Assembly: GCF_018861025.1 (NCBI RefSeq)
Contig: NZ_JAHKQH010000032.1
Location: 29,081 to 93,080 of the forward strand
Direction of reading: 5' to 3'
DNA from: Psychrosphaera sp. B3R10
Lineage (GTDB): Bacteria > Pseudomonadota > Gammaproteobacteria > Enterobacterales > Alteromonadaceae
DNA length: 64,000 nucleotides
The notes under the pieces: generated by a model
What the model saw: the letters and a program-made list of their open reading frames with translations, nothing else
What the model was told of the DNA's origin: nothing
Database searches by the model: none
Part shown: positions 1 to 64,000 of the stretch, piece after piece
How positions within the stretch are numbered: position 1 is the first letter of the stretch
Layout of the letters: each line of letters starts with the position of its first letter
Position numbers and translations under genes: made by a program

Positions 1-240
1 GATTTAGACGAAGGAAAATGTAGCCTGAACTTTAGGTGTGATAAATCTTTGTTTTGAAGAAAAGCCGTCATCCGAACCAAACAGAAATAAGCCCTCATTC
101 CAATTAAACAGAAAAAACGGGATTCCAAATCAGCAGAAAAAAACGTCATCCCAAAAGAGCCACAGCGATATTAGGGATCTCCAACCGAGTGCAGAGGAAT
201 CACATAATTCATTTACAATTAGCTCATAATAACCAGAACA
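1..240. repeat. Non-coding stretch with decayed repeat units
   Basis: I see no convincing gene here. Three similar units start near 64, 91 and 149 (GCCGTCATCC, GCCCTCATTCC, CGTCATCCC), two of them followed by AAACAGAAA-like text. The last one pairs loosely with GGGATCTCC near 176. This resembles the degenerate GTCATCCC...GGGATCTCC intergenic repeats seen in many proteobacteria, but that link is from memory. A 63-codon open frame across it has low-complexity, N/K/S/Q-rich composition and no homology I recognise. Confidence 0.35.
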
Positions 241-267
241 AAAAAGCCCTTTCTGAAAGGGCTTTTT
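241..267. terminator. Rho-independent terminator downstream of the BCCT gene
   Basis: A perfect hairpin with arms AAAAAGCCCTTTC and GAAAGGGCTTTTT around a single T. Flanking A and T runs make it work in both directions. On the minus strand it lies just after the stop codon of the BCCT transporter gene. Confidence 0.9.
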
Positions 268-295
268 AGGGGGATGCTTTAACTCGTAATTGACA

Positions 296-2245
296 CTAAC
301 GTAACAAATGTAAAAAGTGCAGATGTTTGTGGTACTGGTCAATAATGTTGTTGATTACTGCTGTTTTCGACCACCCCATGATGTCGTAGTCTTGGCCGCC
401 TTCACCTAAATGAACTTCGGCGCGGTAATAACTTTGTTCGTCATCATCGGCTTCTGTCACAAAGTCGGGTTGTGAATATTTTCTAGCGAGCACTCGGTAG
501 ACAAACTCTTGTTCTTCACCATGGTCGACGATCAGGCTATAGCCGTCTTCTTTGGAAATAATTACCTTGATTTGATTTTTCTTTAGCTCACTGGCGACCG
601 ATTCAAATGCTGGGGCGACTACCTGGTTAATAAATTTATTAACGTTGGGTTTGTTGGGGAAGTCGACAATATTTTTGAGGCGCAGTTGCCAATTATCGCT
701 ACCTTCGTTATTTGACGGGGGAAGGGCGGCTATTAACTGACTATCTTGTTTAAACGCCTCGACTCGTAGGGCTTTAATTAACCCGACTATTGCAATTAGC
801 AATACAATTGAAAACGGTAAAGCCGCGGCTATTGTCATGGTTTGCAAGGCATTTAGGCCACCTGCCAGCAATAATATTGCTGCAACTACGCCTATCCCAA
901 CCGCCCAATATATTCGCTGCCACAATGGTGTTTCATTGCTGCCGTGGGAACATAACATATCAACAACCATAGCGCCTGAGTCGCAGGATGTGACAAAAAA
1001 TATGACTATCATTAGCACACTAAAAAATGACAATACGGCCGACATAGGGAAGTTTTCAAGGAACACAAATAAAGCTACGGAGGAGTCTTTATTTACCATT
1101 TCACCCAAGGTAGCAACGCCTTGGTTATGCACTAAATCGATGGCGCTATTACCAAATATGGTCATCCACAAAAGGGTAAACACTGTTGGAATTAACATGA
1201 CCCCTAGAATAAATTCGCGAATACTTCGGCCACGGGAAATACGAGCGATAAACAAACCTACAAAAGGTGCCCAAGCTAACCACCAACCCCAATAAAATAT
1301 AGTCCAGCCACCAATCCAGTTGGTCTTTTTATAGGCGAATAAGTTAAATGTATTGTGGATTATGTCTGATAGATAATCCCCAATGTTTTGTAGATAAGCT
1401 TTTAATAAGAAAACGGTTGGACCGAGCACAAAGATCAATACCAACAAACCAACCGCTAAAATCATGTTAGCTTCTGACAGTCGTCTAATTCCTTTGTCTA
1501 AACCCGCGGACACTGACAGTACAGCGAGCGCTGTAATACCGCACATTATGATGATTTGGTTAGTCGTAGATACATCAATACCAAACAGATAGTTAAACCC
1601 AGAATTAACTTGTGATGCGCCTAGCCCTAATGATGTTGCAACACCAAAAACGGTGCTGACAACCGCAAATACATCTACCAAATGACCTGGCCATTTATAG
1701 ATACGCTCGCCAATTAACGGGTACAAAGCTGAGCGTAATGTTAAAGGCAAATTATGACGGTAACTAAAATAAGCTAAAACTAAAGCGACGATGGCATAGA
1801 TTGCCCAGGCATGAAGTCCCCAATGGAAAAAAGTCATTTTCATCGCTTCACGTACTGCTTCAATCGTACCTGTTTCTGCAGTCGGAGGTGACAAATAATG
1901 CATTAATGGCTCAGCAACCCCAAAGAACATGAGTCCAATACCCATACCTGCAGCAAACAACATAGATAACCAAGTGACTAAAGAATAATCCGGCGTAGCA
2001 TGATCCGGTCCGAGGCGGATGTCGCCGTATCGAGATAACCCGAGAAAGACCACGAAGAAAAAGATAAAGGCGACAGTGAGAACATAAAACCAGCTGCCAT
2101 TATCGACAATACTCGATTGCATGACTGTAAATAGGTTCTGAGCCTGCTCTGGCAACAAAACAGTATAAAGTAAAAGCGCTATGATCATTGATGAAGCACT
2201 AATAAAAACCGTTCTATTTAGTTGGCTTTTTGCAGATATTGGCAA
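296..2245 (-). CDS. BCCT-family transporter (choline/betaine/carnitine type, BetT-like)
   Basis: Inner-membrane secondary transporter for quaternary ammonium compounds such as choline or glycine betaine, used for osmoprotection or as a carbon and nitrogen source. The 649-residue protein has about 12 hydrophobic segments and the family signature rich in tryptophan (GWTIFYWGWWLAWAPF followed by ISRGRSIREF, about residues 315-345). A hydrophilic tail of roughly 130 residues after the last membrane segment resembles the long BetT-type C-terminus that senses osmolarity. The start is TTG (positions 2245-2243). A strong AGGGGA ribosome site 5 nt upstream supports it, and the first in-frame ATG would lie inside TM1. 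It is transcribed away from the adjacent TonB receptor gene. The exact substrate cannot be read from sequence. Confidence 0.88.
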   Translation of the reverse strand: MPISAKSQLNRTVFISASSMIIALLLYTVLLPEQAQNLFTVMQSSIVDNGSWFYVLTVAFIFFFVVFLGLSRYGDIRLGPDHATPDYSLVTWLSMLFAAGMGIGLMFFGVAEPLMHYLSPPTAETGTIEAVREAMKMTFFHWGLHAWAIYAIVALVLAYFSYRHNLPLTLRSALYPLIGERIYKWPGHLVDVFAVVSTVFGVATSLGLGASQVNSGFNYLFGIDVSTTNQIIIMCGITALAVLSVSAGLDKGIRRLSEANMILAVGLLVLIFVLGPTVFLLKAYLQNIGDYLSDIIHNTFNLFAYKKTNWIGGWTIFYWGWWLAWAPFVGLFIARISRGRSIREFILGVMLIPTVFTLLWMTIFGNSAIDLVHNQGVATLGEMVNKDSSVALFVFLENFPMSAVLSFFSVLMIVIFFVTSCDSGAMVVDMLCSHGSNETPLWQRIYWAVGIGVVAAILLLAGGLNALQTMTIAAALPFSIVLLIAIVGLIKALRVEAFKQDSQLIAALPPSNNEGSDNWQLRLKNIVDFPNKPNVNKFINQVVAPAFESVASELKKNQIKVIISKEDGYSLIVDHGEEQEFVYRVLARKYSQPDFVTEADDDEQSYYRAEVHLGEGGQDYDIMGWSKTAVINNIIDQYHKHLHFLHLLR

Positions 2246-2315
2246 GTAAATCCCCTAATATGATTTGTATAGAAAATATAAATTCTTTAAGAATAAGCCG
2301 AAAGATAACTAATTT

Positions 2316-2346
2316 TTGACAAACTTACGATAAATAACAAGATAAT
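2316..2346 (+). promoter_or_regulatory. Possible sigma-70 promoter for the TonB receptor gene
   Basis: TTGACA at 2316-2321 and GATAAT at 2341-2346 are separated by 19 nt, slightly long. It lies in the divergent gap between the BCCT and receptor genes and would give a leader of about 100 nt. Prediction only. Confidence 0.35.
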
Positions 2347-2455
2347 GACGCAATTTTGTTATAAATGTCTATCATGGTTAAGTTGGATCTTAAAAAATAT
2401 AGTTAGAGTTCTAATTATATGTATACAAAAATTAAAACGCCAAGGGATAAATACA

Positions 2456-5110
2456 ATGAAACTTAATAAGCTGCATTGCGCAGTAATAACGGCAATAGCA
2501 ACATCAGGCTCACTATATGCTGAAGAAGTTAAAAAGAAAGAAAACGCCCAAATAGAAGTCATTCAAGTTACAGCAACAAAGCGGGTTGAATCAATTCAAA
2601 AAGTCCCTGTTACCGTTACGGCCCTCACGGGAGATAGTCTAGAGAATTTAGGTGTCTCTAATTTTGATGAATATGTTGAATTTTTGCCAAATGTTGTATT
2701 CCAAGGCACAGGCCCTGGCCAAAACGAAATTTATATCCGTGGCGCGGCAACAACACAAACAAGTATAGCGGTTTCATCGGTACAGGCACTGCAGCCGTCT
2801 GTTGCTTTTTACTTAGATGAGCAACCGGTTTCAATGCAGGGACGTAATTTAGATATTTACGCTACAGACGTTGAACGTGTCGAAGTTTTACCAGGTCCAC
2901 AGGGCACATTATTTGGTGCAAGTTCGCAGTCTGGTACGGTCCGTTTAATTACCAATAAACCAAGTCACGACGGATTTGCTGCGGGTTTTGATACCAGCAC
3001 CAGTTCCACCAAAGGCGGCGATATGAGCAATTCTGTCGAAGCCTATTTTAATATGTCGCTAACCGACAAACTTGCTGTACGTGTCGCTACATACAACGAC
3101 TTTCAAGGTGGCTGGATTGATAATGTACTGAATGATCCAAGCAACGGTGGTTATATTGGTAGTGCAGTTGTAATCAGCCGAGTTTCTGGCGGGGCATTAA
3201 CAGACCCTGAAAACGTGCCGGTAACCGCACCAAAAAATGACACCTTAGTGCAGGACGACTTTAACACTGCAAATTATTCGGGTGCTCGATTTGGTTTATC
3301 TTACTTGTTTAGCGAAGACTGGGAATTACTAGTTCAACATACTCAGCAGTCACTCGATACTGAAGGGGTATTTGCCTACGATCCTAATCTTGATGGTGAA
3401 TCATCGACAAATCGTTTTGTACCTGAAAACAACAACGATGATTTTGGTTTAACTACCTGGACTTTAGAAGGTCGCCTTGAACATCTAGACTTGGTTTATA
3501 CCGGTGGTTATTTAGAGCGTGAAATCGATTCAACAATTGATTATACCGGTTATACCAATGGTGGTTCATTTGCTGCGTATTATGCATGTAACTATGCAGG
3601 CGCACCTGAAACACAAGTGTGTGTAGATCCAACTAAATTCTATAAAGAACAAACAGACACTAATCGTTTTACTCACGAATTCCGTGTTAATACCTCTACT
3701 GAAAATCGCTGGCGCGTAACAGCGGGTGTTTTCTATGATTCACAAGAACTGTCTACAGTGGGTCAGTTCCAACTAGGTAATACAGACCTGCCTTATTTTA
3801 CCAATCTACAAAGAACTTTAGCGGGCACCGACGGCATCAACACCGATGGAGGACCGTTCTCGTCTGAAATCAGCTTTGTTAATGACATCACCCACACAAT
3901 TGATCAAATTGCATTATTTGGGCAACTCGAATACGACCTTACTGATACGGTTACGGCGAGTTTTGGTGCACGTTGGTATGAAATTGAAGACTCATTTAAA
4001 GGGGCAACGTCGACGGTTGACGTAAGCGGCAGATTGCAAGCCTTTGGTGACGGTAGCGACGCTGCATTAACTGAGTTTTTTGGGGCCGGCGAAGCAGCAG
4101 CAATTCAAGCGGCAATTGCAAGCGGTCAGTTAGAGACAAGTTTAGTTGATAGCGATGGCACATTGACGGTCGACGATACGATTATTAAAGCATCGATAGA
4201 TTGGCAAGTATCAAATGAAGTTATGGTCTTCGCATCTTATTCTGAAGGCTTTAGACCTCCAGTAACCAATCGTGTTGGCGGCGGTTTGGCGAAAAACCAA
4301 GAAGGGGCTTTTGACGGTTTCCGTATTCCGGTTTATTCAACCACAGATAGCTTGGATAATATTGAAGTCGGATTTAAGTCGACTTTGTTAAACCGTACAT
4401 TACGTTTTAATGCAACTGCATATTACTCAAAAATATCTGATCTTCAAACCTCTCGATTTGACCCAACAAACATCAGTTTCTTAGTATTTACTGACAACGT
4501 TGGCGACGCTGAAATTAAAGGTGTTGACGGTGACTTCAGTTGGGTAGCCACTGACGATTTAGTTATTTCGGGGGCATTCAGTATGATTGACACTGAGTTA
4601 ACGTCAATTAATAGTGAGCTCGAAGGTATAGCCCCGGCAAAAGGCAGTCGTTTACCATATTCAGCTGAGTTTTCTGGTAATTTGCAGGTCAAGTATTTCT
4701 ACGAAATATCAAGTGTTCTTACAGGTTATGTAAACAGCTCAATAAGCTATACAGGTGAAAGACTTGCCAGTATGACGATGGACGCTTACGTACTTGAAGA
4801 CGCGACTAATTTGGTCCACGGCACAGGTTCTGGCTTGAGTATTCAAAAAGAAGCGGACGTTTATTCTGGGGTAAATTACCAAGACAGCAATGGTCAAACA
4901 TTTGCAGGGGGTCGTTACGTTCAAGACAGTTATGTGCTTGCAAACCTTAGCTTTGGTGTGACAAATGACGAATGGAAAGCCGAGTTTTTCATTGATAATT
5001 TAACCAATGAAAGTGCGATACTTTATGTGGATACTCAACAGTTTACGCCAAAAGTGGTTACCAATAGACCACGCAGCGTCGGCTTTAGATTTTCATATGA
5101 CTTTTATTAA
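2456..5110 (+). CDS. TonB-dependent outer-membrane receptor
   Basis: Outer-membrane beta-barrel that imports a ligand using TonB/ExbBD energy. The ATG at 2456 is preferred over an upstream in-frame start at 2345. It is preceded by AAGGGA, and from it the protein opens with a normal signal peptide (MKLNKLHCAVITAIATSGSL, cleaved near YAEE). From this start the protein has 884 residues. A TonB-box-like segment EVIQVTATKR follows the signal, then a plug domain (VPVTVTALTGDSLENLG, later DVERVEVLPGPQGTLFGASS) and a long barrel ending in an aromatic residue (FRFSYDFY). The ligand is unknown. The next gene encodes a TPR-sulfotransferase, a pairing I recall from other marine Alteromonadales, so both may handle one substrate. 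A terminator follows, so the two genes are probably separate transcripts. Confidence 0.9.
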   Translation: MKLNKLHCAVITAIATSGSLYAEEVKKKENAQIEVIQVTATKRVESIQKVPVTVTALTGDSLENLGVSNFDEYVEFLPNVVFQGTGPGQNEIYIRGAATTQTSIAVSSVQALQPSVAFYLDEQPVSMQGRNLDIYATDVERVEVLPGPQGTLFGASSQSGTVRLITNKPSHDGFAAGFDTSTSSTKGGDMSNSVEAYFNMSLTDKLAVRVATYNDFQGGWIDNVLNDPSNGGYIGSAVVISRVSGGALTDPENVPVTAPKNDTLVQDDFNTANYSGARFGLSYLFSEDWELLVQHTQQSLDTEGVFAYDPNLDGESSTNRFVPENNNDDFGLTTWTLEGRLEHLDLVYTGGYLEREIDSTIDYTGYTNGGSFAAYYACNYAGAPETQVCVDPTKFYKEQTDTNRFTHEFRVNTSTENRWRVTAGVFYDSQELSTVGQFQLGNTDLPYFTNLQRTLAGTDGINTDGGPFSSEISFVNDITHTIDQIALFGQLEYDLTDTVTASFGARWYEIEDSFKGATSTVDVSGRLQAFGDGSDAALTEFFGAGEAAAIQAAIASGQLETSLVDSDGTLTVDDTIIKASIDWQVSNEVMVFASYSEGFRPPVTNRVGGGLAKNQEGAFDGFRIPVYSTTDSLDNIEVGFKSTLLNRTLRFNATAYYSKISDLQTSRFDPTNISFLVFTDNVGDAEIKGVDGDFSWVATDDLVISGAFSMIDTELTSINSELEGIAPAKGSRLPYSAEFSGNLQVKYFYEISSVLTGYVNSSISYTGERLASMTMDAYVLEDATNLVHGTGSGLSIQKEADVYSGVNYQDSNGQTFAGGRYVQDSYVLANLSFGVTNDEWKAEFFIDNLTNESAILYVDTQQFTPKVVTNRPRSVGFRFSYDFY

Positions 5111-5188
5111 GGGCTAGTTAAGATTTACCGAGGTCGTTTGACCTTGATGGATCTTATGCACAATTAATAAACGTACAGTGTTAAAGTT

Positions 5189-5221
5189 AGCCGCTTGGTA
5201 TTTGTACCAAGCGGCTTTTTA
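5189..5221 (+). terminator. Rho-independent terminator after the TonB receptor
   Basis: Hairpin with arms AGCCGCTTGGT and ACCAAGCGGCT, a short ATTTGT loop and a trailing T run. It ends the receptor transcript. Confidence 0.93.
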
Positions 5222-5298
5222 TTGCTAAAGTACTGTCCAATAAAGCAAATGTTTTAATCTATGTATTAAATTTTGTAAAATTCTATGGAGCCAAGTCA

Positions 5299-7380
5299 TT
5301 GGAAAAACCTTCTCTGCCCACTATTGACGATCAATTAAAAGCCATTCAACAGTTGATCCAAAAGGCAAAGTTCAGCGATGCGATGACGCAAGGGACCCAG
5401 CTTCAACAGCAATTAACCGAGCCTTCCCACCAAATAGAAATGTGGTATTTGATTGGTGTCGCACAACGTTACAATAAGGACTTTTCTGCAGCTTTAACAA
5501 GCATTAAGGCGTTGTTAGCACTAGAAAAAAAACACAGCCGAGCTAATCAAGAACTTGGCTATAATTACTTGGCGTTAAATGATGTAACAAAAGCAAAACA
5601 CGCATTTGAAAATGCTGTAAAACTCAATCCATGTTTGGTGGCAAGCTGGCAGGAGTTGCTAGAAATTTATCGTAAGTGTCCACAGCTAAATAACATAGAA
5701 CAACAAGATAAGATCCAACTTGCGGCTAATCAGTTAGCAAAACTCAAAAGTTTACCGCCGGCTTTACTTGCCGTGACTGAATTGATGCATGAAGGCAAGT
5801 TGTTAAAAGCGGAACAAATTTGTCGCCATTTTCTCCAGAACAACAAACGTCATGTTGATGGCATGTGTCTGCTTGCCGAAATTGGCATTGAACTTAAAAT
5901 TTACGATGATGCTGAATTTTTGCTCGCAAGTGCTCTGGAGCTCGAACCACAGCATATCCAGGCTCGTTCCCATTACCTTAATCTGTTAATACGTTTAGGC
6001 AAATTCAAAGCCGCTGAGCAACAAGTGACAATATTACTTGAAGCACAGCCTGACAACCTCAGCTTTAATGTCGCAAAAGCTAACGTATTAACGGGATTAG
6101 GGCAAACAGACAAAGCTATCGCACTTTTTGAATTCGCAATAAAACAATCCGAAACTTTAATGAATGCAAACGCAGCGGAACGGATGCCTATAGAAAATAA
6201 TCAGCAGCAAGTTGCTGGGTTTTATTTACAGCTAGGTCATGCCTTAAAAGCCAAAGGTGAGATTGACAACGCCGTTGCGGCCTATCAAAAGGCGTATCAA
6301 TTGAATCCGAGTTTTGGTGATGCATTTTGGAGTTTGGCGAATACCAAAACCTACCGCTTCAATGATGACGAAATTAGTCAGATGCAGACCCAACAAACAA
6401 ATAACGAATTGCCTTTAGTGGATAAAGTGCAATTGTATTTTGCGACGGGTAAAGCGTTCGAAGATAGGAAAAACTACGACCAAGCGTTTAAAGCGTACCA
6501 AGATGGTAATGCGTTGCAGCATGCACATAACGGGTTTGATATTGCTAAATTGGAACAGCAAGTAGAAGAGCAAATAAAATACTGCACCAAAGCGTTATTT
6601 GAAAACCGCGGTAATTTGGGACTAAACGCACCAGATCCGATATTTATTGTCGGTTTACCTAGGGCAGGTTCGACCTTGCTAGAGCAGATTCTAGCGTCGC
6701 ACTCACAAGTGGACGGTACCATGGAATTACACAATATCCTTGGGCTCGCCGCTCGTTTACGTGGCCGAAACACCAATTCAGGTAATACAAGTCAGACAGC
6801 GGTTAGCCAATATCCTAAAAATTTAGCGGAAATAAACCCTGAATATTTTGCTCGATTTGGTCAGCAATTCATTGACGAAACACAAGTATATAGAGATCAA
6901 GCTCCTCGGTTTATCGACAAAATGCCAAATAATTTTCTGCACTTAGGTTTAATCAAACTCATTTTGCCAAATGCCAAAATTATCGATGCAAGACGTTCGC
7001 CTATGGCCTGTTGTTTCAGTGGTTTTAAACAGTTGTTTGCCGAGGGGCAGGAGTTTAGTTATAGCCTCGATGATATAGGACGTTATTACCAAGCCTATCT
7101 AAAATTAATGAAGCATTGGCAGGACGTTATGCCAGACTTTATTCTTACAGTTAAACATGAAGATGTTGTTGATGATTTAGAAACAGAAGTTCGGCGCATG
7201 TTGGATTTTTGCGGTTTGAAATTTGAACCTGCGTGTTTAGAGTTTCATAAAACCAAAAGAACCATCAAAACCCCAAGTTCAGAGCAAGTGCGTCAGCCAA
7301 TTTACAAATCGGCAACTGAGCAATGGCGTCATTTTGAGCCACATTTGGGACCTCTTAAAGCAGCACTTAATTTAAACTAA
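5299..7380 (+). CDS. TPR-repeat sulfotransferase family protein
   Basis: Predicted PAPS-dependent sulfotransferase fused behind tetratricopeptide repeats. The N-terminal ~420 residues are helical TPR units (for example ALKAKGEIDNAVAAYQKAY followed by LNPSFGDAFW). The C-terminal ~250 residues carry the sulfotransferase fold: a 5'-phosphosulfate loop IVGLPRAGSTLLEQIL (about residues 449-464) and a 3'-phosphate-binding region with DARRSPMACCFSGFKQLF. The start is TTG at 5299 with GGAG 8 nt upstream; the nearby ATG at 5285 is out of frame. No signal peptide is visible, so the enzyme is probably cytoplasmic. The acceptor is unknown. It follows the TonB receptor in the same direction, across a terminator. 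The family is clear; the biological role is not. Confidence 0.85.
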   Translation: MEKPSLPTIDDQLKAIQQLIQKAKFSDAMTQGTQLQQQLTEPSHQIEMWYLIGVAQRYNKDFSAALTSIKALLALEKKHSRANQELGYNYLALNDVTKAKHAFENAVKLNPCLVASWQELLEIYRKCPQLNNIEQQDKIQLAANQLAKLKSLPPALLAVTELMHEGKLLKAEQICRHFLQNNKRHVDGMCLLAEIGIELKIYDDAEFLLASALELEPQHIQARSHYLNLLIRLGKFKAAEQQVTILLEAQPDNLSFNVAKANVLTGLGQTDKAIALFEFAIKQSETLMNANAAERMPIENNQQQVAGFYLQLGHALKAKGEIDNAVAAYQKAYQLNPSFGDAFWSLANTKTYRFNDDEISQMQTQQTNNELPLVDKVQLYFATGKAFEDRKNYDQAFKAYQDGNALQHAHNGFDIAKLEQQVEEQIKYCTKALFENRGNLGLNAPDPIFIVGLPRAGSTLLEQILASHSQVDGTMELHNILGLAARLRGRNTNSGNTSQTAVSQYPKNLAEINPEYFARFGQQFIDETQVYRDQAPRFIDKMPNNFLHLGLIKLILPNAKIIDARRSPMACCFSGFKQLFAEGQEFSYSLDDIGRYYQAYLKLMKHWQDVMPDFILTVKHEDVVDDLETEVRRMLDFCGLKFEPACLEFHKTKRTIKTPSSEQVRQPIYKSATEQWRHFEPHLGPLKAALNLN

Positions 7381-7400
7381 CTTATTTTGGTGATCTGAAA

Positions 7401-7436
7401 ACAAAGACTCATTTATTCATCGAAATTAGTCTTTGT
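7401..7436. terminator. Convergent-gene terminator hairpin
   Basis: ACAAAGACT and AGTCTTTGT arms face each other across an 18-nt AT-rich loop, between the sulfotransferase and the convergent response regulator gene. The U-tract is modest. It could serve both strands. Confidence 0.6.
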
Positions 7437-7437
7437 C

Positions 7438-8421
7438 TTAGTCTTTCCATTGCTCTTTGATTTTTATAATGTCGTCTATTTTTGAAATAAACAAGTCCAC
7501 CAATTGAGGATCAAAGTGTTTGTATTTTTGAGATGTAATGAAATCTAACGCTTTTTCTATTGACCAGGCGTCTTTATATGGGCGAACACTCGTTAAGGCG
7601 TCAAAAACGTCCGCAAGGGCAACTATACGACCTTCTAGGGGAATTTCTTCACCCTTTAACTGGTTAGGATAACCGGTTCCATCCCATTTTTCGTGATGAG
7701 TCATAGACACTACTTTTGCCAATTCGATTAACTCTGAGTCTGAATCACCAAGTATTTCAGCACCGATTTCAGGGTGCTTTTTCATTTCTGCAAATTCTTC
7801 GTCTGTCAGTTTTCCTGGCTTAAGCATGATGGCGTCGGGGATCCCAATTTTGCCAATATCATGCATTGGCGCAGCATTAAATAAATTATCGGCTTGCTCT
7901 TCGGAATAGCCATAGGCTAGAGCGACAACTTTGGCGTAATGGCTCATTCGCATGACATGCATGCCTGTTTCATTGTCTTTATATTCAGATGCACGGCCTA
8001 AACGTTGAATAACTTGCAAACGAGTACGACGGAGCTCTTCCGCATCGACCAAAGATAAGTGAGTTTTAACGCGCGCTTTAACAACTGCGGGTGTAACCGG
8101 TTTAGATATATAATCCACCGCACCAATATTCAGTCCTTTGGCTTCATCAACTGCGTCGTTTAATGCAGTCACAAAAATCACCGGGATAGACTTATACAAA
8201 GAACTTTGTTTTAAGGTTTCGCAAACCTCATAGCCTGTCATTTCTGGCATCATGACATCTAACAAGATCAGATCAGGTTTATCTTTTTCTATTAAACGCA
8301 GTGCTTCTTGGCCACTTTTTGCAAATGTCAGTTTATACATATCTTTTAGGATATTATTTAACACTTTTAAGTTTGTTGGCTCATCGTCAACGACAAGGAC
8401 ATTTTGTTTAGTTGGGTGCAT
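7438..8421 (-). CDS. Response regulator with HD-GYP domain (cyclic-di-GMP phosphodiesterase)
   Basis: Two-component response regulator predicted to hydrolyse cyclic di-GMP when phosphorylated. Residues 1-125 form a receiver domain with the acidic pair DDE (12-14), phosphoacceptor D55 (LILLDVMMP) and K107 (SKPVT). Residues 140-327 form an HD-GYP domain with H187-D188 (MHDIGKIGIPD), H242-H243 and the diagnostic G250-Y251-P252 (WDGTGYPNQLKG), so the catalytic set looks intact. At 327 residues it has the usual size of this compact RpfG-like class. It begins 21 nt after the hybrid kinase gene stops, so the two are almost certainly one operon and a signalling pair. Confidence 0.92.
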   Translation of the reverse strand: MHPTKQNVLVVDDEPTNLKVLNNILKDMYKLTFAKSGQEALRLIEKDKPDLILLDVMMPEMTGYEVCETLKQSSLYKSIPVIFVTALNDAVDEAKGLNIGAVDYISKPVTPAVVKARVKTHLSLVDAEELRRTRLQVIQRLGRASEYKDNETGMHVMRMSHYAKVVALAYGYSEEQADNLFNAAPMHDIGKIGIPDAIMLKPGKLTDEEFAEMKKHPEIGAEILGDSDSELIELAKVVSMTHHEKWDGTGYPNQLKGEEIPLEGRIVALADVFDALTSVRPYKDAWSIEKALDFITSQKYKHFDPQLVDLFISKIDDIIKIKEQWKD

Positions 8422-8442
8422 AAATTTTACTTTTTACCATAT

Positions 8443-11400
8443 TTAGGTTTCAGGCTTTAGCAAGCTCACAAGGGCAACAATGCGGCTTAAAGCGAGTTCA
8501 AATTCAAAGTCATTGCAAGCTGCAACTATGTCATTTATCTTTTTAGAATGCACCGACTTAATCGATAGCAAAGAATCTAGTAATGGGTCATCAAACTCAT
8601 TGTTTTTGACATGTTTTTCTAATTGCAGCAAGGTATTGTACAGTTCTTCATTAGCAACGGTATCATCTGCGTCACTGTTTGCTAAGTCCTGTGTTTCCTC
8701 TAGCTCTGTTGACGTTGCTCGCATTTTATTAGCACACATGCCTAATAAATCGATTTCAACTTCAATGTTGGTGACAACAGCTAGGCATTCTTTTTCCAAA
8801 CGTTGACGGCTAACACGCTCTAATTCAGCAAACAATATCATTAATTTAATAAGTGCTAAATTTCCGGTTACCCCTTTATTTTTATGGGCCGTTTCTTCTA
8901 CAGATAGCCAATCTTGCTGTTTCATCAGCACTTTTAGCGCTTCAATTTCGTCGTTTGATTGACCTAAAAATCGCGATATTTCACTAAATAGGACGGTTTT
9001 TGACCCCCATAACGCAATGCCTTTTTCGATATCAATTCGCAAGTCTTCAGCAGGCGCGATTTTAGTCTCTTCTGACGCAACACTCTGTAGACTTAATGCG
9101 TTGGCAATTTCTCCCATTAATTGATGCATATCAATTGGTTTGTTTGCAAATCCATCCATGCCAGCTTTTGAAGCAGACTGCTTATCCTGTGGTAAAACAC
9201 TGGCCGTTAACGCAATTATAGGCAGTCGTGGTAGGTCATTTTGTTGTTCGAACTGACGTCGCTCACTCGCGGCGGTGAGGCCATCCATAATGGGCATTTG
9301 AATATCCATAAGAACAACGTCAAATTTATCACTTTGCATTTTGCTTAACGCTTCAACGCCATTTCGAGCCACTGTTATTTTATGGTTATTCCGTTTGAGA
9401 ATAAGAGACAACAGATCTAGGTTTTGTTCGATGTCGTCAACAATCAGAATATTCAGTGGCGGCAATTCATTGAAGGAAACCGCCGTTGTCGCTTTTTGTA
9501 TTGGCGCGATAGGAGTAAGAGGAATAGAAAATTCAAATTCAGAACCGGCATTTAGCTCACTCCGCGCGGTGATTTCTCCGCCCATTAACTCAACAAGTTG
9601 CTTACTAATGGTTGTACCTAAACCTGTACCACCGAAACGGCGGCTCATTGATTCGTCTGCTTGAGCAAACGCATCAAATATCGTTGCTAACTGTGTAGAC
9701 GTCATGCCTATTCCAGAGTCTGAAATAATAAAAGTTACAATCCCTTCCGGTTTTTCGTTTATATCAATGGTGACATGCCCAGCTTCCGTAAACTTAATGG
9801 CATTGCCAATTATATTAGTGAGGACTTGTCTGATCCTATCGGGCACGCCGTTGTAACAACGTTGGGTGGCTTTGTCGATGTTGAGTTTAATGTCCAAGCC
9901 TTTGTTTTGGGCCTGTAACCAAAGAGTTGAGACAACGGTGTCGACTTCTTCAACAAGTGAAAAGTCTCGATATTCTAATTGAAATTTACCTTTCTCTAAT
10001 TTCGCACTGTCGAGTACATCATTTAATATATGCAGCAGGGATTTGGCGGATTGGTTAATGGTATTTAATTGTTTTCTTTGATTATTACTCAGCTCTTCGT
10101 CCAATAGAATGTCACTAAACCCAATGATTGCATTCATCGGGGTTCGGATCTCATGGCTCATGTTGGCTAAAAATGCGGCCCTAGTCGCGGCGGCTTTTTC
10201 TGCATTTTCTTTCTCAGCAATGAGTTCTGATTCCATTTTTTTACGGTCGGTGATGTCCATGATAAAACCGTCAAGGTAATATTCATCAGACCCGTCAATT
10301 TTTATTGCCCGGCCATAACCTAACATCCACTTTGTATTATTTTCTCGGTCAATTAATCTAAATTCAAGTTTATAACCCTTGGGGCTTCGTAAGTCTGTAG
10401 CGGTAATATTGCCGATATCTTCTGGATGTACAAAGTCTCCTAAACTGCGTTTTGGGTTGGGTAACAAAAAATCTTTTGCTGGGTAACCAACAATATTTTC
10501 AATTTCATCATTAATAAAAACGTTTGGCCAACCAGGCAAGTCTAAACAACGATAGGCAATGCCAGGGATATTGGTCACCAACGATCGTAATTGGGATTCA
10601 CTTTCCCGTAACTGGTTCTCCATTTTTTGACGTTCGCGTAAATCTGAAATAAACGCGACAAACATATTTTCGTCATTAAGTTCAACATGGCCAATTCCCA
10701 AACGCACTGGGATTTTTTCGCCATTTTTTGTTAATGCTTCAACTTCGCGACCTGAACCTATTATTTTCGCTTCCCGTGTCTTCAAATAATTTTCGATGTA
10801 TTGGTCATGTTGAGCTTGATGAGGCGAAGGCACAAGCATCTTAACGTTTTGGCCAATAACCTCTTCTGGTTGCCAGCCCAATAGATGAGTTACTGCTGTA
10901 TTGATACTGATAACAGTCCCAACTGAATCGATAGTAATAATACCATCTATCGCAGTGTTCATTGTCGCTATCAGTCGTCGTTCGTTGTTAATCGCTGCCT
11001 TTGACTTATCTTTATAGCGAAATATTAAATTGGCCCCGAGAACGAGAAAAATAATCGTTAAGGTAATTGTGGTAATTACCATCGCCAAGAATATCGATAT
11101 GTCATTAGTTTGTTTCGACAGTTCTATTCCCGGCGGCATAGCGAAACGCGCAGCAGCCATACCTGTGTAATGCATTCCAGATATTGCGCCACCCATGACG
11201 ACACTTGAAATGAGTATTTTTACATTGTTATTTATCCAAGCGACTTTTTGGGTTTTTAACCCAAAACTAATCCATAAAGACAAAATTGCTAAACTAACGG
11301 CAACTAATATAGAGACACCGAACATGACAAGGTTGTATCGTAACAACGGCGCCATTTCCATTGCGGCCATTCCAACATAATGCATGGTCCCAATCCCAGC

Positions 11401-11793
11401 GCCGACTAAAACCCCACCTAATATTAACTGGGTAAATTTAATTTGGTCACGAGTAATAATATTTAGCGCTATCCACGATGCAATGATGGAAGGTAAAACA
11501 GAAATTGCAGTAAGTTGTACGTTATATGTCACATTGGTACACAATTCTAGAGCCAACATACCAAGGAAGTGCATAGACCAAACGCCACCGCCTAACGCGA
11601 TGCTGCCAACACAAAGGGAAATGTGTTTTCGAATCGGCGATTTATATGCCGCTTGTGATGCAACTTGAAATCCCATAAAAGAAGCAAAAATAGCAATAGC
11701 GACCGATAGAGTTACTAGCCACGGGTTATACAAAGAACTAACAAATAAATTGTAGCTGTCGTATTGGAAAAGCTCTGCGATTGTATTTTTCAT
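8443..11793 (-). CDS. MHYT-sensor hybrid histidine kinase with PAS, receiver and Hpt-like domains
   Basis: Membrane sensor kinase of 1116 residues. Residues 1-260 hold about seven membrane helices with three MHYT-type motifs (MHFLG 74-78, MHYVGMAA 137-144, MHYTGMAA 207-214), proposed in this family to bind copper and sense O2, CO or NO. Two PAS domains follow (about 270-385 and 400-515). Then come a HisKA domain with H547 (SHEIRTPMNAIIGFSD), an ATPase domain with N-box NIIGNAIKFTEAG, DSGIGM and GGTGLG, and a receiver domain with D830 (LMDIQMP). The last domain is Hpt-like, with H970 in AHKNKGVTGNL. Its likely output partner is the HD-GYP regulator immediately downstream, linking the signal to cyclic-di-GMP. 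It sits beside the polysaccharide locus, but regulation of that locus is not shown. Confidence 0.93.
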   Translation of the reverse strand: MKNTIAELFQYDSYNLFVSSLYNPWLVTLSVAIAIFASFMGFQVASQAAYKSPIRKHISLCVGSIALGGGVWSMHFLGMLALELCTNVTYNVQLTAISVLPSIIASWIALNIITRDQIKFTQLILGGVLVGAGIGTMHYVGMAAMEMAPLLRYNLVMFGVSILVAVSLAILSLWISFGLKTQKVAWINNNVKILISSVVMGGAISGMHYTGMAAARFAMPPGIELSKQTNDISIFLAMVITTITLTIIFLVLGANLIFRYKDKSKAAINNERRLIATMNTAIDGIITIDSVGTVISINTAVTHLLGWQPEEVIGQNVKMLVPSPHQAQHDQYIENYLKTREAKIIGSGREVEALTKNGEKIPVRLGIGHVELNDENMFVAFISDLRERQKMENQLRESESQLRSLVTNIPGIAYRCLDLPGWPNVFINDEIENIVGYPAKDFLLPNPKRSLGDFVHPEDIGNITATDLRSPKGYKLEFRLIDRENNTKWMLGYGRAIKIDGSDEYYLDGFIMDITDRKKMESELIAEKENAEKAAATRAAFLANMSHEIRTPMNAIIGFSDILLDEELSNNQRKQLNTINQSAKSLLHILNDVLDSAKLEKGKFQLEYRDFSLVEEVDTVVSTLWLQAQNKGLDIKLNIDKATQRCYNGVPDRIRQVLTNIIGNAIKFTEAGHVTIDINEKPEGIVTFIISDSGIGMTSTQLATIFDAFAQADESMSRRFGGTGLGTTISKQLVELMGGEITARSELNAGSEFEFSIPLTPIAPIQKATTAVSFNELPPLNILIVDDIEQNLDLLSLILKRNNHKITVARNGVEALSKMQSDKFDVVLMDIQMPIMDGLTAASERRQFEQQNDLPRLPIIALTASVLPQDKQSASKAGMDGFANKPIDMHQLMGEIANALSLQSVASEETKIAPAEDLRIDIEKGIALWGSKTVLFSEISRFLGQSNDEIEALKVLMKQQDWLSVEETAHKNKGVTGNLALIKLMILFAELERVSRQRLEKECLAVVTNIEVEIDLLGMCANKMRATSTELEETQDLANSDADDTVANEELYNTLLQLEKHVKNNEFDDPLLDSLLSIKSVHSKKINDIVAACNDFEFELALSRIVALVSLLKPET

Positions 11794-12308
11794 TTTTAAT
11801 ACTGCTATTTAATGAGTTAGTTACTGATCGATATTTTTAAATATCTTTGAGACGCAAATTTAACATCTTAAAGGCGTATTTAAAATACACTGATATCTTA
11901 CGATTTTTAGGAGCCGTTTTAATTTAATAGCGCCCCAATAGGTTTGTTATCAAACAATGTCAATTGAAGTAACTCAATATGAAACAAGGGCGTTTGAAAA
12001 GCACGTAAATAAAAATTAGAAATCCAAGCACACCATAACGAGTTTAATCTTCGTCCGCTGTGTTAACCAAATTAATATTGAATGCGAAGCGATATATAGC
12101 CTGTAGGCACCTTAGCTATGAAGTCATAGAAGTTAGAACGTTAGCGCGTTTAAATTAATGTCTAATGCCTGTGGCGGTGCCGGTGTCGTTAATAAGTTGT
12201 GGTTGTTTCTTGTCGCTGTGCCTACTCACTTTCCCATTATCCGCTCATGAGCAGCGACTCGAGGATGATGTGCCTGATCCGGCGTCTCTTTATTTCAAAA
12301 TGTATCTG

Positions 12309-12334
12309 AGATCCTTGTAGAAGGATCTTTTTGT
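12309..12334 (+). terminator. Orphan rho-independent terminator
   Basis: Perfect arms AGATCCTT and AAGGATCT around GTAG, then TTTTTGTT. It is oriented for the plus strand, yet the nearest upstream genes are on the minus strand, so it should terminate a non-coding or unrecognised transcript. Confidence 0.8.
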
Positions 12335-12364
12335 TCTAATAACAACACCGATAAAAGTATTGCA

Positions 12365-12389
12365 AATATAAACATCATATGTTTATATT
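12365..12389. promoter_or_regulatory. 25-bp interrupted palindrome, candidate operator of the anhydrogalactose operon
   Basis: Arms AATATAAACAT (12365-12375) and ATGTTTATATT (12379-12389) are perfect over 11 bp around CAT. It lies 110 bp before the cycloisomerase gene and just after the orphan terminator, where a promoter and operator for this operon would be expected. The binding factor is unknown. Confidence 0.6.
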
Positions 12390-12498
12390 AATCCCATAAT
12401 GAATTAAGTATCTATTAGAACGATGATTGGAAGGCATTAGGTTGTCTTCCCGGTGCTTCAGAATATTGAAGTCAGTCTAGTGAGCAGGTTGAGTAATA

Positions 12499-13650
12499 AT
12501 GAAAATAGAATGTATTAAAACCCACCACGTACGTTGCGAATTAAAGGAACCATTTGGTTTCTCTCAGTGGTTTTATAATCAACGTAATGTGTTGATTATT
12601 GAAGTTATTACCGACACTGGTATTTCAGGATGGGGTGAATGTTATGGACCTGCCGAAGTTATCCAAGGCGCTGTAGAAAAGTTTTATGCTCCACGAATAC
12701 TAGGTTTTGACGCATTGTCGACGGACATGATTTGGCATTACATGTGGCGTTCATCACTCGATTTTGCCCGTGGCGGCGTTATGACAGCAGCCATGTCTGG
12801 TATCGATATGGCATTGTGGGATTTAAAAGGAAAGGCTCTTGGTCAAAGTGTTAGTCAACTGATGGGCGGCGCTCAACGAGATAAAGTGTCTTGTTATGCA
12901 ACCGGTATGTATTTTCAAGATTTACCTGAATCAATGTTGTTACCTGTTTTGGTAGAAGAAGCGATTACCTACGCTGAGCAAGGATTTAAGGCGATGAAGA
13001 TCAAGGTTGGAAAAAACCTAGATTTTGACAAAAAGCTTATCGTTGCCATGCGCGAAGCTTTGCCAAATACAATTTTAGCCGCGGATTCGAATCATGCTTA
13101 TGATTTACCGGAAGCCATTAAAATAGCACGTTTGCTAGACGCCAATGACTATGTATGGTTTGAAGAACCATTGTCGCCAGAGCATCCAGAGTTATTTAAG
13201 AAGTTGCATGAAAAAGCCGATTTAGCCATTGCTACAGGTGAGTGTGAGCAGACTCGTTTTGGTTTCCAAAAGTTAATTCAGTCGGGCGGTGTTCAGTTAG
13301 TGCAAGCAGACTTAGCGTATTGTGGAGGTCCAAGTGAGGCTCTCAAAATTCGGGCTATTGCTTCAGCCAACGGACTTAATATGATCCCACATGTATGGGG
13401 AACTCAGTTAAACTTAGCTGCAGCAACACACTTTTTGGCAACAGCGTATCCAGAACCAGGACGTAAAGAAGAGCAGCAATTACTGCTAGAATACGACCGT
13501 ACGGAAAACCCATTGCGTGACAATCTTTATAAAGTGGAAGTTCAGGTTATTGAGGGCGAAGCAATTGTACCAACAGGTCCAGGTTTAGGTGTTGAAATCG
13601 ACACTAATGCATTAAAAGAATTTGATATTAAAGCGACGGAAACAAAATGA
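12499..13650 (+). CDS. Enolase-superfamily dehydratase/cycloisomerase, probable 3,6-anhydro-galactonate cycloisomerase
   Basis: Mandelate racemase/muconate lactonizing enzyme family, 383 residues. Visible active-site elements are K167/K169 (KIKVG), metal ligands D196 (AADSNHAY), E222 (FEEP) and E248 (TGECE), and H298 (IPHVWG): the KxK plus His set of the mandelate racemase subgroup. Such enzymes convert 3,6-anhydro-galactonate to 2-keto-3-deoxy-galactonate in agar (ACI) and carrageenan (DauB) catabolism. That specificity is inferred from the partner gene: an aldehyde dehydrogenase overlaps its stop by 4 nt (ATGA), matching the dehydrogenase-cycloisomerase pair of the pathway. Other acid-sugar dehydratase activities remain possible. 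It is first in its operon, behind a strong palindrome. The kinase and aldolase that would finish the pathway are not in this window. Confidence 0.72.
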   Translation: MKIECIKTHHVRCELKEPFGFSQWFYNQRNVLIIEVITDTGISGWGECYGPAEVIQGAVEKFYAPRILGFDALSTDMIWHYMWRSSLDFARGGVMTAAMSGIDMALWDLKGKALGQSVSQLMGGAQRDKVSCYATGMYFQDLPESMLLPVLVEEAITYAEQGFKAMKIKVGKNLDFDKKLIVAMREALPNTILAADSNHAYDLPEAIKIARLLDANDYVWFEEPLSPEHPELFKKLHEKADLAIATGECEQTRFGFQKLIQSGGVQLVQADLAYCGGPSEALKIRAIASANGLNMIPHVWGTQLNLAAATHFLATAYPEPGRKEEQQLLLEYDRTENPLRDNLYKVEVQVIEGEAIVPTGPGLGVEIDTNALKEFDIKATETK

Positions 13651-15083
13651 GCGAACAAGCATACAAAATGTTAATTAATGGCCAATTGGTTGAGTCTGAC
13701 TCAACGTTTGATGTCATTAACCCTGCAACTGAAGAAGTTGTTGGCCGTGTACCTGACATCACATCGGCACAAATTGAAGATTGTTTAACAAGTGCCAAGC
13801 AAGGTTTAGATACGTGGTCGAAAACCTCATTAGCACAGCGTGCGAAGCTTATCCGTGCATATGCGGATTTGCTAGAGCAACATAAACAAGAAATCATCGC
13901 CATCTTGATTTCAGAAACTGGCAAACCAATGGACAATGCTGAATATGATTTCGGTATGTTGACGACCTGTTTGCGCTATTTTGTCGAAGAAGCACATCGC
14001 ATTGACCAACCCGTTATTATTGACCCAGATGGACGTTTCCATCATTACATTCAGCGCCAGGCGTTAGGTGTTGTTGTTGGTTATCTTGCTTGGAATTTTC
14101 CATTGCTTAACTTTGGTTACAAACTCGGGCCATCATTGGCTGCTGGCTGTTCTGCAATAATTAAACCTTCTCAAGTAACACCATTAGCGACCTTAAAGTG
14201 CGCGGAGTTAGCTGCTCAAGTTGGCTTTCCAGCAGGTGTTATAAACGTTATCACTAGTAATAATTACGATATTACTAATCCGCTATTAACAAGCAATATA
14301 ACGTCTTTATTTACCATGATTGGCTCGACCAATGCAGGAGTTAAGGCAATGCAAATGGCCTGTACCAGTGTTAAGCATTTCTCAGTTGAACTCGGTGGTA
14401 ATGCGCCGGTAATTGTTTACGACGATGCAGAACTTGAAAAAGCAGTTAACAACATTGTTGATTTAAAATTTGGTAATAGCGGCCAAGTATGCGTTTCACC
14501 CAATCGCTGTTTTGTGCACGAATCGGTTTACCCTAAGTTCATTGAACTTGCTAAGGCGAGAGCTGAAAGTTTGACGTTAACCGCAGGCGACGGGGAAGGG
14601 CGTTTAATGGGACCGGTTATCAACAAGCGTGAGCAAGACCGTATTTTAGGTGTTATCAACGATGCGATTGCCTCAGGTGCCAAATTAGTGACCGGCGGCA
14701 AAGTACCCGCAGACAAACCGGTTGGCTATTACATCGAACCTACTATTTTAGCAGATGCAAATTTAGCGATGACAGCAACATCGTGCGAGATATTTGGTCC
14801 GGTTCTACCTGTTATTTCATTTAGTGATGCAGATGACGTAATTGCGCTAGCCAATGATTGTGAGTTTGGTTTGTCGGCCTATGTATTTACGACTAATTTG
14901 AAACGCGCGATGCAAGCAGCTGAACAGTTAGAGGCTGGGAGCGTTTGTATTAACGAAGCTCATTATTCTGTGCAATTACCCCATGGTGGCTTAAAGCAAA
15001 GTGGTGTAGGTAAAGACTGTTCGAAATATAGCTTGGAAGAATACTTGTCGAATAAACGAGTGTCGATATTAGTAAACGATTAG
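13647..15083 (+). CDS. NAD(P)-dependent aldehyde dehydrogenase, probable 3,6-anhydro-galactose dehydrogenase
   Basis: Aldehyde dehydrogenase superfamily, 478 residues, the usual length. The general base is E248 in VELGGNAP and the catalytic cysteine is C282 in GNSGQVCVSPNR. YLAWNFPLLNF (145-155) and IIKPSQVTP (171-179) line the cofactor site. In red-algal galactan breakdown this enzyme oxidises 3,6-anhydro-galactose to the aldonate, which the cycloisomerase encoded directly upstream would then process. The 4-nt ATGA overlap implies translational coupling. The family also contains succinate-semialdehyde and lactaldehyde dehydrogenases, so the substrate rests on context: cycloisomerase, sulfatase, GH16 and GH42-like neighbours. 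No signal peptide; cytoplasmic. Confidence 0.75.
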   Translation: MSEQAYKMLINGQLVESDSTFDVINPATEEVVGRVPDITSAQIEDCLTSAKQGLDTWSKTSLAQRAKLIRAYADLLEQHKQEIIAILISETGKPMDNAEYDFGMLTTCLRYFVEEAHRIDQPVIIDPDGRFHHYIQRQALGVVVGYLAWNFPLLNFGYKLGPSLAAGCSAIIKPSQVTPLATLKCAELAAQVGFPAGVINVITSNNYDITNPLLTSNITSLFTMIGSTNAGVKAMQMACTSVKHFSVELGGNAPVIVYDDAELEKAVNNIVDLKFGNSGQVCVSPNRCFVHESVYPKFIELAKARAESLTLTAGDGEGRLMGPVINKREQDRILGVINDAIASGAKLVTGGKVPADKPVGYYIEPTILADANLAMTATSCEIFGPVLPVISFSDADDVIALANDCEFGLSAYVFTTNLKRAMQAAEQLEAGSVCINEAHYSVQLPHGGLKQSGVGKDCSKYSLEEYLSNKRVSILVND

Positions 15084-15140
15084 ATCAGCTTTATTGTAAT
15101 CGCTTTTATATTTGATTAATTAGAAGAATCCCTGTTGTTT

Positions 15141-15178
15141 TTGGGTTGGCGACACTTCGGTGTCCCGCCCAATTTTTT
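15141..15178 (+). terminator. Strong terminator with UUCG loop after the dehydrogenase
   Basis: TTGGG...GACAC pairs with GTGTC...CCAA around a TTCG tetraloop, followed by six T residues. It closes the cycloisomerase-dehydrogenase operon, so the sulfatase needs its own promoter or read-through. Confidence 0.93.
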
Positions 15179-15209
15179 AGGGTAGAACTGACATAGGTAG
15201 GTTTTTATA

Positions 15210-16658
15210 ATGAAAACGTTGATGTTCGTCATATTTTTAATGTCCTTGTCTGCAATGTCAGACGCGGCAGCTAACAAACCGGTTAACGGTAATAAGAAGC
15301 AACCTAACATCGTCGTCTTGTTTGCCGACGACGCCGGATACGGTGATTTTGGTTTTCATGGCAGTAAAGTCATGATCACGCCCAACTTAGATCAATTAGC
15401 AACACAAGGTGTACGTTTCGCCCAAGGTTATGTATCCGACCCAACTTGTGGTCCATCGCGTGCAGGCTTGATGACAGGTCGTTATCAACAACGTTTTGGA
15501 TTTGAAGAAAACAATGTACCTGGTTACATGAGCCCAAATTCAGCTAATGACGGCCGTAATATGGGGGTTCCTGTTGATCAAAAAACCATTGGTAACTACT
15601 TAAAAGAACAAGGTTATGCGACAGCATATTATGGCAAATGGCACTTAGGTGGCGACGACAAATTCCATCCGCTAAATCGAGGATTTGACGAATTTTATGG
15701 TTTCCGAGGTGGAGCGCGTTCTTATTTCGCTTATTCAAAAGCGCCACCAAGTGAGTTAGACCTGATGGAACGTAACTTCGCTATTATGGGTGAACATGAA
15801 GGTTATTTAACAGATGTATTGGCAGCCGAAGCCATCGACTTTATGGAACGTAAAGTCAAAGAAGATAAACCATTTTTAGCTTTTGTTGCCTTTAACGCGG
15901 TTCATACGCCTATGGATGCAACACCTGAGGACTTAGCTAAATTTCCGCAGCTTGAAGGTAAACGTAAAACGGTAGCGGCGATGACGTTAGCACTTGATAG
16001 AGCTTCTGGACAGATCATGGACAAGCTCAAGTCGTTAGGAATTGACGACAATACAATTGTGGTATTTACCAATGACAATGGCGGGCCTACAGACCGCAAT
16101 GCATCAGACAACTTCCCATTAAGTGGTACTAAATCTAACCATTTAGAAGGCGGGGTGCGAGTGCCATTTTTAATGAAGTGGCCTGGTAAAATAGAACCCG
16201 CTAGTGTGTATCCTTACCCGGTAAGTTTGCTTGACCTACTGCCAACATTTTACGCTGCTGCAGGCGGCAACGTTCAGCAAATTGAAAAAACTGATGGCGT
16301 TGACTTAGTCCCTTATTTAAATGGCAAAAATACAAATCGTCCTCATGAGGTTTTGTTTTGGAAAAAAGATGTTCGTGGCACAGTTAGAATTGGTGATTGG
16401 AAGTTGATGCGATTTCCTGACCGCCCGGCACAACTTTATAACATCGCAGAAGACGAGCAAGAATTGACAGATGTGGCTGCTAAATATCCTGATCTAGTAA
16501 AGGATATGTTCAAAACCCTTTTTGAATGGGAGTCAGGTTTGGAAAGACCGCGTTGGTTATTACAACGCAAATTTGAAAACTATGATATCGACCGAATGGA
16601 CCAATATCATAATAAAGATACAAAGCTAAATAAAAACAACAACATAAAACTTCATTAA
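15210..16658 (+). CDS. Secreted S1-family (formylglycine) sulfatase
   Basis: Removes sulfate esters from a polysaccharide or its oligosaccharides in the periplasm or at the surface. A signal peptide ([20 protein letters not shown]) is followed by metal ligands D40-D41 ([10 protein letters not shown]). The sulfatase signature C80-G-P-S-R84 is present, with C80 to be converted to formylglycine by a maturase not found in this window. Later conserved parts include YYGKWHLGG and [11 protein letters not shown]. The segment [17 protein letters not shown] resembles the S1_19 subfamily, which includes carrageenan sulfatases, but this subfamily call is from memory. 482 residues is normal. The ATG at 15210 is well placed behind TAGGTAGG. 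It lies between the anhydrogalactose enzymes and a TonB receptor, fitting a sulfated galactan as substrate. Confidence 0.88.
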
Positions 16659-16737
16659 TAACAACTCGTCAGGTTGGCGTTACGTTTTTACGTTTAAAAT
16701 ACTGGTCTGACCATATAATGAAGTCTTTAATAACATA

Positions 16738-16749
16738 AATAAATTTATT
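16738..16749. promoter_or_regulatory. 12-bp AT palindrome before the large TonB receptor gene
   Basis: AATAAATTTATT is a perfect palindrome. The flanks extend it imperfectly with AACAT on the left and GTGTT on the right. It lies about 60 bp before the receptor start and could be an operator or simply AT-rich promoter DNA. Confidence 0.3.
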
Positions 16750-16809
16750 AGTGTTATGTAAGCAGTATCAACAGGCACTTAGAACTATAATAAAATAGTG
16801 GAGAACCAC

Positions 16810-19800
16810 ATGAAAACCAACTACAAGCTCAATTCGATATCTGCTGCTGTACTGGGAGTGCTGTTAAGCAATCCAGTCTATGCTGCTGAGCCTGAGGATA
16901 AAAACGCAGATGACGATATTGAAGTCATTGAAGTAAAAGGCTTTAGAGGCAGTTTACAAAAAGCCGTTAACGCGAAACGTTTTTCTGACAATGTTTCTGA
17001 TTCAATTCATGCAGAAGATGTTGGTAAATCTACCGACCAAAACATCGCTGATGCACTTTCTCGAGTGACGGGGATCTCGGTTATAGAGGAAGACGGCGAA
17101 GGTACTCGAATTTCAATTCGAGGCACATCGCCTTCAATGAACCAAATTTCGATGAATGGGGTTGCCATTACCAGTGGTAACTCAGGTAACGAAGGTGAGA
17201 TTGCTTCGCAATCTGTCGATTTAAGCTCATTTTCTTCTGACATTCTATCTTCAATCGATGTTGTTAAAACATCGTCTGCTGAGCAAGATGAAGGTTCTCT
17301 AGGTGCTAATGTTGTATTGCGCACAATTAAGCCACTGTCGTTAAATGAACCTCGCCGTATGGTAAACGTTGAAGGTCGTTATAATGAATTTTCTGGCAAA
17401 TATGATGGCCGAGTGACTACCAGTTTTGCTGATAAATTTGCTGATGATACATTTGGTGTGATTTTCACAGTGTCTGCTGACCAACAACAAACTCGTAACG
17501 ATAGTACGCGCACAAGTTGGGTTGAAGGCGGTGTAGGCATTTCTGATCTATATGCGAACTCAGGACGCATTGCCCGGGATACAAATGGCAAAGCAATTCG
17601 TGTACTTGGTTTTCAAACCGATTCAAGTGGTGCATATGTGCTTAACGAAGCCGGTGACCGTGTTCTTAATGATATATCGACGTTAGTCGATTACGATCCG
17701 GCAACTCAAACGGTAATTTCAGAGGGTGAATACAACGTCCTTGCTCGTAACAATACCGACATCTCTGTTGCTTCAAATATTCGTGAACGTATTTCAGCAA
17801 CTGCGGGTTTTGAATGGGAACCTACGGATTCAACAAATATCCAATTGGACTTAACCAAAACCAAGCAAACGGTTGAAACGGATTACCACAACTTTAGAAT
17901 GAATTTTGCTCCTCGTACTGGTATTTCAGGAAATGATCCCGTTTTAGATTGGAATACAGTTAATGTTGAAACACAAACGTTAGAACGCTCTTATAGTCGA
18001 CTTTCAAGTGGTTTTTTTAACCGTTCTCAAGGCACGCGTGAACTTGAAACTGATGTTTTTTCATTTACAGTTGAACAAGATTTAACAGACAATTTGCGCA
18101 TGCAATTTAATGTTGGTTTTTCTGAAACTGTTGAAGGAACAGATGACTTTATTAGTTTATCTACAGCAACCTGGGGCACACTAGGTAACAGTTCTGTTGA
18201 TGAAATGCCAGCAGACATTATTGAGCCGATTGGTTACAACTGTTTAGCAGCTGAATGTGACTTTGACATTAGCTCTTCATTAGCGGTAATTGACCCATAT
18301 GACGGCAGCCTGACTTCGGCTCCGAGTCGTTTTAGTTTATTAGATTTAAATGCCAACCATTTAGGTGGCCTAACGTTTAGAAACAATGAACAAACAGATA
18401 CGAATAAATCGTTAAAACTCGATTTCCAATGGGAGCTCGATTTCGATTACGTCACTGGCGTCGAATTTGGTATCAAAGCTTCAAAACGTGTTAAAGACGT
18501 TTATACCCAAAACCAAACTATCAACACGGGAACGGCAGTTGTTGATAACTCAAATCCAAATGTGTCATACGCTACAACAGGCATGGGCTCAATTGGTGTT
18601 GTTGATATGTTATCTGGTGAAGCTTTCCCATATGACAACTTTGGTGAAGGATTGTTCAAAGATACCAGTGACTTTTATTTTGATGGCTGGCCAATGTTAG
18701 ATGCGAAAAAAGCATTAGCAGAGTTTGCTGGTCGTGACCCAGATACCGTTGGTATCGCGGTTAACCCACAGGGCACACGCGAAATTTCAACGGAAACGCA
18801 ATCGGCTTATGTAAAACTAAACTTTGAAGGTTTTGACGGTCGTTTAACCGGTAACATTGGTGTTCGTTTTGTTAAAGATTCTAATGAATCAAGTGGTTAT
18901 GGTGGTATCAATTACCATCGTCCACCTCATTTGGTTGACCCTTATAACCTACTTATCGAACGTGGTTTAGGTGACATTGAAGGCTCTGAAGCTTGCCCAG
19001 ACGCACAAATGAACTTTAGACGCGACGGTGATGACAACGTAATGGATGTTTACGACACACGTTGGGCGCCACAAAATGAATCTGAGTTGGCAGGTTGCTT
19101 TGCATGGCAGCTAACTCACGGTTATAACTTCGACAATGACGATACAATCCCTTATGTAGACGGTGCTTGGGTTTTACCCGGCGGTATGGATACAAACCGT
19201 TTAGTGTTTATTGATTACACAGGCGCTTCACCGGTGATCAATGACTTAGTTCCATTACCAAATACGGTAGTGGATATTAATGGTAATGAAGTTGATGCGC
19301 CTCGCTCTAAACACCGACATTTTGGTGCCGCAGGTGAAATTTGGCCATTCCTTGACCGTTCAACATCATTTGTCGGACCAAACGGTAACAAAGATAATTC
19401 TACTATCCGTTCAGCTGCAAATAGCGGTTCTGCAACACATACATTGTTATTGCCTAGCTTAAATCTTAACTATGCAATCAATGACGAAATGATCGTTCGT
19501 TTTGCGACATCAAAAACAATGACACGTCCAGAGTTTGATTTCTTAAATCCTCGTTTACAAATGAACGAAAATCCATGGGGACCAACGGCATTAGGATCAG
19601 CGGGTAACGCTAATCTTAAACCGTTAAAATCAACAAACGTAGATATTTCATTTGAGTGGTATTTCAACGAGTCTGGTTTAGTGTCCGCTGCGGTATTCCA
19701 CAAAGATATTGTCGATATGGTCGAAAACGTAGTAACGCCATTCCATTATAAAGATGTCAGAACCGAATACGATTTACAAAGCGCAAACCTATTGTTGGAT

Positions 19801-20493
19801 TATGACGAAACCCGTATGCCGGGTGAAGGTGAAATGCGCGGTGAACAAAATTGTATGCCACATCGTTATTATGCCGGATTCTCTGCGAGTGAATGGGAAA
19901 TCGAATGTCATGTTGCCAATATCAACATCTACAAAAACGGTAATAGTACGGTTGTTTCTGGTCTTGAGCTAGGTTACACCCAAAACTACGACTTCCTTCC
20001 TGGGGCGCTTAGTGGATTAGGTTTAAGCATCAACTATACATATCAACATTCAGAAAAAGAAGCTGAAGAAATTGGGACATCAGGTGTATTCATGGATCCA
20101 TTGCCAATGGATTACACACCAGAACACGCTTATAACGCCACTGTATTCTATGAGTTAGATGGGTTGTCGTTGCGTTGGGCACAGCGTTACACCGGAGTTC
20201 AATTATTGAATGATGGCTTAAATGGCGGTGCAGCTTGGCAAGACGAAACACATAGAAGTGACTTTAGCGCGAGTTATAACTTATCTAAAAACGTCAGCAT
20301 GACGTTCAATATTACCAACGTACTAGAAGACACTCGACGTGAATTCTACACAAGTAATATGACGAGAACAGAAGATCAAGAAGTGTATATGAACGAAGGG
20401 AACGTCTTTGAAAATGACGTGACTGACGAACGTACACTCGCGATTAGCAATACTGGTCGCCAGTTCCGTTTAGGTATTCGTGCCAATTTCTAA
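16810..20493 (+). CDS. Large TonB-dependent receptor for oligosaccharide import
   Basis: Outer-membrane transporter of 1227 residues, larger than common 700-1000-residue receptors. The ATG at 16810 (GGAGA 6 nt upstream) gives a clean signal peptide (MKTNYKLNSISAAVLGVLLS, cleaved near YAAEPED). An upstream GTG at 16798 would merely add four residues. EVIEVKGFRGSLQKAVNAKR followed by DQNIADALSRVTGISV matches the N-terminus of the TonB-Xanth-Caul receptor class typical of carbohydrate uptake in Alteromonadales and Xanthomonadales. The barrel ends in a C-terminal phenylalanine (FRLGIRANF). No SusD partner is present, as expected outside Bacteroidota. It sits between sulfatase and GH genes and is the likely importer of the galactan oligosaccharides. 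Confidence 0.92.
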   Translation: MKTNYKLNSISAAVLGVLLSNPVYAAEPEDKNADDDIEVIEVKGFRGSLQKAVNAKRFSDNVSDSIHAEDVGKSTDQNIADALSRVTGISVIEEDGEGTRISIRGTSPSMNQISMNGVAITSGNSGNEGEIASQSVDLSSFSSDILSSIDVVKTSSAEQDEGSLGANVVLRTIKPLSLNEPRRMVNVEGRYNEFSGKYDGRVTTSFADKFADDTFGVIFTVSADQQQTRNDSTRTSWVEGGVGISDLYANSGRIARDTNGKAIRVLGFQTDSSGAYVLNEAGDRVLNDISTLVDYDPATQTVISEGEYNVLARNNTDISVASNIRERISATAGFEWEPTDSTNIQLDLTKTKQTVETDYHNFRMNFAPRTGISGNDPVLDWNTVNVETQTLERSYSRLSSGFFNRSQGTRELETDVFSFTVEQDLTDNLRMQFNVGFSETVEGTDDFISLSTATWGTLGNSSVDEMPADIIEPIGYNCLAAECDFDISSSLAVIDPYDGSLTSAPSRFSLLDLNANHLGGLTFRNNEQTDTNKSLKLDFQWELDFDYVTGVEFGIKASKRVKDVYTQNQTINTGTAVVDNSNPNVSYATTGMGSIGVVDMLSGEAFPYDNFGEGLFKDTSDFYFDGWPMLDAKKALAEFAGRDPDTVGIAVNPQGTREISTETQSAYVKLNFEGFDGRLTGNIGVRFVKDSNESSGYGGINYHRPPHLVDPYNLLIERGLGDIEGSEACPDAQMNFRRDGDDNVMDVYDTRWAPQNESELAGCFAWQLTHGYNFDNDDTIPYVDGAWVLPGGMDTNRLVFIDYTGASPVINDLVPLPNTVVDINGNEVDAPRSKHRHFGAAGEIWPFLDRSTSFVGPNGNKDNSTIRSAANSGSATHTLLLPSLNLNYAINDEMIVRFATSKTMTRPEFDFLNPRLQMNENPWGPTALGSAGNANLKPLKSTNVDISFEWYFNESGLVSAAVFHKDIVDMVENVVTPFHYKDVRTEYDLQSANLLLDYDETRMPGEGEMRGEQNCMPHRYYAGFSASEWEIECHVANINIYKNGNSTVVSGLELGYTQNYDFLPGALSGLGLSINYTYQHSEKEAEEIGTSGVFMDPLPMDYTPEHAYNATVFYELDGLSLRWAQRYTGVQLLNDGLNGGAAWQDETHRSDFSASYNLSKNVSMTFNITNVLEDTRREFYTSNMTRTEDQEVYMNEGNVFENDVTDERTLAISNTGRQFRLGIRANF

Positions 20494-20527
20494 TCAGGCA
20501 CAGATAAGTTAGTAACAAATTAAGTGT

Positions 20528-20552
20528 GTAGGTTGGGCGGAGCCTGACCTAC
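20528..20552. terminator. Short GC hairpin after the large receptor gene
   Basis: GTAGGT..GGC..GCC..ACCTAC forms a stem with symmetrical TG interruptions. An A run follows, so it is not a classical plus-strand terminator. The text GTAGGTTGGGC resembles a dispersed gammaproteobacterial repeat (see findings). Confidence 0.5.
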
Positions 20553-20581
20553 CCAAAAAAGAGACTTTTGGAGTCGAAGAG

Positions 20582-22348
20582 ATGAATAAATTATTTAAGC
20601 AAGCATTGCTTAGCGCAATGATTTCTACCGCAGTTGCAAGCTGTGGTGTTGATGAAGGTTTGGATTACAATTTTTCAAGTAGCAAGCCTGTTACATTTGA
20701 CGAAGCACCATTTAGCAAATCTTATCCAGAGCTGTCTGGTGTCGTTGAAATAGATTTACTTGAAGGGGCCATGGTAGATGGGAAAGCATTGTCAGTAGAT
20801 TCTTATCCATCACCAATTTTTATCCGTGAATTTCAATTTGCGGCTGTAAACACCGCCTTTAATACCCCTCAAGGTGAAGGTAATCAAGGGAACAATAACG
20901 TTTCGCCATTTACTATGTCTGAGGACGGCACTAAGTTGGTATTGGATACCGATGCCTTTGACCAAGCCCTTCGCATGTGTGATGAAACTGATGTCCGTGG
21001 TGGTACGAATGATGATGGAACACCTGCGCCTGATGGCCTACGAGATTTCCCAACCTCGATTACCTACAACATTTCTTATATTGTCGATGTTGGCCATGAA
21101 CTTGCGCCAGGTGAAGAAGTTGATAGAAGAACTTTATCATTAACGGTAAATGCCATATCGGATCCAGTTACAAGCGTTCAAGCGTTTGACCTTTCTTTGG
21201 CGTCAGGTGCTGTAGAACCTATGTTATCTGCAACATCTCCAGCTTATGCCTGTAACTCGAATTTAACCTATTCAATCGCTGATACATCTGTTGCAACCGT
21301 CGATGCCGATGGCAACGTAACCGCTGCGAATCAGGGTGAAACGGTAATTACCGTAACCAGTGAAGAAGACTCGTCTCTATCCGCACAGGCAACCATTACG
21401 GTAACTCCTGGATTCAATCTTGAGATTGTGAACCAAGACTATAACGAACTAGGCGCTCCACTAGGAACAAAAACGGTTCCAACATGTACATCAATCGGTG
21501 CCGAAGTTAAACCAAGCATAGTCAATGACACGCTATCTGGTGTTTATAGTTATGACTGGAGTGCGTCCGACCTAACGACGGAATTTGCTATGTCTGAAAG
21601 TGACGGTGAATTTGGTGCAACTGGTCGTTATACCAATACACTGGCGGTTGGCGAAAGTTCAACATTAACGGTTGGCTTAGATTCAGGATATACCGGCGCA
21701 ACAAGTGCAAATGATGTTGCAGAGCAAAACATCACGGTTACCGCTGAAAGTAATTTGGCCTGTGATCCAGGAGAACCTGTTGATTCTAACTGGATCATTG
21801 ACTTTAAGTTAGACGGTAATGTTGGGCCTAATTGGTGGGGCGGTACAACCGTTTCAGCAGATGCGCTGTCTGGCAATGCCATCGAGATCAGTGGTGGTCA
21901 AAACATCGACCCAGCAAATGGCGCTGGTCGCCTTATCGTTCAGGGCGCTTGGAATAATGATAAAAACTGGTATACCCAACGATTTGGTCGTCCAGACACG
22001 TCGACAGGCAAAAAATACAAATTTACAGTATGGGCTAAGTTGAGTGATGTACCTGCAGATGATATTGAGTTGTCTCATGTATCGATAAACTGGAACTACC
22101 CAGCTGGTATCACTGGGCCTGGTTATGACCGTCGTTTGCCAAGCGCAGGTATTCAGTCAGCCGTGCTAAAAAGGACTACGGACTGGCAGTTAGTTGAGCT
22201 TATCGACAAGTTATCTGGTACACCGGTTTGGACAGTACCTGCGGAGTGGGATGCAAATGCCCCGGTATTCCCTGGCTTCAAAGTGACTGGTTTACCTGAA
22301 GGCCAAACATTGTTAATTGATGAACTATCGATAGTTGAAGTCAATTAG
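20582..22348 (+). CDS. Lipoprotein with BIG2 (Ig-like) domain and C-terminal CBM-like domain
   Basis: Probable surface or periplasmic carbohydrate-binding lipoprotein, 588 residues. The signal ends in a lipobox (STAVASC, C21). Residues about 30-190 form an unrecognised N-terminal region. Residues ~192-276 look like a bacterial Ig-like group 2 domain (NSNLTYSIADTSVATVDAD followed by GNVTAANQGETVITV). Residues ~395-588 read like a jelly-roll carbohydrate-binding module of the CBM4/9/22 sort, rich in exposed aromatics (GPNWWGG, WYTQRFGRP, INWNYPAG). No catalytic motif is seen. It lies directly after the TonB receptor, the position a surface glycan-binding protein takes in such loci. This function is inferred. 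Confidence 0.7.
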   Translation: MNKLFKQALLSAMISTAVASCGVDEGLDYNFSSSKPVTFDEAPFSKSYPELSGVVEIDLLEGAMVDGKALSVDSYPSPIFIREFQFAAVNTAFNTPQGEGNQGNNNVSPFTMSEDGTKLVLDTDAFDQALRMCDETDVRGGTNDDGTPAPDGLRDFPTSITYNISYIVDVGHELAPGEEVDRRTLSLTVNAISDPVTSVQAFDLSLASGAVEPMLSATSPAYACNSNLTYSIADTSVATVDADGNVTAANQGETVITVTSEEDSSLSAQATITVTPGFNLEIVNQDYNELGAPLGTKTVPTCTSIGAEVKPSIVNDTLSGVYSYDWSASDLTTEFAMSESDGEFGATGRYTNTLAVGESSTLTVGLDSGYTGATSANDVAEQNITVTAESNLACDPGEPVDSNWIIDFKLDGNVGPNWWGGTTVSADALSGNAIEISGGQNIDPANGAGRLIVQGAWNNDKNWYTQRFGRPDTSTGKKYKFTVWAKLSDVPADDIELSHVSINWNYPAGITGPGYDRRLPSAGIQSAVLKRTTDWQLVELIDKLSGTPVWTVPAEWDANAPVFPGFKVTGLPEGQTLLIDELSIVEVN

Positions 22349-22365
22349 TCGAGTTTTAAAACATG

Positions 22366-22393
22366 AAAAGCCACCTGCTTAGGTGGCTTTTTT
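22366..22393 (+). terminator. Rho-independent terminator after the BIG2/CBM-like lipoprotein gene
   Basis: AAAAGCCACCT and AGGTGGCTTTTTT arms around GCTT. Its T run ends only about 15 nt before the GH16 start codon, so GH16 expression needs read-through or a promoter overlapping this element. Confidence 0.93.
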
Positions 22394-22408
22394 ATAAGGG
22401 GCAATTCT

Positions 22409-23416
22409 ATGAAAAACCGATTATTTTGTTATCTAATTATTACCGCCAATTTAATGGCGATGGCATCTTGTTCGACGGCAACAAAACAAACATTTGAACA
22501 TGCGCAACCGCAGAATAAAGGGCAAACGACACCGTTACCGACGTTAAAAAACACAGATAACACAAAGTGGCAATATGTTGCTTCACTTTCGGACGAGTTC
22601 AACTCAACGAAAGTAGATGAAGGCAAGTGGACAAATAGCCCGGAAGGCTGGGGTCCTTGGTCTTGGACAAAAGACAATGTAACGGTCGAGGACGGCAATT
22701 TAAATATTGCACTTACTTATGAAAAACACCAGGCCGTGCGCCGCGCTTACAAAGATGGAGGCAGAAAAGTCACGACTGATCTGTTTTATAAATCAGGGAT
22801 CATTCGCTCCCATGAATACCAAATCTATGGATATTATGAAGCGAGGATGAAAGGTATTCCGACATTTCCTGGTTCGAGTCCCGCGTTTTGGATCTACAGT
22901 TTAAATGACGAGATTTCAAAAATGGGATTAAAAGGAAAACATGAGGGCGAAGCTACCTATTCAGAGGTGGATATTGTTGAGTTACAACAGGCCGAATGGG
23001 ACAAAAACGCGCCATTAGGCTATGACGGTGCCAACGTCATCGATATGAATTTACATACTCGAATTATTGAGAATGGCAAAGAAATATGGAAACGCCCAGG
23101 AAAATACCCAGAACTCACCCGGAATAAGATCCATGCAGACTTTGACGCAAGAGACGACTTCCACATTTACGGGGCTGAGGTGACGCCAGAGGTCATTCGC
23201 TGGTTTATTGACGGCGTACAGGTGGCAGAAAAACCAAATCTACACTGGCATTTACCGATGCACGTCACGTTATCTTTAGGTCTTAGGTATCCGCATGTTT
23301 CATACAATAATTGCCCAAATGGCTTTGTTCGATGCACTGTGCCTGAAAAAGCGACAGCAGAAGGTTACCCAAGTGCGATGCAAGTCGACTGGGTGCGCGT
23401 ATACAAGAAAAAATAA
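22409..23416 (+). CDS. GH16 endo-galactanase, kappa-carrageenase/furcellaranase-like
   Basis: Endo-acting beta-galactanase predicted to cut a red-algal galactan outside the cell. The N-terminus is a lipoprotein signal (lipobox MASC, C21). The GH16 jelly-roll follows, about residues 52-333. Its catalytic strand SEVDIVELQQ supplies E186 (nucleophile), D188 and E191 (acid/base) in the ExDxxE beta-bulge pattern. That strand, together with FPGSSPAFWIYS and the MHVTLSLGLRYPHV strand, reminds me most of kappa-carrageenases (GH16_17) and furcellaranases (GH16_13), more than of agarases or porphyranases. The subfamily is my judgement from memory. 335 residues means a single catalytic module with no extra binding domain. 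SD AAGGGG lies just ahead of the ATG at 22409. Confidence 0.8.
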   Translation: MKNRLFCYLIITANLMAMASCSTATKQTFEHAQPQNKGQTTPLPTLKNTDNTKWQYVASLSDEFNSTKVDEGKWTNSPEGWGPWSWTKDNVTVEDGNLNIALTYEKHQAVRRAYKDGGRKVTTDLFYKSGIIRSHEYQIYGYYEARMKGIPTFPGSSPAFWIYSLNDEISKMGLKGKHEGEATYSEVDIVELQQAEWDKNAPLGYDGANVIDMNLHTRIIENGKEIWKRPGKYPELTRNKIHADFDARDDFHIYGAEVTPEVIRWFIDGVQVAEKPNLHWHLPMHVTLSLGLRYPHVSYNNCPNGFVRCTVPEKATAEGYPSAMQVDWVRVYKKK

Positions 23417-23433
23417 CTAACTAAGAATACTGG

Positions 23434-23465
23434 GTTCGGCAGTGGCACCTTGGTCTTTGCCGAAC
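23434..23465. terminator. Stem-loop after the GH16 gene
   Basis: GTTCGGCA pairs with TGCCGAAC across a 16-nt loop. No T run follows, so it may be an mRNA-stabilising or weak terminator structure. Confidence 0.45.
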
Positions 23466-23511
23466 ATCAGTCGCTCACAATTAATTAAACTTTGGTTAAG
23501 TTGAGGTGAAT

Positions 23512-24243
23512 ATGAATTTAATTAAAACAATCGCGACATTTATCTTAATGGTAAGCGCATTTTTATCGACGGCAAGTTGTGCACAGGACGATGAGATCGT
23601 CAACTTTGATTTAGACAACCTAATTATTGGCTTGGAAGAAAAGCCTGTTGTCAGAATTGAGTTATCACTGTCTAAGTTACGAGATTTATACGTTGCCGTA
23701 CAAGAAGTTGAGAGCCGTAAAACAGTTAAGAGCACGATGAAACGGATTAAGAAGTCAGGAAACTATCATTTCTCTATTGATATCGATGATATTAAGCCGG
23801 GTAAATATCGTGTAAATGCTTATCTGGCACCAAAAGGCAAAAATTGGAATGACCGTCTTGGTGATACAAAGTTTAAAGTAATAACTGTAATTGACGCGCC
23901 TAAAGCACCAAAACCGTCGGTTTATTCGCAAAAAGATCTGATTAAAAAAGTAACTTGGCCAAAAACAATCATTGATGATTCTGAGGTGATATTAACCGCT
24001 AAATATGACATCACAGAAAATCGTGATCTGCACCTAAAGTTATTAGACAGCAGCAACTGGAAAGAACTCGGTGCATTAAAATATACCGTTAAAAAACCGG
24101 GAGAGATCTCAGTGCCGTTTAGTGATCTGGTGACTAATTTTCCAGCAGGGAAATACGTTTGGGTAGTCTATTTAACAGCTATTGATTCCGACGAAGCGCT
24201 AACTAAAAAGCAAGGCAAGCATTTTGTTATCGGCGCTAAATAG
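23512..24243 (+). CDS. Lipoprotein with two tandem beta-sandwich-like domains, function unknown
   Basis: I do not recognise this family. The ATG at 23512 (GAGG 5 nt upstream) is preferred over the in-frame GTG at 23506 and gives 243 residues. A signal peptide ends in a lipobox (LSTASC). The rest splits into two ~95-residue halves with similar pattern. The first runs from ELSLSKLRDLYVAVQEV to GKYRVNAYLAPKGKNWND. The second runs from AKYDITENRDLHLKLLDSSN to GKYVWVVYLTAIDSDEALTK. Each half ends with P-x-GKY-x-V-x-x-YL. This looks like an internal duplication of an Ig-like fold. Placement between GH16 and the DUF6445 gene suggests a secreted accessory role in polysaccharide use; no enzymatic motif is visible. 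Confidence 0.65.
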   Translation: MNLIKTIATFILMVSAFLSTASCAQDDEIVNFDLDNLIIGLEEKPVVRIELSLSKLRDLYVAVQEVESRKTVKSTMKRIKKSGNYHFSIDIDDIKPGKYRVNAYLAPKGKNWNDRLGDTKFKVITVIDAPKAPKPSVYSQKDLIKKVTWPKTIIDDSEVILTAKYDITENRDLHLKLLDSSNWKELGALKYTVKKPGEISVPFSDLVTNFPAGKYVWVVYLTAIDSDEALTKKQGKHFVIGAK

Positions 24244-24286
24244 TGGCTTTTAACTAAGTTAAGTTCGAGAGCATTGGAAAATACGC

Positions 24287-24997
24287 ATGTTTGATATCAA
24301 TCGAAAACAACGCCAAGTGGCCCAAAACATTGGTCATGAACAAACCCCAATTTTTGTCGTTGATGACGTTTTGTTAGACCCGTCGGCAGCGATAGCCAAT
24401 GGCGTTACTGCTGATTATGGTACTAGCATGGTACAGGGCACCTATTATCCAGGAGTGCGTGCCAACGTGGGGGCTGAATATGGTATGGCGATATTGCAAT
24501 TTTCAGCTCACATTTTATATCGGCATTTTCAGGTTCCAAAAGAGTTAACACTTTACCCAAGGAATGGCTGTTTTTCTTTGCTCACACAACGACCTGCAGA
24601 CTTAAACTTACTTAGCTGTATTCCCCATTTTGATAATAACGAAACGTTTAGCTTTGCCATTTTACATTATTTAAACCCTGGAGATTTTGGTGGCACGAGT
24701 TTTTATCGTCATAAACCAACAGGGTTTGAAAATGTTACACAGGCAAGGCGTAAACAATATTTACAGGCCGCACAACAACATATTAATCAACATGGAAACC
24801 CCAAACAGCAGTATGTTACAGGGACAGATCCGCATTTTGAGCTGATCCATACTGTTGATTACAAACCTAATAGGTTGGTTATTTATCCAGCGACCATTTT
24901 ACATTCAGCTCATATTGAAAAACCAAACGTTGACGTTAACCCAGATCCTAAGTCAGGCAGGTTAACCGCCAATTTTTTTGTCGATTTTCAACCTTAA
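24287..24997 (+). CDS. DUF6445-like protein with 2OG-Fe(II) oxygenase-type HxD...H motif
   Basis: 236-residue protein without signal peptide. It resembles the DUF6445 family, which I recall near flavin-dependent halogenases, SapC-like proteins and TonB receptors in marine gammaproteobacteria. The sequence offers a metal triad typical of 2-oxoglutarate/Fe(II) oxygenases: H-x-D in IPHFDNNETFSFAILHYLN, a distal His in YPATILHSAHIE, and a following Arg in GRLTANFFVDF that could bind the 2-oxoglutarate carboxylate. The fold and activity are inferred from these motifs only. It lies between an unknown lipoprotein and the GH42-like gene, with short gaps, so co-expression is likely. Its substrate in this locus is unknown. 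Confidence 0.6.
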   Translation: MFDINRKQRQVAQNIGHEQTPIFVVDDVLLDPSAAIANGVTADYGTSMVQGTYYPGVRANVGAEYGMAILQFSAHILYRHFQVPKELTLYPRNGCFSLLTQRPADLNLLSCIPHFDNNETFSFAILHYLNPGDFGGTSFYRHKPTGFENVTQARRKQYLQAAQQHINQHGNPKQQYVTGTDPHFELIHTVDYKPNRLVIYPATILHSAHIEKPNVDVNPDPKSGRLTANFFVDFQP

Positions 24998-25023
24998 TTC
25001 ACAACAATTATAAGAATAAAAAA

Positions 25024-27798
25024 ATGAACTTTAAAAACCTGGGTCAATTGATGGTTTCAACCCTCATATTGCTGCCACTTTACTTGTGTGCCGCTATTTA
25101 TGATGGGCCCACTGATGACGCGACATTTACAGCGTTGTTAAAGCAAGTAAATGAAAAAAGTAGTGAACTTGATAAAAAAGTAGAAGAGGCTATCGCTGTC
25201 GGAGTTAATGTCGACTACGCCCAGGTGTCGCAAACAACGGTACGCTTGTTTAAAGACATATTTGCACCATGGGACAGAAATCACCCTGAAGTGGTTCAAC
25301 AAATGTATGACGCCGTGTATTTTTCCCGTTTCGATCCTGTTGGCCCAACAGGTTTGCCATTTGATGAGCTACTCGATTGTATCGACGTTGTGGATTCGGC
25401 GATAGCGCAATTACAACAGCAGATCGATGGCAATATCACCCTCGCTACGCCGCCAGATTTCTCCACAAAAAAAATCAAGCTCCAGGGCACACATTACCAA
25501 CTTGGTGATGACAAAGTATTTGCCAGTAAGTTTTTTTGGCAACCAAATACGGAAGACATAATGCAGGCGTTTGGTCGAAGTGGCGAAGGGTATTTGTCGG
25601 TGCAACATTTGGAAACTGAAAACAAGATTAAAAATTGGAGCAAGTCGAGTTTACGAAGCAGTATTGCCGAGCAAACCGCACAAAATCGAGCGCCTATTCA
25701 GTATTTTTTGGGCCATATAGTCCCGCAGTCATTTTGGCTGCGAGAAGATTACCCTCAGGCATTTGACGGCTCTCGGATATTTACCGATTACGACATAGAC
25801 AACCCAAATACCAAAGCGTGGTTAAACGTTTTGTTTGAGGAGCAATTGAGTTCGGCGATTGAACCTTTAGGGGATAACGAGCGAGTTCATATGATTGCCA
25901 ATGAGCCTATGTTTTCAATACGGGAAGGTGGAGTCGAGTCGGCCCGTGGCGTATCGGAATTTACCATGAATAAATACCAAGCGTGGCTAGAACATAAATA
26001 CGATACGATAAGCCAGCTTAATGTCGTTTACCAAACAAGCTTTAATAATTTTTCTGAAGTTAAGAACACGTACATCCCGCCAATCTCCCTTAGTTTTCAA
26101 GGTGGACCTATTTGGTATGACTGGAATAAGTTTAATCTGGAACGTGGTAATCAATGGTTTCAATTTTTACACGACGGTGTTCATAACGTTGACCCACATG
26201 CTAAAACCCATGTCAAAGTGATGGGCGAACGTTCAGTCCATACGCCTTATCAGGACGAAGGTTTGGATTTTGAATTTATCACTAACTTGGTAGATATGCC
26301 GGGTTCGGATGCGCAAATGTCGTCATTTGCTGCTGAATGGGACCTACGTCATGAGCAAGATTGGCGTCAGCGGTACAGTCTTGAATGGCGTGCGCAAAGC
26401 ATTATGCTCGATTTTATGAAATCCATAGCACCAGACAAACATATGTATGATTCAGAGTGGCATAATTTATCAGGGTCAAGATGGCGTGATTTCCATATGT
26501 CACCTGAATATGTTCGAGCGACATTTTATTTAGGGATCACGCACGGTTTAGGCTCGGTTACCACTTGGGTTTGGAACCGCAAAAGTGATGGAGCCATCGA
26601 TACTCGCGCGGACTTCATCGGAACCAGTGTCACGCAGCCAATTCAACTCGACGCCTACGGCCGTGCTTGGAAAGAAATTAATGCACACGGTAATTTGGCA
26701 CTGTCATTAACGCCAGTTGAGCGAGACTTTATGGTCTATTACAACAAGGATGCGGCAATTCAGGACCCCAAATATACCCTGTATATGTCAGAAATGTACG
26801 AGGCGCTTAAATTACAAAATGTGGCAGTAGGATTTGCAACCCCATCGACCCTTGATTCCTTAAACCCGAGTTCACAAACCTTGTTTTTGTCCGCCACTCG
26901 ATTTATTTCGGACGAAGATTTGACTGGTCTTCAAGCCTTTGCACAACGCGGTGGCAATATAGTGCTAATGGATGATGACAATAATTTCACTAAAACTGAG
27001 TTGGGGCAAACAAGAACAAGTGGCCTTGATTTGGCTGTATATGCTCGCTTTCAACGAGATAACGTATTGGCCATGCTTGAAGAGTTACAGGTAAAGGTTT
27101 CGATGTTAGTTCCGCACAAGGACGTGGATATCGTGGTCAAAAATGCTGAACTTGAAGTTGTTCATGGCGTCCTGTTGAGTCAGGCATCTTTGACATCTGG
27201 CTCTGCAACTGCTGGTAACGAACAACGACGAGGAATTTCACTTATCAATACCAGTCAACAAACCGTCAACGTTAAGCTGTTGTCTAACATCGGCAAAGTA
27301 TCCGGTATCGTCGATGTAATTACTGGCAATAACGTAGAAAATAACATCGAAATGCAACCGATGGACGTGCAATTACTGCAACTCGATTTACTCGAAGGTG
27401 TGAGTGATATAGAAGTGCATTCGATAGAAATACAATCGTCTGCTACTTCATTAACCGTTGGTGAAAAACTGACTTTGACCGTAGATATACTGCCTACAGA
27501 CGCAACAGATAAAACCCTCCATTGGTCGTCTAGCAATTCAAATGTGGCAACGGTAGACAATAACGGGAACGTTACAGCAGTAGCGGCGGGTAACGTACAG
27601 ATCACAGCGACATCACAACTGAGTTTAGTAGCGGACAACATAAGCTTAACGATTAATGAACAGGCCGTTGTAGACAAGCCTGAAAACCAAAATTCCAGTG
27701 GCGGGAGTCTGCCTTGGTTTTTTTTAGTCGCCCTCATTTGGGTTCGTACGCTCAGACAATCATCTTCCCCATTATTTTTAGGAGCTTCAAATGATTAA
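25024..27798 (+). CDS. GH42-like (clan GH-A) galactan glycosidase, possible GH167, with BIG2 domain and GlyGly-CTERM-like tail
   Basis: Predicted secreted retaining glycosidase, 924 residues. A signal peptide spans about residues 1-23. The catalytic (beta/alpha)8 part covers roughly 150-560 with the clan GH-A pair: acid/base E294 in IANEPMF and nucleophile E478 in YDSEWHN. A region at ~560-790 resembles the beta-galactosidase trimerisation and beta domains of GH42 (FISDEDLTGLQAFAQRGGN). A BIG2 Ig-like domain (~799-878) follows. The tail has SSGGSLPW, a hydrophobic stretch and basic residues (893-912), like a GlyGly-CTERM sorting signal. GH167 exo-beta-carrageenan enzymes are GH42 relatives in carrageenan loci, which makes that family my best guess. 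The stop overlaps the next gene by 8 nt. Confidence 0.7.
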   Translation: MNFKNLGQLMVSTLILLPLYLCAAIYDGPTDDATFTALLKQVNEKSSELDKKVEEAIAVGVNVDYAQVSQTTVRLFKDIFAPWDRNHPEVVQQMYDAVYFSRFDPVGPTGLPFDELLDCIDVVDSAIAQLQQQIDGNITLATPPDFSTKKIKLQGTHYQLGDDKVFASKFFWQPNTEDIMQAFGRSGEGYLSVQHLETENKIKNWSKSSLRSSIAEQTAQNRAPIQYFLGHIVPQSFWLREDYPQAFDGSRIFTDYDIDNPNTKAWLNVLFEEQLSSAIEPLGDNERVHMIANEPMFSIREGGVESARGVSEFTMNKYQAWLEHKYDTISQLNVVYQTSFNNFSEVKNTYIPPISLSFQGGPIWYDWNKFNLERGNQWFQFLHDGVHNVDPHAKTHVKVMGERSVHTPYQDEGLDFEFITNLVDMPGSDAQMSSFAAEWDLRHEQDWRQRYSLEWRAQSIMLDFMKSIAPDKHMYDSEWHNLSGSRWRDFHMSPEYVRATFYLGITHGLGSVTTWVWNRKSDGAIDTRADFIGTSVTQPIQLDAYGRAWKEINAHGNLALSLTPVERDFMVYYNKDAAIQDPKYTLYMSEMYEALKLQNVAVGFATPSTLDSLNPSSQTLFLSATRFISDEDLTGLQAFAQRGGNIVLMDDDNNFTKTELGQTRTSGLDLAVYARFQRDNVLAMLEELQVKVSMLVPHKDVDIVVKNAELEVVHGVLLSQASLTSGSATAGNEQRRGISLINTSQQTVNVKLLSNIGKVSGIVDVITGNNVENNIEMQPMDVQLLQLDLLEGVSDIEVHSIEIQSSATSLTVGEKLTLTVDILPTDATDKTLHWSSSNSNVATVDNNGNVTAVAAGNVQITATSQLSLVADNISLTINEQAVVDKPENQNSSGGSLPWFFLVALIWVRTLRQSSSPLFLGASND

Positions 27799-29680
27799 TG
27801 GTCAAAAACGCTTATTTTCAAGAGTATCGCTATTATCGACCCTAGCTATTCTCATGGCGTGCCAAACAGCAAATGGCAATCCAAAACCACTTTCAAATGA
27901 GCGAATTGTTTTTCAACAACAGCACTCGGATTTTAAGCGTGAAAATAAAAATTTAAGACAATGGGATGCGCCAGTTGTTGCCGATTTAGATCAAGACGGT
28001 TATCCCGACTTATTATTGAATGATCATGGTTTTGCCATCCGTGTTATGTGGAATAACCAAGGAAAATATGCCAAACCATATGATTTGATCATGGGAGATG
28101 TACACGGGATTTCAGTCGCCGATTTTGATCAAGACGGCTTAAATGAAATTATTCTGGCCCGAGGCGGCGGCTCTGGCAGCAATGCCAGAAACTCAAAAGT
28201 GTTTCGCGTCGACAAAAATCGCCGTTTTAGTGAAGTTGCCGATTTTGATATTCCGCTTGAAAACATGCGGGGTCGTACGGTTAAGTTTGTTGATTTAAAT
28301 AATAACGGCAAGCTCGATTTACTTAATTTTGCTTTTCCTGATCAAGCTAAAAAAGGCCAAAGCGAAAACTACATTTATAAAAACGACAATAATGGTCAGC
28401 TCCTGCTCATTAATCAATTACCCGCCATCAAGGTTGATGGGCAAAAGACACTTGTAACCGATTATAACAACGACGGCATAGCCGACATTCTTTTGTACGG
28501 GTTTGGTGCCGTAAAGCTGTATCAAGGGAAAGGGGATTTTAGTTATATCGACGTAACTAATAACGTTTTTGCCAAACCACTATTAAACGTAACATCGGTG
28601 GCCGAAATCGATTTTGATAATGATGGTGATTTTGATCTGTTTTTTACCCGAGGTAAAGAGTTTGACGGTGGCGATACCTTTTATGACGCGGCAAGCCAAG
28701 TATGGGGCTTTTTCGCAAAACGTGGTGAATTTCAATTTGAACATTTAGTGATGGGGGATATTTTTCAACTCGAAAACTTTCAATCACAATGGCCACATAA
28801 AAGCCTTTATATCGGCGAATCAGGTTATGAGTACGATTACTCGGGAGAAACCCATTCAGGTCGAGATGTCCGGTTAGTAAATAGTGACGCCCTTGGATTT
28901 CCTGATAAAAGAGATAAAAAAGGCGCTTATATTGGTTATGTCGGTAACCAGCAATGGCGAGTCGCCGCCAATATATTTTCGCCAATGACAGGCATTGTAC
29001 GCGGCGTTAAATCTTATCCAGCACAAACGGTGAGCCCTGGCTTAAAAGACGTATTACTGCAAAATACCAATGGCGTATTTAAAGACGTCACAGCCGCCCA
29101 ACAGATAATAGACGTTGAACATTCTATGGGCAGTGCCGTCGGGGACTTTAACAATGATGGTTACGCTGACATTCTTGTTGTACCAAGGGGCAATTTGGTC
29201 ACGCCAATTAACTCAATTTTATTGATGAACCAAGGTAAAAAACGTGGATTTGTTAAAAGCGCTACGCACAATATTGTCACACCTGAATTAGGGGCAATCG
29301 GAATGAGCGCACAGGTAGTGGATTACAATTTAGATGGGCAACTCGATGTGGTTGTTGGCAATGACCGCGGAAAATGGCACTTGTTTAAAAATCAGGTCAA
29401 GGGGTCGGGAAATAACTTTGTAACGATAAATGTGGGCAAACATAACCAAGTTTCGCCATTAGGTGCGTTAGTGTCGATAAAAGCGTGTGGAGTTGAGCAA
29501 ATACAAAAGGTCGGCGCAACAAGTGCAGCGTATTCACTCAGCTTTAATCCATTTGTACACTTTGGATTAGGAGCCTGTCAGGCAATCGAAGAAATTAAAG
29601 TCACGTGGAGTGACCAAACAGTGAAGTTGCAAGACGTTACAAACATTAAACTCAATTCAGTGATAAACGTTGGTAATTAA
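27791..29680 (+). CDS. VCBS/FG-GAP beta-propeller lipoprotein with ASPIC/UnbV C-terminus (paralog 1)
   Basis: Predicted exported lipoprotein of 629 residues (lipobox ILMAC, C24). Seven or so Asp-rich FG-GAP/VCBS units recur (DLDQDGYPDLLL, DFDQDGLNEIIL, DLNNNGKLDLLN, DYNNDGIADILL, DFDNDGDFDLFF, DFNNDGYADILV, DYNLDGQLDVVV). Their DxDxDG loops bind Ca2+ in known members, implying a seven-bladed propeller. The C-terminal ~100 residues resemble the ASPIC/UnbV domain (HFGLGACQAIEEIKVTW). Its ATG lies inside the last codons of the GH42-like gene, so translation is coupled. No catalytic residues are recognised. Polysaccharide binding or adhesion at the surface is an inference. It is a paralog of the following gene. 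Confidence 0.82.
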   Translation: MINGQKRLFSRVSLLSTLAILMACQTANGNPKPLSNERIVFQQQHSDFKRENKNLRQWDAPVVADLDQDGYPDLLLNDHGFAIRVMWNNQGKYAKPYDLIMGDVHGISVADFDQDGLNEIILARGGGSGSNARNSKVFRVDKNRRFSEVADFDIPLENMRGRTVKFVDLNNNGKLDLLNFAFPDQAKKGQSENYIYKNDNNGQLLLINQLPAIKVDGQKTLVTDYNNDGIADILLYGFGAVKLYQGKGDFSYIDVTNNVFAKPLLNVTSVAEIDFDNDGDFDLFFTRGKEFDGGDTFYDAASQVWGFFAKRGEFQFEHLVMGDIFQLENFQSQWPHKSLYIGESGYEYDYSGETHSGRDVRLVNSDALGFPDKRDKKGAYIGYVGNQQWRVAANIFSPMTGIVRGVKSYPAQTVSPGLKDVLLQNTNGVFKDVTAAQQIIDVEHSMGSAVGDFNNDGYADILVVPRGNLVTPINSILLMNQGKKRGFVKSATHNIVTPELGAIGMSAQVVDYNLDGQLDVVVGNDRGKWHLFKNQVKGSGNNFVTINVGKHNQVSPLGALVSIKACGVEQIQKVGATSAAYSLSFNPFVHFGLGACQAIEEIKVTWSDQTVKLQDVTNIKLNSVINVGN

Positions 29681-29681
29681 C

Positions 29682-31580
29682 ATGAAGACTATCTCAAAAG
29701 CGTGCCATAAAGTGGCTAGTTATTCCTTGGCAATCGTTCTTTCTGCTTATTTACTTAGTGGTTGCAGTTTGAATCCAATTGACGTAAATGACGACAAATC
29801 ACCGGCTCAATTTGAGCCGATGAATCGCGATATTTTGCCAACCGGTGAGCGATACCGACGAAAATGGGACGGCCCTGTAGTCGTTGATTTAGACCAAGAT
29901 GGTTTACAGGATCTAATCTTGACTGACCACGGTAACGAACTGAATGTTTATTGGAATTTAGGGGGACGATATTCTCAACCTACAACCTTGCTAACACGAG
30001 ATATCCACGGGGTTGTTGCAGCTGATTATGACAAAGATGGCAAGATAGAAATTGTTATCGCACAAGGCGGCGGCGATGGCAAAAACCCTAAGTTTCCTTT
30101 GTTGTTTGAGGTAAATGAGGGACGAAAAATTCTGAAACAAAATGATATGAAACATTTTGAATTTACCCGCGGTCGCGCGATCAATTTTATCGATGCCGAC
30201 AATGACGGTACTTTAGAATTGATAACGACTGGTTTTCCTCTTAAATCTCAGAAAGCGGGTGCCAACCATCTTTATAAACTCGATAACAATGAGCAGTACC
30301 AATTTGTTAAATTGCTGCCTCAAGCTAAATGGCTAGGCTATCGTTTACAAACGGTTGATTACAATAACGATGGTTTTAAGGATCTGCTTTTTTACGGTGG
30401 TGCTGACATTGTTGCGGTGACAAATAAAGGGAAACTGGATTTTGTCGATGATACTAAAGATGTATTAGGCGCGTTAAATCAAACAAATCATGTAAGTAGC
30501 ATCAACGAAATAGACTTTGACAACGATGGGGACGACGATTTGTTCATAACTCGAGCGGAGCATCAATTTTCTCGTCAGCAATTTTATGATGCAAGCTCTA
30601 AACGTTTTGCTTTTTTTACTTTTAAGAAACAAAAGCAACAGTTTGATCTGTCGATTATAGGCAATTTTGAATTAAAAAACCTACAAATGGCCTATCCAGA
30701 CTTTGATGTATTTGTCGGAAAAAGTATGCGTAAACTTGAGTTCGAAAGTGACCGACATAGCCATAAAGATGTCACACTTACTCAACAACAAGCAACTGGC
30801 TGGCCCTCTAAACCAACTAAGAAAGGCATATACATTGGTTATTTAGGTGACAATACATGGCGATTGCTGGTGGATACGCGGGCACGAAATGCTGGCGTTA
30901 TACTAAACGTAGAGAACAATCTTGGCTCTACTACAATTGCACCATATCCGCCAAAACTGTTTGAAAATAAAGGCGGCAGGTTTGTTGATGCCAGCGACAA
31001 ACTAGGTAACGCAATTAATGAACAAACCACAAGTTCAGCGGTTGCTGATTTCAATAATGACGGTTGGCCCGACATGGTTGTGATTAAATACGGCAATATG
31101 GCGACAAAAAATAAGCAATTTTTATTGTTTAATGACAAAGGCATTAAGTTCACAACCTCCGAAGTGCATAACATTGTTTCCGATGAAATCGGGGCGACAG
31201 GCAATGGTGCGAATGTACTCGACTATGATAAAGATGGTGACATTGATCTTCTTTACGCAAATGAACGCGGGTTATGGCATCTGTTTAGCAATAACTTAGT
31301 TCAGGGGCAATCGACTCATTTTATTGGGTTTGTTGTGGGCCAATCTCCCGCTAAAAAAATCGACCAACTGGATGCAAAAGTGACTATTTGGGCATGTAAT
31401 CAAATGCAACAAACGACGATAAGTAATGGCGGAAATGCATTTTCTCAAAGCTTAAATAATCAGGTTCATTTTGGGTTAGGGGAATGCAAAAGTGTGCAAA
31501 AAGTACGAGTTAAATGGCGCAATGGCGAACAAACAGAGTTGCATAATTTAACGGTAAACCAATACCATTTGGTTAAATAA
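29682..31580 (+). CDS. VCBS/FG-GAP beta-propeller lipoprotein with ASPIC/UnbV C-terminus (paralog 2)
   Basis: Tandem paralog of the preceding gene with the same plan. The ATG at 29682 is chosen over the TTG at 29670; it gives 632 residues and a signal with lipobox LLSGC (C28). FG-GAP units include DLDQDGLQDLIL, DYDKDGKIEIVI, DADNDGTLELIT, DYNNDGFKDLLF, DFDNDGDDDLFI, DFNNDGWPDMVV and DYDKDGDIDLLY. The end matches the ASPIC-like tail (HFGLGECKSVQKVRVKW). The only gap to paralog 1 is one base after its stop codon. Shared oddities such as KWDGPVVVDLDQDG against QWDAPVVADLDQDG and a conserved HGVVAADYDKDG/HGISVADFDQDG unit show duplication followed by divergence. It ends the polysaccharide locus. 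Function unknown; Ca2+-dependent surface binding is a reasonable guess. Confidence 0.82.
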   Translation: MKTISKACHKVASYSLAIVLSAYLLSGCSLNPIDVNDDKSPAQFEPMNRDILPTGERYRRKWDGPVVVDLDQDGLQDLILTDHGNELNVYWNLGGRYSQPTTLLTRDIHGVVAADYDKDGKIEIVIAQGGGDGKNPKFPLLFEVNEGRKILKQNDMKHFEFTRGRAINFIDADNDGTLELITTGFPLKSQKAGANHLYKLDNNEQYQFVKLLPQAKWLGYRLQTVDYNNDGFKDLLFYGGADIVAVTNKGKLDFVDDTKDVLGALNQTNHVSSINEIDFDNDGDDDLFITRAEHQFSRQQFYDASSKRFAFFTFKKQKQQFDLSIIGNFELKNLQMAYPDFDVFVGKSMRKLEFESDRHSHKDVTLTQQQATGWPSKPTKKGIYIGYLGDNTWRLLVDTRARNAGVILNVENNLGSTTIAPYPPKLFENKGGRFVDASDKLGNAINEQTTSSAVADFNNDGWPDMVVIKYGNMATKNKQFLLFNDKGIKFTTSEVHNIVSDEIGATGNGANVLDYDKDGDIDLLYANERGLWHLFSNNLVQGQSTHFIGFVVGQSPAKKIDQLDAKVTIWACNQMQQTTISNGGNAFSQSLNNQVHFGLGECKSVQKVRVKWRNGEQTELHNLTVNQYHLVK

Positions 31581-31609
31581 TCGAGAGTTAACAAGTAAAT
31601 AGAATGAAA

Positions 31610-31651
31610 GGCCACTTATACTCAACTAAAACATTGAGTTAATAAGTGGCC
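31610..31651. terminator. Large hairpin at the end of the polysaccharide locus
   Basis: GGCCACTTAT and ATAAGTGGCC form a perfect 10-bp outer stem, with an inner CTCAA/TTGAG stem. It lies between the convergent VCBS paralog and AbgT genes. The T run is weak, but the position fits a transcription stop. Confidence 0.7.
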
Positions 31652-31680
31652 AATGGCTATTCCTGATTATATTTTTAAGC

Positions 31681-31709
31681 CTAGAACGTTGCTCGTTAGC
31701 AAGTTCTAG
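31681..31709. terminator. Second hairpin, 3' side of the AbgT gene
   Basis: CTAGAAC pairs with GTTCTAG and the inner TTGC pairs with GCAA. It lies just beyond the AbgT stop codon on the minus strand. There is no clear T run in that direction. Confidence 0.5.
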
Positions 31710-31716
31710 TCACTAT

Positions 31717-33255
31717 TTAGTTTGCAAGATATTCATAACTGGCTTGCAATCCAAGAGGAATTCCCGCTCCCCAGTACAGCATTAAAAATAGTGTCCAAAC
31801 AATTAAGAAGCAGATCGAAAACGGCAACATCATTGCTGTTAACGTCCCAATACCGGCACTGCTCACATACCTTTGACAAAATACCACCACGAGCGGGAAG
31901 TAAGGCATCAAAGGTGTGATGATATTGGTGCTAGAGTCACCGATACGATAGGCCGCCTGTGCTAGGTCTGGGGAAATACCTAATTGCATTAACATAGGGA
32001 TAAAAATTGGTGCTAACAGTGCCCATTTTGCTGACGCAGAACCAACAAATAAATTAATAAAACCGGTCAAAAAGATGATCCCAGTAATCGTAATTCCTGA
32101 TGGTAACGCCATTGATTTTAAAAATGCAGCACCTTTGACCGCTAACAATATGCCTAAATTTGACTGTCCAAAAGCGTAAATAAACTGAGCGATAAAAAAC
32201 ATGATCACAAGGTAATAGCCCATACCGGACATGGCTTTCGACATTCCTTCAATAAAATCTTTAGACGATTTAATTTTGCCAATGGCAACACCATAAACTA
32301 GGCCAGGAATGAGAAACAATAAGAAAATAAACGGTACGATTGATTTCATTAATGGTGCAGAGAACGCGGTAAGCGAGCCGTCAGCTGCACGCCAAGCTGA
32401 ATCTTGTGGATAGGCAGAGGCAAACAAAATTATGGCACCTATGATGATAGAAAATAATGCCCAACGTAGTGCTTTTTGTTCATTTGATTCCAATGGTTCC
32501 ATAGTTGGAAGATCGGATAAATCACCATCGAGTTTATTGTTTGCCAGTTTCGGTTCGACAATTTTATCCGTAATAAACCAACCCAATAGAGTGACTACAA
32601 CAGAAGACGCTGTCGTAAAATAATAGTTATTAAGAGGGTTTAATACCACTGTTGGGTCTAGCAATTGAGCGCCCGCTTGGGAAATTCCCTGTAACATTGG
32701 ATCAAGGGCAGATGGCACGAAGTTAGCTGAAAATCCGCCCGAAACCCCAGCAAATGCCGCTGCAATACCGGCTAATGGGTGTCTGCCTGCGGCATAAAAT
32801 ATGACGCCACCAAGTGGGATAACTAATACATAACCAGCATCAATAGCCGAATGACTGACGATACCAACAAGGATAACCATTGGGGTCAATAACCAGGTCG
32901 CTGTTTTAGCCATAATTGCTCGTAAACCCGCGTTGATAAAGCCACTATATTCAGCAACACCAATACCTAACATGGCGACGAGAACCACGCCAACGGGGTG
33001 AAAATGAGAAAAGTTATTTACCATTGACGAAAAAAATTGGGTGATGGCATCACCACTTAATTGATTATTAATTATCAATTCTTTACCTGAACGGGGATCA
33101 ATGGCATTAAAATCTATACCTGATAACACCCAAGATAGTGCCCATACGATGAAAAGTAGGGCGATAAATAGCACAGCGGGGTCGGGGAGTTTATTACCTA
33201 CAACCTCGACTTTATCTAAAAATCGCTGAACAGTAGAGGGTTTAGATTGGTTCAT
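31717..33255 (-). CDS. AbgT-family transporter
   Basis: Inner-membrane transporter of the AbgT family (p-aminobenzoyl-glutamate importers; some members are antimetabolite efflux pumps). The 512 residues hold about 11-13 hydrophobic segments. The soluble N-terminus carries FLDKVEVVGNKLPDPAVLF, a family hallmark, and conserved loops include HSAIDAGYVLVIPLGG, GVSGGFSANF and RIGDSSTNIITPLMPYF. The AAGGATG ribosome site sits just before the ATG at 33255. A 17-bp palindrome lies ~100 bp upstream. Abg hydrolase genes are absent, so the cargo and direction of transport are uncertain. Confidence 0.88.
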   Translation of the reverse strand: MNQSKPSTVQRFLDKVEVVGNKLPDPAVLFIALLFIVWALSWVLSGIDFNAIDPRSGKELIINNQLSGDAITQFFSSMVNNFSHFHPVGVVLVAMLGIGVAEYSGFINAGLRAIMAKTATWLLTPMVILVGIVSHSAIDAGYVLVIPLGGVIFYAAGRHPLAGIAAAFAGVSGGFSANFVPSALDPMLQGISQAGAQLLDPTVVLNPLNNYYFTTASSVVVTLLGWFITDKIVEPKLANNKLDGDLSDLPTMEPLESNEQKALRWALFSIIIGAIILFASAYPQDSAWRAADGSLTAFSAPLMKSIVPFIFLLFLIPGLVYGVAIGKIKSSKDFIEGMSKAMSGMGYYLVIMFFIAQFIYAFGQSNLGILLAVKGAAFLKSMALPSGITITGIIFLTGFINLFVGSASAKWALLAPIFIPMLMQLGISPDLAQAAYRIGDSSTNIITPLMPYFPLVVVFCQRYVSSAGIGTLTAMMLPFSICFLIVWTLFLMLYWGAGIPLGLQASYEYLAN

Positions 33256-33350
33256 TTCGACATCCTTTTTATTGTTATTTTCTCTTTAACTAATCTTAGT
33301 CAATACTATCTTGGTTTTTTCTATTGTACAGCGTTGGGCGATTAAAATTC

Positions 33351-33367
33351 GCATACAGATTGTATGC
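33351..33367. promoter_or_regulatory. Palindrome upstream of the AbgT gene
   Basis: GCATACA and TGTATGC are perfect 7-bp arms around GAT, about 100 bp before the AbgT start codon. This is a typical size and place for an operator; the regulator is unknown. Confidence 0.5.
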
Positions 33368-33441
33368 CTGCCTTAAGCTCATATTGTCTGTGGCGCGTTA
33401 CCATTCGTCAGCATAAACGGTAGCACATCTGAGATAATATC

Positions 33442-33477
33442 GGGCTAAGACGCGAAGTGATTTTGTGATCTTAACCC
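33442..33477 (-). terminator. Stem-loop downstream of oxyR
   Basis: GGGCTAAGA pairs, with one mismatch, with TCTTAACCC just past the oxyR stop codon. There is no clear T run, so this is a weak terminator candidate. Confidence 0.4.
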
Positions 33478-33485
33478 TTTGAATT

Positions 33486-34394
33486 TTAGATTGGTGAGTC
33501 GGCCGTCTTCAATTGCGATTTGAAGATTTTGATTAATTCAGACACATCCTGCATTTTGACAAAATTTGGTCTAACGATAAAAGCCAAACGACGATGAGGG
33601 CCAGGTTCGTTTAAGTGCAAAGCCCGTAACTCAGACTGCGGGGTGATTAACTGATCAAGCGCCATTTGTGGAACTAAGGTGGTGCCCAATTTTCCCGCGA
33701 CCATTTGAATTAAAGTATGTAGGCTTGCCGATTGAAAGTCACTGCGCTGTTTTACCGACTGTAACTGGCAGGCTTCAAGTGCATGGTCTTTTAAGCAATG
33801 GCCATCTTTGAGTAACATCAACTTATCCAATTCCATTTGACTGCTGGTGATTTCGTCAAGTTGTGTTGGGCATTCATCTTTGTGACTCACCCAATAAAAA
33901 TCTTCCTGCCAAAATTCTAAGGTTAGCAATCCCTCAGTAGGATAAGGCAAGGCCAATACGGCAACGTCTATTTCGCCTCTTCGCACCATATCAACTAAGA
34001 CATGACTTTGGTCTTCAACTATTTGCAAACGAAAATCAGGGTAAAGCTCTCGAACTTTAGGCAGTACCTTAGGTAGCAAATACGGACCAATGGTCGGGAT
34101 AACGCCCAATGACAATTCGGTGGATAATACAGACTTACTCAGTTGTGATAGTTGAACTAAGTCATCCATTTCACGTTTAATGTTCTGCGCTTTTTGTAAA
34201 AATAACTCGCCTTCTTTGGTCACAAGGACCTGTTTGTTATTGCGCTCGAATATTGCAACACCAAGTTGTTTTTCCAATTCACTTATTGCAGTACTTAATG
34301 CCGATTGTGAAACGCTGCACATTTCAGCTGCTTTTTTAAAATGCAGTGTTTGCCCTACAGCAAGCGCGTAGCGTATTTGTTTTAACGAAATCAT
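33486..34394 (-). CDS. oxyR: OxyR, peroxide-sensing LysR-type regulator
   Basis: LysR-family transcription factor that activates peroxide defence when oxidised. An N-terminal winged helix-turn-helix (LKQIRYALAVGQTLHFKKAA, then SVSQSALSTAISELE) is followed by the periplasmic-binding-like effector domain. The redox pair is present as C200 and C209 in LMLLKDGHCLKDHALEAC, matching the sensing cysteines of E. coli OxyR (199/208). 302 residues is standard length. It is divergent from ahpC, its expected target, with a near-perfect palindrome between them. Confidence 0.95.
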   Translation of the reverse strand: MISLKQIRYALAVGQTLHFKKAAEMCSVSQSALSTAISELEKQLGVAIFERNNKQVLVTKEGELFLQKAQNIKREMDDLVQLSQLSKSVLSTELSLGVIPTIGPYLLPKVLPKVRELYPDFRLQIVEDQSHVLVDMVRRGEIDVAVLALPYPTEGLLTLEFWQEDFYWVSHKDECPTQLDEITSSQMELDKLMLLKDGHCLKDHALEACQLQSVKQRSDFQSASLHTLIQMVAGKLGTTLVPQMALDQLITPQSELRALHLNEPGPHRRLAFIVRPNFVKMQDVSELIKIFKSQLKTADSPI

Positions 34395-34425
34395 CTTTTC
34401 TCTTTTGCACTTAATAAAATCTATG

Positions 34426-34442
34426 GTTCAATTTAATAGAAC
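34426..34442. promoter_or_regulatory. Near-perfect 17-bp palindrome between oxyR and ahpC
   Basis: GTTCAATTTAATAGAAC matches its reverse complement at 14 of 16 non-central positions. It lies about 40 bp upstream of a -10-like TATATT (34474-34479) for ahpC, where an activator would bind. It does not show the standard ATAG-N7-CTAT OxyR spacing, so the assignment to OxyR is by location only. Confidence 0.5.
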
Positions 34443-34552
34443 ATAAACTTCAATTCAATCAAATTTTCTAATTTATATTCCTACCCTAATATTACCCCAT
34501 CGAAAGCAAAGGTGCTTTCAACAAACCAAACTAGAAATGAAGGAAATTAACA

Positions 34553-35116
34553 ATGGCTAAAATCGGTAAATCAATCCCAGACTTCTCAGCAACCGCTTTT
34601 CACAATGGCGATTTTGTACCAGTCACATCTGAAGACGTGAAAGGGAAGTGGGCAATCTTTTTATTCTACCCAGCGGACTTCACATTTGTATGTCCTACAG
34701 AGTTAGAAGACATGGCAAATCAATATGACGAATTACAAAAATTAGGCGTTGAGGTGTATTCAGTATCAACAGACACACACTTCTCACATAAAGCATGGCA
34801 CGACTCTAGTGACGCGATTGGCAAAATTAAGTTTCCAATGCTAGGTGACCAAACTGGCCAAATTACTCGCGGCTTTGACGTCATGATTGAAGAAGATCAC
34901 ATGGCACACCGTGGCACATTCTTGGCTGACCCAGACGGCATCATTCAAGTTGCAGAAATTCACGCTGGTGGCATTGGCCGCTCGGCAAAAGACATGCTTC
35001 GCAAAGTGAAAGCCGCTCAGTATGTTCGTGAAAATGACGGTGAAGTATGCCCAGCAGCCTGGGAACAAGGTCAAGCAACATTAACGCCGAGTTTAGACCT
35101 AGTCGGTAAAATTTAA
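34553..35116 (+). CDS. ahpC: AhpC, 2-Cys peroxiredoxin (alkyl hydroperoxide reductase subunit C)
   Basis: Cytoplasmic peroxidase that reduces H2O2 and organic peroxides. The peroxidatic cysteine is C47 in DFTFVCPTE and the resolving cysteine is C166 in [11 protein letters not shown] near the C-terminus. 187 residues matches the AhpC type of E. coli. Its reductant AhpF is encoded next, after a strong hairpin. A good AAGGA ribosome site precedes the ATG. The divergent oxyR gene predicts induction by peroxide. Confidence 0.97.
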
Positions 35117-35130
35117 ATTCCGACGCACTT

Positions 35131-35172
35131 AGAAACTCATATGAGTCAGGTGTAAACACCATATGAGTTTCT
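35131..35172. terminator. Hairpin between ahpC and ahpF
   Basis: AGAAACTCATATG and CATATGAGTTTCT form a perfect 13-bp stem with a 16-nt loop. It probably attenuates read-through or protects the ahpC mRNA end, giving more AhpC than AhpF. Confidence 0.75.
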
Positions 35173-35242
35173 CAAACTAGTTATCTAATGGGCATTGCAA
35201 CATTCAATGCCCGTTAGTCTACCGCCATCAATGAGGTGAATT

Positions 35243-36793
35243 ATGTTAAGTAATGAAATTTTAAACGCAGTAAAAAGTTACGCAGAAATGTTAGATAAAA
35301 AGGTCACCTTGGTATTACAAACAGGGCAACACGACAGTCGTGCTGAATTGGTGGCATTTTTATCCGGGCTTTGTTCAGTTTCAGACAAGCTAGAATTTGT
35401 TGAACAAGACGCTGGATTACGCAGCCCAATTGCATTTGCGCTCCAAACCAACAATGAGTTTAACGGCGTCTATTTCTCGGGGATCCCAAGTGGCCACGAA
35501 TTTAATTCGCTTATATTAGCTATTTTGCAATCGGCGGGCACAGCCATAAAGCTTGACGAAAGTTTAAAACAAATTATCGCTAATATTAATCAACCGCTGC
35601 ATTTTGAAGTGTTTGTCTCTTTGAGCTGTCATAACTGTCCAGATGTTGTGCAGTCACTAAATCAATTTGCATTGCTAAATCCAAATATCAGCAGTGAAAT
35701 GATCGATGGTGGTTTGTTCCAATCCCTTGTGGAGTCTCGCAATATTCAGGGTGTACCGAGCGTTTATTTAAACGGCGACTTATTTGCCAATGGCAAGGTC
35801 GATACCTCAGTGTTAGTCGACAAGTTATTGGAAAAGTACCCAGATGCCGCCAAACAAAACGATGCTCCGCAATTGCCAGAACAAGACGTCACCGTAATCG
35901 GCGGCGGCCCAGCAGGGATTGCAGCAGCCATATACAGTGCTCGTAAAGGGCTTAAAGTAACACTAATTGCCGACCGTATAGGCGGACAGGTTAAAGATAC
36001 TGTTGGTATTGAAAACCTTATTTCAGTGCCTAAAACAACAGGGCCTGAACTGACTAATAATTTACAGGCCCATTTAAACGACTACGACGTTACGGTTAAA
36101 CAGCATGTTAGAGTTGAAAATATAGAACGTGGCAAGGTGAAACTCGTGCAGTTGAGTTCCGGTGAACAAATATCAACAAAATCGATAATCATTGCCACTG
36201 GTGCCAAATGGCGTGAACTGGGGGTTCCCGGTGAAAAAGAAAATATCGGAAATGGTGTCGCCTATTGCCCACATTGTGATGGACCGTTTTTCAAAGGTAA
36301 GGATGTTGCCGTCGTCGGTGGTGGCAACTCTGGTATTGAAGCGGCACTAGATTTAGCCGGCATGGTGAAACATGTGACCGTGTTTGAGTTTATGTCTGAG
36401 CTAAAAGCTGACAAAGTTTTGATTGATAAAGCTGAAGCCAAAAGCAATATAACCATAATCAAAAGTGCCGCAACAAAAGAAGTGGTTTCTGACAATGGTA
36501 AAGTGGTTGGTTTAGCCTACACAGACCGAAATACGGATGAAGAAAAATTACAGTCACTTGACGGCATTTTTGTTCAAATAGGCTTAGTACCAAACAGTGG
36601 GTTTTTGGCCGATATTGTCGACAGAACCAAACATGGTGAAATTATCATAGATGAACGTTGCCAAACATCTGAGCCCGGGATATTTGCCTGCGGAGATGTA
36701 ACAACCGTACCATATAAACAAATTGTTATTGCGATGGGAGAGGGAGCTAAAGCGTCATTATCTGCCTTTGATTACCTGATTAGAGAATCGTAA
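35243..36793 (+). CDS. ahpF: AhpF, NADH-dependent peroxiredoxin reductase
   Basis: Flavoprotein disulfide reductase that recycles AhpC with NADH. The N-terminal double-thioredoxin domain has the redox pair C129-x-x-C132 (LSCHNCPDV), at the same positions as in enteric AhpF. The thioredoxin-reductase-like part has the FAD motif [20 protein letters not shown], the active disulfide C342-x-x-C345 (YCPHCDGP), the NAD motif [16 protein letters not shown] and the FAD C-terminal motif [17 protein letters not shown]. 516 residues is typical. Same direction as ahpC and 126 nt downstream. Confidence 0.97.
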
Positions 36794-36815
36794 TAGGCAT
36801 AACAATAAAGTGATT

Positions 36816-36855
36816 AAAAAGGTCAGCAACCTCAATAGGGTTATCTGACCTTTTT
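36816..36855. terminator. Bidirectional terminator between ahpF and the CDF gene
   Basis: AAAAAGGTCAG and CTGACCTTTTT arms with an inner AACC/GGTT stem. A and T runs on both sides suit the two convergent genes. Confidence 0.92.
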
Positions 36856-36886
36856 GCTTATGGGCTATATTTACGCTTTTATGAGC

Positions 36887-37825
36887 TTAGTTTTGATAGC
36901 AATTTTCCGACTCAGTTTCTGGGTCTAAACGTTTTTTGGTGATTTCTATAGTTGAGTGGTGAATTCCGTAGCGCTCCACTAGAAACGCTTTGATCGGGCT
37001 TAAATCTTGTTGATCACCAGAGGTATCAAGTTCGACATAGGCTTCTAAAAATATATTGGTATCGTCGAGCTGCCATACATGGATATGCCAGATTTTAACA
37101 ACGGAATCTATGCCTTCCAGCTCAAGACAAAGTGTATCCACATCGATATTGGCAGGTACGCCTTGCATAAGTATGACCATACTTTGTTTTGCAAGTTGGT
37201 AACCTTGATAAATGACATAAAGTGAAATACCAATTGTTGCAATTAAATCAACAATATACCACTGATACAAAATAATAAGTGTGCCCGCTACCATGACGAC
37301 AATAGAGGCAAAGGCATCTGATAAATTGTGAATAAAAGTGGCTTTAAGGTTAAGGTTGTTTTTTACACCTGACTTATAGGTGAGCCAGGCAGTTGCAGCG
37401 TCAATTAAAAAAGCGACGGACGCGATCCCGACAATTATCCAGCCATCAATTGGCTGAGGATTAAAGTACTTACTAACGGCCTCAAAGATTAAATAGATCC
37501 CAACTAAAACAAGGGAAGTGCTATTGATCAAGGCCCCCAAGATTTCGGCTCTTCTAAAACCAAATGTCATCTTATTGCTCGCTGGCAATCTTGCAATTCG
37601 CCTTGCAAAAATGGCAATTAAAATTGCCCCGGCATCGCTTAAGTTGTGCAGGGCGTCGGCAATTAATGACAAGCTCCCCGATAAAACACCGCCTATAATT
37701 TGCACTATAGTGAGTAGAATATTGATAAAAACCGCTAAGCTTAATTTTCCGTCGTGATTATGGTGATGGTGGCCATGAGAATGACCATGCGAATGTAAAT
37801 GACTGTGACTGTGATCATGGGGCAT
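36887..37825 (-). CDS. Cation diffusion facilitator (CzcD/ZitB-type metal exporter)
   Basis: Inner-membrane proton-coupled exporter of divalent metals, most likely zinc. A histidine-rich N-terminus (MPHDHSHSHLHSHGHSHGHH) precedes about six membrane helices. Metal-site motifs appear in SLIADALHNLSDA (TM2) and THLIHNLSDAFAS-like ATFIHNLSDAFAS (TM5). A cytoplasmic ferredoxin-like C-terminal domain follows (HIHVWQLDDTNIFLEAYVEL). 312 residues is normal. AAGG precedes the ATG. It lies 164 nt downstream of an FKBP gene on the same strand and could share its transcript. Confidence 0.92.
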   Translation of the reverse strand: MPHDHSHSHLHSHGHSHGHHHHNHDGKLSLAVFINILLTIVQIIGGVLSGSLSLIADALHNLSDAGAILIAIFARRIARLPASNKMTFGFRRAEILGALINSTSLVLVGIYLIFEAVSKYFNPQPIDGWIIVGIASVAFLIDAATAWLTYKSGVKNNLNLKATFIHNLSDAFASIVVMVAGTLIILYQWYIVDLIATIGISLYVIYQGYQLAKQSMVILMQGVPANIDVDTLCLELEGIDSVVKIWHIHVWQLDDTNIFLEAYVELDTSGDQQDLSPIKAFLVERYGIHHSTIEITKKRLDPETESENCYQN

Positions 37826-37989
37826 TAAACTGACCTTAAGTGAAAATGAAGTTTCGGCTGAATAAATCCAACCGTTGAATTATTTTAGTTTAGCCATTGT
37901 TTATCGCACCACGTAAATTAATGACAAATAAAAATTGAGTCAAATTAACGTCGACTTGTGTAGCTTCGGGCATAGTTAACTTTTGTTCG

Positions 37990-38421
37990 TTAAACAATTT
38001 TAACCAGCCTAATATCAAAGAACATGACTGCATTAGGTCCAATTTTGCTGCGATTACCTTTCTTGCCCCAAGCCAATTCAGGGGGGATAACAAACTCATA
38101 TCGTGAACCAACCGACATTAACGGCAAACCAAGCTTTAGGCCTTTAATCGCTTCTTCTAAACTAAACTCATCGGCAAGTCCGGTCCGATAGGTATCGGCA
38201 ATAACACTGCCATCCGCCAATAAAATACGTTGATTTACTCTTACCGAATCAAATAATGACGGTTTGTCGCCGTCACCTTGTTCTATGACTTTAAAATAAA
38301 ACCCTTCTTCATGCCTAATAACATTTGCCTTATTCGCATATTTTTCGATGAAATTATCTGTCGCATTTCGGTTCGCTCCAGTAGAGCCTTTTGATTTTTT
38401 TGTATTTTTGTTTCTAGCCAT
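37990..38421 (-). CDS. FKBP-type peptidyl-prolyl isomerase
   Basis: Small prolyl isomerase, 143 residues, with a basic lysine-rich N-terminus (MARNKNTKKSKGS) and no signal peptide, so cytoplasmic. The FKBP core is seen in VRVNQRILLADGSVIADTY, then LPLMSVGSRYEFVIPPELAWG and a terminal FFDIRLVKI strand. Relative to membrane-anchored FKBPs such as FkpA it lacks the dimerisation domain. The usual VPGWxE segment is altered to IKGLKLGLPLMSVG, so peptide specificity or activity may differ. Confidence 0.85.
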   Translation of the reverse strand: MARNKNTKKSKGSTGANRNATDNFIEKYANKANVIRHEEGFYFKVIEQGDGDKPSLFDSVRVNQRILLADGSVIADTYRTGLADEFSLEEAIKGLKLGLPLMSVGSRYEFVIPPELAWGKKGNRSKIGPNAVMFFDIRLVKIV

Positions 38422-38570
38422 TAATAAAGCCTTTTTACTGCTATCCCTTTGCCATCATATCTTACGGTCAATTCGATAATAAAGCTGATTTTTATTATTA
38501 CGTTTTAATGTGATGTGGAATTAAATTTTTAAAACAAAAAATGTGCTACGGAAACACCATTAATCTAATT

Positions 38571-38647
38571 GATAATTATTCGCATTTGTATTGACATGTT
38601 GAAATCAATCAGTAAACTAATCGCAATTGAGAATGATTATCATTTAA
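38571..38647 (+). promoter_or_regulatory. Iron-regulated (Fur) promoter region of the heme locus
   Basis: TTGACA (38591-38596) and TAAACT (38613-38618) at 16-nt spacing form a plausible sigma-70 promoter. A Fur-box-like site GAGAATGATTATCATTTAA (38629-38647) matches the classic 19-bp consensus at 14 positions and sits just past the start of transcription. A weaker match (12 of 19) begins at 38571. This predicts repression by iron. Confidence 0.75.
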
Positions 38648-38697
38648 TGTTTGTGTGACGATTTATTTTTCGCGTTCAACAAAGATTAGAAGACAAA

Positions 38698-38709
38698 ATG
38701 AACGAATAA
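38698..38709 (+). other. Three-codon mini-ORF just before the heme receptor
   Basis: ATG AAC GAA TAA, preceded by AGAAG, ends one base before the receptor ATG at 38711. The receptor itself has no clear ribosome site. Ribosomes could therefore start here and re-initiate at the receptor. Speculative. Confidence 0.35.
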
Positions 38710-38710
38710 C

Positions 38711-40834
38711 ATGTTGATAATAAAAAAGAACCTAGTCAAAAATCTAATTGTCATTAATACCAGCCTAAGTCTGATTTTGTCCCTAGGGGGATTAAGTGCT
38801 GCCGAACGTCCATCTGGTTCAGTTGGAATAAATACGGATGAAGCAGCAAATAACACTGCACTAGAAAATAAGAATGTGACAAGTGAGGACGATTTGCTAG
38901 CTGCTGTCAGCGTTGAAAATAACGCAACACCTTATGTTGAAACTCTGGTAGTTACCGGCACCAGAACCGCAAAGCTGTTAAGTGACTCGCCTGTCTCTGT
39001 TGATGTCATAGAACGAGATACTTTGAAGTTAGTGACACAGGGCACATTGGCTCAAGCGCTAGAGTTTATTCCATCTGTTGTTTTGGAACGCAGCGTAAAA
39101 GACGGTTATACGGTCAAAATGCGCGGGTATGGCAGTAAACATATTGCCGTTTTACTCAATGGCCAACCGTTAATTTCACCTGCTAACGGGGCGGTTGATT
39201 TAGATCAGATCAGCGCACACAACATTGAACGAATAGAAGTCATTAAAGGCGCCGCGTCGGTGCTTTATGGCAGCTCTGCCATGGGTGGGGTCATTAATAT
39301 TATTACCACTGAGGATGCTGAGCCGGTAACTCAAATTCGAACAGAAATTGGCATATACGATGCCAATGATGAGGTTAGTGTTGATAACCTTTTACATACA
39401 ACCACATTATCTAATATTGGCCGTATGGATGATTGGCAACACCAAATATCGCTACAACATGTCTCTGATCCTGGCTTTGATTTAACCCCAGCTGATGTAC
39501 AACAAGATTCAGGTGAACTCACCAAAAACTTTGCTAAAGCTGCGATATCTAAATCTTTTTCAGTTGTTGATTTTAGTTTGTCTTATGACTTTCTAAACGA
39601 ATCCAAAAACAAAATAACGGCTAAAGTTCCCGGCCAGTCGAATCTAATTTATTACGTTTCTGATGTTGAACAACATCAATTGGGGGCTGGGTTAAGTGCA
39701 TTTGATAATCACTGGCATCTAAAATCTAGGTTTATAAGTCACGATGAAACGAGTGGCCGGTCGAACAGTATTCGAGACGCTCAAATTACCTTAGGTCAGC
39801 TTGAAGGATTGTACTCTCTGCAGCATGGGAAAGTACGACCTCAGTTTGACAGCGAATATGGCGGTGAAGTGGTATTTGGATTTGCCACAAATTTTGACAA
39901 ACTTGATCAGGTTAAACCGGCTGATAACTCAATTGAAGTGGCAAATGAATCCAGAAGCAGTGTAGAGCTATATAGCCAATACAACTTCATCAAGTCGGAT
40001 CATCAATATCTGTTGGGGATCAGGAGCCAATATGATTCTGATTTTGGTATGCATACCGCATTACGTTTGAGCGCGATGTTTGACGTAGAAGTTGCAGGAC
40101 TGCCGTTAAAAGTAAGAGGCGGTTATGGGCAAGGTTATCGAGTCCCAGACTTAAAAGAACGTTACTACGTGTTTGACCACAGCAACTTAGGTTACAAGGT
40201 TCTCGGCAACGAAGATTTAAAGCCCGAGCAATCAGATTCTTACAATTTGAGCGTTGATTATACAGGCGCGGTATTTAATCGTTCCGCAGACTTACAGTTA
40301 TCTTTTGATTTACATCATTCAGAAACAAAAGACCTGATAGCGACGCGAGAAGATGCACAAATGTCTCAAGCGCAAAATCTCAGTATTTCACAATACAAAA
40401 ACATAGAGAAATCAACAATCGAAGGGTTTGATATTAGTGCAGAGCTGCGTTTTCTCAATTGGAATAGCCAACTAAATTACAGCTATGTAGATGCCGTTGA
40501 CCAAAGTGGCAAACGTCTTGAAGCCCGTCCGCGTCACCAAGTTAAAGCTAATATCGGGTACGACTTGCACTCGCTCGATGTTCAAACGCTACTTTATGCC
40601 GTTTATCAAGCAGATGAAGTCACGCCAGACGATTACGTCGATGCAGCGGTTGATGGGTTTACCACTCTCAACTTCTCGCTCAATCACACCATAACTTCCA
40701 ATCTTCAATGGCATCTTTCGTTGCTTAATTTAACCGATGAGCACCGAGATAACCAACTGATAGATCTTGGGTATTTTGACCCAAGGCCTGTATCGAGCCG
40801 AACGATTAAAGTTGGTGTTAATTATCAGTTTTAA
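38711..40834 (+). CDS. TonB-dependent heme/hemoprotein receptor (HmuR-like)
   Basis: Outer-membrane receptor of 707 residues, predicted to import heme. A signal peptide (MLIIKKNLVKNLIVINTSLS, then SLGGLSAAE) is followed by a TonB-box-like VETLVVTGTRTAKL. The plug domain has IAVLLNGQPLISPANG and IERIEVIKGAASVLYGSSAMGGVINI. The barrel ends in an aromatic residue (KVGVNYQF). YVFDHSNLGYKVLGNEDLKPE corresponds to the region of heme receptors that often carries a ligand histidine. The sequence alone could also fit a BtuB- or siderophore-type receptor. The heme call leans on the adjacent HmuY-like and HmuS-like genes and on the Fur box upstream. Confidence 0.8.
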   Translation: MLIIKKNLVKNLIVINTSLSLILSLGGLSAAERPSGSVGINTDEAANNTALENKNVTSEDDLLAAVSVENNATPYVETLVVTGTRTAKLLSDSPVSVDVIERDTLKLVTQGTLAQALEFIPSVVLERSVKDGYTVKMRGYGSKHIAVLLNGQPLISPANGAVDLDQISAHNIERIEVIKGAASVLYGSSAMGGVINIITTEDAEPVTQIRTEIGIYDANDEVSVDNLLHTTTLSNIGRMDDWQHQISLQHVSDPGFDLTPADVQQDSGELTKNFAKAAISKSFSVVDFSLSYDFLNESKNKITAKVPGQSNLIYYVSDVEQHQLGAGLSAFDNHWHLKSRFISHDETSGRSNSIRDAQITLGQLEGLYSLQHGKVRPQFDSEYGGEVVFGFATNFDKLDQVKPADNSIEVANESRSSVELYSQYNFIKSDHQYLLGIRSQYDSDFGMHTALRLSAMFDVEVAGLPLKVRGGYGQGYRVPDLKERYYVFDHSNLGYKVLGNEDLKPEQSDSYNLSVDYTGAVFNRSADLQLSFDLHHSETKDLIATREDAQMSQAQNLSISQYKNIEKSTIEGFDISAELRFLNWNSQLNYSYVDAVDQSGKRLEARPRHQVKANIGYDLHSLDVQTLLYAVYQADEVTPDDYVDAAVDGFTTLNFSLNHTITSNLQWHLSLLNLTDEHRDNQLIDLGYFDPRPVSSRTIKVGVNYQF

Positions 40835-40920
40835 CGGCTAAACCACTTTAGATAACCCATTAAAAAATTATAAAAAACACATAAATTTGAACAACAATTT
40901 TGTATAGGAACAAGATAGAT

Positions 40921-42066
40921 ATGAAACACTCTAATTCAAATACCCCGGCGATAAATAACACAAATTTAAAAAAGATAGCTTCGCTTTCTCTAATAAGCAT
41001 GGCGTTGTTAATGGCTGGGTGCAGTTCATCTGACGATGACGAACCAAACGTTGTAGAGGACGTTGTGGAAGATGAAGTTACGTCGACGCCATACGGCCCG
41101 TTTTCAACCGGGACAAGCAGCGCGCCTGTATTTGCTTACTTTGATTTAGATACTGGCACCGTATTAGAGCTTACGGAAGACCAAGCTAGCACAAATGAAG
41201 ATTGGGATATTGCATTCAAGCGTACCAATATCTACCTAAATAACAATGGTACAACACCTGTTGGAATGTATTTTACTGGCAACAACAGTGAATATTACGA
41301 CGCTGACGGTGCAGCAATTGTTGATACATTTGTTAATGCAAGTGCTGAAGCCGAACTGGCAGATTATGAAGCTGTATCGTTAGCTGATGTGCCAGCGGAT
41401 GAAGAATTTGTAAGTGACGTAACCGAACGTATTTTGGATGGATTTTATAACTACGATACAACCACCCATGCAGTAACGGCTAAAGACGACAGTTTTTATA
41501 TTGTCCAATCAGATGGCGTGTTTAGTAAGTTTAGAGTGACTAATTTGACGCAGTCTGGCTTTGGAATGTCCGACGTCACTCTAAGTTTTGGCGTACAGGC
41601 GTCTGGAGAAACTGAGTTTTCGACAGAACAAGATTTAACCTTAGATTTGGCTATGTTATGTGCGTCTGAATCGGCGGTATATATTAACTTTGCAACGGCA
41701 ATGGAAGTAACATCAACGGAAGACTACGATATCTCTATTCCATGTGCTGATGGTATTGGCTCGTATCAACTTGATTTAGCGGAAACATCAACGGCAATTC
41801 AAGATTTTACAAATTCCTTTACGGGTGTCGCTGTTGAAGCGGCTAGTCATTATGGCTTCCAGCCAAATGAATACACAGTAAACGCATTTAAGACTAAAAA
41901 CTGGTACGCCTATAACCTACAAGGTGGCCATCAATTATGGTCACAATATGGTGTTTATATCATCAAAACAGCAACTCAAAATTACAAAATGCAAATCACA
42001 AGTTATTACGATGCCGAAGGAAACTCTGGCAATTATAGCTTTGTCGCTGACCCACTTACAGAATAA
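40921..42066 (+). CDS. HmuY-family heme-binding lipoprotein
   Basis: Surface or periplasmic lipoprotein resembling HmuY, which captures heme from host or environmental hemoproteins. The ATG at 40921 gives 381 residues; an upstream TTG at 40900 is unlikely. The signal ends in LLMAGC, with an acidic linker (SSSDDDEPNVVEDVVEDE). The HmuY-like core is visible in FAYFDLDTGTVLEL, NEDWDIAFKRTNIYLNN and WYAYNLQGGHQLWSQYGVYI. Candidate heme ligands exist but cannot be fixed without an alignment. It lies 86 nt after the receptor gene on the same strand, the order found in Bacteroidota hmu operons. HmuY proteins are best known there, so acquisition by transfer is possible. Confidence 0.78.
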   Translation: MKHSNSNTPAINNTNLKKIASLSLISMALLMAGCSSSDDDEPNVVEDVVEDEVTSTPYGPFSTGTSSAPVFAYFDLDTGTVLELTEDQASTNEDWDIAFKRTNIYLNNNGTTPVGMYFTGNNSEYYDADGAAIVDTFVNASAEAELADYEAVSLADVPADEEFVSDVTERILDGFYNYDTTTHAVTAKDDSFYIVQSDGVFSKFRVTNLTQSGFGMSDVTLSFGVQASGETEFSTEQDLTLDLAMLCASESAVYINFATAMEVTSTEDYDISIPCADGIGSYQLDLAETSTAIQDFTNSFTGVAVEAASHYGFQPNEYTVNAFKTKNWYAYNLQGGHQLWSQYGVYIIKTATQNYKMQITSYYDAEGNSGNYSFVADPLTE

Positions 42067-42225
42067 GTAAGCTAGGTTACAACTGTCCTCCGGGACTAAC
42101 TAAGTTGATTCAAACGGGACAAGTTAGGGCGTTATGTTATCTTCCGCGAGATAAAAAAACGCCTTGATTTGATGAATATAAACTTAGTTAGCCCCATCCT
42201 TTATTGCCCGTTTTACAGGTTACAC

Positions 42226-45200
42226 ATGAAATATTCACTTTCATTTTTAAAAAAAATTGCTCTATTTTGCTTGACGTTGTCGTCAGTACAATCGTTTGCT
42301 GAACCACAAAATCGAGTCCAGCAAAACAGCGAGTCTGAGTTGCAGCAGGCACCACAGAAAGCACCACAGAAAGCGTCTAGGTTATTGATTATAAGCTCTT
42401 CACACAGTAATCCAGCCAAAGTAAAATTGTTAAAAAAGCAGGCTACTTCCAATAATGCCATGATGCTGAATTGGCAAGTGAGCCAAAAATCGCTGCGTTC
42501 TATTAAGTCTCCTGTAGAGTTTTTGGCCCTAATTAATCAATATCACGTTGTCCTGTTAGACAGTGTTTCAGTGGCGGAAGCCAATAAAAGTTTTTCACCC
42601 TATCTTCCTTTAATTAATCAGTCCAAGGCCAGAGTGGTTGGTTTAAAATGGCATCAGACTTTCCAACATAAAATAGGTGTGTCTGAATTACAAAGGCAAA
42701 CTCTCGACCAATATTGGGATAACGGTGGCAGTAAAAATCTTGGCAATATGTTGCGTTATTTGTCTGTTAACGTGCTCGAAGATCCCGCTACACAATCCTT
42801 ATCGGTCGCATCACCGGTGATATTTCCCGATAAAGGCATTTACCATCCAAAGTTACCAAACCTTATTGTTAGCGACTTAAAACAATATTTTGATTGGCAA
42901 GCACCAAAATCGAACCAAGCTAAAATTGCGTTATTGATGAATCGATCAGCAATAGAAGTTGAACAAACTGAGTTAATAGACACAACGATTGCGCAATTAG
43001 AGCAACGTGGTGTGCACGTTGTGCCGTTTTTCTTTGCGTTAAGTCGTGGTGAAAAACACTACGATGAATTGTTATATATCGATGGCAATGCCGCCAATAA
43101 ATTAACGGCAGATGTCGACCTAATTTTAAACTTTAGAAACATTCATTGGGCTAATCAACGTAAGGTTGAATTTGAACGTTTTGGCGTCCCTGTTATTCAG
43201 GCCATGACTTATTATGGCGGTGACCAAAAAGCCTGGGAACAAGACCCACAAGGTGTTGATGCCGGTATGATGGCATTTACTTTAGTTTTACCAGAAACCG
43301 CGGGGGTTACCGATCCTATGGTGGTGGCTGCAATGGACCGCCGCAGTGGCAATATTGACATTATTGATTATCAACTAGAGCATTTAGTAAATAAGGCCGT
43401 CAATTTAACTTCCTTAAAATACAAACCCGCACATGACAAAAAAATCACGGTTTTTGTTTGGGGCGACCAAGATGTCGGTGCGTCATTTTTAAATATTCCA
43501 ACCAGTCTAAGTGAAATCACTAAAACACTAAATGCGCAGGGGTATGACATTCCCGCCACCGATGAGACATTTTTTACACAAAGAGTTAAAAAAATTCTAG
43601 ACCCATTTTATCGGCCAGAGCAACTTCAAGGTAAACAGCTAAAAGCCTTTTTAGATGACGATCTTGCAGAGCTCATGCCGATAGAAAATTACTTAGCGTG
43701 GTTTAACAAATTGCCAACGGATCTTAAAAATAAAATTAATGACCATTGGGGTAAACCACAGGATAACTTTATGGCGATAAAACGCGATTCAGTTGACTAT
43801 TTTATATTGCCTCGAATGCGTGTAGGTAACATGTTAGTGATGCGTCAACCGCCGCGTTCAGATAAAAAGAATGATGAAAGTGGTATTTTTCATCAGGGAA
43901 TCGTACCTATCAATCACTTCTATTTGGCAGCCTACTTTTATGCCCGTGAGTTTTGGCAAGGCGACGCTATTGTTCATTTAGGCACACATGGTTCGCAGGA
44001 ATATTTAGGTGGAAAAGAGCGTGGCTTATCGATTTATGATCAAGGCAATCTAGCGGTTTGGGATACGCCCGTGGTGTATCCATTTATTGTCGACGATGTA
44101 GGTGAGGCGATGCAAACAAAACGACGTGGTCGTGCAACGGTCGTTTCTCATATGACACCGCCATTTGCCGCAGCTGGCTTGCAAGGTGATATTGTGGTTT
44201 TACATGAATTGATGCACCAATACAGCCAGTTAGATAATGGCGGTGTCAAACAAAAGACGGCGAAGCAGGTGGTAGAACAGTGCTTTACTTTAAATATCTG
44301 TAAGGATATCGCCTGGGAACAAGCCGATATTGAGAAAGACTTTGATGGATTTTTTGACGATCTGCACAGCCATATGGAAGCCCTCGCAACCGCCAATCAA
44401 CCACTGGGCTTACATACTTTTGGGCAGTTACCCGAGACTCGTTTGGTCGTTAGCACCTTAATCCAAATGTTGGGCAGTAAATTTACGGCCTTAGCACAGG
44501 AATATGAGCACGATGTCGTCGGATTACACGAGGGGCTGGGGCACAATTCCGATGCTGCCAAAACCGAGTCAAACGAGCATCTTATTGAAAACGTCGAAAT
44601 TGAAAATCTACCTGGGTTTTACACTGTGTTAAACCACGTCGTGAACGGGGTAAGAGCAGTGGACGCTGCGAATGGCGTAAACGGTAAAACCAACAACAAA
44701 AGTCAGTTACCAGAGGAATTAATAGAACACGTTAAACGTGGACAAAGTCTTTACCAAGGATTAACACAGATAAGAGAACTGCAAAGTTTATCGGACTTTC
44801 TCAACGGACGATATATCCCAGTAAAAACCGGTGGCGACCCCATCCGTCACCCAGAGTCTCTGCCAACGGGTTTTAATCTGTACGGATTTGACCCAGCAAA
44901 AGTACCTACTAAAGCCGCATTTGAACAAGGTAAAGAACTGATCAATCAAATGATAAGTGACCACCAAGCCAAACATGGAAAATTTCCAGACAAGATGGCG
45001 TTTTCACTGTGGTCTATCGAAACCATGCGTCATTATGGGGTGTTAGAATCCCAAGCCTTATATGCTATGGGCGTTCGACCAATTTGGTCTGAAACCGGTC
45101 GCGTTCTTGGTTCTGAAGTGATCCCGTATTCAGAGCTTAAACGACCTCGTATTGATGTTGTTTTATCCGCCACGGGCTTATATCGAGATGCGTTCCCAAA

Positions 45201-46416
45201 TGTTATGCAGCGCCTGGCGAAAGCAGTGCAGCAAGTGGCGGAACTTAAAGAAGATAACAACCCGATATGGCAAAACAGTCAACGTGTTAAAGCCGAATTA
45301 TTAGCACAGGGCGTCGAACAAGAAGATGCTGAATATTTGTCGACGGTTCGCGTATTTTCAAACCAGTCAGGTGATTATGGTTCGGGTGTTGATGGTCTGG
45401 CCTGGGCAAGTGACAAGTGGGAAAATGACAGCGTCATTGCCGACAATTATATGAACAAAATGGGATTTTATTTTGGCGCAGACAAGTCACGTTGGGGCAA
45501 AAAAATAACGTCAAAAACCGGCGAGCCGATTAACCTATATGGCAAGCAGTTGTCAGGCACCGACATCGCCTTGTTCTCCCGTTCGTCAAATGTATTTGGC
45601 ATGTTAAGTTCAGACGACCCATTTGAGTATTTTGGTGGCATAAGCTTAGCGGTTCGAAACCTAGACGGGGCAAGTCCCGACATGGTGGTATCGAATCTTC
45701 GTGATGCAAATAATGTGAAAGCAGAAGATGCCTCTCGCTTTTTAGCACGCGAGCTTAGAACGCGTATTTTCCATCCACGTTGGATTAAGGAAATGCAGAA
45801 AGAAGGTTACTCCGGTGCTGTGTCGTTAAGCAGTAGAATGGATAACTTTTTTGGTTGGCAAGTCGTTGACCCTAACTTGGTTAGAAGTGATCAGTGGGAC
45901 GAATATCTAGACATCTATGTAGATGACAAACTCAATTTAGACTTAGATGAATGGTTTGAAAAAACCAATCCAGAAGCTCTCGCCCGTATGATGCAACGTA
46001 TGTTAGAAGCGCAGCGTAAAGACTATTGGCAGGCAAATGACGAGCGCTTAGAAACGCTAGTCAAACGGTACAGTGAGTTTGTCGAAAAATATAATCTATT
46101 TGTCGATAATGAAAAGCTTAAACAACATGTCACCGAGTTAGCTGCTGGCTATGGGTTAGCCGCACCGCAGTTTTCTGCTGATGCATCGCAGGTAAAAACA
46201 GAACCAACTGATGTACAGCCACCAAAGGCAGCAGAAAGCAACACAAGTGAAGTTGAGCAGGTCACAGGCCAAAAGCTTGAACTGCAACCGCAAGCGACGG
46301 AATCTGAACCAGATTATTCATATCTATTCAGTATCTTAGGCGTTGTTCTTATTATTTTAGGTGGCATGTATTACGAAGTGATCAAGGGCAAGATGTTAAT
46401 GGCCCGCAGGCCATAA
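42226..46416 (+). CDS. CobN-family chelatase-like protein with signal peptide and C-terminal membrane anchor (HmuS-like)
   Basis: Large CobN/BchH-type protein. The ATG at 42226 (AGG upstream) gives 1396 residues and a signal peptide (MKYSLSFLKKIALFCLTLSS, cleaved near SFAEP); an upstream ATG at 42169 would bury it. The family motif HLGTHGSQEYLGGKERG lies near residues 583-600, and WSIETMRHYGVLESQALYAMGVRPIW is also typical. The C-terminus has a proline/glutamate linker, one membrane helix (YLFSILGVVLIILGGMYY) and a short basic tail. Cobalamin CobN is cytoplasmic and works with CobS/CobT, which are absent here. An exported anchored form behind HmuR and HmuY matches HmuS, reported in Bacteroides to remove iron from heme. 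The reaction is inferred. Confidence 0.75.
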   Translation: MKYSLSFLKKIALFCLTLSSVQSFAEPQNRVQQNSESELQQAPQKAPQKASRLLIISSSHSNPAKVKLLKKQATSNNAMMLNWQVSQKSLRSIKSPVEFLALINQYHVVLLDSVSVAEANKSFSPYLPLINQSKARVVGLKWHQTFQHKIGVSELQRQTLDQYWDNGGSKNLGNMLRYLSVNVLEDPATQSLSVASPVIFPDKGIYHPKLPNLIVSDLKQYFDWQAPKSNQAKIALLMNRSAIEVEQTELIDTTIAQLEQRGVHVVPFFFALSRGEKHYDELLYIDGNAANKLTADVDLILNFRNIHWANQRKVEFERFGVPVIQAMTYYGGDQKAWEQDPQGVDAGMMAFTLVLPETAGVTDPMVVAAMDRRSGNIDIIDYQLEHLVNKAVNLTSLKYKPAHDKKITVFVWGDQDVGASFLNIPTSLSEITKTLNAQGYDIPATDETFFTQRVKKILDPFYRPEQLQGKQLKAFLDDDLAELMPIENYLAWFNKLPTDLKNKINDHWGKPQDNFMAIKRDSVDYFILPRMRVGNMLVMRQPPRSDKKNDESGIFHQGIVPINHFYLAAYFYAREFWQGDAIVHLGTHGSQEYLGGKERGLSIYDQGNLAVWDTPVVYPFIVDDVGEAMQTKRRGRATVVSHMTPPFAAAGLQGDIVVLHELMHQYSQLDNGGVKQKTAKQVVEQCFTLNICKDIAWEQADIEKDFDGFFDDLHSHMEALATANQPLGLHTFGQLPETRLVVSTLIQMLGSKFTALAQEYEHDVVGLHEGLGHNSDAAKTESNEHLIENVEIENLPGFYTVLNHVVNGVRAVDAANGVNGKTNNKSQLPEELIEHVKRGQSLYQGLTQIRELQSLSDFLNGRYIPVKTGGDPIRHPESLPTGFNLYGFDPAKVPTKAAFEQGKELINQMISDHQAKHGKFPDKMAFSLWSIETMRHYGVLESQALYAMGVRPIWSETGRVLGSEVIPYSELKRPRIDVVLSATGLYRDAFPNVMQRLAKAVQQVAELKEDNNPIWQNSQRVKAELLAQGVEQEDAEYLSTVRVFSNQSGDYGSGVDGLAWASDKWENDSVIADNYMNKMGFYFGADKSRWGKKITSKTGEPINLYGKQLSGTDIALFSRSSNVFGMLSSDDPFEYFGGISLAVRNLDGASPDMVVSNLRDANNVKAEDASRFLARELRTRIFHPRWIKEMQKEGYSGAVSLSSRMDNFFGWQVVDPNLVRSDQWDEYLDIYVDDKLNLDLDEWFEKTNPEALARMMQRMLEAQRKDYWQANDERLETLVKRYSEFVEKYNLFVDNEKLKQHVTELAAGYGLAAPQFSADASQVKTEPTDVQPPKAAESNTSEVEQVTGQKLELQPQATESEPDYSYLFSILGVVLIILGGMYYEVIKGKMLMARRP

Positions 46417-46446
46417 AACGTCATTTTTAATTTAAAAATGGCAGCG

Positions 46447-46499
46447 CCACATTGGTTGTTTAGTTTAAAGTTAATTTTTAACGAACATAACCAATGTGG
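46447..46499. terminator. Hairpin after the HmuS-like gene
   Basis: CCACATTGGTT and AACCAATGTGG form a perfect 11-bp stem around a 31-nt AT-rich loop, with TTTTATTTT shortly after. It separates the heme locus from the convergent small gene. Confidence 0.7.
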
Positions 46500-46506
46500 A
46501 CCTGTT

Positions 46507-46707
46507 TTATTTTGCGCTTATGTTAGGTCTCAGTTTCCGATCCATTAACACCGGCATTAACGGGTTTGAGTTTTGAAGGTTAACTAGGTCATTTAACTTC
46601 GTTATTTCGATTAAAAGCCGTTTTACATTTTTCCGGTCTTTTAATACGACAATTAAGCCAATAAATAAAAATGTGTTAAATAAAAACTCGAACAATGCCG
46701 CATCCAT
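46507..46707 (-). CDS. Possible small membrane protein, unknown
   Basis: A 66-residue frame from an ATG at 46707, with GGA 9 nt upstream, has one hydrophobic segment (FLFNTFLFIGLIVVL) followed by a charged, probably coiled helix (RKNVKRLLIEITKLNDLVNL). A longer frame would need a TTG at 46728. No family is recognised. It is convergent to the HmuS-like gene and just beyond the 3' end of the repressor gene. Its plausible composition is the only support. Confidence 0.4.
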   Translation of the reverse strand: MDAALFEFLFNTFLFIGLIVVLKDRKNVKRLLIEITKLNDLVNLQNSNPLMPVLMDRKLRPNISAK

Positions 46708-46799
46708 ACATAGTGATCCAAAAACCAATTTGAACCTGTAAGACTACCGATAATAAAGGACTACGTAAAGCAGCTGCTACTGAGCAATTAAACCTGGAA

Positions 46800-47813
46800 T
46801 TAGCGGCTTTTGTTACGAATTGTAGACTCTCGTGTCACTAAACTCGGGAGATATTTAAGACCTTCGGGGGCTGAATATTGCTCAGGTGACTCCCTATATT
46901 CAAGTGCCAATAACGCCGCATTTGCAGCCATATCTTCAATTGGATAATTTAATGTGGTCAATTTAGGCCGCGAATATCGAGACAGTAAAACATCATCAAA
47001 CCCGATCACTGAAATGTCCTGGGGAACACGAAAACCGTTATCTTCAAACGTAGAGATTGCGCCAATGGCCATGGCATCGTTGTAGACAAATAAAGCGGAA
47101 AACGGAATGTTTTGTGAGAGTAACTCTTGAGCGGCTATTTCACCACCTTGGAGGGTAGGCTCTTGTTTTGCGATTAATTTGTTTTCTAATGTAAAACCAG
47201 CATCTAGGATACCGTCTTTAAATCCTTGAAGGCGTAATAAAGGATCGTCAATTTCGTATTGGCTGGTAATACTGGCAAAAGAGTTATGCGCCATTGCTAA
47301 TAAATGGCGTGCGGCAAGCTTTCCACCTTCCGCGTTATCAAGCCAGACACAACGGTGTTTAATCCGTTCGATAAATCGGTCAATGAGTATTAATCCCGGC
47401 ACCCGTTTTGATAATTCAACAAGCTCGTCGTCACTTAATTTTTTGCTGTGAATGACCACAGCATCACAACGTCGTTCCAATAATAAGTTTATTGCCTGAC
47501 GTTCAGAACTTTCACTTATCAATCCCGTACTTAACAGGACTTGCATGTTTTTTTCACGGGCAATTTTGTCTACACCGTGGGCGAGGGAAGCAAAAAATGG
47601 GTCAGTTAAATCAGGGATCACAACACCAATGGTGGTATTTTTTTGAGTCACTAAAGCACGGGCATTGGCATTAGGCATGTAGCCAATTTCCTGCATGATT
47701 TTTAATACCCGGTTTCTGGTTTTTTCTCCGACCTTAGGGCCCTTATTTACAACCCGAGAAACGGTGGCGATGGACACGCCTGCTATTCTTGCGACATCTT
47801 TTATTGTGGACAT
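46800..47813 (-). CDS. LacI/GalR-family repressor of the galactose operon
   Basis: Transcriptional repressor, 337 residues. The LacI helix-turn-helix is at the N-terminus (TIKDVARIAGVSIATVSRVV), with a hinge helix region (NANARALVTQKN) and the sugar-binding core starting TIGVVIPDLTDPFFASLAHG. It is divergent from galT. A palindrome of LacI-family type sits in the galT promoter, so control of galTKEM, released by galactose or a derivative, is the natural reading. GalR is the closest functional match, but ligand contacts were not checked. Confidence 0.88.
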   Translation of the reverse strand: MSTIKDVARIAGVSIATVSRVVNKGPKVGEKTRNRVLKIMQEIGYMPNANARALVTQKNTTIGVVIPDLTDPFFASLAHGVDKIAREKNMQVLLSTGLISESSERQAINLLLERRCDAVVIHSKKLSDDELVELSKRVPGLILIDRFIERIKHRCVWLDNAEGGKLAARHLLAMAHNSFASITSQYEIDDPLLRLQGFKDGILDAGFTLENKLIAKQEPTLQGGEIAAQELLSQNIPFSALFVYNDAMAIGAISTFEDNGFRVPQDISVIGFDDVLLSRYSRPKLTTLNYPIEDMAANAALLALEYRESPEQYSAPEGLKYLPSLVTRESTIRNKSR

Positions 47814-47955
47814 TGAAAACTGATTTAAATCCGCTGGTTAACCCGATGCCGGCCATCATACCTCTAAGCCTTTCGTTATTGCAAAAAGTTTGTCTTGCGA
47901 CACCAACGGTCAGTTAATTGTTATTGGAGATTTAAAAATTATTTTCAAAAGTTAA

Positions 47956-47984
47956 TTGACGTTAAAAATGTAAACGTTTACCCT
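47956..47984 (+). promoter_or_regulatory. gal operon promoter with embedded GalR/LacI-type operator
   Basis: TTGACG (47956-47961) and TACCCT (47979-47984) at 17-nt spacing. The palindrome GTAAACGTTTAC (47970-47981) fills the spacer and overlaps the -10 box. Bound repressor would block RNA polymerase. Its central CG and AAACGTTT symmetry are typical of LacI-family operators. Confidence 0.75.
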
Positions 47985-48027
47985 AGTTCCATATTCATCG
48001 TTAATAAAACCAAAACGAGTGTTAAAA

Positions 48028-49071
48028 ATGGCTAATGAATTTGATCCAACTGAACATCCACATCGTCGTTATAATCCATTAATTAATGAGTGGGTGCTGG
48101 TTTCTCCACACCGTGCGAAACGTCCTTGGCAAGGCCAAGTTGAAACGTTAGACGAAGACCAAAAGCCGTCTTATGACGAAAAGTGCTTTTTGTGTTCAGG
48201 TAATACTCGTATTAATGGTGAAGTGAATGACAAATATGAAAAAACGTTTGTTTTTCAAAATGATTTTGCAGCCTTAAAAACGGATACACCGCAGTTAGAA
48301 ACAAACGACCCATTATTTAAAATGGCAACAGAGCAGGGCGAAAGCCGTGTTATTTGTTTCTCGCCAGATCACAGTAAAACATTGCCTCAATTGTCAGTTG
48401 CAGAAATCGCCGAAGTTGTGAAAACCTGGCAGGACCAATGTGAAGATTTAGGTAAAACCTATAACTGGGTACAAGTGTTTGAAAACAAAGGTTCAATGAT
48501 GGGATGTTCTAATCCACACCCACATGGACAGATTTGGGCGCAACAACAATTACCGACATTAGTTGAGAAAAAACATAATGCACAAGCCGAGTACTTAAAA
48601 GCACATGGCCGTAATTTATTAGCTGATTATGCTCAACGTGAAGTAGACGCTGACGAACGTGTCGTTGTCATAAATGATGACTGGGTTGTGGTTGTTCCGT
48701 ATTGGGCTGGTTGGCCATTTGAAACGTTATTATTACCTAGATTCCCAATTCAACGCATGACTGAACTAACGGCCGAGCAGCAAGTTACGCTGGCGGATAT
48801 TATTCAACAGATCACGATTCGTTATGACAATCTATTTAATTCGTCTTTCCCATATTCAATGGGCTGGCATGGTGCACCATACGACGGTGAAGAACATGCT
48901 GAATGGACGTTACATGCAAGTTTCTTCCCACCACTTTTACGGTCAGCAACGGTTCGTAAGTTTATGGTTGGTTATGAAATGATGGCTGAGTCGCAACGTG
49001 ATTTAACTGCTGAACAAGCCGCAACACGTCTAAAAGACGTTTCTTCTGTACATTATAAGGCGGGCGCATAA
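48028..49071 (+). CDS. galT: Galactose-1-phosphate uridylyltransferase
   Basis: Leloir-pathway enzyme exchanging UDP between UDP-glucose and galactose-1-phosphate. The ATG at 48028 is chosen over the GTG at 48019; it begins [18 protein letters not shown], matching the family N-terminus, and gives 347 residues. The active-site triad lies in [10 protein letters not shown], with further conserved [12 protein letters not shown] and MGWHGAP segments. Zinc-site candidates include C55 and C58 (CFLCSG). The stop overlaps the galK start by one base (TAATG), so translation is coupled. Confidence 0.97.
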
Positions 49072-50219
49072 TGTCTCAACAAACAAACTTAACTGAAATT
49101 TTTCAACAGCAATACGGATACCAACCGGCAGTCATTTGTCATGGTCCTGGACGAGTTAACTTAATCGGTGATCACACTGATTACAACGATGGCTTTGTAT
49201 TGCCAGCGGCTATTAACTTCGGGACTAACATCGCAGCGTCAACTCGTGATGACCAAACAGTGCGTGTGTTAGCGGTAGATTGTGACGGCGAAAGCGCTGA
49301 ATTTTCGTTAACAGACATCAAATTTGATGAAGACAAAATGTGGTTGAATTATGTTGGTGGTACTTTGTTAGCACTGCTTAAATCCAACCCAGAAATTAAA
49401 GGTGCTGACCTCGTTGTCACTGGTAACGTACCTCAAGGTGCTGGACTAAGTTCTTCAGCCAGTTTTGAAATTGCGATTTTAAAAACATTCAGCGAATTAT
49501 ATCAGCTAGGTCTAGACGGCGTGAAAGCGGCGCTAATGGGGCAGCAAGCAGAAAACGAATTTGTAGGTTGTAACTGCGGCATTATGGATCAACTTATTTC
49601 TGCGATGGGTAAAGAAAGCAATGCGATGTTATTGGATTGCCGAAGCTTAACGTTTAAACATGCACCAATTCCACAAAATATGGCATTGGTTATTATCAAT
49701 TCTAATGTAAAACGTGGTCTTGTAGACAGTGAATACAACACGCGTAGAAAGCAGTGTGAAGCGGTAGCGGCGTATTTTAATAAGCCAGCGCTTCGTGATG
49801 TAAGCTTAGCAGAATTAGAAGCGGCGCAGTCAGATATTGAACCTGAATTATACCAACGTGCTAAACACGTGGTTACTGAGAACGACCGAACAGAAGCAGC
49901 GCTTGTTGCACTGCAAGCAAATGATATGGCGACAATGAGTGAATTAATGCGTAATTCACATTTATCGCTTAAAAACGATTTTGCGGTCACAACGCCAGAA
50001 ATGGACTACTTAGTGGATATCGTTCATCAAGTTTTAGGCAACAAAGGTGGCGTTCGAATGACGGGCGGTGGTTTTGGTGGCTGTGTTGTCGCGCTTGCAC
50101 CAAATGAGCTAGTTGACGATATTAAAGCAACGATTTCTGAATTGTATCAATCACAATCGGGATTAGTTGCAGACGTTTATGTGTGTGTTGCCAAGGATGG
50201 TGCCTTCCATTCCAAATAG
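49071..50219 (+). CDS. galK: Galactokinase
   Basis: GHMP-family kinase that phosphorylates galactose at C1 using ATP. The N-terminal signature is GRVNLIGDHTDYNDGFVLP, the ATP loop is VPQGAGLSSSASFEIA, and the C-terminal GHMP motif is GGVRMTGGGFGGCVVAL. 382 residues equals the E. coli enzyme in size. It overlaps galT by one base. Galactose released from algal galactans by the upstream locus would enter metabolism here. Confidence 0.97.
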   Translation: MSQQTNLTEIFQQQYGYQPAVICHGPGRVNLIGDHTDYNDGFVLPAAINFGTNIAASTRDDQTVRVLAVDCDGESAEFSLTDIKFDEDKMWLNYVGGTLLALLKSNPEIKGADLVVTGNVPQGAGLSSSASFEIAILKTFSELYQLGLDGVKAALMGQQAENEFVGCNCGIMDQLISAMGKESNAMLLDCRSLTFKHAPIPQNMALVIINSNVKRGLVDSEYNTRRKQCEAVAAYFNKPALRDVSLAELEAAQSDIEPELYQRAKHVVTENDRTEAALVALQANDMATMSELMRNSHLSLKNDFAVTTPEMDYLVDIVHQVLGNKGGVRMTGGGFGGCVVALAPNELVDDIKATISELYQSQSGLVADVYVCVAKDGAFHSK

Positions 50220-50237
50220 AAATAAAAATAAAAGTAA

Positions 50238-50294
50238 CGGGGACAGGTGATTTGGTAAATTACACTAGCCTGTAATATCGCTAAATTGTCCCTG
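50238..50294. repeat. REP-like imperfect hairpin after galK
   Basis: Outer GGGGACAG (50239-50246) pairs with TGTCCC (50287-50292), and an inner ATTACA/TGTAAT stem adds symmetry. The AAC-GGGGACAG text resembles sequences near REP-associated tyrosine transposase genes. No transposase is present here. Confidence 0.4.
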
Positions 50295-50315
50295 TTGATG
50301 TTTTGTGTGTGTGAG

Positions 50316-50396
50316 TTCTGGAGTATTGTGTTTATTGTAAAGCGTAGATGGATCTGCGTTGTTACTTTATTTGCCGTGCGTTTCAATACTCCAGAA
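50316..50396. repeat. Perfect 13-bp inverted repeat flanking 55 bp, galK-galE gap
   Basis: TTCTGGAGTATTG (50316-50328) and CAATACTCCAGAA (50384-50396). It could form a large RNA stem in the leader before galE, or be the ends of a tiny non-coding element. Confidence 0.65.
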
Positions 50397-50414
50397 TTTC
50401 ACTTCAAAATCAAC

Positions 50415-50436
50415 AAGGCCGGCTCTCGGCCTTTTT
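50415..50436 (+). terminator. Terminator hairpin 20 bp before galE (possible attenuator)
   Basis: AAGGCCG and CGGCCTT arms around GCTCT, then a T run. Its end is only 20 bp from the galE ATG, leaving no room for a separate promoter. galE and galM must therefore be reached by read-through or by a regulated switch. Confidence 0.8.
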
Positions 50437-50455
50437 AATGTTAGATGAGTCCAAC

Positions 50456-51496
50456 ATGAAAATTCTAGTTACAGGTGGTGCCGGATATATCGGTTCACAT
50501 ACCGTTTTATCTCTTCTTAATAAAAATTTCGACGTCGTTGTCTATGACAATTTATGTAATTCAAGTGAAGAATCACTCACTCGTGTTAAACAGCTTACTG
50601 GCAAAACAGTCGAGTTTATTGAAGGTGATATTCGCGATAAAGAAAAATTAAGTTCGGTGTTTACTGCACACAAGATCACGTCAGTTATCCATTTTGCGGC
50701 GTTAAAAGCGGTTGGTGAATCATCTCAAATTCCACTGAGTTATTATCAAAACAATGTGCATGGTTCTATTTGTTTATTAGAAGTCATGGAAAAATTTGGG
50801 GTACAGGACTTTATTTTCAGCAGTTCAGCCACAGTATATGGAGAGCAAAACACAGCGCCATATGTTGAAACAATGACATTAGGCCGGCCTTCAAGTCCTT
50901 ATGGCACGAGTAAAGTCATGGTTGAAAATGTAATGGCAGATTTTGCGTTAGCAAATAATAAATTTAGAGGGGTATCTCTAAGATACTTTAACCCAATTGG
51001 CGCCCATGAAAGTGGTCAAATTGGCGAAGATCCAAAAGGTATTCCAAATAATTTATTGCCGTTTGTTGCACAAGTTGCTGTTGGTAAAAGAGATAAGCTA
51101 AATATATTTGGCGACGATTACCCAACTAAAGATGGGAGCTGCGAACGCGATTATTTACATGTAATGGATTTAGCTGAAGGCCACGTTGCTGCATTAAATT
51201 GGTTACATAAACACGATACCTTTGCGGGTGTTGAGGCGTTTAATTTGGGGACTGGACAAGGTATATCCGTGTTCCAAATTGTTAACGCATTTGAACAGGC
51301 GACCGGACAAACGATACCGTTTGACGTTGCGCCACGTAGGGCAGGCGATTTAGCGGCTTTTTGGGCAAATGCCGAAAAAGCGAATACAGAATTAGACTGG
51401 CAGGCCAAACGTAATTTAGACGACATGATGGTAGATACGTGGCGTTGGCAGTCTGGGAATCCAAACGGGTACAGAAAAGATGACGGAATTAGTTAA
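50456..51496 (+). CDS. galE: UDP-glucose 4-epimerase
   Basis: Short-chain dehydrogenase/epimerase that interconverts UDP-galactose and UDP-glucose with bound NAD. The ATG at 50456 starts directly at the Rossmann motif (MKILVTGGAGYIGSHT) and gives 346 residues, the usual length. Longer in-frame starts would translate through the terminator hairpin. The catalytic Tyr and Lys are in SPYGTSKVMVE, with S/T in FSSSATVYG. It overlaps galM by 17 nt. Confidence 0.96.
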   Translation: MKILVTGGAGYIGSHTVLSLLNKNFDVVVYDNLCNSSEESLTRVKQLTGKTVEFIEGDIRDKEKLSSVFTAHKITSVIHFAALKAVGESSQIPLSYYQNNVHGSICLLEVMEKFGVQDFIFSSSATVYGEQNTAPYVETMTLGRPSSPYGTSKVMVENVMADFALANNKFRGVSLRYFNPIGAHESGQIGEDPKGIPNNLLPFVAQVAVGKRDKLNIFGDDYPTKDGSCERDYLHVMDLAEGHVAALNWLHKHDTFAGVEAFNLGTGQGISVFQIVNAFEQATGQTIPFDVAPRRAGDLAAFWANAEKANTELDWQAKRNLDDMMVDTWRWQSGNPNGYRKDDGIS

Positions 51497-52454
51497 AACA
51501 GTATTAAAAAATGACATCGGTATGGAAGTGACTTTAGTCAATTTTGGCGCGAGGATCACTTCGGTAAAATACCCTGTCATTGATAAGTTGCAGGAAATGC
51601 TGGTCCGTTACGACACAACCAAAGAGTTTGTATCGGACCCATTTTATCTTGGCGCGACGTGTGGCCGAGTGTGTAATCGAATTGAAAATGCTAAATTTGA
51701 AATTGATGGGCAACAATATACGTTACCTGCTAATGATGGAGATAACTGCTTACACGGCGGTGATGACAACATTTCGTTGCAATATTGGCAGCTAGAGCAA
51801 GACAGTTTGACCGCTCAGTATGCTAAATTCACTTTAGATGTCAGCGACGGCCACAATGGTTTTCCTGGCAATGTGCAACTGGCGGTGACCTATCAACTTT
51901 CTGAAAACGGCGCGTTGACCATTGATTATTGGGGGGTTACTGATAAGAAAACGCCACTTAATTTAACCAATCACGCTTACTTTAATTTAGGTGAAAAGAG
52001 CTGTTTTGATCTGCAACTCAAGTTATCAGCAGATGGCTTTTTAGAACGCAGTTCTGCGGGTATTCCAACGGGTGAATTACTTAATATTGACGATATGGGC
52101 GTGGACTTTGCCGCAGGCCGTTCAATTGCCGAACTAATCGATTTAAATAAATTTGCTCAAGTAAAAAATGAAGAGGGCTTCGATACTTGCTTTGTTTTAA
52201 AACCTGAAAGTGAAATTAAAGCCGAACTTCGTTCTGTTAAAAATCGAGTTAAAATGACAGTGATGACGGATCAGCCATCGATTCAGCTTTATACCGGTAA
52301 GTTTTTAGATGATCCATTCAGGCCTTATCAGGGGGTTTGCTTAGAATGCCAGGATTATGTTGATGCCACAAATCAACCGCATTTTCCTAGTATTTTATTG
52401 TCACCTGGTGAAGAGTATCAGCGTCAGATAGTTTATAAATTTAGCGCTTATTAA
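51480..52454 (+). CDS. galM: Aldose 1-epimerase (galactose mutarotase)
   Basis: Converts beta- to alpha-galactose for galactokinase. 324 residues with the mutarotase beta-sandwich. Visible motifs include LGATCGRVCNRI, the catalytic His segment LNLTNHAYFNLG, and the C-terminal acid base region GVCLECQDYVDATN. The ATG lies within the end of galE (17-nt overlap), confirming a shared transcript with galE. Confidence 0.94.
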   Translation: MTELVKTVLKNDIGMEVTLVNFGARITSVKYPVIDKLQEMLVRYDTTKEFVSDPFYLGATCGRVCNRIENAKFEIDGQQYTLPANDGDNCLHGGDDNISLQYWQLEQDSLTAQYAKFTLDVSDGHNGFPGNVQLAVTYQLSENGALTIDYWGVTDKKTPLNLTNHAYFNLGEKSCFDLQLKLSADGFLERSSAGIPTGELLNIDDMGVDFAAGRSIAELIDLNKFAQVKNEEGFDTCFVLKPESEIKAELRSVKNRVKMTVMTDQPSIQLYTGKFLDDPFRPYQGVCLECQDYVDATNQPHFPSILLSPGEEYQRQIVYKFSAY

Positions 52455-52649
52455 CCGTCGTTGGAAACAATTGATTGGCAAAATGCAAACCAATATTGAA
52501 CCGAAAAGTTTAAATATTAGTTTGGTTATTACTAAATTTACAGCAGTATGAAAAAACCAGTTGTTAGTTATAACTGTTGGAAATTGTTCATTTATAATTT
52601 ATTAGTATATTCTTTTCAATATCTGAACCAAATTATGAAAGAGTGAGTG

Positions 52650-53135
52650 ATGAGTCAATCACAACGTGATATTAAACTGAGATTTTTAGCTGAACCGCAA
52701 GATGTCAACTTTGGTGGCAAAGTGCATGGTGGTGCGGTAATGAAATGGATTGACCTTGCAGCTTATGCGTGTGCCGCTGGTTGGAGTGGTCGATACTGCG
52801 TTACCGCTTATGCTGGTGGCATTCGATTTGTGGCACCAATTCATGTGGGTTCATTAGTTGAAGTGGCGGCAAAAGTGGTATACACAGGTACTTCCTCAAT
52901 GCATATTGCAATTGAAGTAAATGCCTGTGATCCAAAGTCACTTAATCGCAGAACAACTACAACCTGTATCGTTATTATGGTGGCTGTTGACCAAAATGGT
53001 CAGCCAGAAAAAGTTCCGCAGTGGGAACCGGTAGAAGAAGAAGACATTGTTCAACGTGAATCTGCTATTCGATTAATGGATATGCGTAAAGAAATTGGCG
53101 AAGAAATGCAGTGTTTTCATAACAAAATTAGCTAA
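52650..53135 (+). CDS. Hotdog-fold acyl-CoA thioesterase (YciA/BACH type)
   Basis: Hydrolyses acyl-CoA to free fatty acid and CoA. 161 residues, single hotdog domain, with conserved segments VNFGGKVHGGAVMKWIDLAA and the central GGIRFVAPIHVGSLVEV. The conserved Asp (D in WIDLAA) is likely catalytic. The ATG at 52650 is preferred to the adjacent GTG at 52647; GAAAGAG lies 6 nt upstream. It stands alone between galM and cytochrome b561. Its substrate range is unknown. Confidence 0.85.
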   Translation: MSQSQRDIKLRFLAEPQDVNFGGKVHGGAVMKWIDLAAYACAAGWSGRYCVTAYAGGIRFVAPIHVGSLVEVAAKVVYTGTSSMHIAIEVNACDPKSLNRRTTTTCIVIMVAVDQNGQPEKVPQWEPVEEEDIVQRESAIRLMDMRKEIGEEMQCFHNKIS

Positions 53136-53577
53136 AAATTCTTCTAAATTCAGTTTTAAAAATCAACAGGTAAGTCTATGCCGGATTTACCTTGTTGAGC
53201 TTAATGTTTTCACCATTAGCAAAGCAATATTTAGTAAGTTAATTTTACCTTAACAATATTGTTTAAATAATTGTGAATTCACGGATGAAAAATTATCAAT
53301 CAGTGGTTGAGTCAATATTTGCTATCCGCTAGAATTTAAAGGTATGCAGCTTTAAATCGACGGTGGATTTAGTCCGGCGTTAGGAATGTATTTTGTACCA
53401 TCTCCCTCGGTGGTTCCCTTGCCGGTGGCTCGCTCGGGAACTACCACTCAACTCCATTTCCAGAACTATTATCTTTGCGACTACTCTTAACTTTCATTTA
53501 AAACCACTTCAGTTAAAATAAAGTCATTCTATTTAGCGTTTATTCGTTAATTTTTAACCTGTTGTTAAGGATACAAA
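53136..53577. other. 442-bp gap without a gene
   Basis: No open frame or RNA gene is recognised. It contains an imperfect hairpin after the thioesterase gene (CAACAGGTAA with TTACCTTGTTG, 53164-53197). A GC-richer patch (about 53380-53460) holds GTGGTTCCC and GGGAACTACCAC arms (53410-53447). The last 60 bp before the cytochrome gene hold an AAGGA ribosome site. Confidence 0.5.
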
Positions 53578-54282
53578 ATGGCACCTGGCGTACTGATATG
53601 GGATCTACCAACACGATTATTCCACTGGCTATTAGTTTTGTCGTTTTCTGCGAGTTTTATTTTTGCAAAATTGGGTAGCGAGTTTATCGACTGGCATTTG
53701 CGAAGTGGATATGTCGTTTTGGCCCTTTTGACATTTCGCCTAATGTGGGGGATTGTTGGGACTCGCTATGCTTTATTTAAATCGCTAAATCTTAACCCTC
53801 AAGATATTTGGCGCTATGGGCGGTCTTTAGTTAACCCAAAAGTAAACGATAATTTGACTAAAACATACGCAGGCCATAACCCGCTTGGGAGTTTGATGGT
53901 GGTATTTTTGTTATCTGCAATCGCCATGCAAGCTGTTAGTGGCTTGTTTATGGATGATGAGATATTTACCACAGGACCTTATTCAGGGGCGTTAGGTGAC
54001 TCGGTAGATGCCGTTATGTCGACTATTCACCATAATCTAATTAATGTCATTCTCGTGGCTATTGGGTTTCATGTATTTGCGGCGTTTTATTATTTATTCC
54101 GCAAAAAGCAAAATTTAATCAAAGCGATGTTTACTGGCCGTAAACTCGAAGAAGGCATTGTACAAGAACATCAAATTCAACACTCTAAGCTGATTATTGC
54201 GCTCGTCGTCGTAATCGTTGCTGTCTTGTTTGTTTATTGGCTCGTTGTATTAAACGCGCCTGTAATTGAAGAGTGGTATTAA
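53578..54282 (+). CDS. Cytochrome b561-type membrane protein
   Basis: Inner-membrane di-heme cytochrome b of the bacterial b561/Ni-Fe hydrogenase b-subunit family, 234 residues. Four or five hydrophobic helices carry candidate heme ligands H16 (RLFHWLLV), H40 (DWHLRSGY) and two histidines in the C-terminal half (IHHNLINV and GFHVFAAFYY). It likely passes electrons between quinol and a periplasmic carrier. A cytochrome c' gene lies convergent and adjacent, and partnership is possible but not shown. Confidence 0.85.
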   Translation: MAPGVLIWDLPTRLFHWLLVLSFSASFIFAKLGSEFIDWHLRSGYVVLALLTFRLMWGIVGTRYALFKSLNLNPQDIWRYGRSLVNPKVNDNLTKTYAGHNPLGSLMVVFLLSAIAMQAVSGLFMDDEIFTTGPYSGALGDSVDAVMSTIHHNLINVILVAIGFHVFAAFYYLFRKKQNLIKAMFTGRKLEEGIVQEHQIQHSKLIIALVVVIVAVLFVYWLVVLNAPVIEEWY

Positions 54283-54333
54283 ATTTACCTAAGCAGACAA
54301 ATGAAGTGTGGCAGGGCTCGGGAGAGGTGAAAT

Positions 54334-54362
54334 AAGTGGTACAAGATATTCATGTACCACTT
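54334..54362. terminator. Hairpin between the cytochrome genes
   Basis: AAGTGGTACA and TGTACCACTT, a perfect 10-bp stem with a 9-nt loop, between two convergent genes. T-rich flanks suggest a terminator for both. Confidence 0.7.
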
Positions 54363-54392
54363 AGTTTCTATCGACGTTTATGTAAACGACTA

Positions 54393-54863
54393 TTAATCTT
54401 GTTTGTAGACGTCGTGACAACCTTTACAGCTTTTTCCAATTCCACCGATTGCCGATTTAATGGCGCTTGTGTCGCCAGACTTAGCTTTTTCAGCAAGTGT
54501 GCTTGACGCATTAATTAGAGCTTGAATTTTTTTGTCAAAATCAGCTCTGTCTTCCCACACTTTACCTAAAGCTTCTGTTTTAACATCAAACTTTCGCGTA
54601 TCAACCGAGGTATAGTCGTCGATCATATTAGCAAGTTGGTTAATACGAGTTGCATTTTTTTCGACAGTAGCAGCATCTACCGGGATCTTACCTTTGGCCA
54701 TTGCACCTAATGAGCCCATATTACTCGCAATTAGCTGAAACATCGCTTGGCGCCATTCAACGGCTTTGTTTGCTTGTTTTTGAGAGCTTGCTGGCTCTGC
54801 TATAACACTTGCAGCTGACGCAGTTAATAAGGCGGTAATTACTAATTTTGATCCAAATTTCAT
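54393..54863 (-). CDS. Cytochrome c' (periplasmic, C-terminal CxxCH)
   Basis: Periplasmic four-helix heme protein of the cytochrome c'/c-556 family, associated with NO binding or electron transfer. Signal peptide MKFGSKLVITALLTASAASV, cleaved near IAEP. The single heme site is C-K-G-C-H near the C-terminus (GKSCKGCHDVYKQD), the hallmark of this family. 156 residues is normal. AGGA precedes the ATG. Convergent with the b561 gene. Confidence 0.92.
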   Translation of the reverse strand: MKFGSKLVITALLTASAASVIAEPASSQKQANKAVEWRQAMFQLIASNMGSLGAMAKGKIPVDAATVEKNATRINQLANMIDDYTSVDTRKFDVKTEALGKVWEDRADFDKKIQALINASSTLAEKAKSGDTSAIKSAIGGIGKSCKGCHDVYKQD

Positions 54864-54975
54864 CTGTTTATCCTATTTAGGTTTTAACAACGCTATTTAT
54901 AACTAGACTTTATCTATTTGTAAATTCTACTAATACATTCAGGTTTTACCATAATAAATTGAACAATTGCACCAC

Positions 54976-57003
54976 TTATTTTAGTAGCAACAATTCAGAT
55001 GGTCCGTTGGCTTTTGCTACGGCGTATAGATAATTGTCGTCGATATCAGCGATGTCTTCATTAGGTTCAACGGGAGCGGGCCGTTTTTGACCGTCGATAT
55101 ATATCATATGCTCACCATTAGCCATTTTAAAATAGAGAATATTATCGTCTGCTAATAATTCAGTAACCCGAAAGTTTGTATTCAACAGCAAGGTTTGAAA
55201 GGGGCGTCTATGTTTCCAAATTCCTAACTTTGTCTGGTGTGAATAAATTAGGTTGTTATCGAACTGCGCAATATTCTTGGCGGTTGCAATATATTGTGGC
55301 GGCGCATCTAAGTCGAATGTATTTGCTTGCAGTACTTTATCAATGCCGTCGATCGTGGAATGTAAAAATAGTTTGTTTGAGATAAATCGAGGTTGATCGC
55401 CCTCTATGTATTGATAGTTATCGATATCCACCCGTTGTCCTATAATATTTGCTAAAACAATTTTGTGGTCTGACTCAATCGCCACTTGGTTACCAGTGGG
55501 ATCTATTGACATATTTACTGCGGCAAATTGTTCGGGGATGTCTACGATTGGCTCGAACGACTTTTTATTGCTATTCCATGTCGATAACTGGGTAAACTCT
55601 GGGTTACGGGTGTCCTTAAACAATAAACCTAATTTTGGGTGTTTTTCTAAAAAGGTAATGTCAGAAGGCAGTTCAATTAATTTTTCACGAAAACGGCTAT
55701 TCACCTCGATTTTAGACAAGGTACGAGTATTTTTGTTATCGCTGATCACCACAACGCCATTTTTTGTATGGATAGGTGAATGAAAGCCAGCGTATAAATT
55801 GTAATTTAGTTCGAGTTCTTGTTCGGCAACAAGTATGTCTTTCTCCCATGTAAATTTCATTAAGCTATTTTTAGTATGTTTGACGATGAGGTCCTTGCCA
55901 TTCCAAGCAGCTGATTTGAGAAACTCAGTCGAGGTTATCTGCCAAGTTGTCTGCCAGTTACTTTCAATAGAGGTTTTAATTACATTTGTGGTTTGCCAAT
56001 CGGAAGTGGCCAAAAGGAAAACTTCCGGCGAATTTTCATGGGTAATGATGTTGTAAATCGTTTGACCAGCTAGTTCTGGAAATTCGATGGCTTTACACGC
56101 TTGCCCAGTTAAATCAGCAAATGTGACCCGATTACCCGATGAACCTAGGCTGGCATTTGTTAGCAATAGTTTGTTTTGTTTATAGAGAGATAGGGAGTTG
56201 GCAATCGCTTTTTCATTGCATCGAAAAAGGTTAATCATACTTAATATTTCTAGCTCTGTTGACAACTCCACTTGTTTTACAAAGCAGTCATGCTGATTAA
56301 CAGCCCGAAATAGGAGTTGATATTCAGATAACCAAACCGGCGAATATAATGAGCCATTATCCACCAACTTAATTTTTGTATCGTCGAGTCGATTTATTAT
56401 TTTTAGCTCGGTAAATCCCCCACTTTTCTGGGGCGACGCATATGCGACGAGTTTTTGACTTGGACTAATCGCCACCTGCTGAATTAGCTTGGGTTCTGCT
56501 AACAATGTTTGTGAAGTTTTTAGTTGAGCAGGTAAGGTTAACTTTTGATTAAACCGGTCAGGCAAATAAACCGCTAACATAACAATCAGTGATGCGCCTA
56601 TTATAAGGTTAGTAACTAAAGAGCGGGGTAGATGAAAATCAAGCTTTGGTTTGTTTGATGTTTTAGCAATAGGACCGGTCAGAATATAACCCCGTTTATG
56701 TTTGTTTAGTATTTTAATTTCTAAACAGCCAACCGTTCGTAACTTAGTACGTAAGTTAGAAATGACCCGCGTAATTACTCCTTCACCAAGGTATCGATTA
56801 TTCCAAAATTGATGTAAATCTTCGTATGTGACCAGTTTATCTTTGTTTTTGATGAGATGAAGAAATACGAGGGACTCTAAATTATCTAAGTTACATTTTA
56901 CTTTACCGTTAACAATTAAATCGGCAGTGTGTAGACAATAGATACAATGTTTCTCTAGCTGAAAAGACGCGTCTTCGTCAATTAACATACAATTATCTTC
57001 CAT
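54976..57003 (-). CDS. CadC/ToxR-like membrane-bound regulator with propeller-like periplasmic domain
   Basis: One-component regulator of 675 residues. Residues ~25-110 form an OmpR-type winged helix (VTYEDLHQFWNNRYLGEGVI, then HKRGYIL), one membrane helix is at ~128-146, and a ~520-residue periplasmic part shows recurring beta strands that look like a propeller (TolB/WD-like). Such proteins sense a periplasmic signal and bind DNA from the membrane. The N-terminus is unusual: cysteines at 5, 20, 23 and 37, with C20-x-x-C23 just before the DNA-binding domain. Its target is unknown, and the gene stands alone. Confidence 0.78.
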   Translation of the reverse strand: MEDNCMLIDEDASFQLEKHCIYCLHTADLIVNGKVKCNLDNLESLVFLHLIKNKDKLVTYEDLHQFWNNRYLGEGVITRVISNLRTKLRTVGCLEIKILNKHKRGYILTGPIAKTSNKPKLDFHLPRSLVTNLIIGASLIVMLAVYLPDRFNQKLTLPAQLKTSQTLLAEPKLIQQVAISPSQKLVAYASPQKSGGFTELKIINRLDDTKIKLVDNGSLYSPVWLSEYQLLFRAVNQHDCFVKQVELSTELEILSMINLFRCNEKAIANSLSLYKQNKLLLTNASLGSSGNRVTFADLTGQACKAIEFPELAGQTIYNIITHENSPEVFLLATSDWQTTNVIKTSIESNWQTTWQITSTEFLKSAAWNGKDLIVKHTKNSLMKFTWEKDILVAEQELELNYNLYAGFHSPIHTKNGVVVISDNKNTRTLSKIEVNSRFREKLIELPSDITFLEKHPKLGLLFKDTRNPEFTQLSTWNSNKKSFEPIVDIPEQFAAVNMSIDPTGNQVAIESDHKIVLANIIGQRVDIDNYQYIEGDQPRFISNKLFLHSTIDGIDKVLQANTFDLDAPPQYIATAKNIAQFDNNLIYSHQTKLGIWKHRRPFQTLLLNTNFRVTELLADDNILYFKMANGEHMIYIDGQKRPAPVEPNEDIADIDDNYLYAVAKANGPSELLLLK

Positions 57004-57204
57004 GATTTTGTTATTGTTTTTGAAAGCTAATTAAAACTTATAGTACAAAAAAACGTCAAGGTAAAAGGGATGGTTATAAGAATACGTTATGATAAATAGC
57101 ATTTTTGCTTATACGGTTATCTAATTTAGATAACGGGATTGATATTAAAAGTGCTAAGGCGTTAGGGGTAAACTTACTCGGAATGGTGAGGTTAGTAGTG
57201 GCAT

Positions 57205-57241
57205 AAAAAAGTCCCGTTGCAAAATACAACAGGACATTTTT
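57205..57241 (-). terminator. Rho-independent terminator (minus strand)
   Basis: GTCC and GTTG pair with CAAC and GGAC with one mismatch, and six T residues follow on the minus strand. It ends the two-TM protein gene that stops at 57263. Confidence 0.88.
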
Positions 57242-57262
57242 AAGCGATTTATCGCGATTCAG

Positions 57263-58261
57263 TTACGATTTTGATTTAGGGTCCGGCGGTTGAATTGAAG
57301 AAATGAACTCTAAGTCGGTGTTTTCTGCTTCGACTTCTGGTTTTGCTGGGGCAACTGGTTTTGGTTGATCAGAATATCTAAACATTTCCGGTGTTGGGAT
57401 CGACATCAATAATTCTTTAAATATCTCTTTTACCATCTTGGCAATAATTTCGTCGTCGAGCACAACGCCTTGGCTATTGATATGAGACACTTTGTTATGC
57501 AAGCCGTTGAGAGCTTGTTTGATACGCCAAATGGTTTTGTCACTTATCAGGCCAACTTTATACAAAATAACCGATGCTTCAATATGCTCTGAAATCGAGT
57601 TGAGGTAAGGAGATAAATATACCCAACCATCGTTTTTCACCAATGACTGGCATACATAAATTTCATTGTTGAGGCTTTGTAAGTATTTGTCGATGTGTTG
57701 CTTATCACGATCATTACGACACTTCATTTGCATTTTGTTGCCGCTTTCGATCTCTTTTCGCCAAATATCAAGAACATTGAAGAGCCTTATATCGTCAGGT
57801 AACTTATTATCAAAATTGATGATATCGATATAAAGGTTAACTTTTGTATTTAAAAAGTCATCTGACTGCGCAACTAAATTAACAAGCCCTTTGGCGTTAG
57901 AATCTAGTTCGAAGCTGCGTTTGGAATATTTCAACATCGCAGTATGGGCCTGCGCCGCTTTCTTTTGAGCTTCAGCCGAGGCTTTTAATTCATCTCGTGT
58001 GACTTTGAGTTGATGGATTTGAAAACGAATAGTAAAGATAAGTAACAATAACGTAAATGCTAAGATAACCGGCGTTAACCAGCCGCCAAAAAAGTCGCCG
58101 ACTTGTCCAATTTGGCCCGCAGAAAGTTGTCCATACTCAAAAAATACGAACACGATAAGGCCTATCGATAGCGGCAGTAATATCCCTATATAGACTAAAA
58201 GCTTTCCAAATACTTTTTCATCTAACGTTCGTTGGTCTTGTTTTCCATTCATATTTTGCAT
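57263..58261 (-). CDS. Two-TM membrane protein with cytoplasmic helical domain, unknown
   Basis: I do not recognise a characterised family. The 332 residues begin with two membrane helices (LLVYIGILLPLSIGLIVFVF and FFGGWLTPVILAFTLLLLIF). A coiled-coil stretch rich in K/E/A follows (VTRDELKASAEAQKKAAQAH), then a helical domain and a proline-rich tail (QPKPVAPAKPEVEAENTD). The GQVGDFFGGWLTPVILAF segment resembles the membrane region of several uncharacterised proteins, some labelled putative phage abortive infection, but the C-terminal part does not convince me of that family. The start could be 58261 or an ATG three codons later. It ends in a strong terminator and is probably monocistronic. 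Confidence 0.65.
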   Translation of the reverse strand: MQNMNGKQDQRTLDEKVFGKLLVYIGILLPLSIGLIVFVFFEYGQLSAGQIGQVGDFFGGWLTPVILAFTLLLLIFTIRFQIHQLKVTRDELKASAEAQKKAAQAHTAMLKYSKRSFELDSNAKGLVNLVAQSDDFLNTKVNLYIDIINFDNKLPDDIRLFNVLDIWRKEIESGNKMQMKCRNDRDKQHIDKYLQSLNNEIYVCQSLVKNDGWVYLSPYLNSISEHIEASVILYKVGLISDKTIWRIKQALNGLHNKVSHINSQGVVLDDEIIAKMVKEIFKELLMSIPTPEMFRYSDQPKPVAPAKPEVEAENTDLEFISSIQPPDPKSKS

Positions 58262-58396
58262 ACCTAATTATTAGTACTCATACTGTATTAACAACAAATT
58301 TGTATTTATTTTCGATAACCAAACGATAAGCTTATCTAATATGGGCTAATGGTCAATTAAAATAAACAAAATGATAGCAGTTAATATTAATCGGCG

Positions 58397-58423
58397 GAGT
58401 TTTTTACCGAGTAAAAAACACTC
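58397..58423. promoter_or_regulatory. Dyad just upstream of the glutaryl-CoA dehydrogenase gene
   Basis: GAGTTTTTTA pairs with TAAAAAACACTC with one bulge around CCGAG, 20 bp before the start codon. It could be an operator overlapping the promoter or leader, or a leader hairpin. Confidence 0.45.
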
Positions 58424-58443
58424 TATTTTGTAAGAGCGAGCAA

Positions 58444-59628
58444 ATGAGCAATTTATTATCTAATAATTGGCAAGATATCTTAAAGCTGTCGGACCAACTT
58501 GGTGAAGATGAGCGGATCATTCAATCTATGGCGAACGATTTTTGTCAAAAAGAATTAATGCCCACTATTATTCAAGCCAATAGAGAAGGTTATTTTGATC
58601 CGACTATAATGCGGAAATTTGGAGAAGCTGGTTTATTAGGGGCTACGATAAAAGGGTACGGCTGTTCAGGCATTAGTTATGTAAGTTATGGTTTAGTCGC
58701 CCGTGAAGTCGAGCGTGTGGACAGCGGCTATCGCAGTGCAATGAGCGTGCAGTCTTCTCTTGTAATGTACCCAATTGCCGAATTTGGCAGTGAAGCGCAA
58801 AAGCAAAAGTATTTGCCTAAACTGGCAACAGGGGAGTGGATTGGGTGTTTTGGCTTGACTGAGCCGAACTCAGGTTCTGATCCGGCATCGATGACCACTA
58901 CCGCTAAAAAGGTTGCGGGAGGGTATGAACTTACTGGCGCAAAAATGTGGATCACTAATTCGCCAATCGCTGACGTATTTATTGTGTGGGCTAAAAACCA
59001 AGCTTGTGATAATAAAATTACTGGGTTTATTTTGGATAGAGGACTAAAGGGGCTATCTACGCCAAAGATTGAAGGTAAGTTGTCATTACGGGCATCCATT
59101 ACTGGAGAGATCGTAATGGATAACGTTTTTGTACCAGACTCCGCGTTATTAGGGGATGTAACAGGTCTTAAAGGGCCCTTTAGTTGTTTAAATATGGCAC
59201 GATACGGAATTGCCTGGGGGGCAATGGGTGCAGCGGAATTTTGTTGGCATGCGGCTCGGCAATATGGCTTACAACGCAAGCAGTTTAATCGACCACTGGC
59301 GCAAACCCAATTGTTTCAAACTAAACTGGCCGATATGCAAACCGATATTACATTGGGGCTTCAGGGCGCGTTAAGAGTAGGGGAGTTGTTGGATAATGGA
59401 CAGGTAGAACCAAATGCTATTTCTTTGATCAAACGTAATAACTGCAGTAAAGCATTAGACATCGCACGTAAGTCGAGAGATATGCACGGTGGCAACGGGA
59501 TTTCCGATGAATACCATATTATGCGCCATATGATAAATTTAGAGACTGTGAATACTTACGAAGGCACGTACGATGTGCATGGGCTTATCTTAGGGCGCTC
59601 GCAAACGGGGTTGCAAGCATTTACGTAG
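58444..59628 (+). CDS. gcdH: Glutaryl-CoA dehydrogenase-like acyl-CoA dehydrogenase
   Basis: FAD enzyme that oxidises and decarboxylates glutaryl-CoA to crotonyl-CoA in lysine/tryptophan breakdown. 394 residues. The acyl-CoA dehydrogenase signature [17 protein letters not shown], the FAD-binding [18 protein letters not shown] and the catalytic Glu E373 in [17 protein letters not shown] match the GcdH branch well. [15 protein letters not shown] is also typical. It stands alone with no CoA-transferase or lysine pathway genes nearby. The closest alternative is another short-chain acyl-CoA dehydrogenase. Confidence 0.9.
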
Positions 59629-59723
59629 ACGCTATGTTTGTGTAGATGCTGCGGCACTAGGTGTTTAAACGCATTGTTTAAAATGAAATTCGACGTTAGT
59701 TAAACTAAAGCCGGATTAATTCA

Positions 59724-60446
59724 CTAGGTTTGGCTTTTAAGTTCTTCCACCCACATTGCCGTAGCGCCGCAAATAGCAACGGGCATCACAATTAAATTTA
59801 ATATTGGCACCATAGTAAAAATCGACACCGCCGCACCAAAACCAAAACAGGCACTTTTGTTTTGTCTCAATACATAGCGCATATGGTCAAATTCAACTTT
59901 ATTATTATCAAAGGCATAGTCACAATACTGAATAGCTAACGTCCAGGCGATAAACAAGAACCAGGCTATTTGCCCGATAATTGGAAAAAACCAACCGATT
60001 AGTAGAAACCCTATTAAACGCGGGATAAAGTAGGCAAGCTTTTGCCATTCCCGTAATAATGTATGGGGAATGGCTTTAATAACGGCCATTACAGAATCTT
60101 GCTGAGGGGTTACGCCAGTCAGTTTTTGCTCCACTCGTTCGGCTAAAACGCCGTTAAAAGGTGCGGCGAGCCAGTTTGCCACGGAACTAAAAACAAGACT
60201 AAAGACTAATAAAATCACAAATAGGGCGATAGGGAAAAGTAAAAATTCAATCCAACTTAACCAAGAAGGAATTTGTTCTCTTATCCATTGAATTTGTATC
60301 CCGATTTCGTCGAGTAGGTAAACCAAAGCAGTCGTAAATAAAACAAAATTAACCACTAAAGGGATAATTACAAAACGCTTAATGCCTTTTTGATTAAGAA
60401 GTGAAAAGCCTTTAAAAAAGAATCTGATACCGTCTGATGCTGTCAT
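59724..60446 (-). CDS. cysZ: CysZ, sulfate permease-like membrane protein
   Basis: Inner-membrane EI24/CysZ family protein for sulfate uptake for cysteine synthesis, 240 residues. Long hydrophobic segments are at about 28-46, 68-90 and 140-175, with a conserved N-terminus (GIRFFFKGFSLLNQKGIKRF) and the family segments NWLAAPFNGVLAE and DYAFDNNKVEF. It is divergent from smc; in this order cysZ commonly neighbours smc-zipA-ligA, which supports both calls. Confidence 0.92.
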   Translation of the reverse strand: MTASDGIRFFFKGFSLLNQKGIKRFVIIPLVVNFVLFTTALVYLLDEIGIQIQWIREQIPSWLSWIEFLLFPIALFVILLVFSLVFSSVANWLAAPFNGVLAERVEQKLTGVTPQQDSVMAVIKAIPHTLLREWQKLAYFIPRLIGFLLIGWFFPIIGQIAWFLFIAWTLAIQYCDYAFDNNKVEFDHMRYVLRQNKSACFGFGAAVSIFTMVPILNLIVMPVAICGATAMWVEELKSQT

Positions 60447-60661
60447 TTGAAACGCAAAACCGAAAATAAACTAAAGTAGCTAAAACAATATAAAAGTTAC
60501 TGAGTAACCGCAAGGATTGAAATGTTACAAAATTCAATATTATCTGATAAAGTGCTTGGTTAATATTATCCGTTGGTATAAACGCCCGCGGTCGTGTTTG
60601 AATTGTTTAAGAACAACAATAATTATTTCAACGATAACGACAAAAATTACAAAACCCCCAT

Positions 60662-63600
60662 ATGCGCTTAAAACATATTAAACTTGCAGGTTTTAAATCA
60701 TTTGTAGACGCCACGACGGTGCCGTTTCCAGATCAAATGACCGCTATTGTGGGGCCAAATGGCTGTGGTAAATCTAATATCATTGACGCCGTGCGTTGGG
60801 TATTAGGCGAGTCTTCTGCTAAAAACCTTCGTGGTGATGCCATGATCGATGTCATCTTTAATGGTTCTACTAAGCGTAAACCTGTTTCCCAAGCCAGTGT
60901 TGAATTAGTCTTTGACAATACTGAGGGGCGAATTGAAGGCAATTTGGCTGACCGCGTTGAAATTTCCGTAAAACGCCAAGTTAATAAAGACGCTCAGTCC
61001 ACCTATTTTTTGAATGGTACTAAATGTCGCCGCCGAGATATTACCGATATTTTCTTAGGAACAGGTTTAGGTCCTCGTTCTTACGCAATTATCGAGCAGG
61101 GCATGATCTCACGACTCATCGAATCTAAGCCTCAGGAGCTTCGAGTATTTATCGAAGAAGCGGCAGGTATTTCAAAATACAAAGAACGCCGCCGAGAAAC
61201 TGAAAACAGAATAAAACACACTCGCGAAAACTTACTCAGACTCGAAGATGTGCGGGAAGAGTTAGGCACCCAACTTGAAAAACTCAAGCGTCAGGCGGCG
61301 ACCGCCAAACGATATAAAGAATTAAAAGCGCACGAACGTAAATTAAAGGCCGAGTTGTACGCGCTAAAGTGGCACAAATACAATGAACAACTTAATGTTT
61401 ATGAAAAAGACCGACTAGAAAAAGAAGCACAGCTAGAAGCTTTTATCGCTGAGCAACGGGGCGGTGAACTGGGGATGCTGCAATACAAACAGCAACACCA
61501 AACATTGGCCGACAATATTCAAGCCGCGCAGCAACAGGATTTTCAATTAAGCAATCAAATCACTCGTGTCGAACAGCAAAAAGTATTTGCGACAGAAAAC
61601 AGACAAAAACAAACCGAAGACTTTGCTCAGCTGAAGCAGGCTCTAGAAGATGCAGAACAACATATTGAAGTCGAACAGGAAAGCTTGTACACGCTCGAAG
61701 AGTCTTTGGCCTTTATAGAGCCTGAGCAAGCTATTGTCGATGAACAATTAGAAGAAGGTTTGGAAACTCTTGCAAATGCGGAGCACAAATTTGACAGCAG
61801 ACAAACTGCATGGGAAAAGTTGCAAAAGTTAGCAGCCAATGTCGTACAAAACAGTCAGGTTGTTAAGACTAAAATTCAAGGCCATCAACTGCAAACTGCT
61901 CGATTGACCCAACGTCAAGCTGAAGTAACTAAAGAAATTCAAGATTTTGATCTTAAATCAATAGAACAAGAATTATCGCTGTGCAACGACGAATTAGCAC
62001 TGTTAATCGAAAGTCTTGTGGAGTCCGCATCTGCCATTGACGAGCAACAAACGACCCTCAATAGCGCAGCGCAAAATAAAACAGAAACTGAGCAACAATA
62101 TTTAGCCACCAATAATCAGTTGGTATCATTGCAAGCCAAGCTCGATGGCTTAAAGCAGTGGCAGATTGAGCATGAGTCACAATCCACTGGAAAAATAGCT
62201 GAGCTTTTGGCAGACAGCAATGTGGTCAATTCAGGTTCACTTTTAACGCAGCTAGAAGTTGGATCTAATTGGGCTTACGCTATTGAAAATTTGGTCAGTT
62301 ATATGGGCTCGCCTATTTTAGTCGACCGCCTTCCTGAATCTCAAATAAATGGTCAGTTTGTTATTAATGACGTTCTCACTTCGGTACCTAATTCAATTGC
62401 GACTAAAGTGAAAGCCGGCAGTTTCCCGTCATGGTTTAATTCAATTGGTGTTGCTGAAACCACAGAGCAAGCGCTGGAGCTTGTTAAGAGTAACGAGTTT
62501 GAAAGTGCCGTTACAATACATGGGCAGTGGGTAGGCAAAAATTGGAGTTGTACAGGACCGAGTCAATCAACTAGCAATGACGGTTCTAGCGTTGAGAGTG
62601 GAGTTTTAAAAAGACTACAGCAGATCTCTGAGCTTACAATTGAAGTTGAATTACAAGAGCATGTTTTAGAGGACGTTAACCAAACGTTAATCGCAGCGCG
62701 CGAAATGCATAGGTCACAGGAAAATAATCTCCATGACTTACAAAAACAACGTCAATTGTTGGAACAAAAAAGTGCCGAGTCGCAAATGCAAGTTAAGTTG
62801 CTTGAACAGCAGCTTTCACAACATAAATTGTTGATTGCCAAATTACACAAAGAAGCTGAAACCATCGTTCTCCAGCTAGAAGAAGAACAAACTCAGATCT
62901 GGGGTTTAGAACAAGAACTTGAATTAGTTGAAACGCAACACCTTGAACATGAAAGTCAGTTACTTGAACTTGAGAACGACAAACAAAGTCTGTCGGAACA
63001 AGTCAAACAGGCCAAGCATCAAGTGGATTTAGCGAAAACCCAAAAACATCAGCTTGAATTGAAATGTCAAAATATTCAATCTCAACTCGACGTTTCACGC
63101 ACCAACATTCAGCGTGCTCATCAGCATCAGTCGCAATTGAAAGCTCGTTTTGTCGAACTTCAAACAAGCTTAACTAAAAGTGATGACCCAACCGCTGAAT
63201 TGCAGATACAGTTAGAAGCGTTGCTCGAACAAAAAATCCTGCAGGAAGAACAATTACATATACTGCAAGCTGAACTAGCTGAGGTTGCGCAGAGTATTGC
63301 CGAATTAGAAAAGGGCCAGTCTGGCGTAATGGCTAAACTGGATAAAATGCGCAGTGAAATTGAATCGATAAAACTCGATAGTGAAGGCGCTCGGGTTAGA
63401 GCTCAAAACATGTTAGAAACGCTCAGTGACATGGATCAACCGCTGAAGCCTATTTTAGATGGGATGCCAGCCGAAGCCGAAGAGCAAAAATGGACTATTG
63501 AGTTAGAAAAAACCACTAATTCTATTTCTCGTTTGGGGGCTATAAATTTAGCCGCGATTGAAGAATATGACATACAAGCAGAACGAAAAGGCTACTTAGA

Positions 63601-64000
63601 TGATCAGTTTAATGATTTGACCGGCGCGTTGGATACATTAGAGTCTGCAATTAAAAAGATTGATCGCGAATCCAGATCTAAGTTTAAGCAAACCTTTGAA
63701 CAAATAAACACGGATCTACAAATTTTATTTCCTAAGGTGTTTGGCGGTGGTACGGCTTATTTAGAACTAACCGCAGATGACATGTTAGATACAGGTGTTA
63801 CCATAATGGCGCGACCACCTGGAAAGAAAAACTCGACAATTCACCTTCTTAGTGGTGGCGAAAAAGCGTTGACCGCATTATCATTGGTGTTTTCTATTTT
63901 CCGACTGAATCCGGCACCATTTTGTATGCTCGATGAAGTTGATGCGCCACTTGACGACGCGAACGTTAGTCGATTTTGTAAGTTGGTTAAAGAAATGTCA
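60662..64000 (+). CDS. smc: SMC chromosome-segregation ATPase (3' end cut by window)
   Basis: Structural-maintenance-of-chromosomes protein that loads on DNA and helps organise and segregate chromosomes. 1113 codons are present and the frame is open at the window edge, so perhaps 20-50 residues are missing. The start MRLKHIKLAGFKSFVDATTV is typical. Walker A is GPNGCGKSNIIDAVRWVLGE (residues ~32-51). Two long Gln/Glu-rich coiled coils flank a hinge (~525-625). The C-terminal head has the signature HLLSGGEKALTALSL and Walker B with LDEVDAPLDDANVSRF. This lineage therefore uses SMC rather than MukB. It is divergent from cysZ. Confidence 0.96.
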   Translation, partial: MRLKHIKLAGFKSFVDATTVPFPDQMTAIVGPNGCGKSNIIDAVRWVLGESSAKNLRGDAMIDVIFNGSTKRKPVSQASVELVFDNTEGRIEGNLADRVEISVKRQVNKDAQSTYFLNGTKCRRRDITDIFLGTGLGPRSYAIIEQGMISRLIESKPQELRVFIEEAAGISKYKERRRETENRIKHTRENLLRLEDVREELGTQLEKLKRQAATAKRYKELKAHERKLKAELYALKWHKYNEQLNVYEKDRLEKEAQLEAFIAEQRGGELGMLQYKQQHQTLADNIQAAQQQDFQLSNQITRVEQQKVFATENRQKQTEDFAQLKQALEDAEQHIEVEQESLYTLEESLAFIEPEQAIVDEQLEEGLETLANAEHKFDSRQTAWEKLQKLAANVVQNSQVVKTKIQGHQLQTARLTQRQAEVTKEIQDFDLKSIEQELSLCNDELALLIESLVESASAIDEQQTTLNSAAQNKTETEQQYLATNNQLVSLQAKLDGLKQWQIEHESQSTGKIAELLADSNVVNSGSLLTQLEVGSNWAYAIENLVSYMGSPILVDRLPESQINGQFVINDVLTSVPNSIATKVKAGSFPSWFNSIGVAETTEQALELVKSNEFESAVTIHGQWVGKNWSCTGPSQSTSNDGSSVESGVLKRLQQISELTIEVELQEHVLEDVNQTLIAAREMHRSQENNLHDLQKQRQLLEQKSAESQMQVKLLEQQLSQHKLLIAKLHKEAETIVLQLEEEQTQIWGLEQELELVETQHLEHESQLLELENDKQSLSEQVKQAKHQVDLAKTQKHQLELKCQNIQSQLDVSRTNIQRAHQHQSQLKARFVELQTSLTKSDDPTAELQIQLEALLEQKILQEEQLHILQAELAEVAQSIAELEKGQSGVMAKLDKMRSEIESIKLDSEGARVRAQNMLETLSDMDQPLKPILDGMPAEAEEQKWTIELEKTTNSISRLGAINLAAIEEYDIQAERKGYLDDQFNDLTGALDTLESAIKKIDRESRSKFKQTFEQINTDLQILFPKVFGGGTAYLELTADDMLDTGVTIMARPPGKKNSTIHLLSGGEKALTALSLVFSIFRLNPAPFCMLDEVDAPLDDANVSRFCKLVKEMS

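Follow-up and report, generated by a model that had tools for sequence, protein, structure and literature searches.

What does an exported CobN-like protein do beside a TonB receptor and an HmuY lipoprotein in a gammaproteobacterium? How heme iron is released without an oxygenase is understood mainly from Bacteroidota. In their HmuYRSTUV systems HmuS is a heme de-chelatase (PMC12583661). A sequence-only reading of the window, the whole stretch of 64,000 nucleotides from Psychrosphaera sp. B3R10 analysed here, took the CobN-like protein for HmuS. The three genes that it named are borne out by the Pfam matches:

38711..40834, + strand: TonB-dependent receptor in an HmuR-like role (PF07715 and PF00593).
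40921..42066, + strand: HmuY-family lipoprotein, 381 aa (PF14064, 43.5 bits, cut-off 27).
42226..46416, + strand: exported CobN-superfamily protein, 1396 aa from the ATG (PF02514 at 973 bits, tree, AU tests).

Gene calls are mechanical, and the longer mechanical ORF of the CobN-like gene begins at TTG 42169. The gene order, receptor, HmuY, CobN-like (R-Y-S), had been called characteristic of Bacteroidota hmu loci. It matches one of the three Bacteroidota records compared, from Aureibacter; the other two have Y-R-S.

By sequence comparison, the window CobN-like protein is a member of a proteobacterial clade apart from both HmuS and true CobN. Our tree (LG+G4, quick) holds 52 rows hand-chosen out of 114; one protein among the 114 comes from a locus with no CobN gene call (L123). 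The two deepest forks stand at 89 and are left open in the drawing, and two rows are long (L155, L160_1), L155 being the only BchH row. AU tests, run once the tree had been seen and with many rows of unusual composition, reject the placement of clade A, the window's clade, with HmuS (p 3e-26), partly because clade B is nearer to A. They also reject clades A and B together with HmuS (p 2e-5). They do not reject a topology with HmuS as the sister of all 30 rows of the wider clade (p 0.11), and it is on this test that a sister relation of HmuS hinges.

That the protein is a true HmuS gained from Bacteroidota is thus very improbable, even though gene content and export are HmuS-like and HmuS is the best solved match, most clearly over the last 396 residues (200 bits vs 76 for the next). 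Tree, AU tests and residue differences all reject HmuS membership: the HmuS motifs HGR and LDHxxEFMGG are replaced in 25/25 rows of clades A and B. Furthermore, Pseudoalteromonas NBT06-2 carries an HmuS-clade protein in HmuRSTUV-like order plus a separate window-type operon. Base composition gives no sign of transfer. The operon genes have a G+C of 0.41-0.43 vs 0.41 for the window, and a third-position G+C of 0.35-0.40 vs 0.32-0.39 for four neighbours. Hence, with a protein in a proteobacterial clade and neighbour-like composition, the suggested gain, as a direct transfer from Bacteroidota, is not upheld either. It is hardly credible that the protein is the genuine CobN cobaltochelatase of the B12 pathway. 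The Pfam family is shared, and the CobN model gives the top NCBIfam score (1196 bits, below its 1248 cut-off). However, AU tests reject a grouping with CobN both for clade A (p 2e-63) and for the 30-row clade (p 5e-4), in line with the earlier choice against CobN. No cobalamin genes were seen at the window locus, and the C-terminal anchor described below is absent from 10/10 CobN/BchH controls.

Which parts of HmuS does the protein keep? We mapped the following features on it:

42226..42300, + strand: probable signal peptide, by eye (hydropathy peak 1.57).
43135..43146, + strand: neck motif R304-x-x-H307, replacing HmuS HGR (alignment).
43975..43992, + strand: HLGTHG motif, with His588 equivalent to the catalytic His538 of HmuS (alignment).
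45613..45639, + strand: DDPFEYFGG, with Asp1131 at the HmuS His1209 position (alignment).
46318..46368, + strand: C-terminal membrane helix, residues 1365-1381 (hydropathy peak 2.22).

A signal peptide and a C-terminal helix had both been claimed, and the helix stands. At a hydropathy of at least 1.6, it is present in clade A (16/16), clade B (9/9) and the HmuS clade (4/4). The signal peptide, MKYSLSFLKKIALFCLTLSSVQSFA followed by EP, is assigned by eye alone, its peak lying just below the 1.6 cut that 14/16 clade A rows pass. Three of the 10 controls also pass this N-terminal cut, so the measure discriminates poorly. Exported, anchored and distinct from CobN and ChlH by tree, hydropathy and AU tests, the window protein belongs, as far as sequence tells, to the BtuS type, the third and exported kind of CobN-like protein, in which its clade runs parallel to HmuS.

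The catalytic His588 is kept in 25/25 clade A and B rows, which together with PF02514 and the match to HmuS argues for a chelatase role. Counting against heme de-chelation, the second axial His of HmuS and its propionate-side Gln1198 are replaced. The neck His254-Gly-Arg is kept in 5/5 HmuS-clade rows and absent from the window protein; a His occupies the Arg256 column in clade A (16/16) and clade B (9/9). The RxxH pattern itself is loose and also matches 5 rows outside the DDPF group. His1209 (LSLDHxxEFMGG) is likewise kept in 5/5 HmuS-clade rows, and its position holds Asp in 25/25 clade A and B rows, as in true CobN rows. Azospirillum L154, one row of the 30-row clade, has His in both HmuS columns. 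The Gln299 position is Phe in the window protein and Met in 2/5 HmuS-clade rows. The domain IV insertion is not Met-rich (1 Met in 104 residues). This is a soft criterion, since the gammaproteobacterial HmuS-clade row L149 has 4 Met in 103.

Is heme the substrate? The lipobox Cys34 of the HmuY protein is conserved in 26/26, His183 in 26/26 and His337 in 24/26, and the two His suggest a heme binder. (Loci counts include duplicates: 25 HmuY loci with 24 distinct proteins, 95 CobN calls with 93.) Its predicted structural model is weak (mean pLDDT 62.9, built with 8 rows). Foldseek with this model gives two matches at E < 0.001, each a chain of 8b6a, the HmuY homolog that is also the nearest solved structure. 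At an rmsd of about 17 they support the HmuY family and carry no information on the heme site. The receptor, whose best solved match is the colicin I receptor, has a His490 in its YRVP...GNEDL box that is invariant among receptors adjoining HmuY (25/25); the HmuR of B. finegoldii and that of Prevotella carry Met there.

Upstream of the receptor we find three candidate control elements:

38565..38589, + strand: weaker Fur-like site, 12/19 consensus matches in two registers (38565, 38571).
38591..38618, + strand: promoter-like TTGACA-16-TAAACT between the Fur-like sites, 10/12 in a consensus scan, by itself no proof of function.
38623..38647, + strand: better Fur-like site, 14/19 matches in two overlapping registers (38623 and 38629).

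Both Fur-box-like sites noticed earlier are thus found. Scored against a 19-base consensus, the 14/19 match is equalled in 52/1000 shuffles of the upstream region and both sites jointly in 25/1000. Taken alone, they hint weakly at Fur control. The relatives' operon starts add support: a best Fur-like site reached by at most 5/100 shuffles occurs at 18/36 starts in clade A and 17/39 in clade B, counts from related loci, two or more of them duplicated, that are not independent. Hence the module is probably under Fur control. Promoter-like matches show no excess (23 observed vs 20 in shuffles). A candidate Zur site in the window was rejected because 12/30 shuffles score as well.

The three families covered by the search, HugZ, HemO-type and HemS, have no match in 6/6 genomes; for these families, the expectation of no heme oxygenase is supported. 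From these absences, the conserved His in HmuY and receptor and the Fur-like sites, we infer that heme is the substrate.

Alternatively, the module may import another tetrapyrrole or metal complex (a corrinoid, another metalloporphyrin or a metallophore), with the CobN-like protein releasing or handling its metal. The Asp shared with true CobN fits such a role. So does the receptor, which the NCBIfam models do not assign to heme (173 bits) or B12 (164 bits), both scores being under their cut-offs. In related loci a CobN-like gene and its ExbB-like/DUF2149 partners have hydrogenase/urease and cobamide genes as neighbours, which means that the module is not restricted to heme. In P. aeruginosa, the available part of PMC4542158 describes a cobN-like operon, PA1922-PA1925, that responds to zinc. 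We nevertheless consider another substrate unlikely: the HmuY gene with its two conserved His and the Fur-like rather than Zur-like sites argue against it, as do a single PF02514 gene in the genome (profile search) and no Rfam match at gathering score, to a cobalamin riboswitch or any other family, in the window or six relatives searched.

Our best explanation, held with about even confidence, is a module, repressed by iron, that acquires iron from heme. Heme would be captured by the HmuY-family lipoprotein, probably through its two His, and moved into the periplasm by the receptor, powered by ordinary TonB-ExbB-ExbD. There the anchored BtuS-type protein would take out the iron, leaving the porphyrin, and Fe(II) would enter via FeoB, which is present in 5/6 genomes (G295 lacks an FeoB_C match). 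The CobN-like protein would probably be partnered by an ExbB-like/DUF2149 proton-channel pair, equivalent to HmuU/HmuV, whose proton-motive force would drive it.

Where is this pair? In most relatives it lies inside the operon, and the mechanical calling is likely to have overlooked DUF2149 genes at some loci (L063, L072, L103). It is missing from the operon in the window and in the three relatives nearest to it, and an orphan pair is found elsewhere in 4/4 genomes, in Psychrosphaera on another contig. The genomes of L047-L049 come without stated completeness. The earlier statement that hmuTUV is absent therefore holds for the locus, where HmuT was not found either, and misleads for the genome. 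Orphan pairs L146 and L148 fall among clade-B pairs on starred branches; for L145, the window's own, and L147 this placement depends solely on nearest distance and a fork without a star (86/45).

The pair tracks non-B12 CobN-like genes. Its copy number equals that of the CobN-like gene in 6/6 genomes. Across 295 genomes searched, DUF2149 is present in 14/15 with a non-B12 CobN-like gene and 0/19 with the B12 type only, a split of the 34 genomes with a match that was made by score, frame length and visible neighbours. The exception, G111, is 88% complete, and G197 among the 19 has a 61-residue match only. Two further genomes have DUF2149 matches below cut-off and no CobN match. The Fisher value for this co-occurrence ignores relatedness.

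CobS/CobT and ChlI/ChlD are the ATP-driven motors of class I chelatases. We tentatively propose, at somewhat less than even confidence, that the ExbB-like/DUF2149 pair replaces them as a dedicated proton-driven inner-membrane stator that works those class I chelatase homologs which are exported, namely HmuS, the window clade and the long clade beside B12 genes. The window would then be a natural swap, a stator-less operon with an orphan stator kept in the genome, probably from a displaced sister operon. Instead, the pair may energise the outer-membrane receptor and take no part in the chelatase step, as proposed for HmuU/HmuV in the model given in the available part of PMC10100974. Pair and receptor do share one locus in most relatives, and a receptor gene lies in the same stretch as orphan pair L146, further off for L148. 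Yet ordinary ExbD genes occur in 6/6 genomes (three in Psychrosphaera sp. B3R10), Trichlorobacter has this pair alongside its own TonB-ExbB-ExbD set, DUF2149 number follows CobN-like copy number, and the orphan pairs are clade-B-like, while window-type and clade-B receptors show only distant likeness. We regard receptor energising as possible but doubtful.

The unlinked but kept pair makes these two roles of HmuU/HmuV testable against each other. A parallel marine gammaproteobacterial clade with altered metal-site residues would also show what the HmuS mechanism cannot do without.

How does the module compare with known systems? With Bacteroidota HmuYRSTUV it shares HmuY and TonB receptor, an exported, anchored CobN-superfamily protein with its catalytic His, and ExbB-like and DUF2149 partners in the genome. 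It differs in its separate clade, the lack of HGR, Asp for His1209, an insertion not rich in Met, a locus in which HmuT was not found and the unlinked pair. The BtuS type is described in the available part of PMC6460266 as a third kind of CobN-like protein, for example BtuS1 and BtuS2 of B. fragilis, which are likewise exported, membrane-anchored, apart from CobN and ChlH, and linked to heme-iron use. The accessible text of PMC13227078 identifies BtuS2 as the B. fragilis HmuS. Release of protoporphyrin IX from heme persisted in a strain lacking both proteins, as far as that part of PMC6460266 goes, which counts against our reading. PA1922-PA1925, likened here by description rather than sequence from partial text of PMC4542158 and PMC8456098, also combines a receptor with a cobN-like gene and adds an ExbD-like gene in the operon; unlike the window, it is zinc/Zur-controlled and is described there without HmuY. 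Finally, PF02514, the catalytic His and the Asp at the His1209 position are common to cobaltochelatase CobN, from which the window protein is set apart by its clade and its C-terminal helix.

Profile matches confirm the gene content that the sequence-only reading had proposed, with all three genes on the same strand.

38711-46416, one strand: TonB-dependent receptor, HmuY-family lipoprotein, CobN-superfamily protein
33486-37825, upstream of the module, by eye: LysR-type regulator, AhpC- and AhpF-like genes, His-rich cation-diffusion transporter

The CobN-like protein (1396 residues) is the single PF02514 gene in the whole window genome (genome-wide profile search). It stays below the cut-off of all NCBIfam models, the top one being NF004644 (1196 bits, 1248 needed). 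Among solved structures HmuS matches best (427 bits), followed by ChlH (354) and CobN (326). For the C-terminal 396 residues HmuS is also the top match, at 200 versus 76 bits.

Nevertheless, the protein is not HmuS, the Bacteroidota heme de-chelatase proposed earlier. A tree built from 52 CobN-like sequences groups HmuS from Bacteroidota (B. finegoldii, Prevotella, Aureibacter) with one protein of Pseudoalteromonas sp. NBT06-2 (support 100). The window protein falls into another clade of 30 proteobacterial rows (support 100), within its subclade A (16 rows); subclade B has nine. AU tests reject clade A plus HmuS as one clade (3.5e-26), and also A, B and HmuS together (2.5e-5). The union of the 30-row clade with HmuS is not rejected (0.11); therefore HmuS may be the sister group of this whole clade. 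True CobN is ruled out as well, in line with the earlier claim: a clade with CobN is rejected for clade A (2e-63) and for the 30 rows (4.6e-4).

The residues that define HmuS (PMC12583661) also speak against HmuS identity. The window clade shares the catalytic His538 (25/25 rows of clades A and B), but in all 25 rows Asp replaces His1209, and the neck lacks HGR but has a His two places further along, in the Arg256 column. Glu1212 is kept in 12 of the 16 clade-A rows; the other four and all nine clade-B rows have Gln. An exception in the wider clade is Azospirillum L154, with His in both HmuS columns, and the sole BchH row has His at position 1209. HGR and LSLDHxxEFMGG are both retained in 5/5 HmuS-clade sequences, including the gammaproteobacterial member. 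A pattern scan of 114 CobN-like rows finds the DDPF and RxxH pair in 83 and the HmuS pair in four. The domain IV region, which in HmuS contains the Met-rich insertion, is His-rich (11-16 His) in four CobN-like proteins (L063, L065, L070, L073); L065 has runs of His, Asp and Glu there.

Both kinds coexist, distinguishably, in NBT06-2. Besides a window-type operon (L049), this genome has a second locus (L149:184-8240, G297 contig 430) with a receptor, an HmuS-clade protein, a 207-residue protein, ExbB-like and DUF2149 genes, and no HmuY in that stretch. The HmuS-clade protein carries HGR and LSLDHVYEFMGG. It is not Met-rich, and Gln299, Ser1014, Ser1067 and Gln1198 are missing.

ExbB-like and DUF2149 genes (Pfam: MotA/TolQ/ExbB and DUF2149) are the usual partners of CobN-like genes. 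Among 95 loci (93 distinct; the best 80 of 336 relatives plus further genome stretches) the ExbB-like family occurs at 85 and the main DUF2149 family at 74. The usual order is receptor, ExbB-like, DUF2149, CobN-like; in the window's subclade HmuY also stands in front. Clade B (about 40% identical) lacks HmuY, and its receptor is divergent. The same two families lie downstream of the CobN gene in three annotated Bacteroidota loci, and occupy the U and V places of P. gingivalis hmuYRSTUV (PMC10434189). Catenovulum maritimum (L090) has tandem CobN-like genes (1399 and 1408 aa) in a window-type operon. In a clade of long CobN-like proteins (1461-1564 aa; L150:6694-11978, L039, L040, L041, L042, L043) the pair lies downstream. 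At L150 the neighbours resemble B12 salvage genes by eye; the long clade is possibly an exported corrinoid-handling counterpart.

HmuU and HmuV are described as ExbB/ExbD-like proteins that energise HmuR, with HmuV taken as diagnostic of heme transport (PMC10100974). Among 295 genomes of the order, 14 have a DUF2149 match above the cut-off. DUF2149 is present in 14 of 15 genomes that we classed as having a non-B12 CobN-like gene versus 0 of 19 with a B12-type match only (Fisher 1e-8, ignoring kinship). Copy numbers of CobN-like and DUF2149 genes are equal in 6/6 genomes (1:1, 2:2, 2:2, 1:1, 2:2, 1:1). All six have ordinary ExbD genes, the window genome three; hence the receptors are not short of an energiser. 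The DUF2149 helix carries NxxD in 40 of 41 rows, which we take to resemble the proton-path Asp of ExbD. Two plasmid loci speak against heme specificity of the pair. On Runella slithyformis pRUNSL01 (L130), receptor, urease-accessory-type, ExbB-like, DUF2149 and CobN-like genes lie within a hydrogenase (hyp) island, which suggests a nickel-linked version. On Trichlorobacter lovleyi pGLOV01 (L132), receptor, DUF2162, ExbB-like, DUF2149 and CobN-like genes precede a separate ExbB-ExbD-TonB set and adjoin a cobamide lower-ligand gene.

HmuY directly precedes the CobN-like gene at four loci: the window, Thalassotalea marina (L047), Psychrosphaera F3M07 (L048) and L049. Their CobN-like proteins form a single clade (support 100), and all four genomes carry the pair elsewhere. 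Thus the absence of hmuTUV, as first read, holds for ExbB-like and DUF2149 at the window locus and fails for the genome, where the pair sits at about 17068-18002 of contig 6; the 17 kb examined there contain neither a receptor nor a CobN-like gene. In a joined-pair protein tree the four orphan pairs group with clade-B pairs, requiring at least three placements; branches are starred for L146 and L148, with only an unstarred fork for the window's own pair and L147. Clade-B CobN-like genes are missing from all four genomes; two of these genomes have a second PF02514 gene, one long-clade and one HmuS-clade. The simplest story would be the spread of a clade-A operon lacking the pair among these genera, with each host keeping the pair from a clade-B operon of its own that was otherwise lost.

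Heme is the likely, if unproven, substrate of the module. HmuY relatives align His183 in 26/26 rows and His337 in 24/26; one exception has Asn, the other is a rearranged protein with the motif elsewhere. The L068 relative has no other His. In Marinifaba aquimaris (L095) a 420-aa HmuY-like gene before ExbB has its C-terminal part, with the GGHLLWSEYGVYIVK motif, ahead of the N-terminal part. Heme is ligated by two His in P. gingivalis HmuY and by Met-Met or His-Met in other HmuY proteins; two-His ligation binds heme also when oxidised (PMC12106395). Receptors adjoining HmuY have His490 in 25/25; in the HmuR of B. finegoldii and Prevotella this residue is Met. Fur-like sites recur among relatives' operons; the window's own, taken alone, are weak. 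Family searches of six genomes find no HugZ, HemO-type or HemS proteins, and FeoB in five. Two further points count against heme: receptor-family models cannot tell heme from B12 for the window receptor, and a B. fragilis mutant without both CobN-like proteins still released protoporphyrin (PMC6460266).

The window type is uncommon, since only 10 of 398 genomes of the phylum reach 1000 bits with the A1 profile (134 matches at 1e-30). In the titles and abstracts searched, with subscription papers mostly outside, we found no description of this gammaproteobacterial HmuY operon or of a stator role for the pair; they cover Bacteroidota work and a P. aeruginosa zinc operon. HmuS-type matches in Proteobacteria have already been counted (PMC10100974), and the BtuS type was put forward in 2003 as a third class of CobN-like proteins, as told in PMC6460266.
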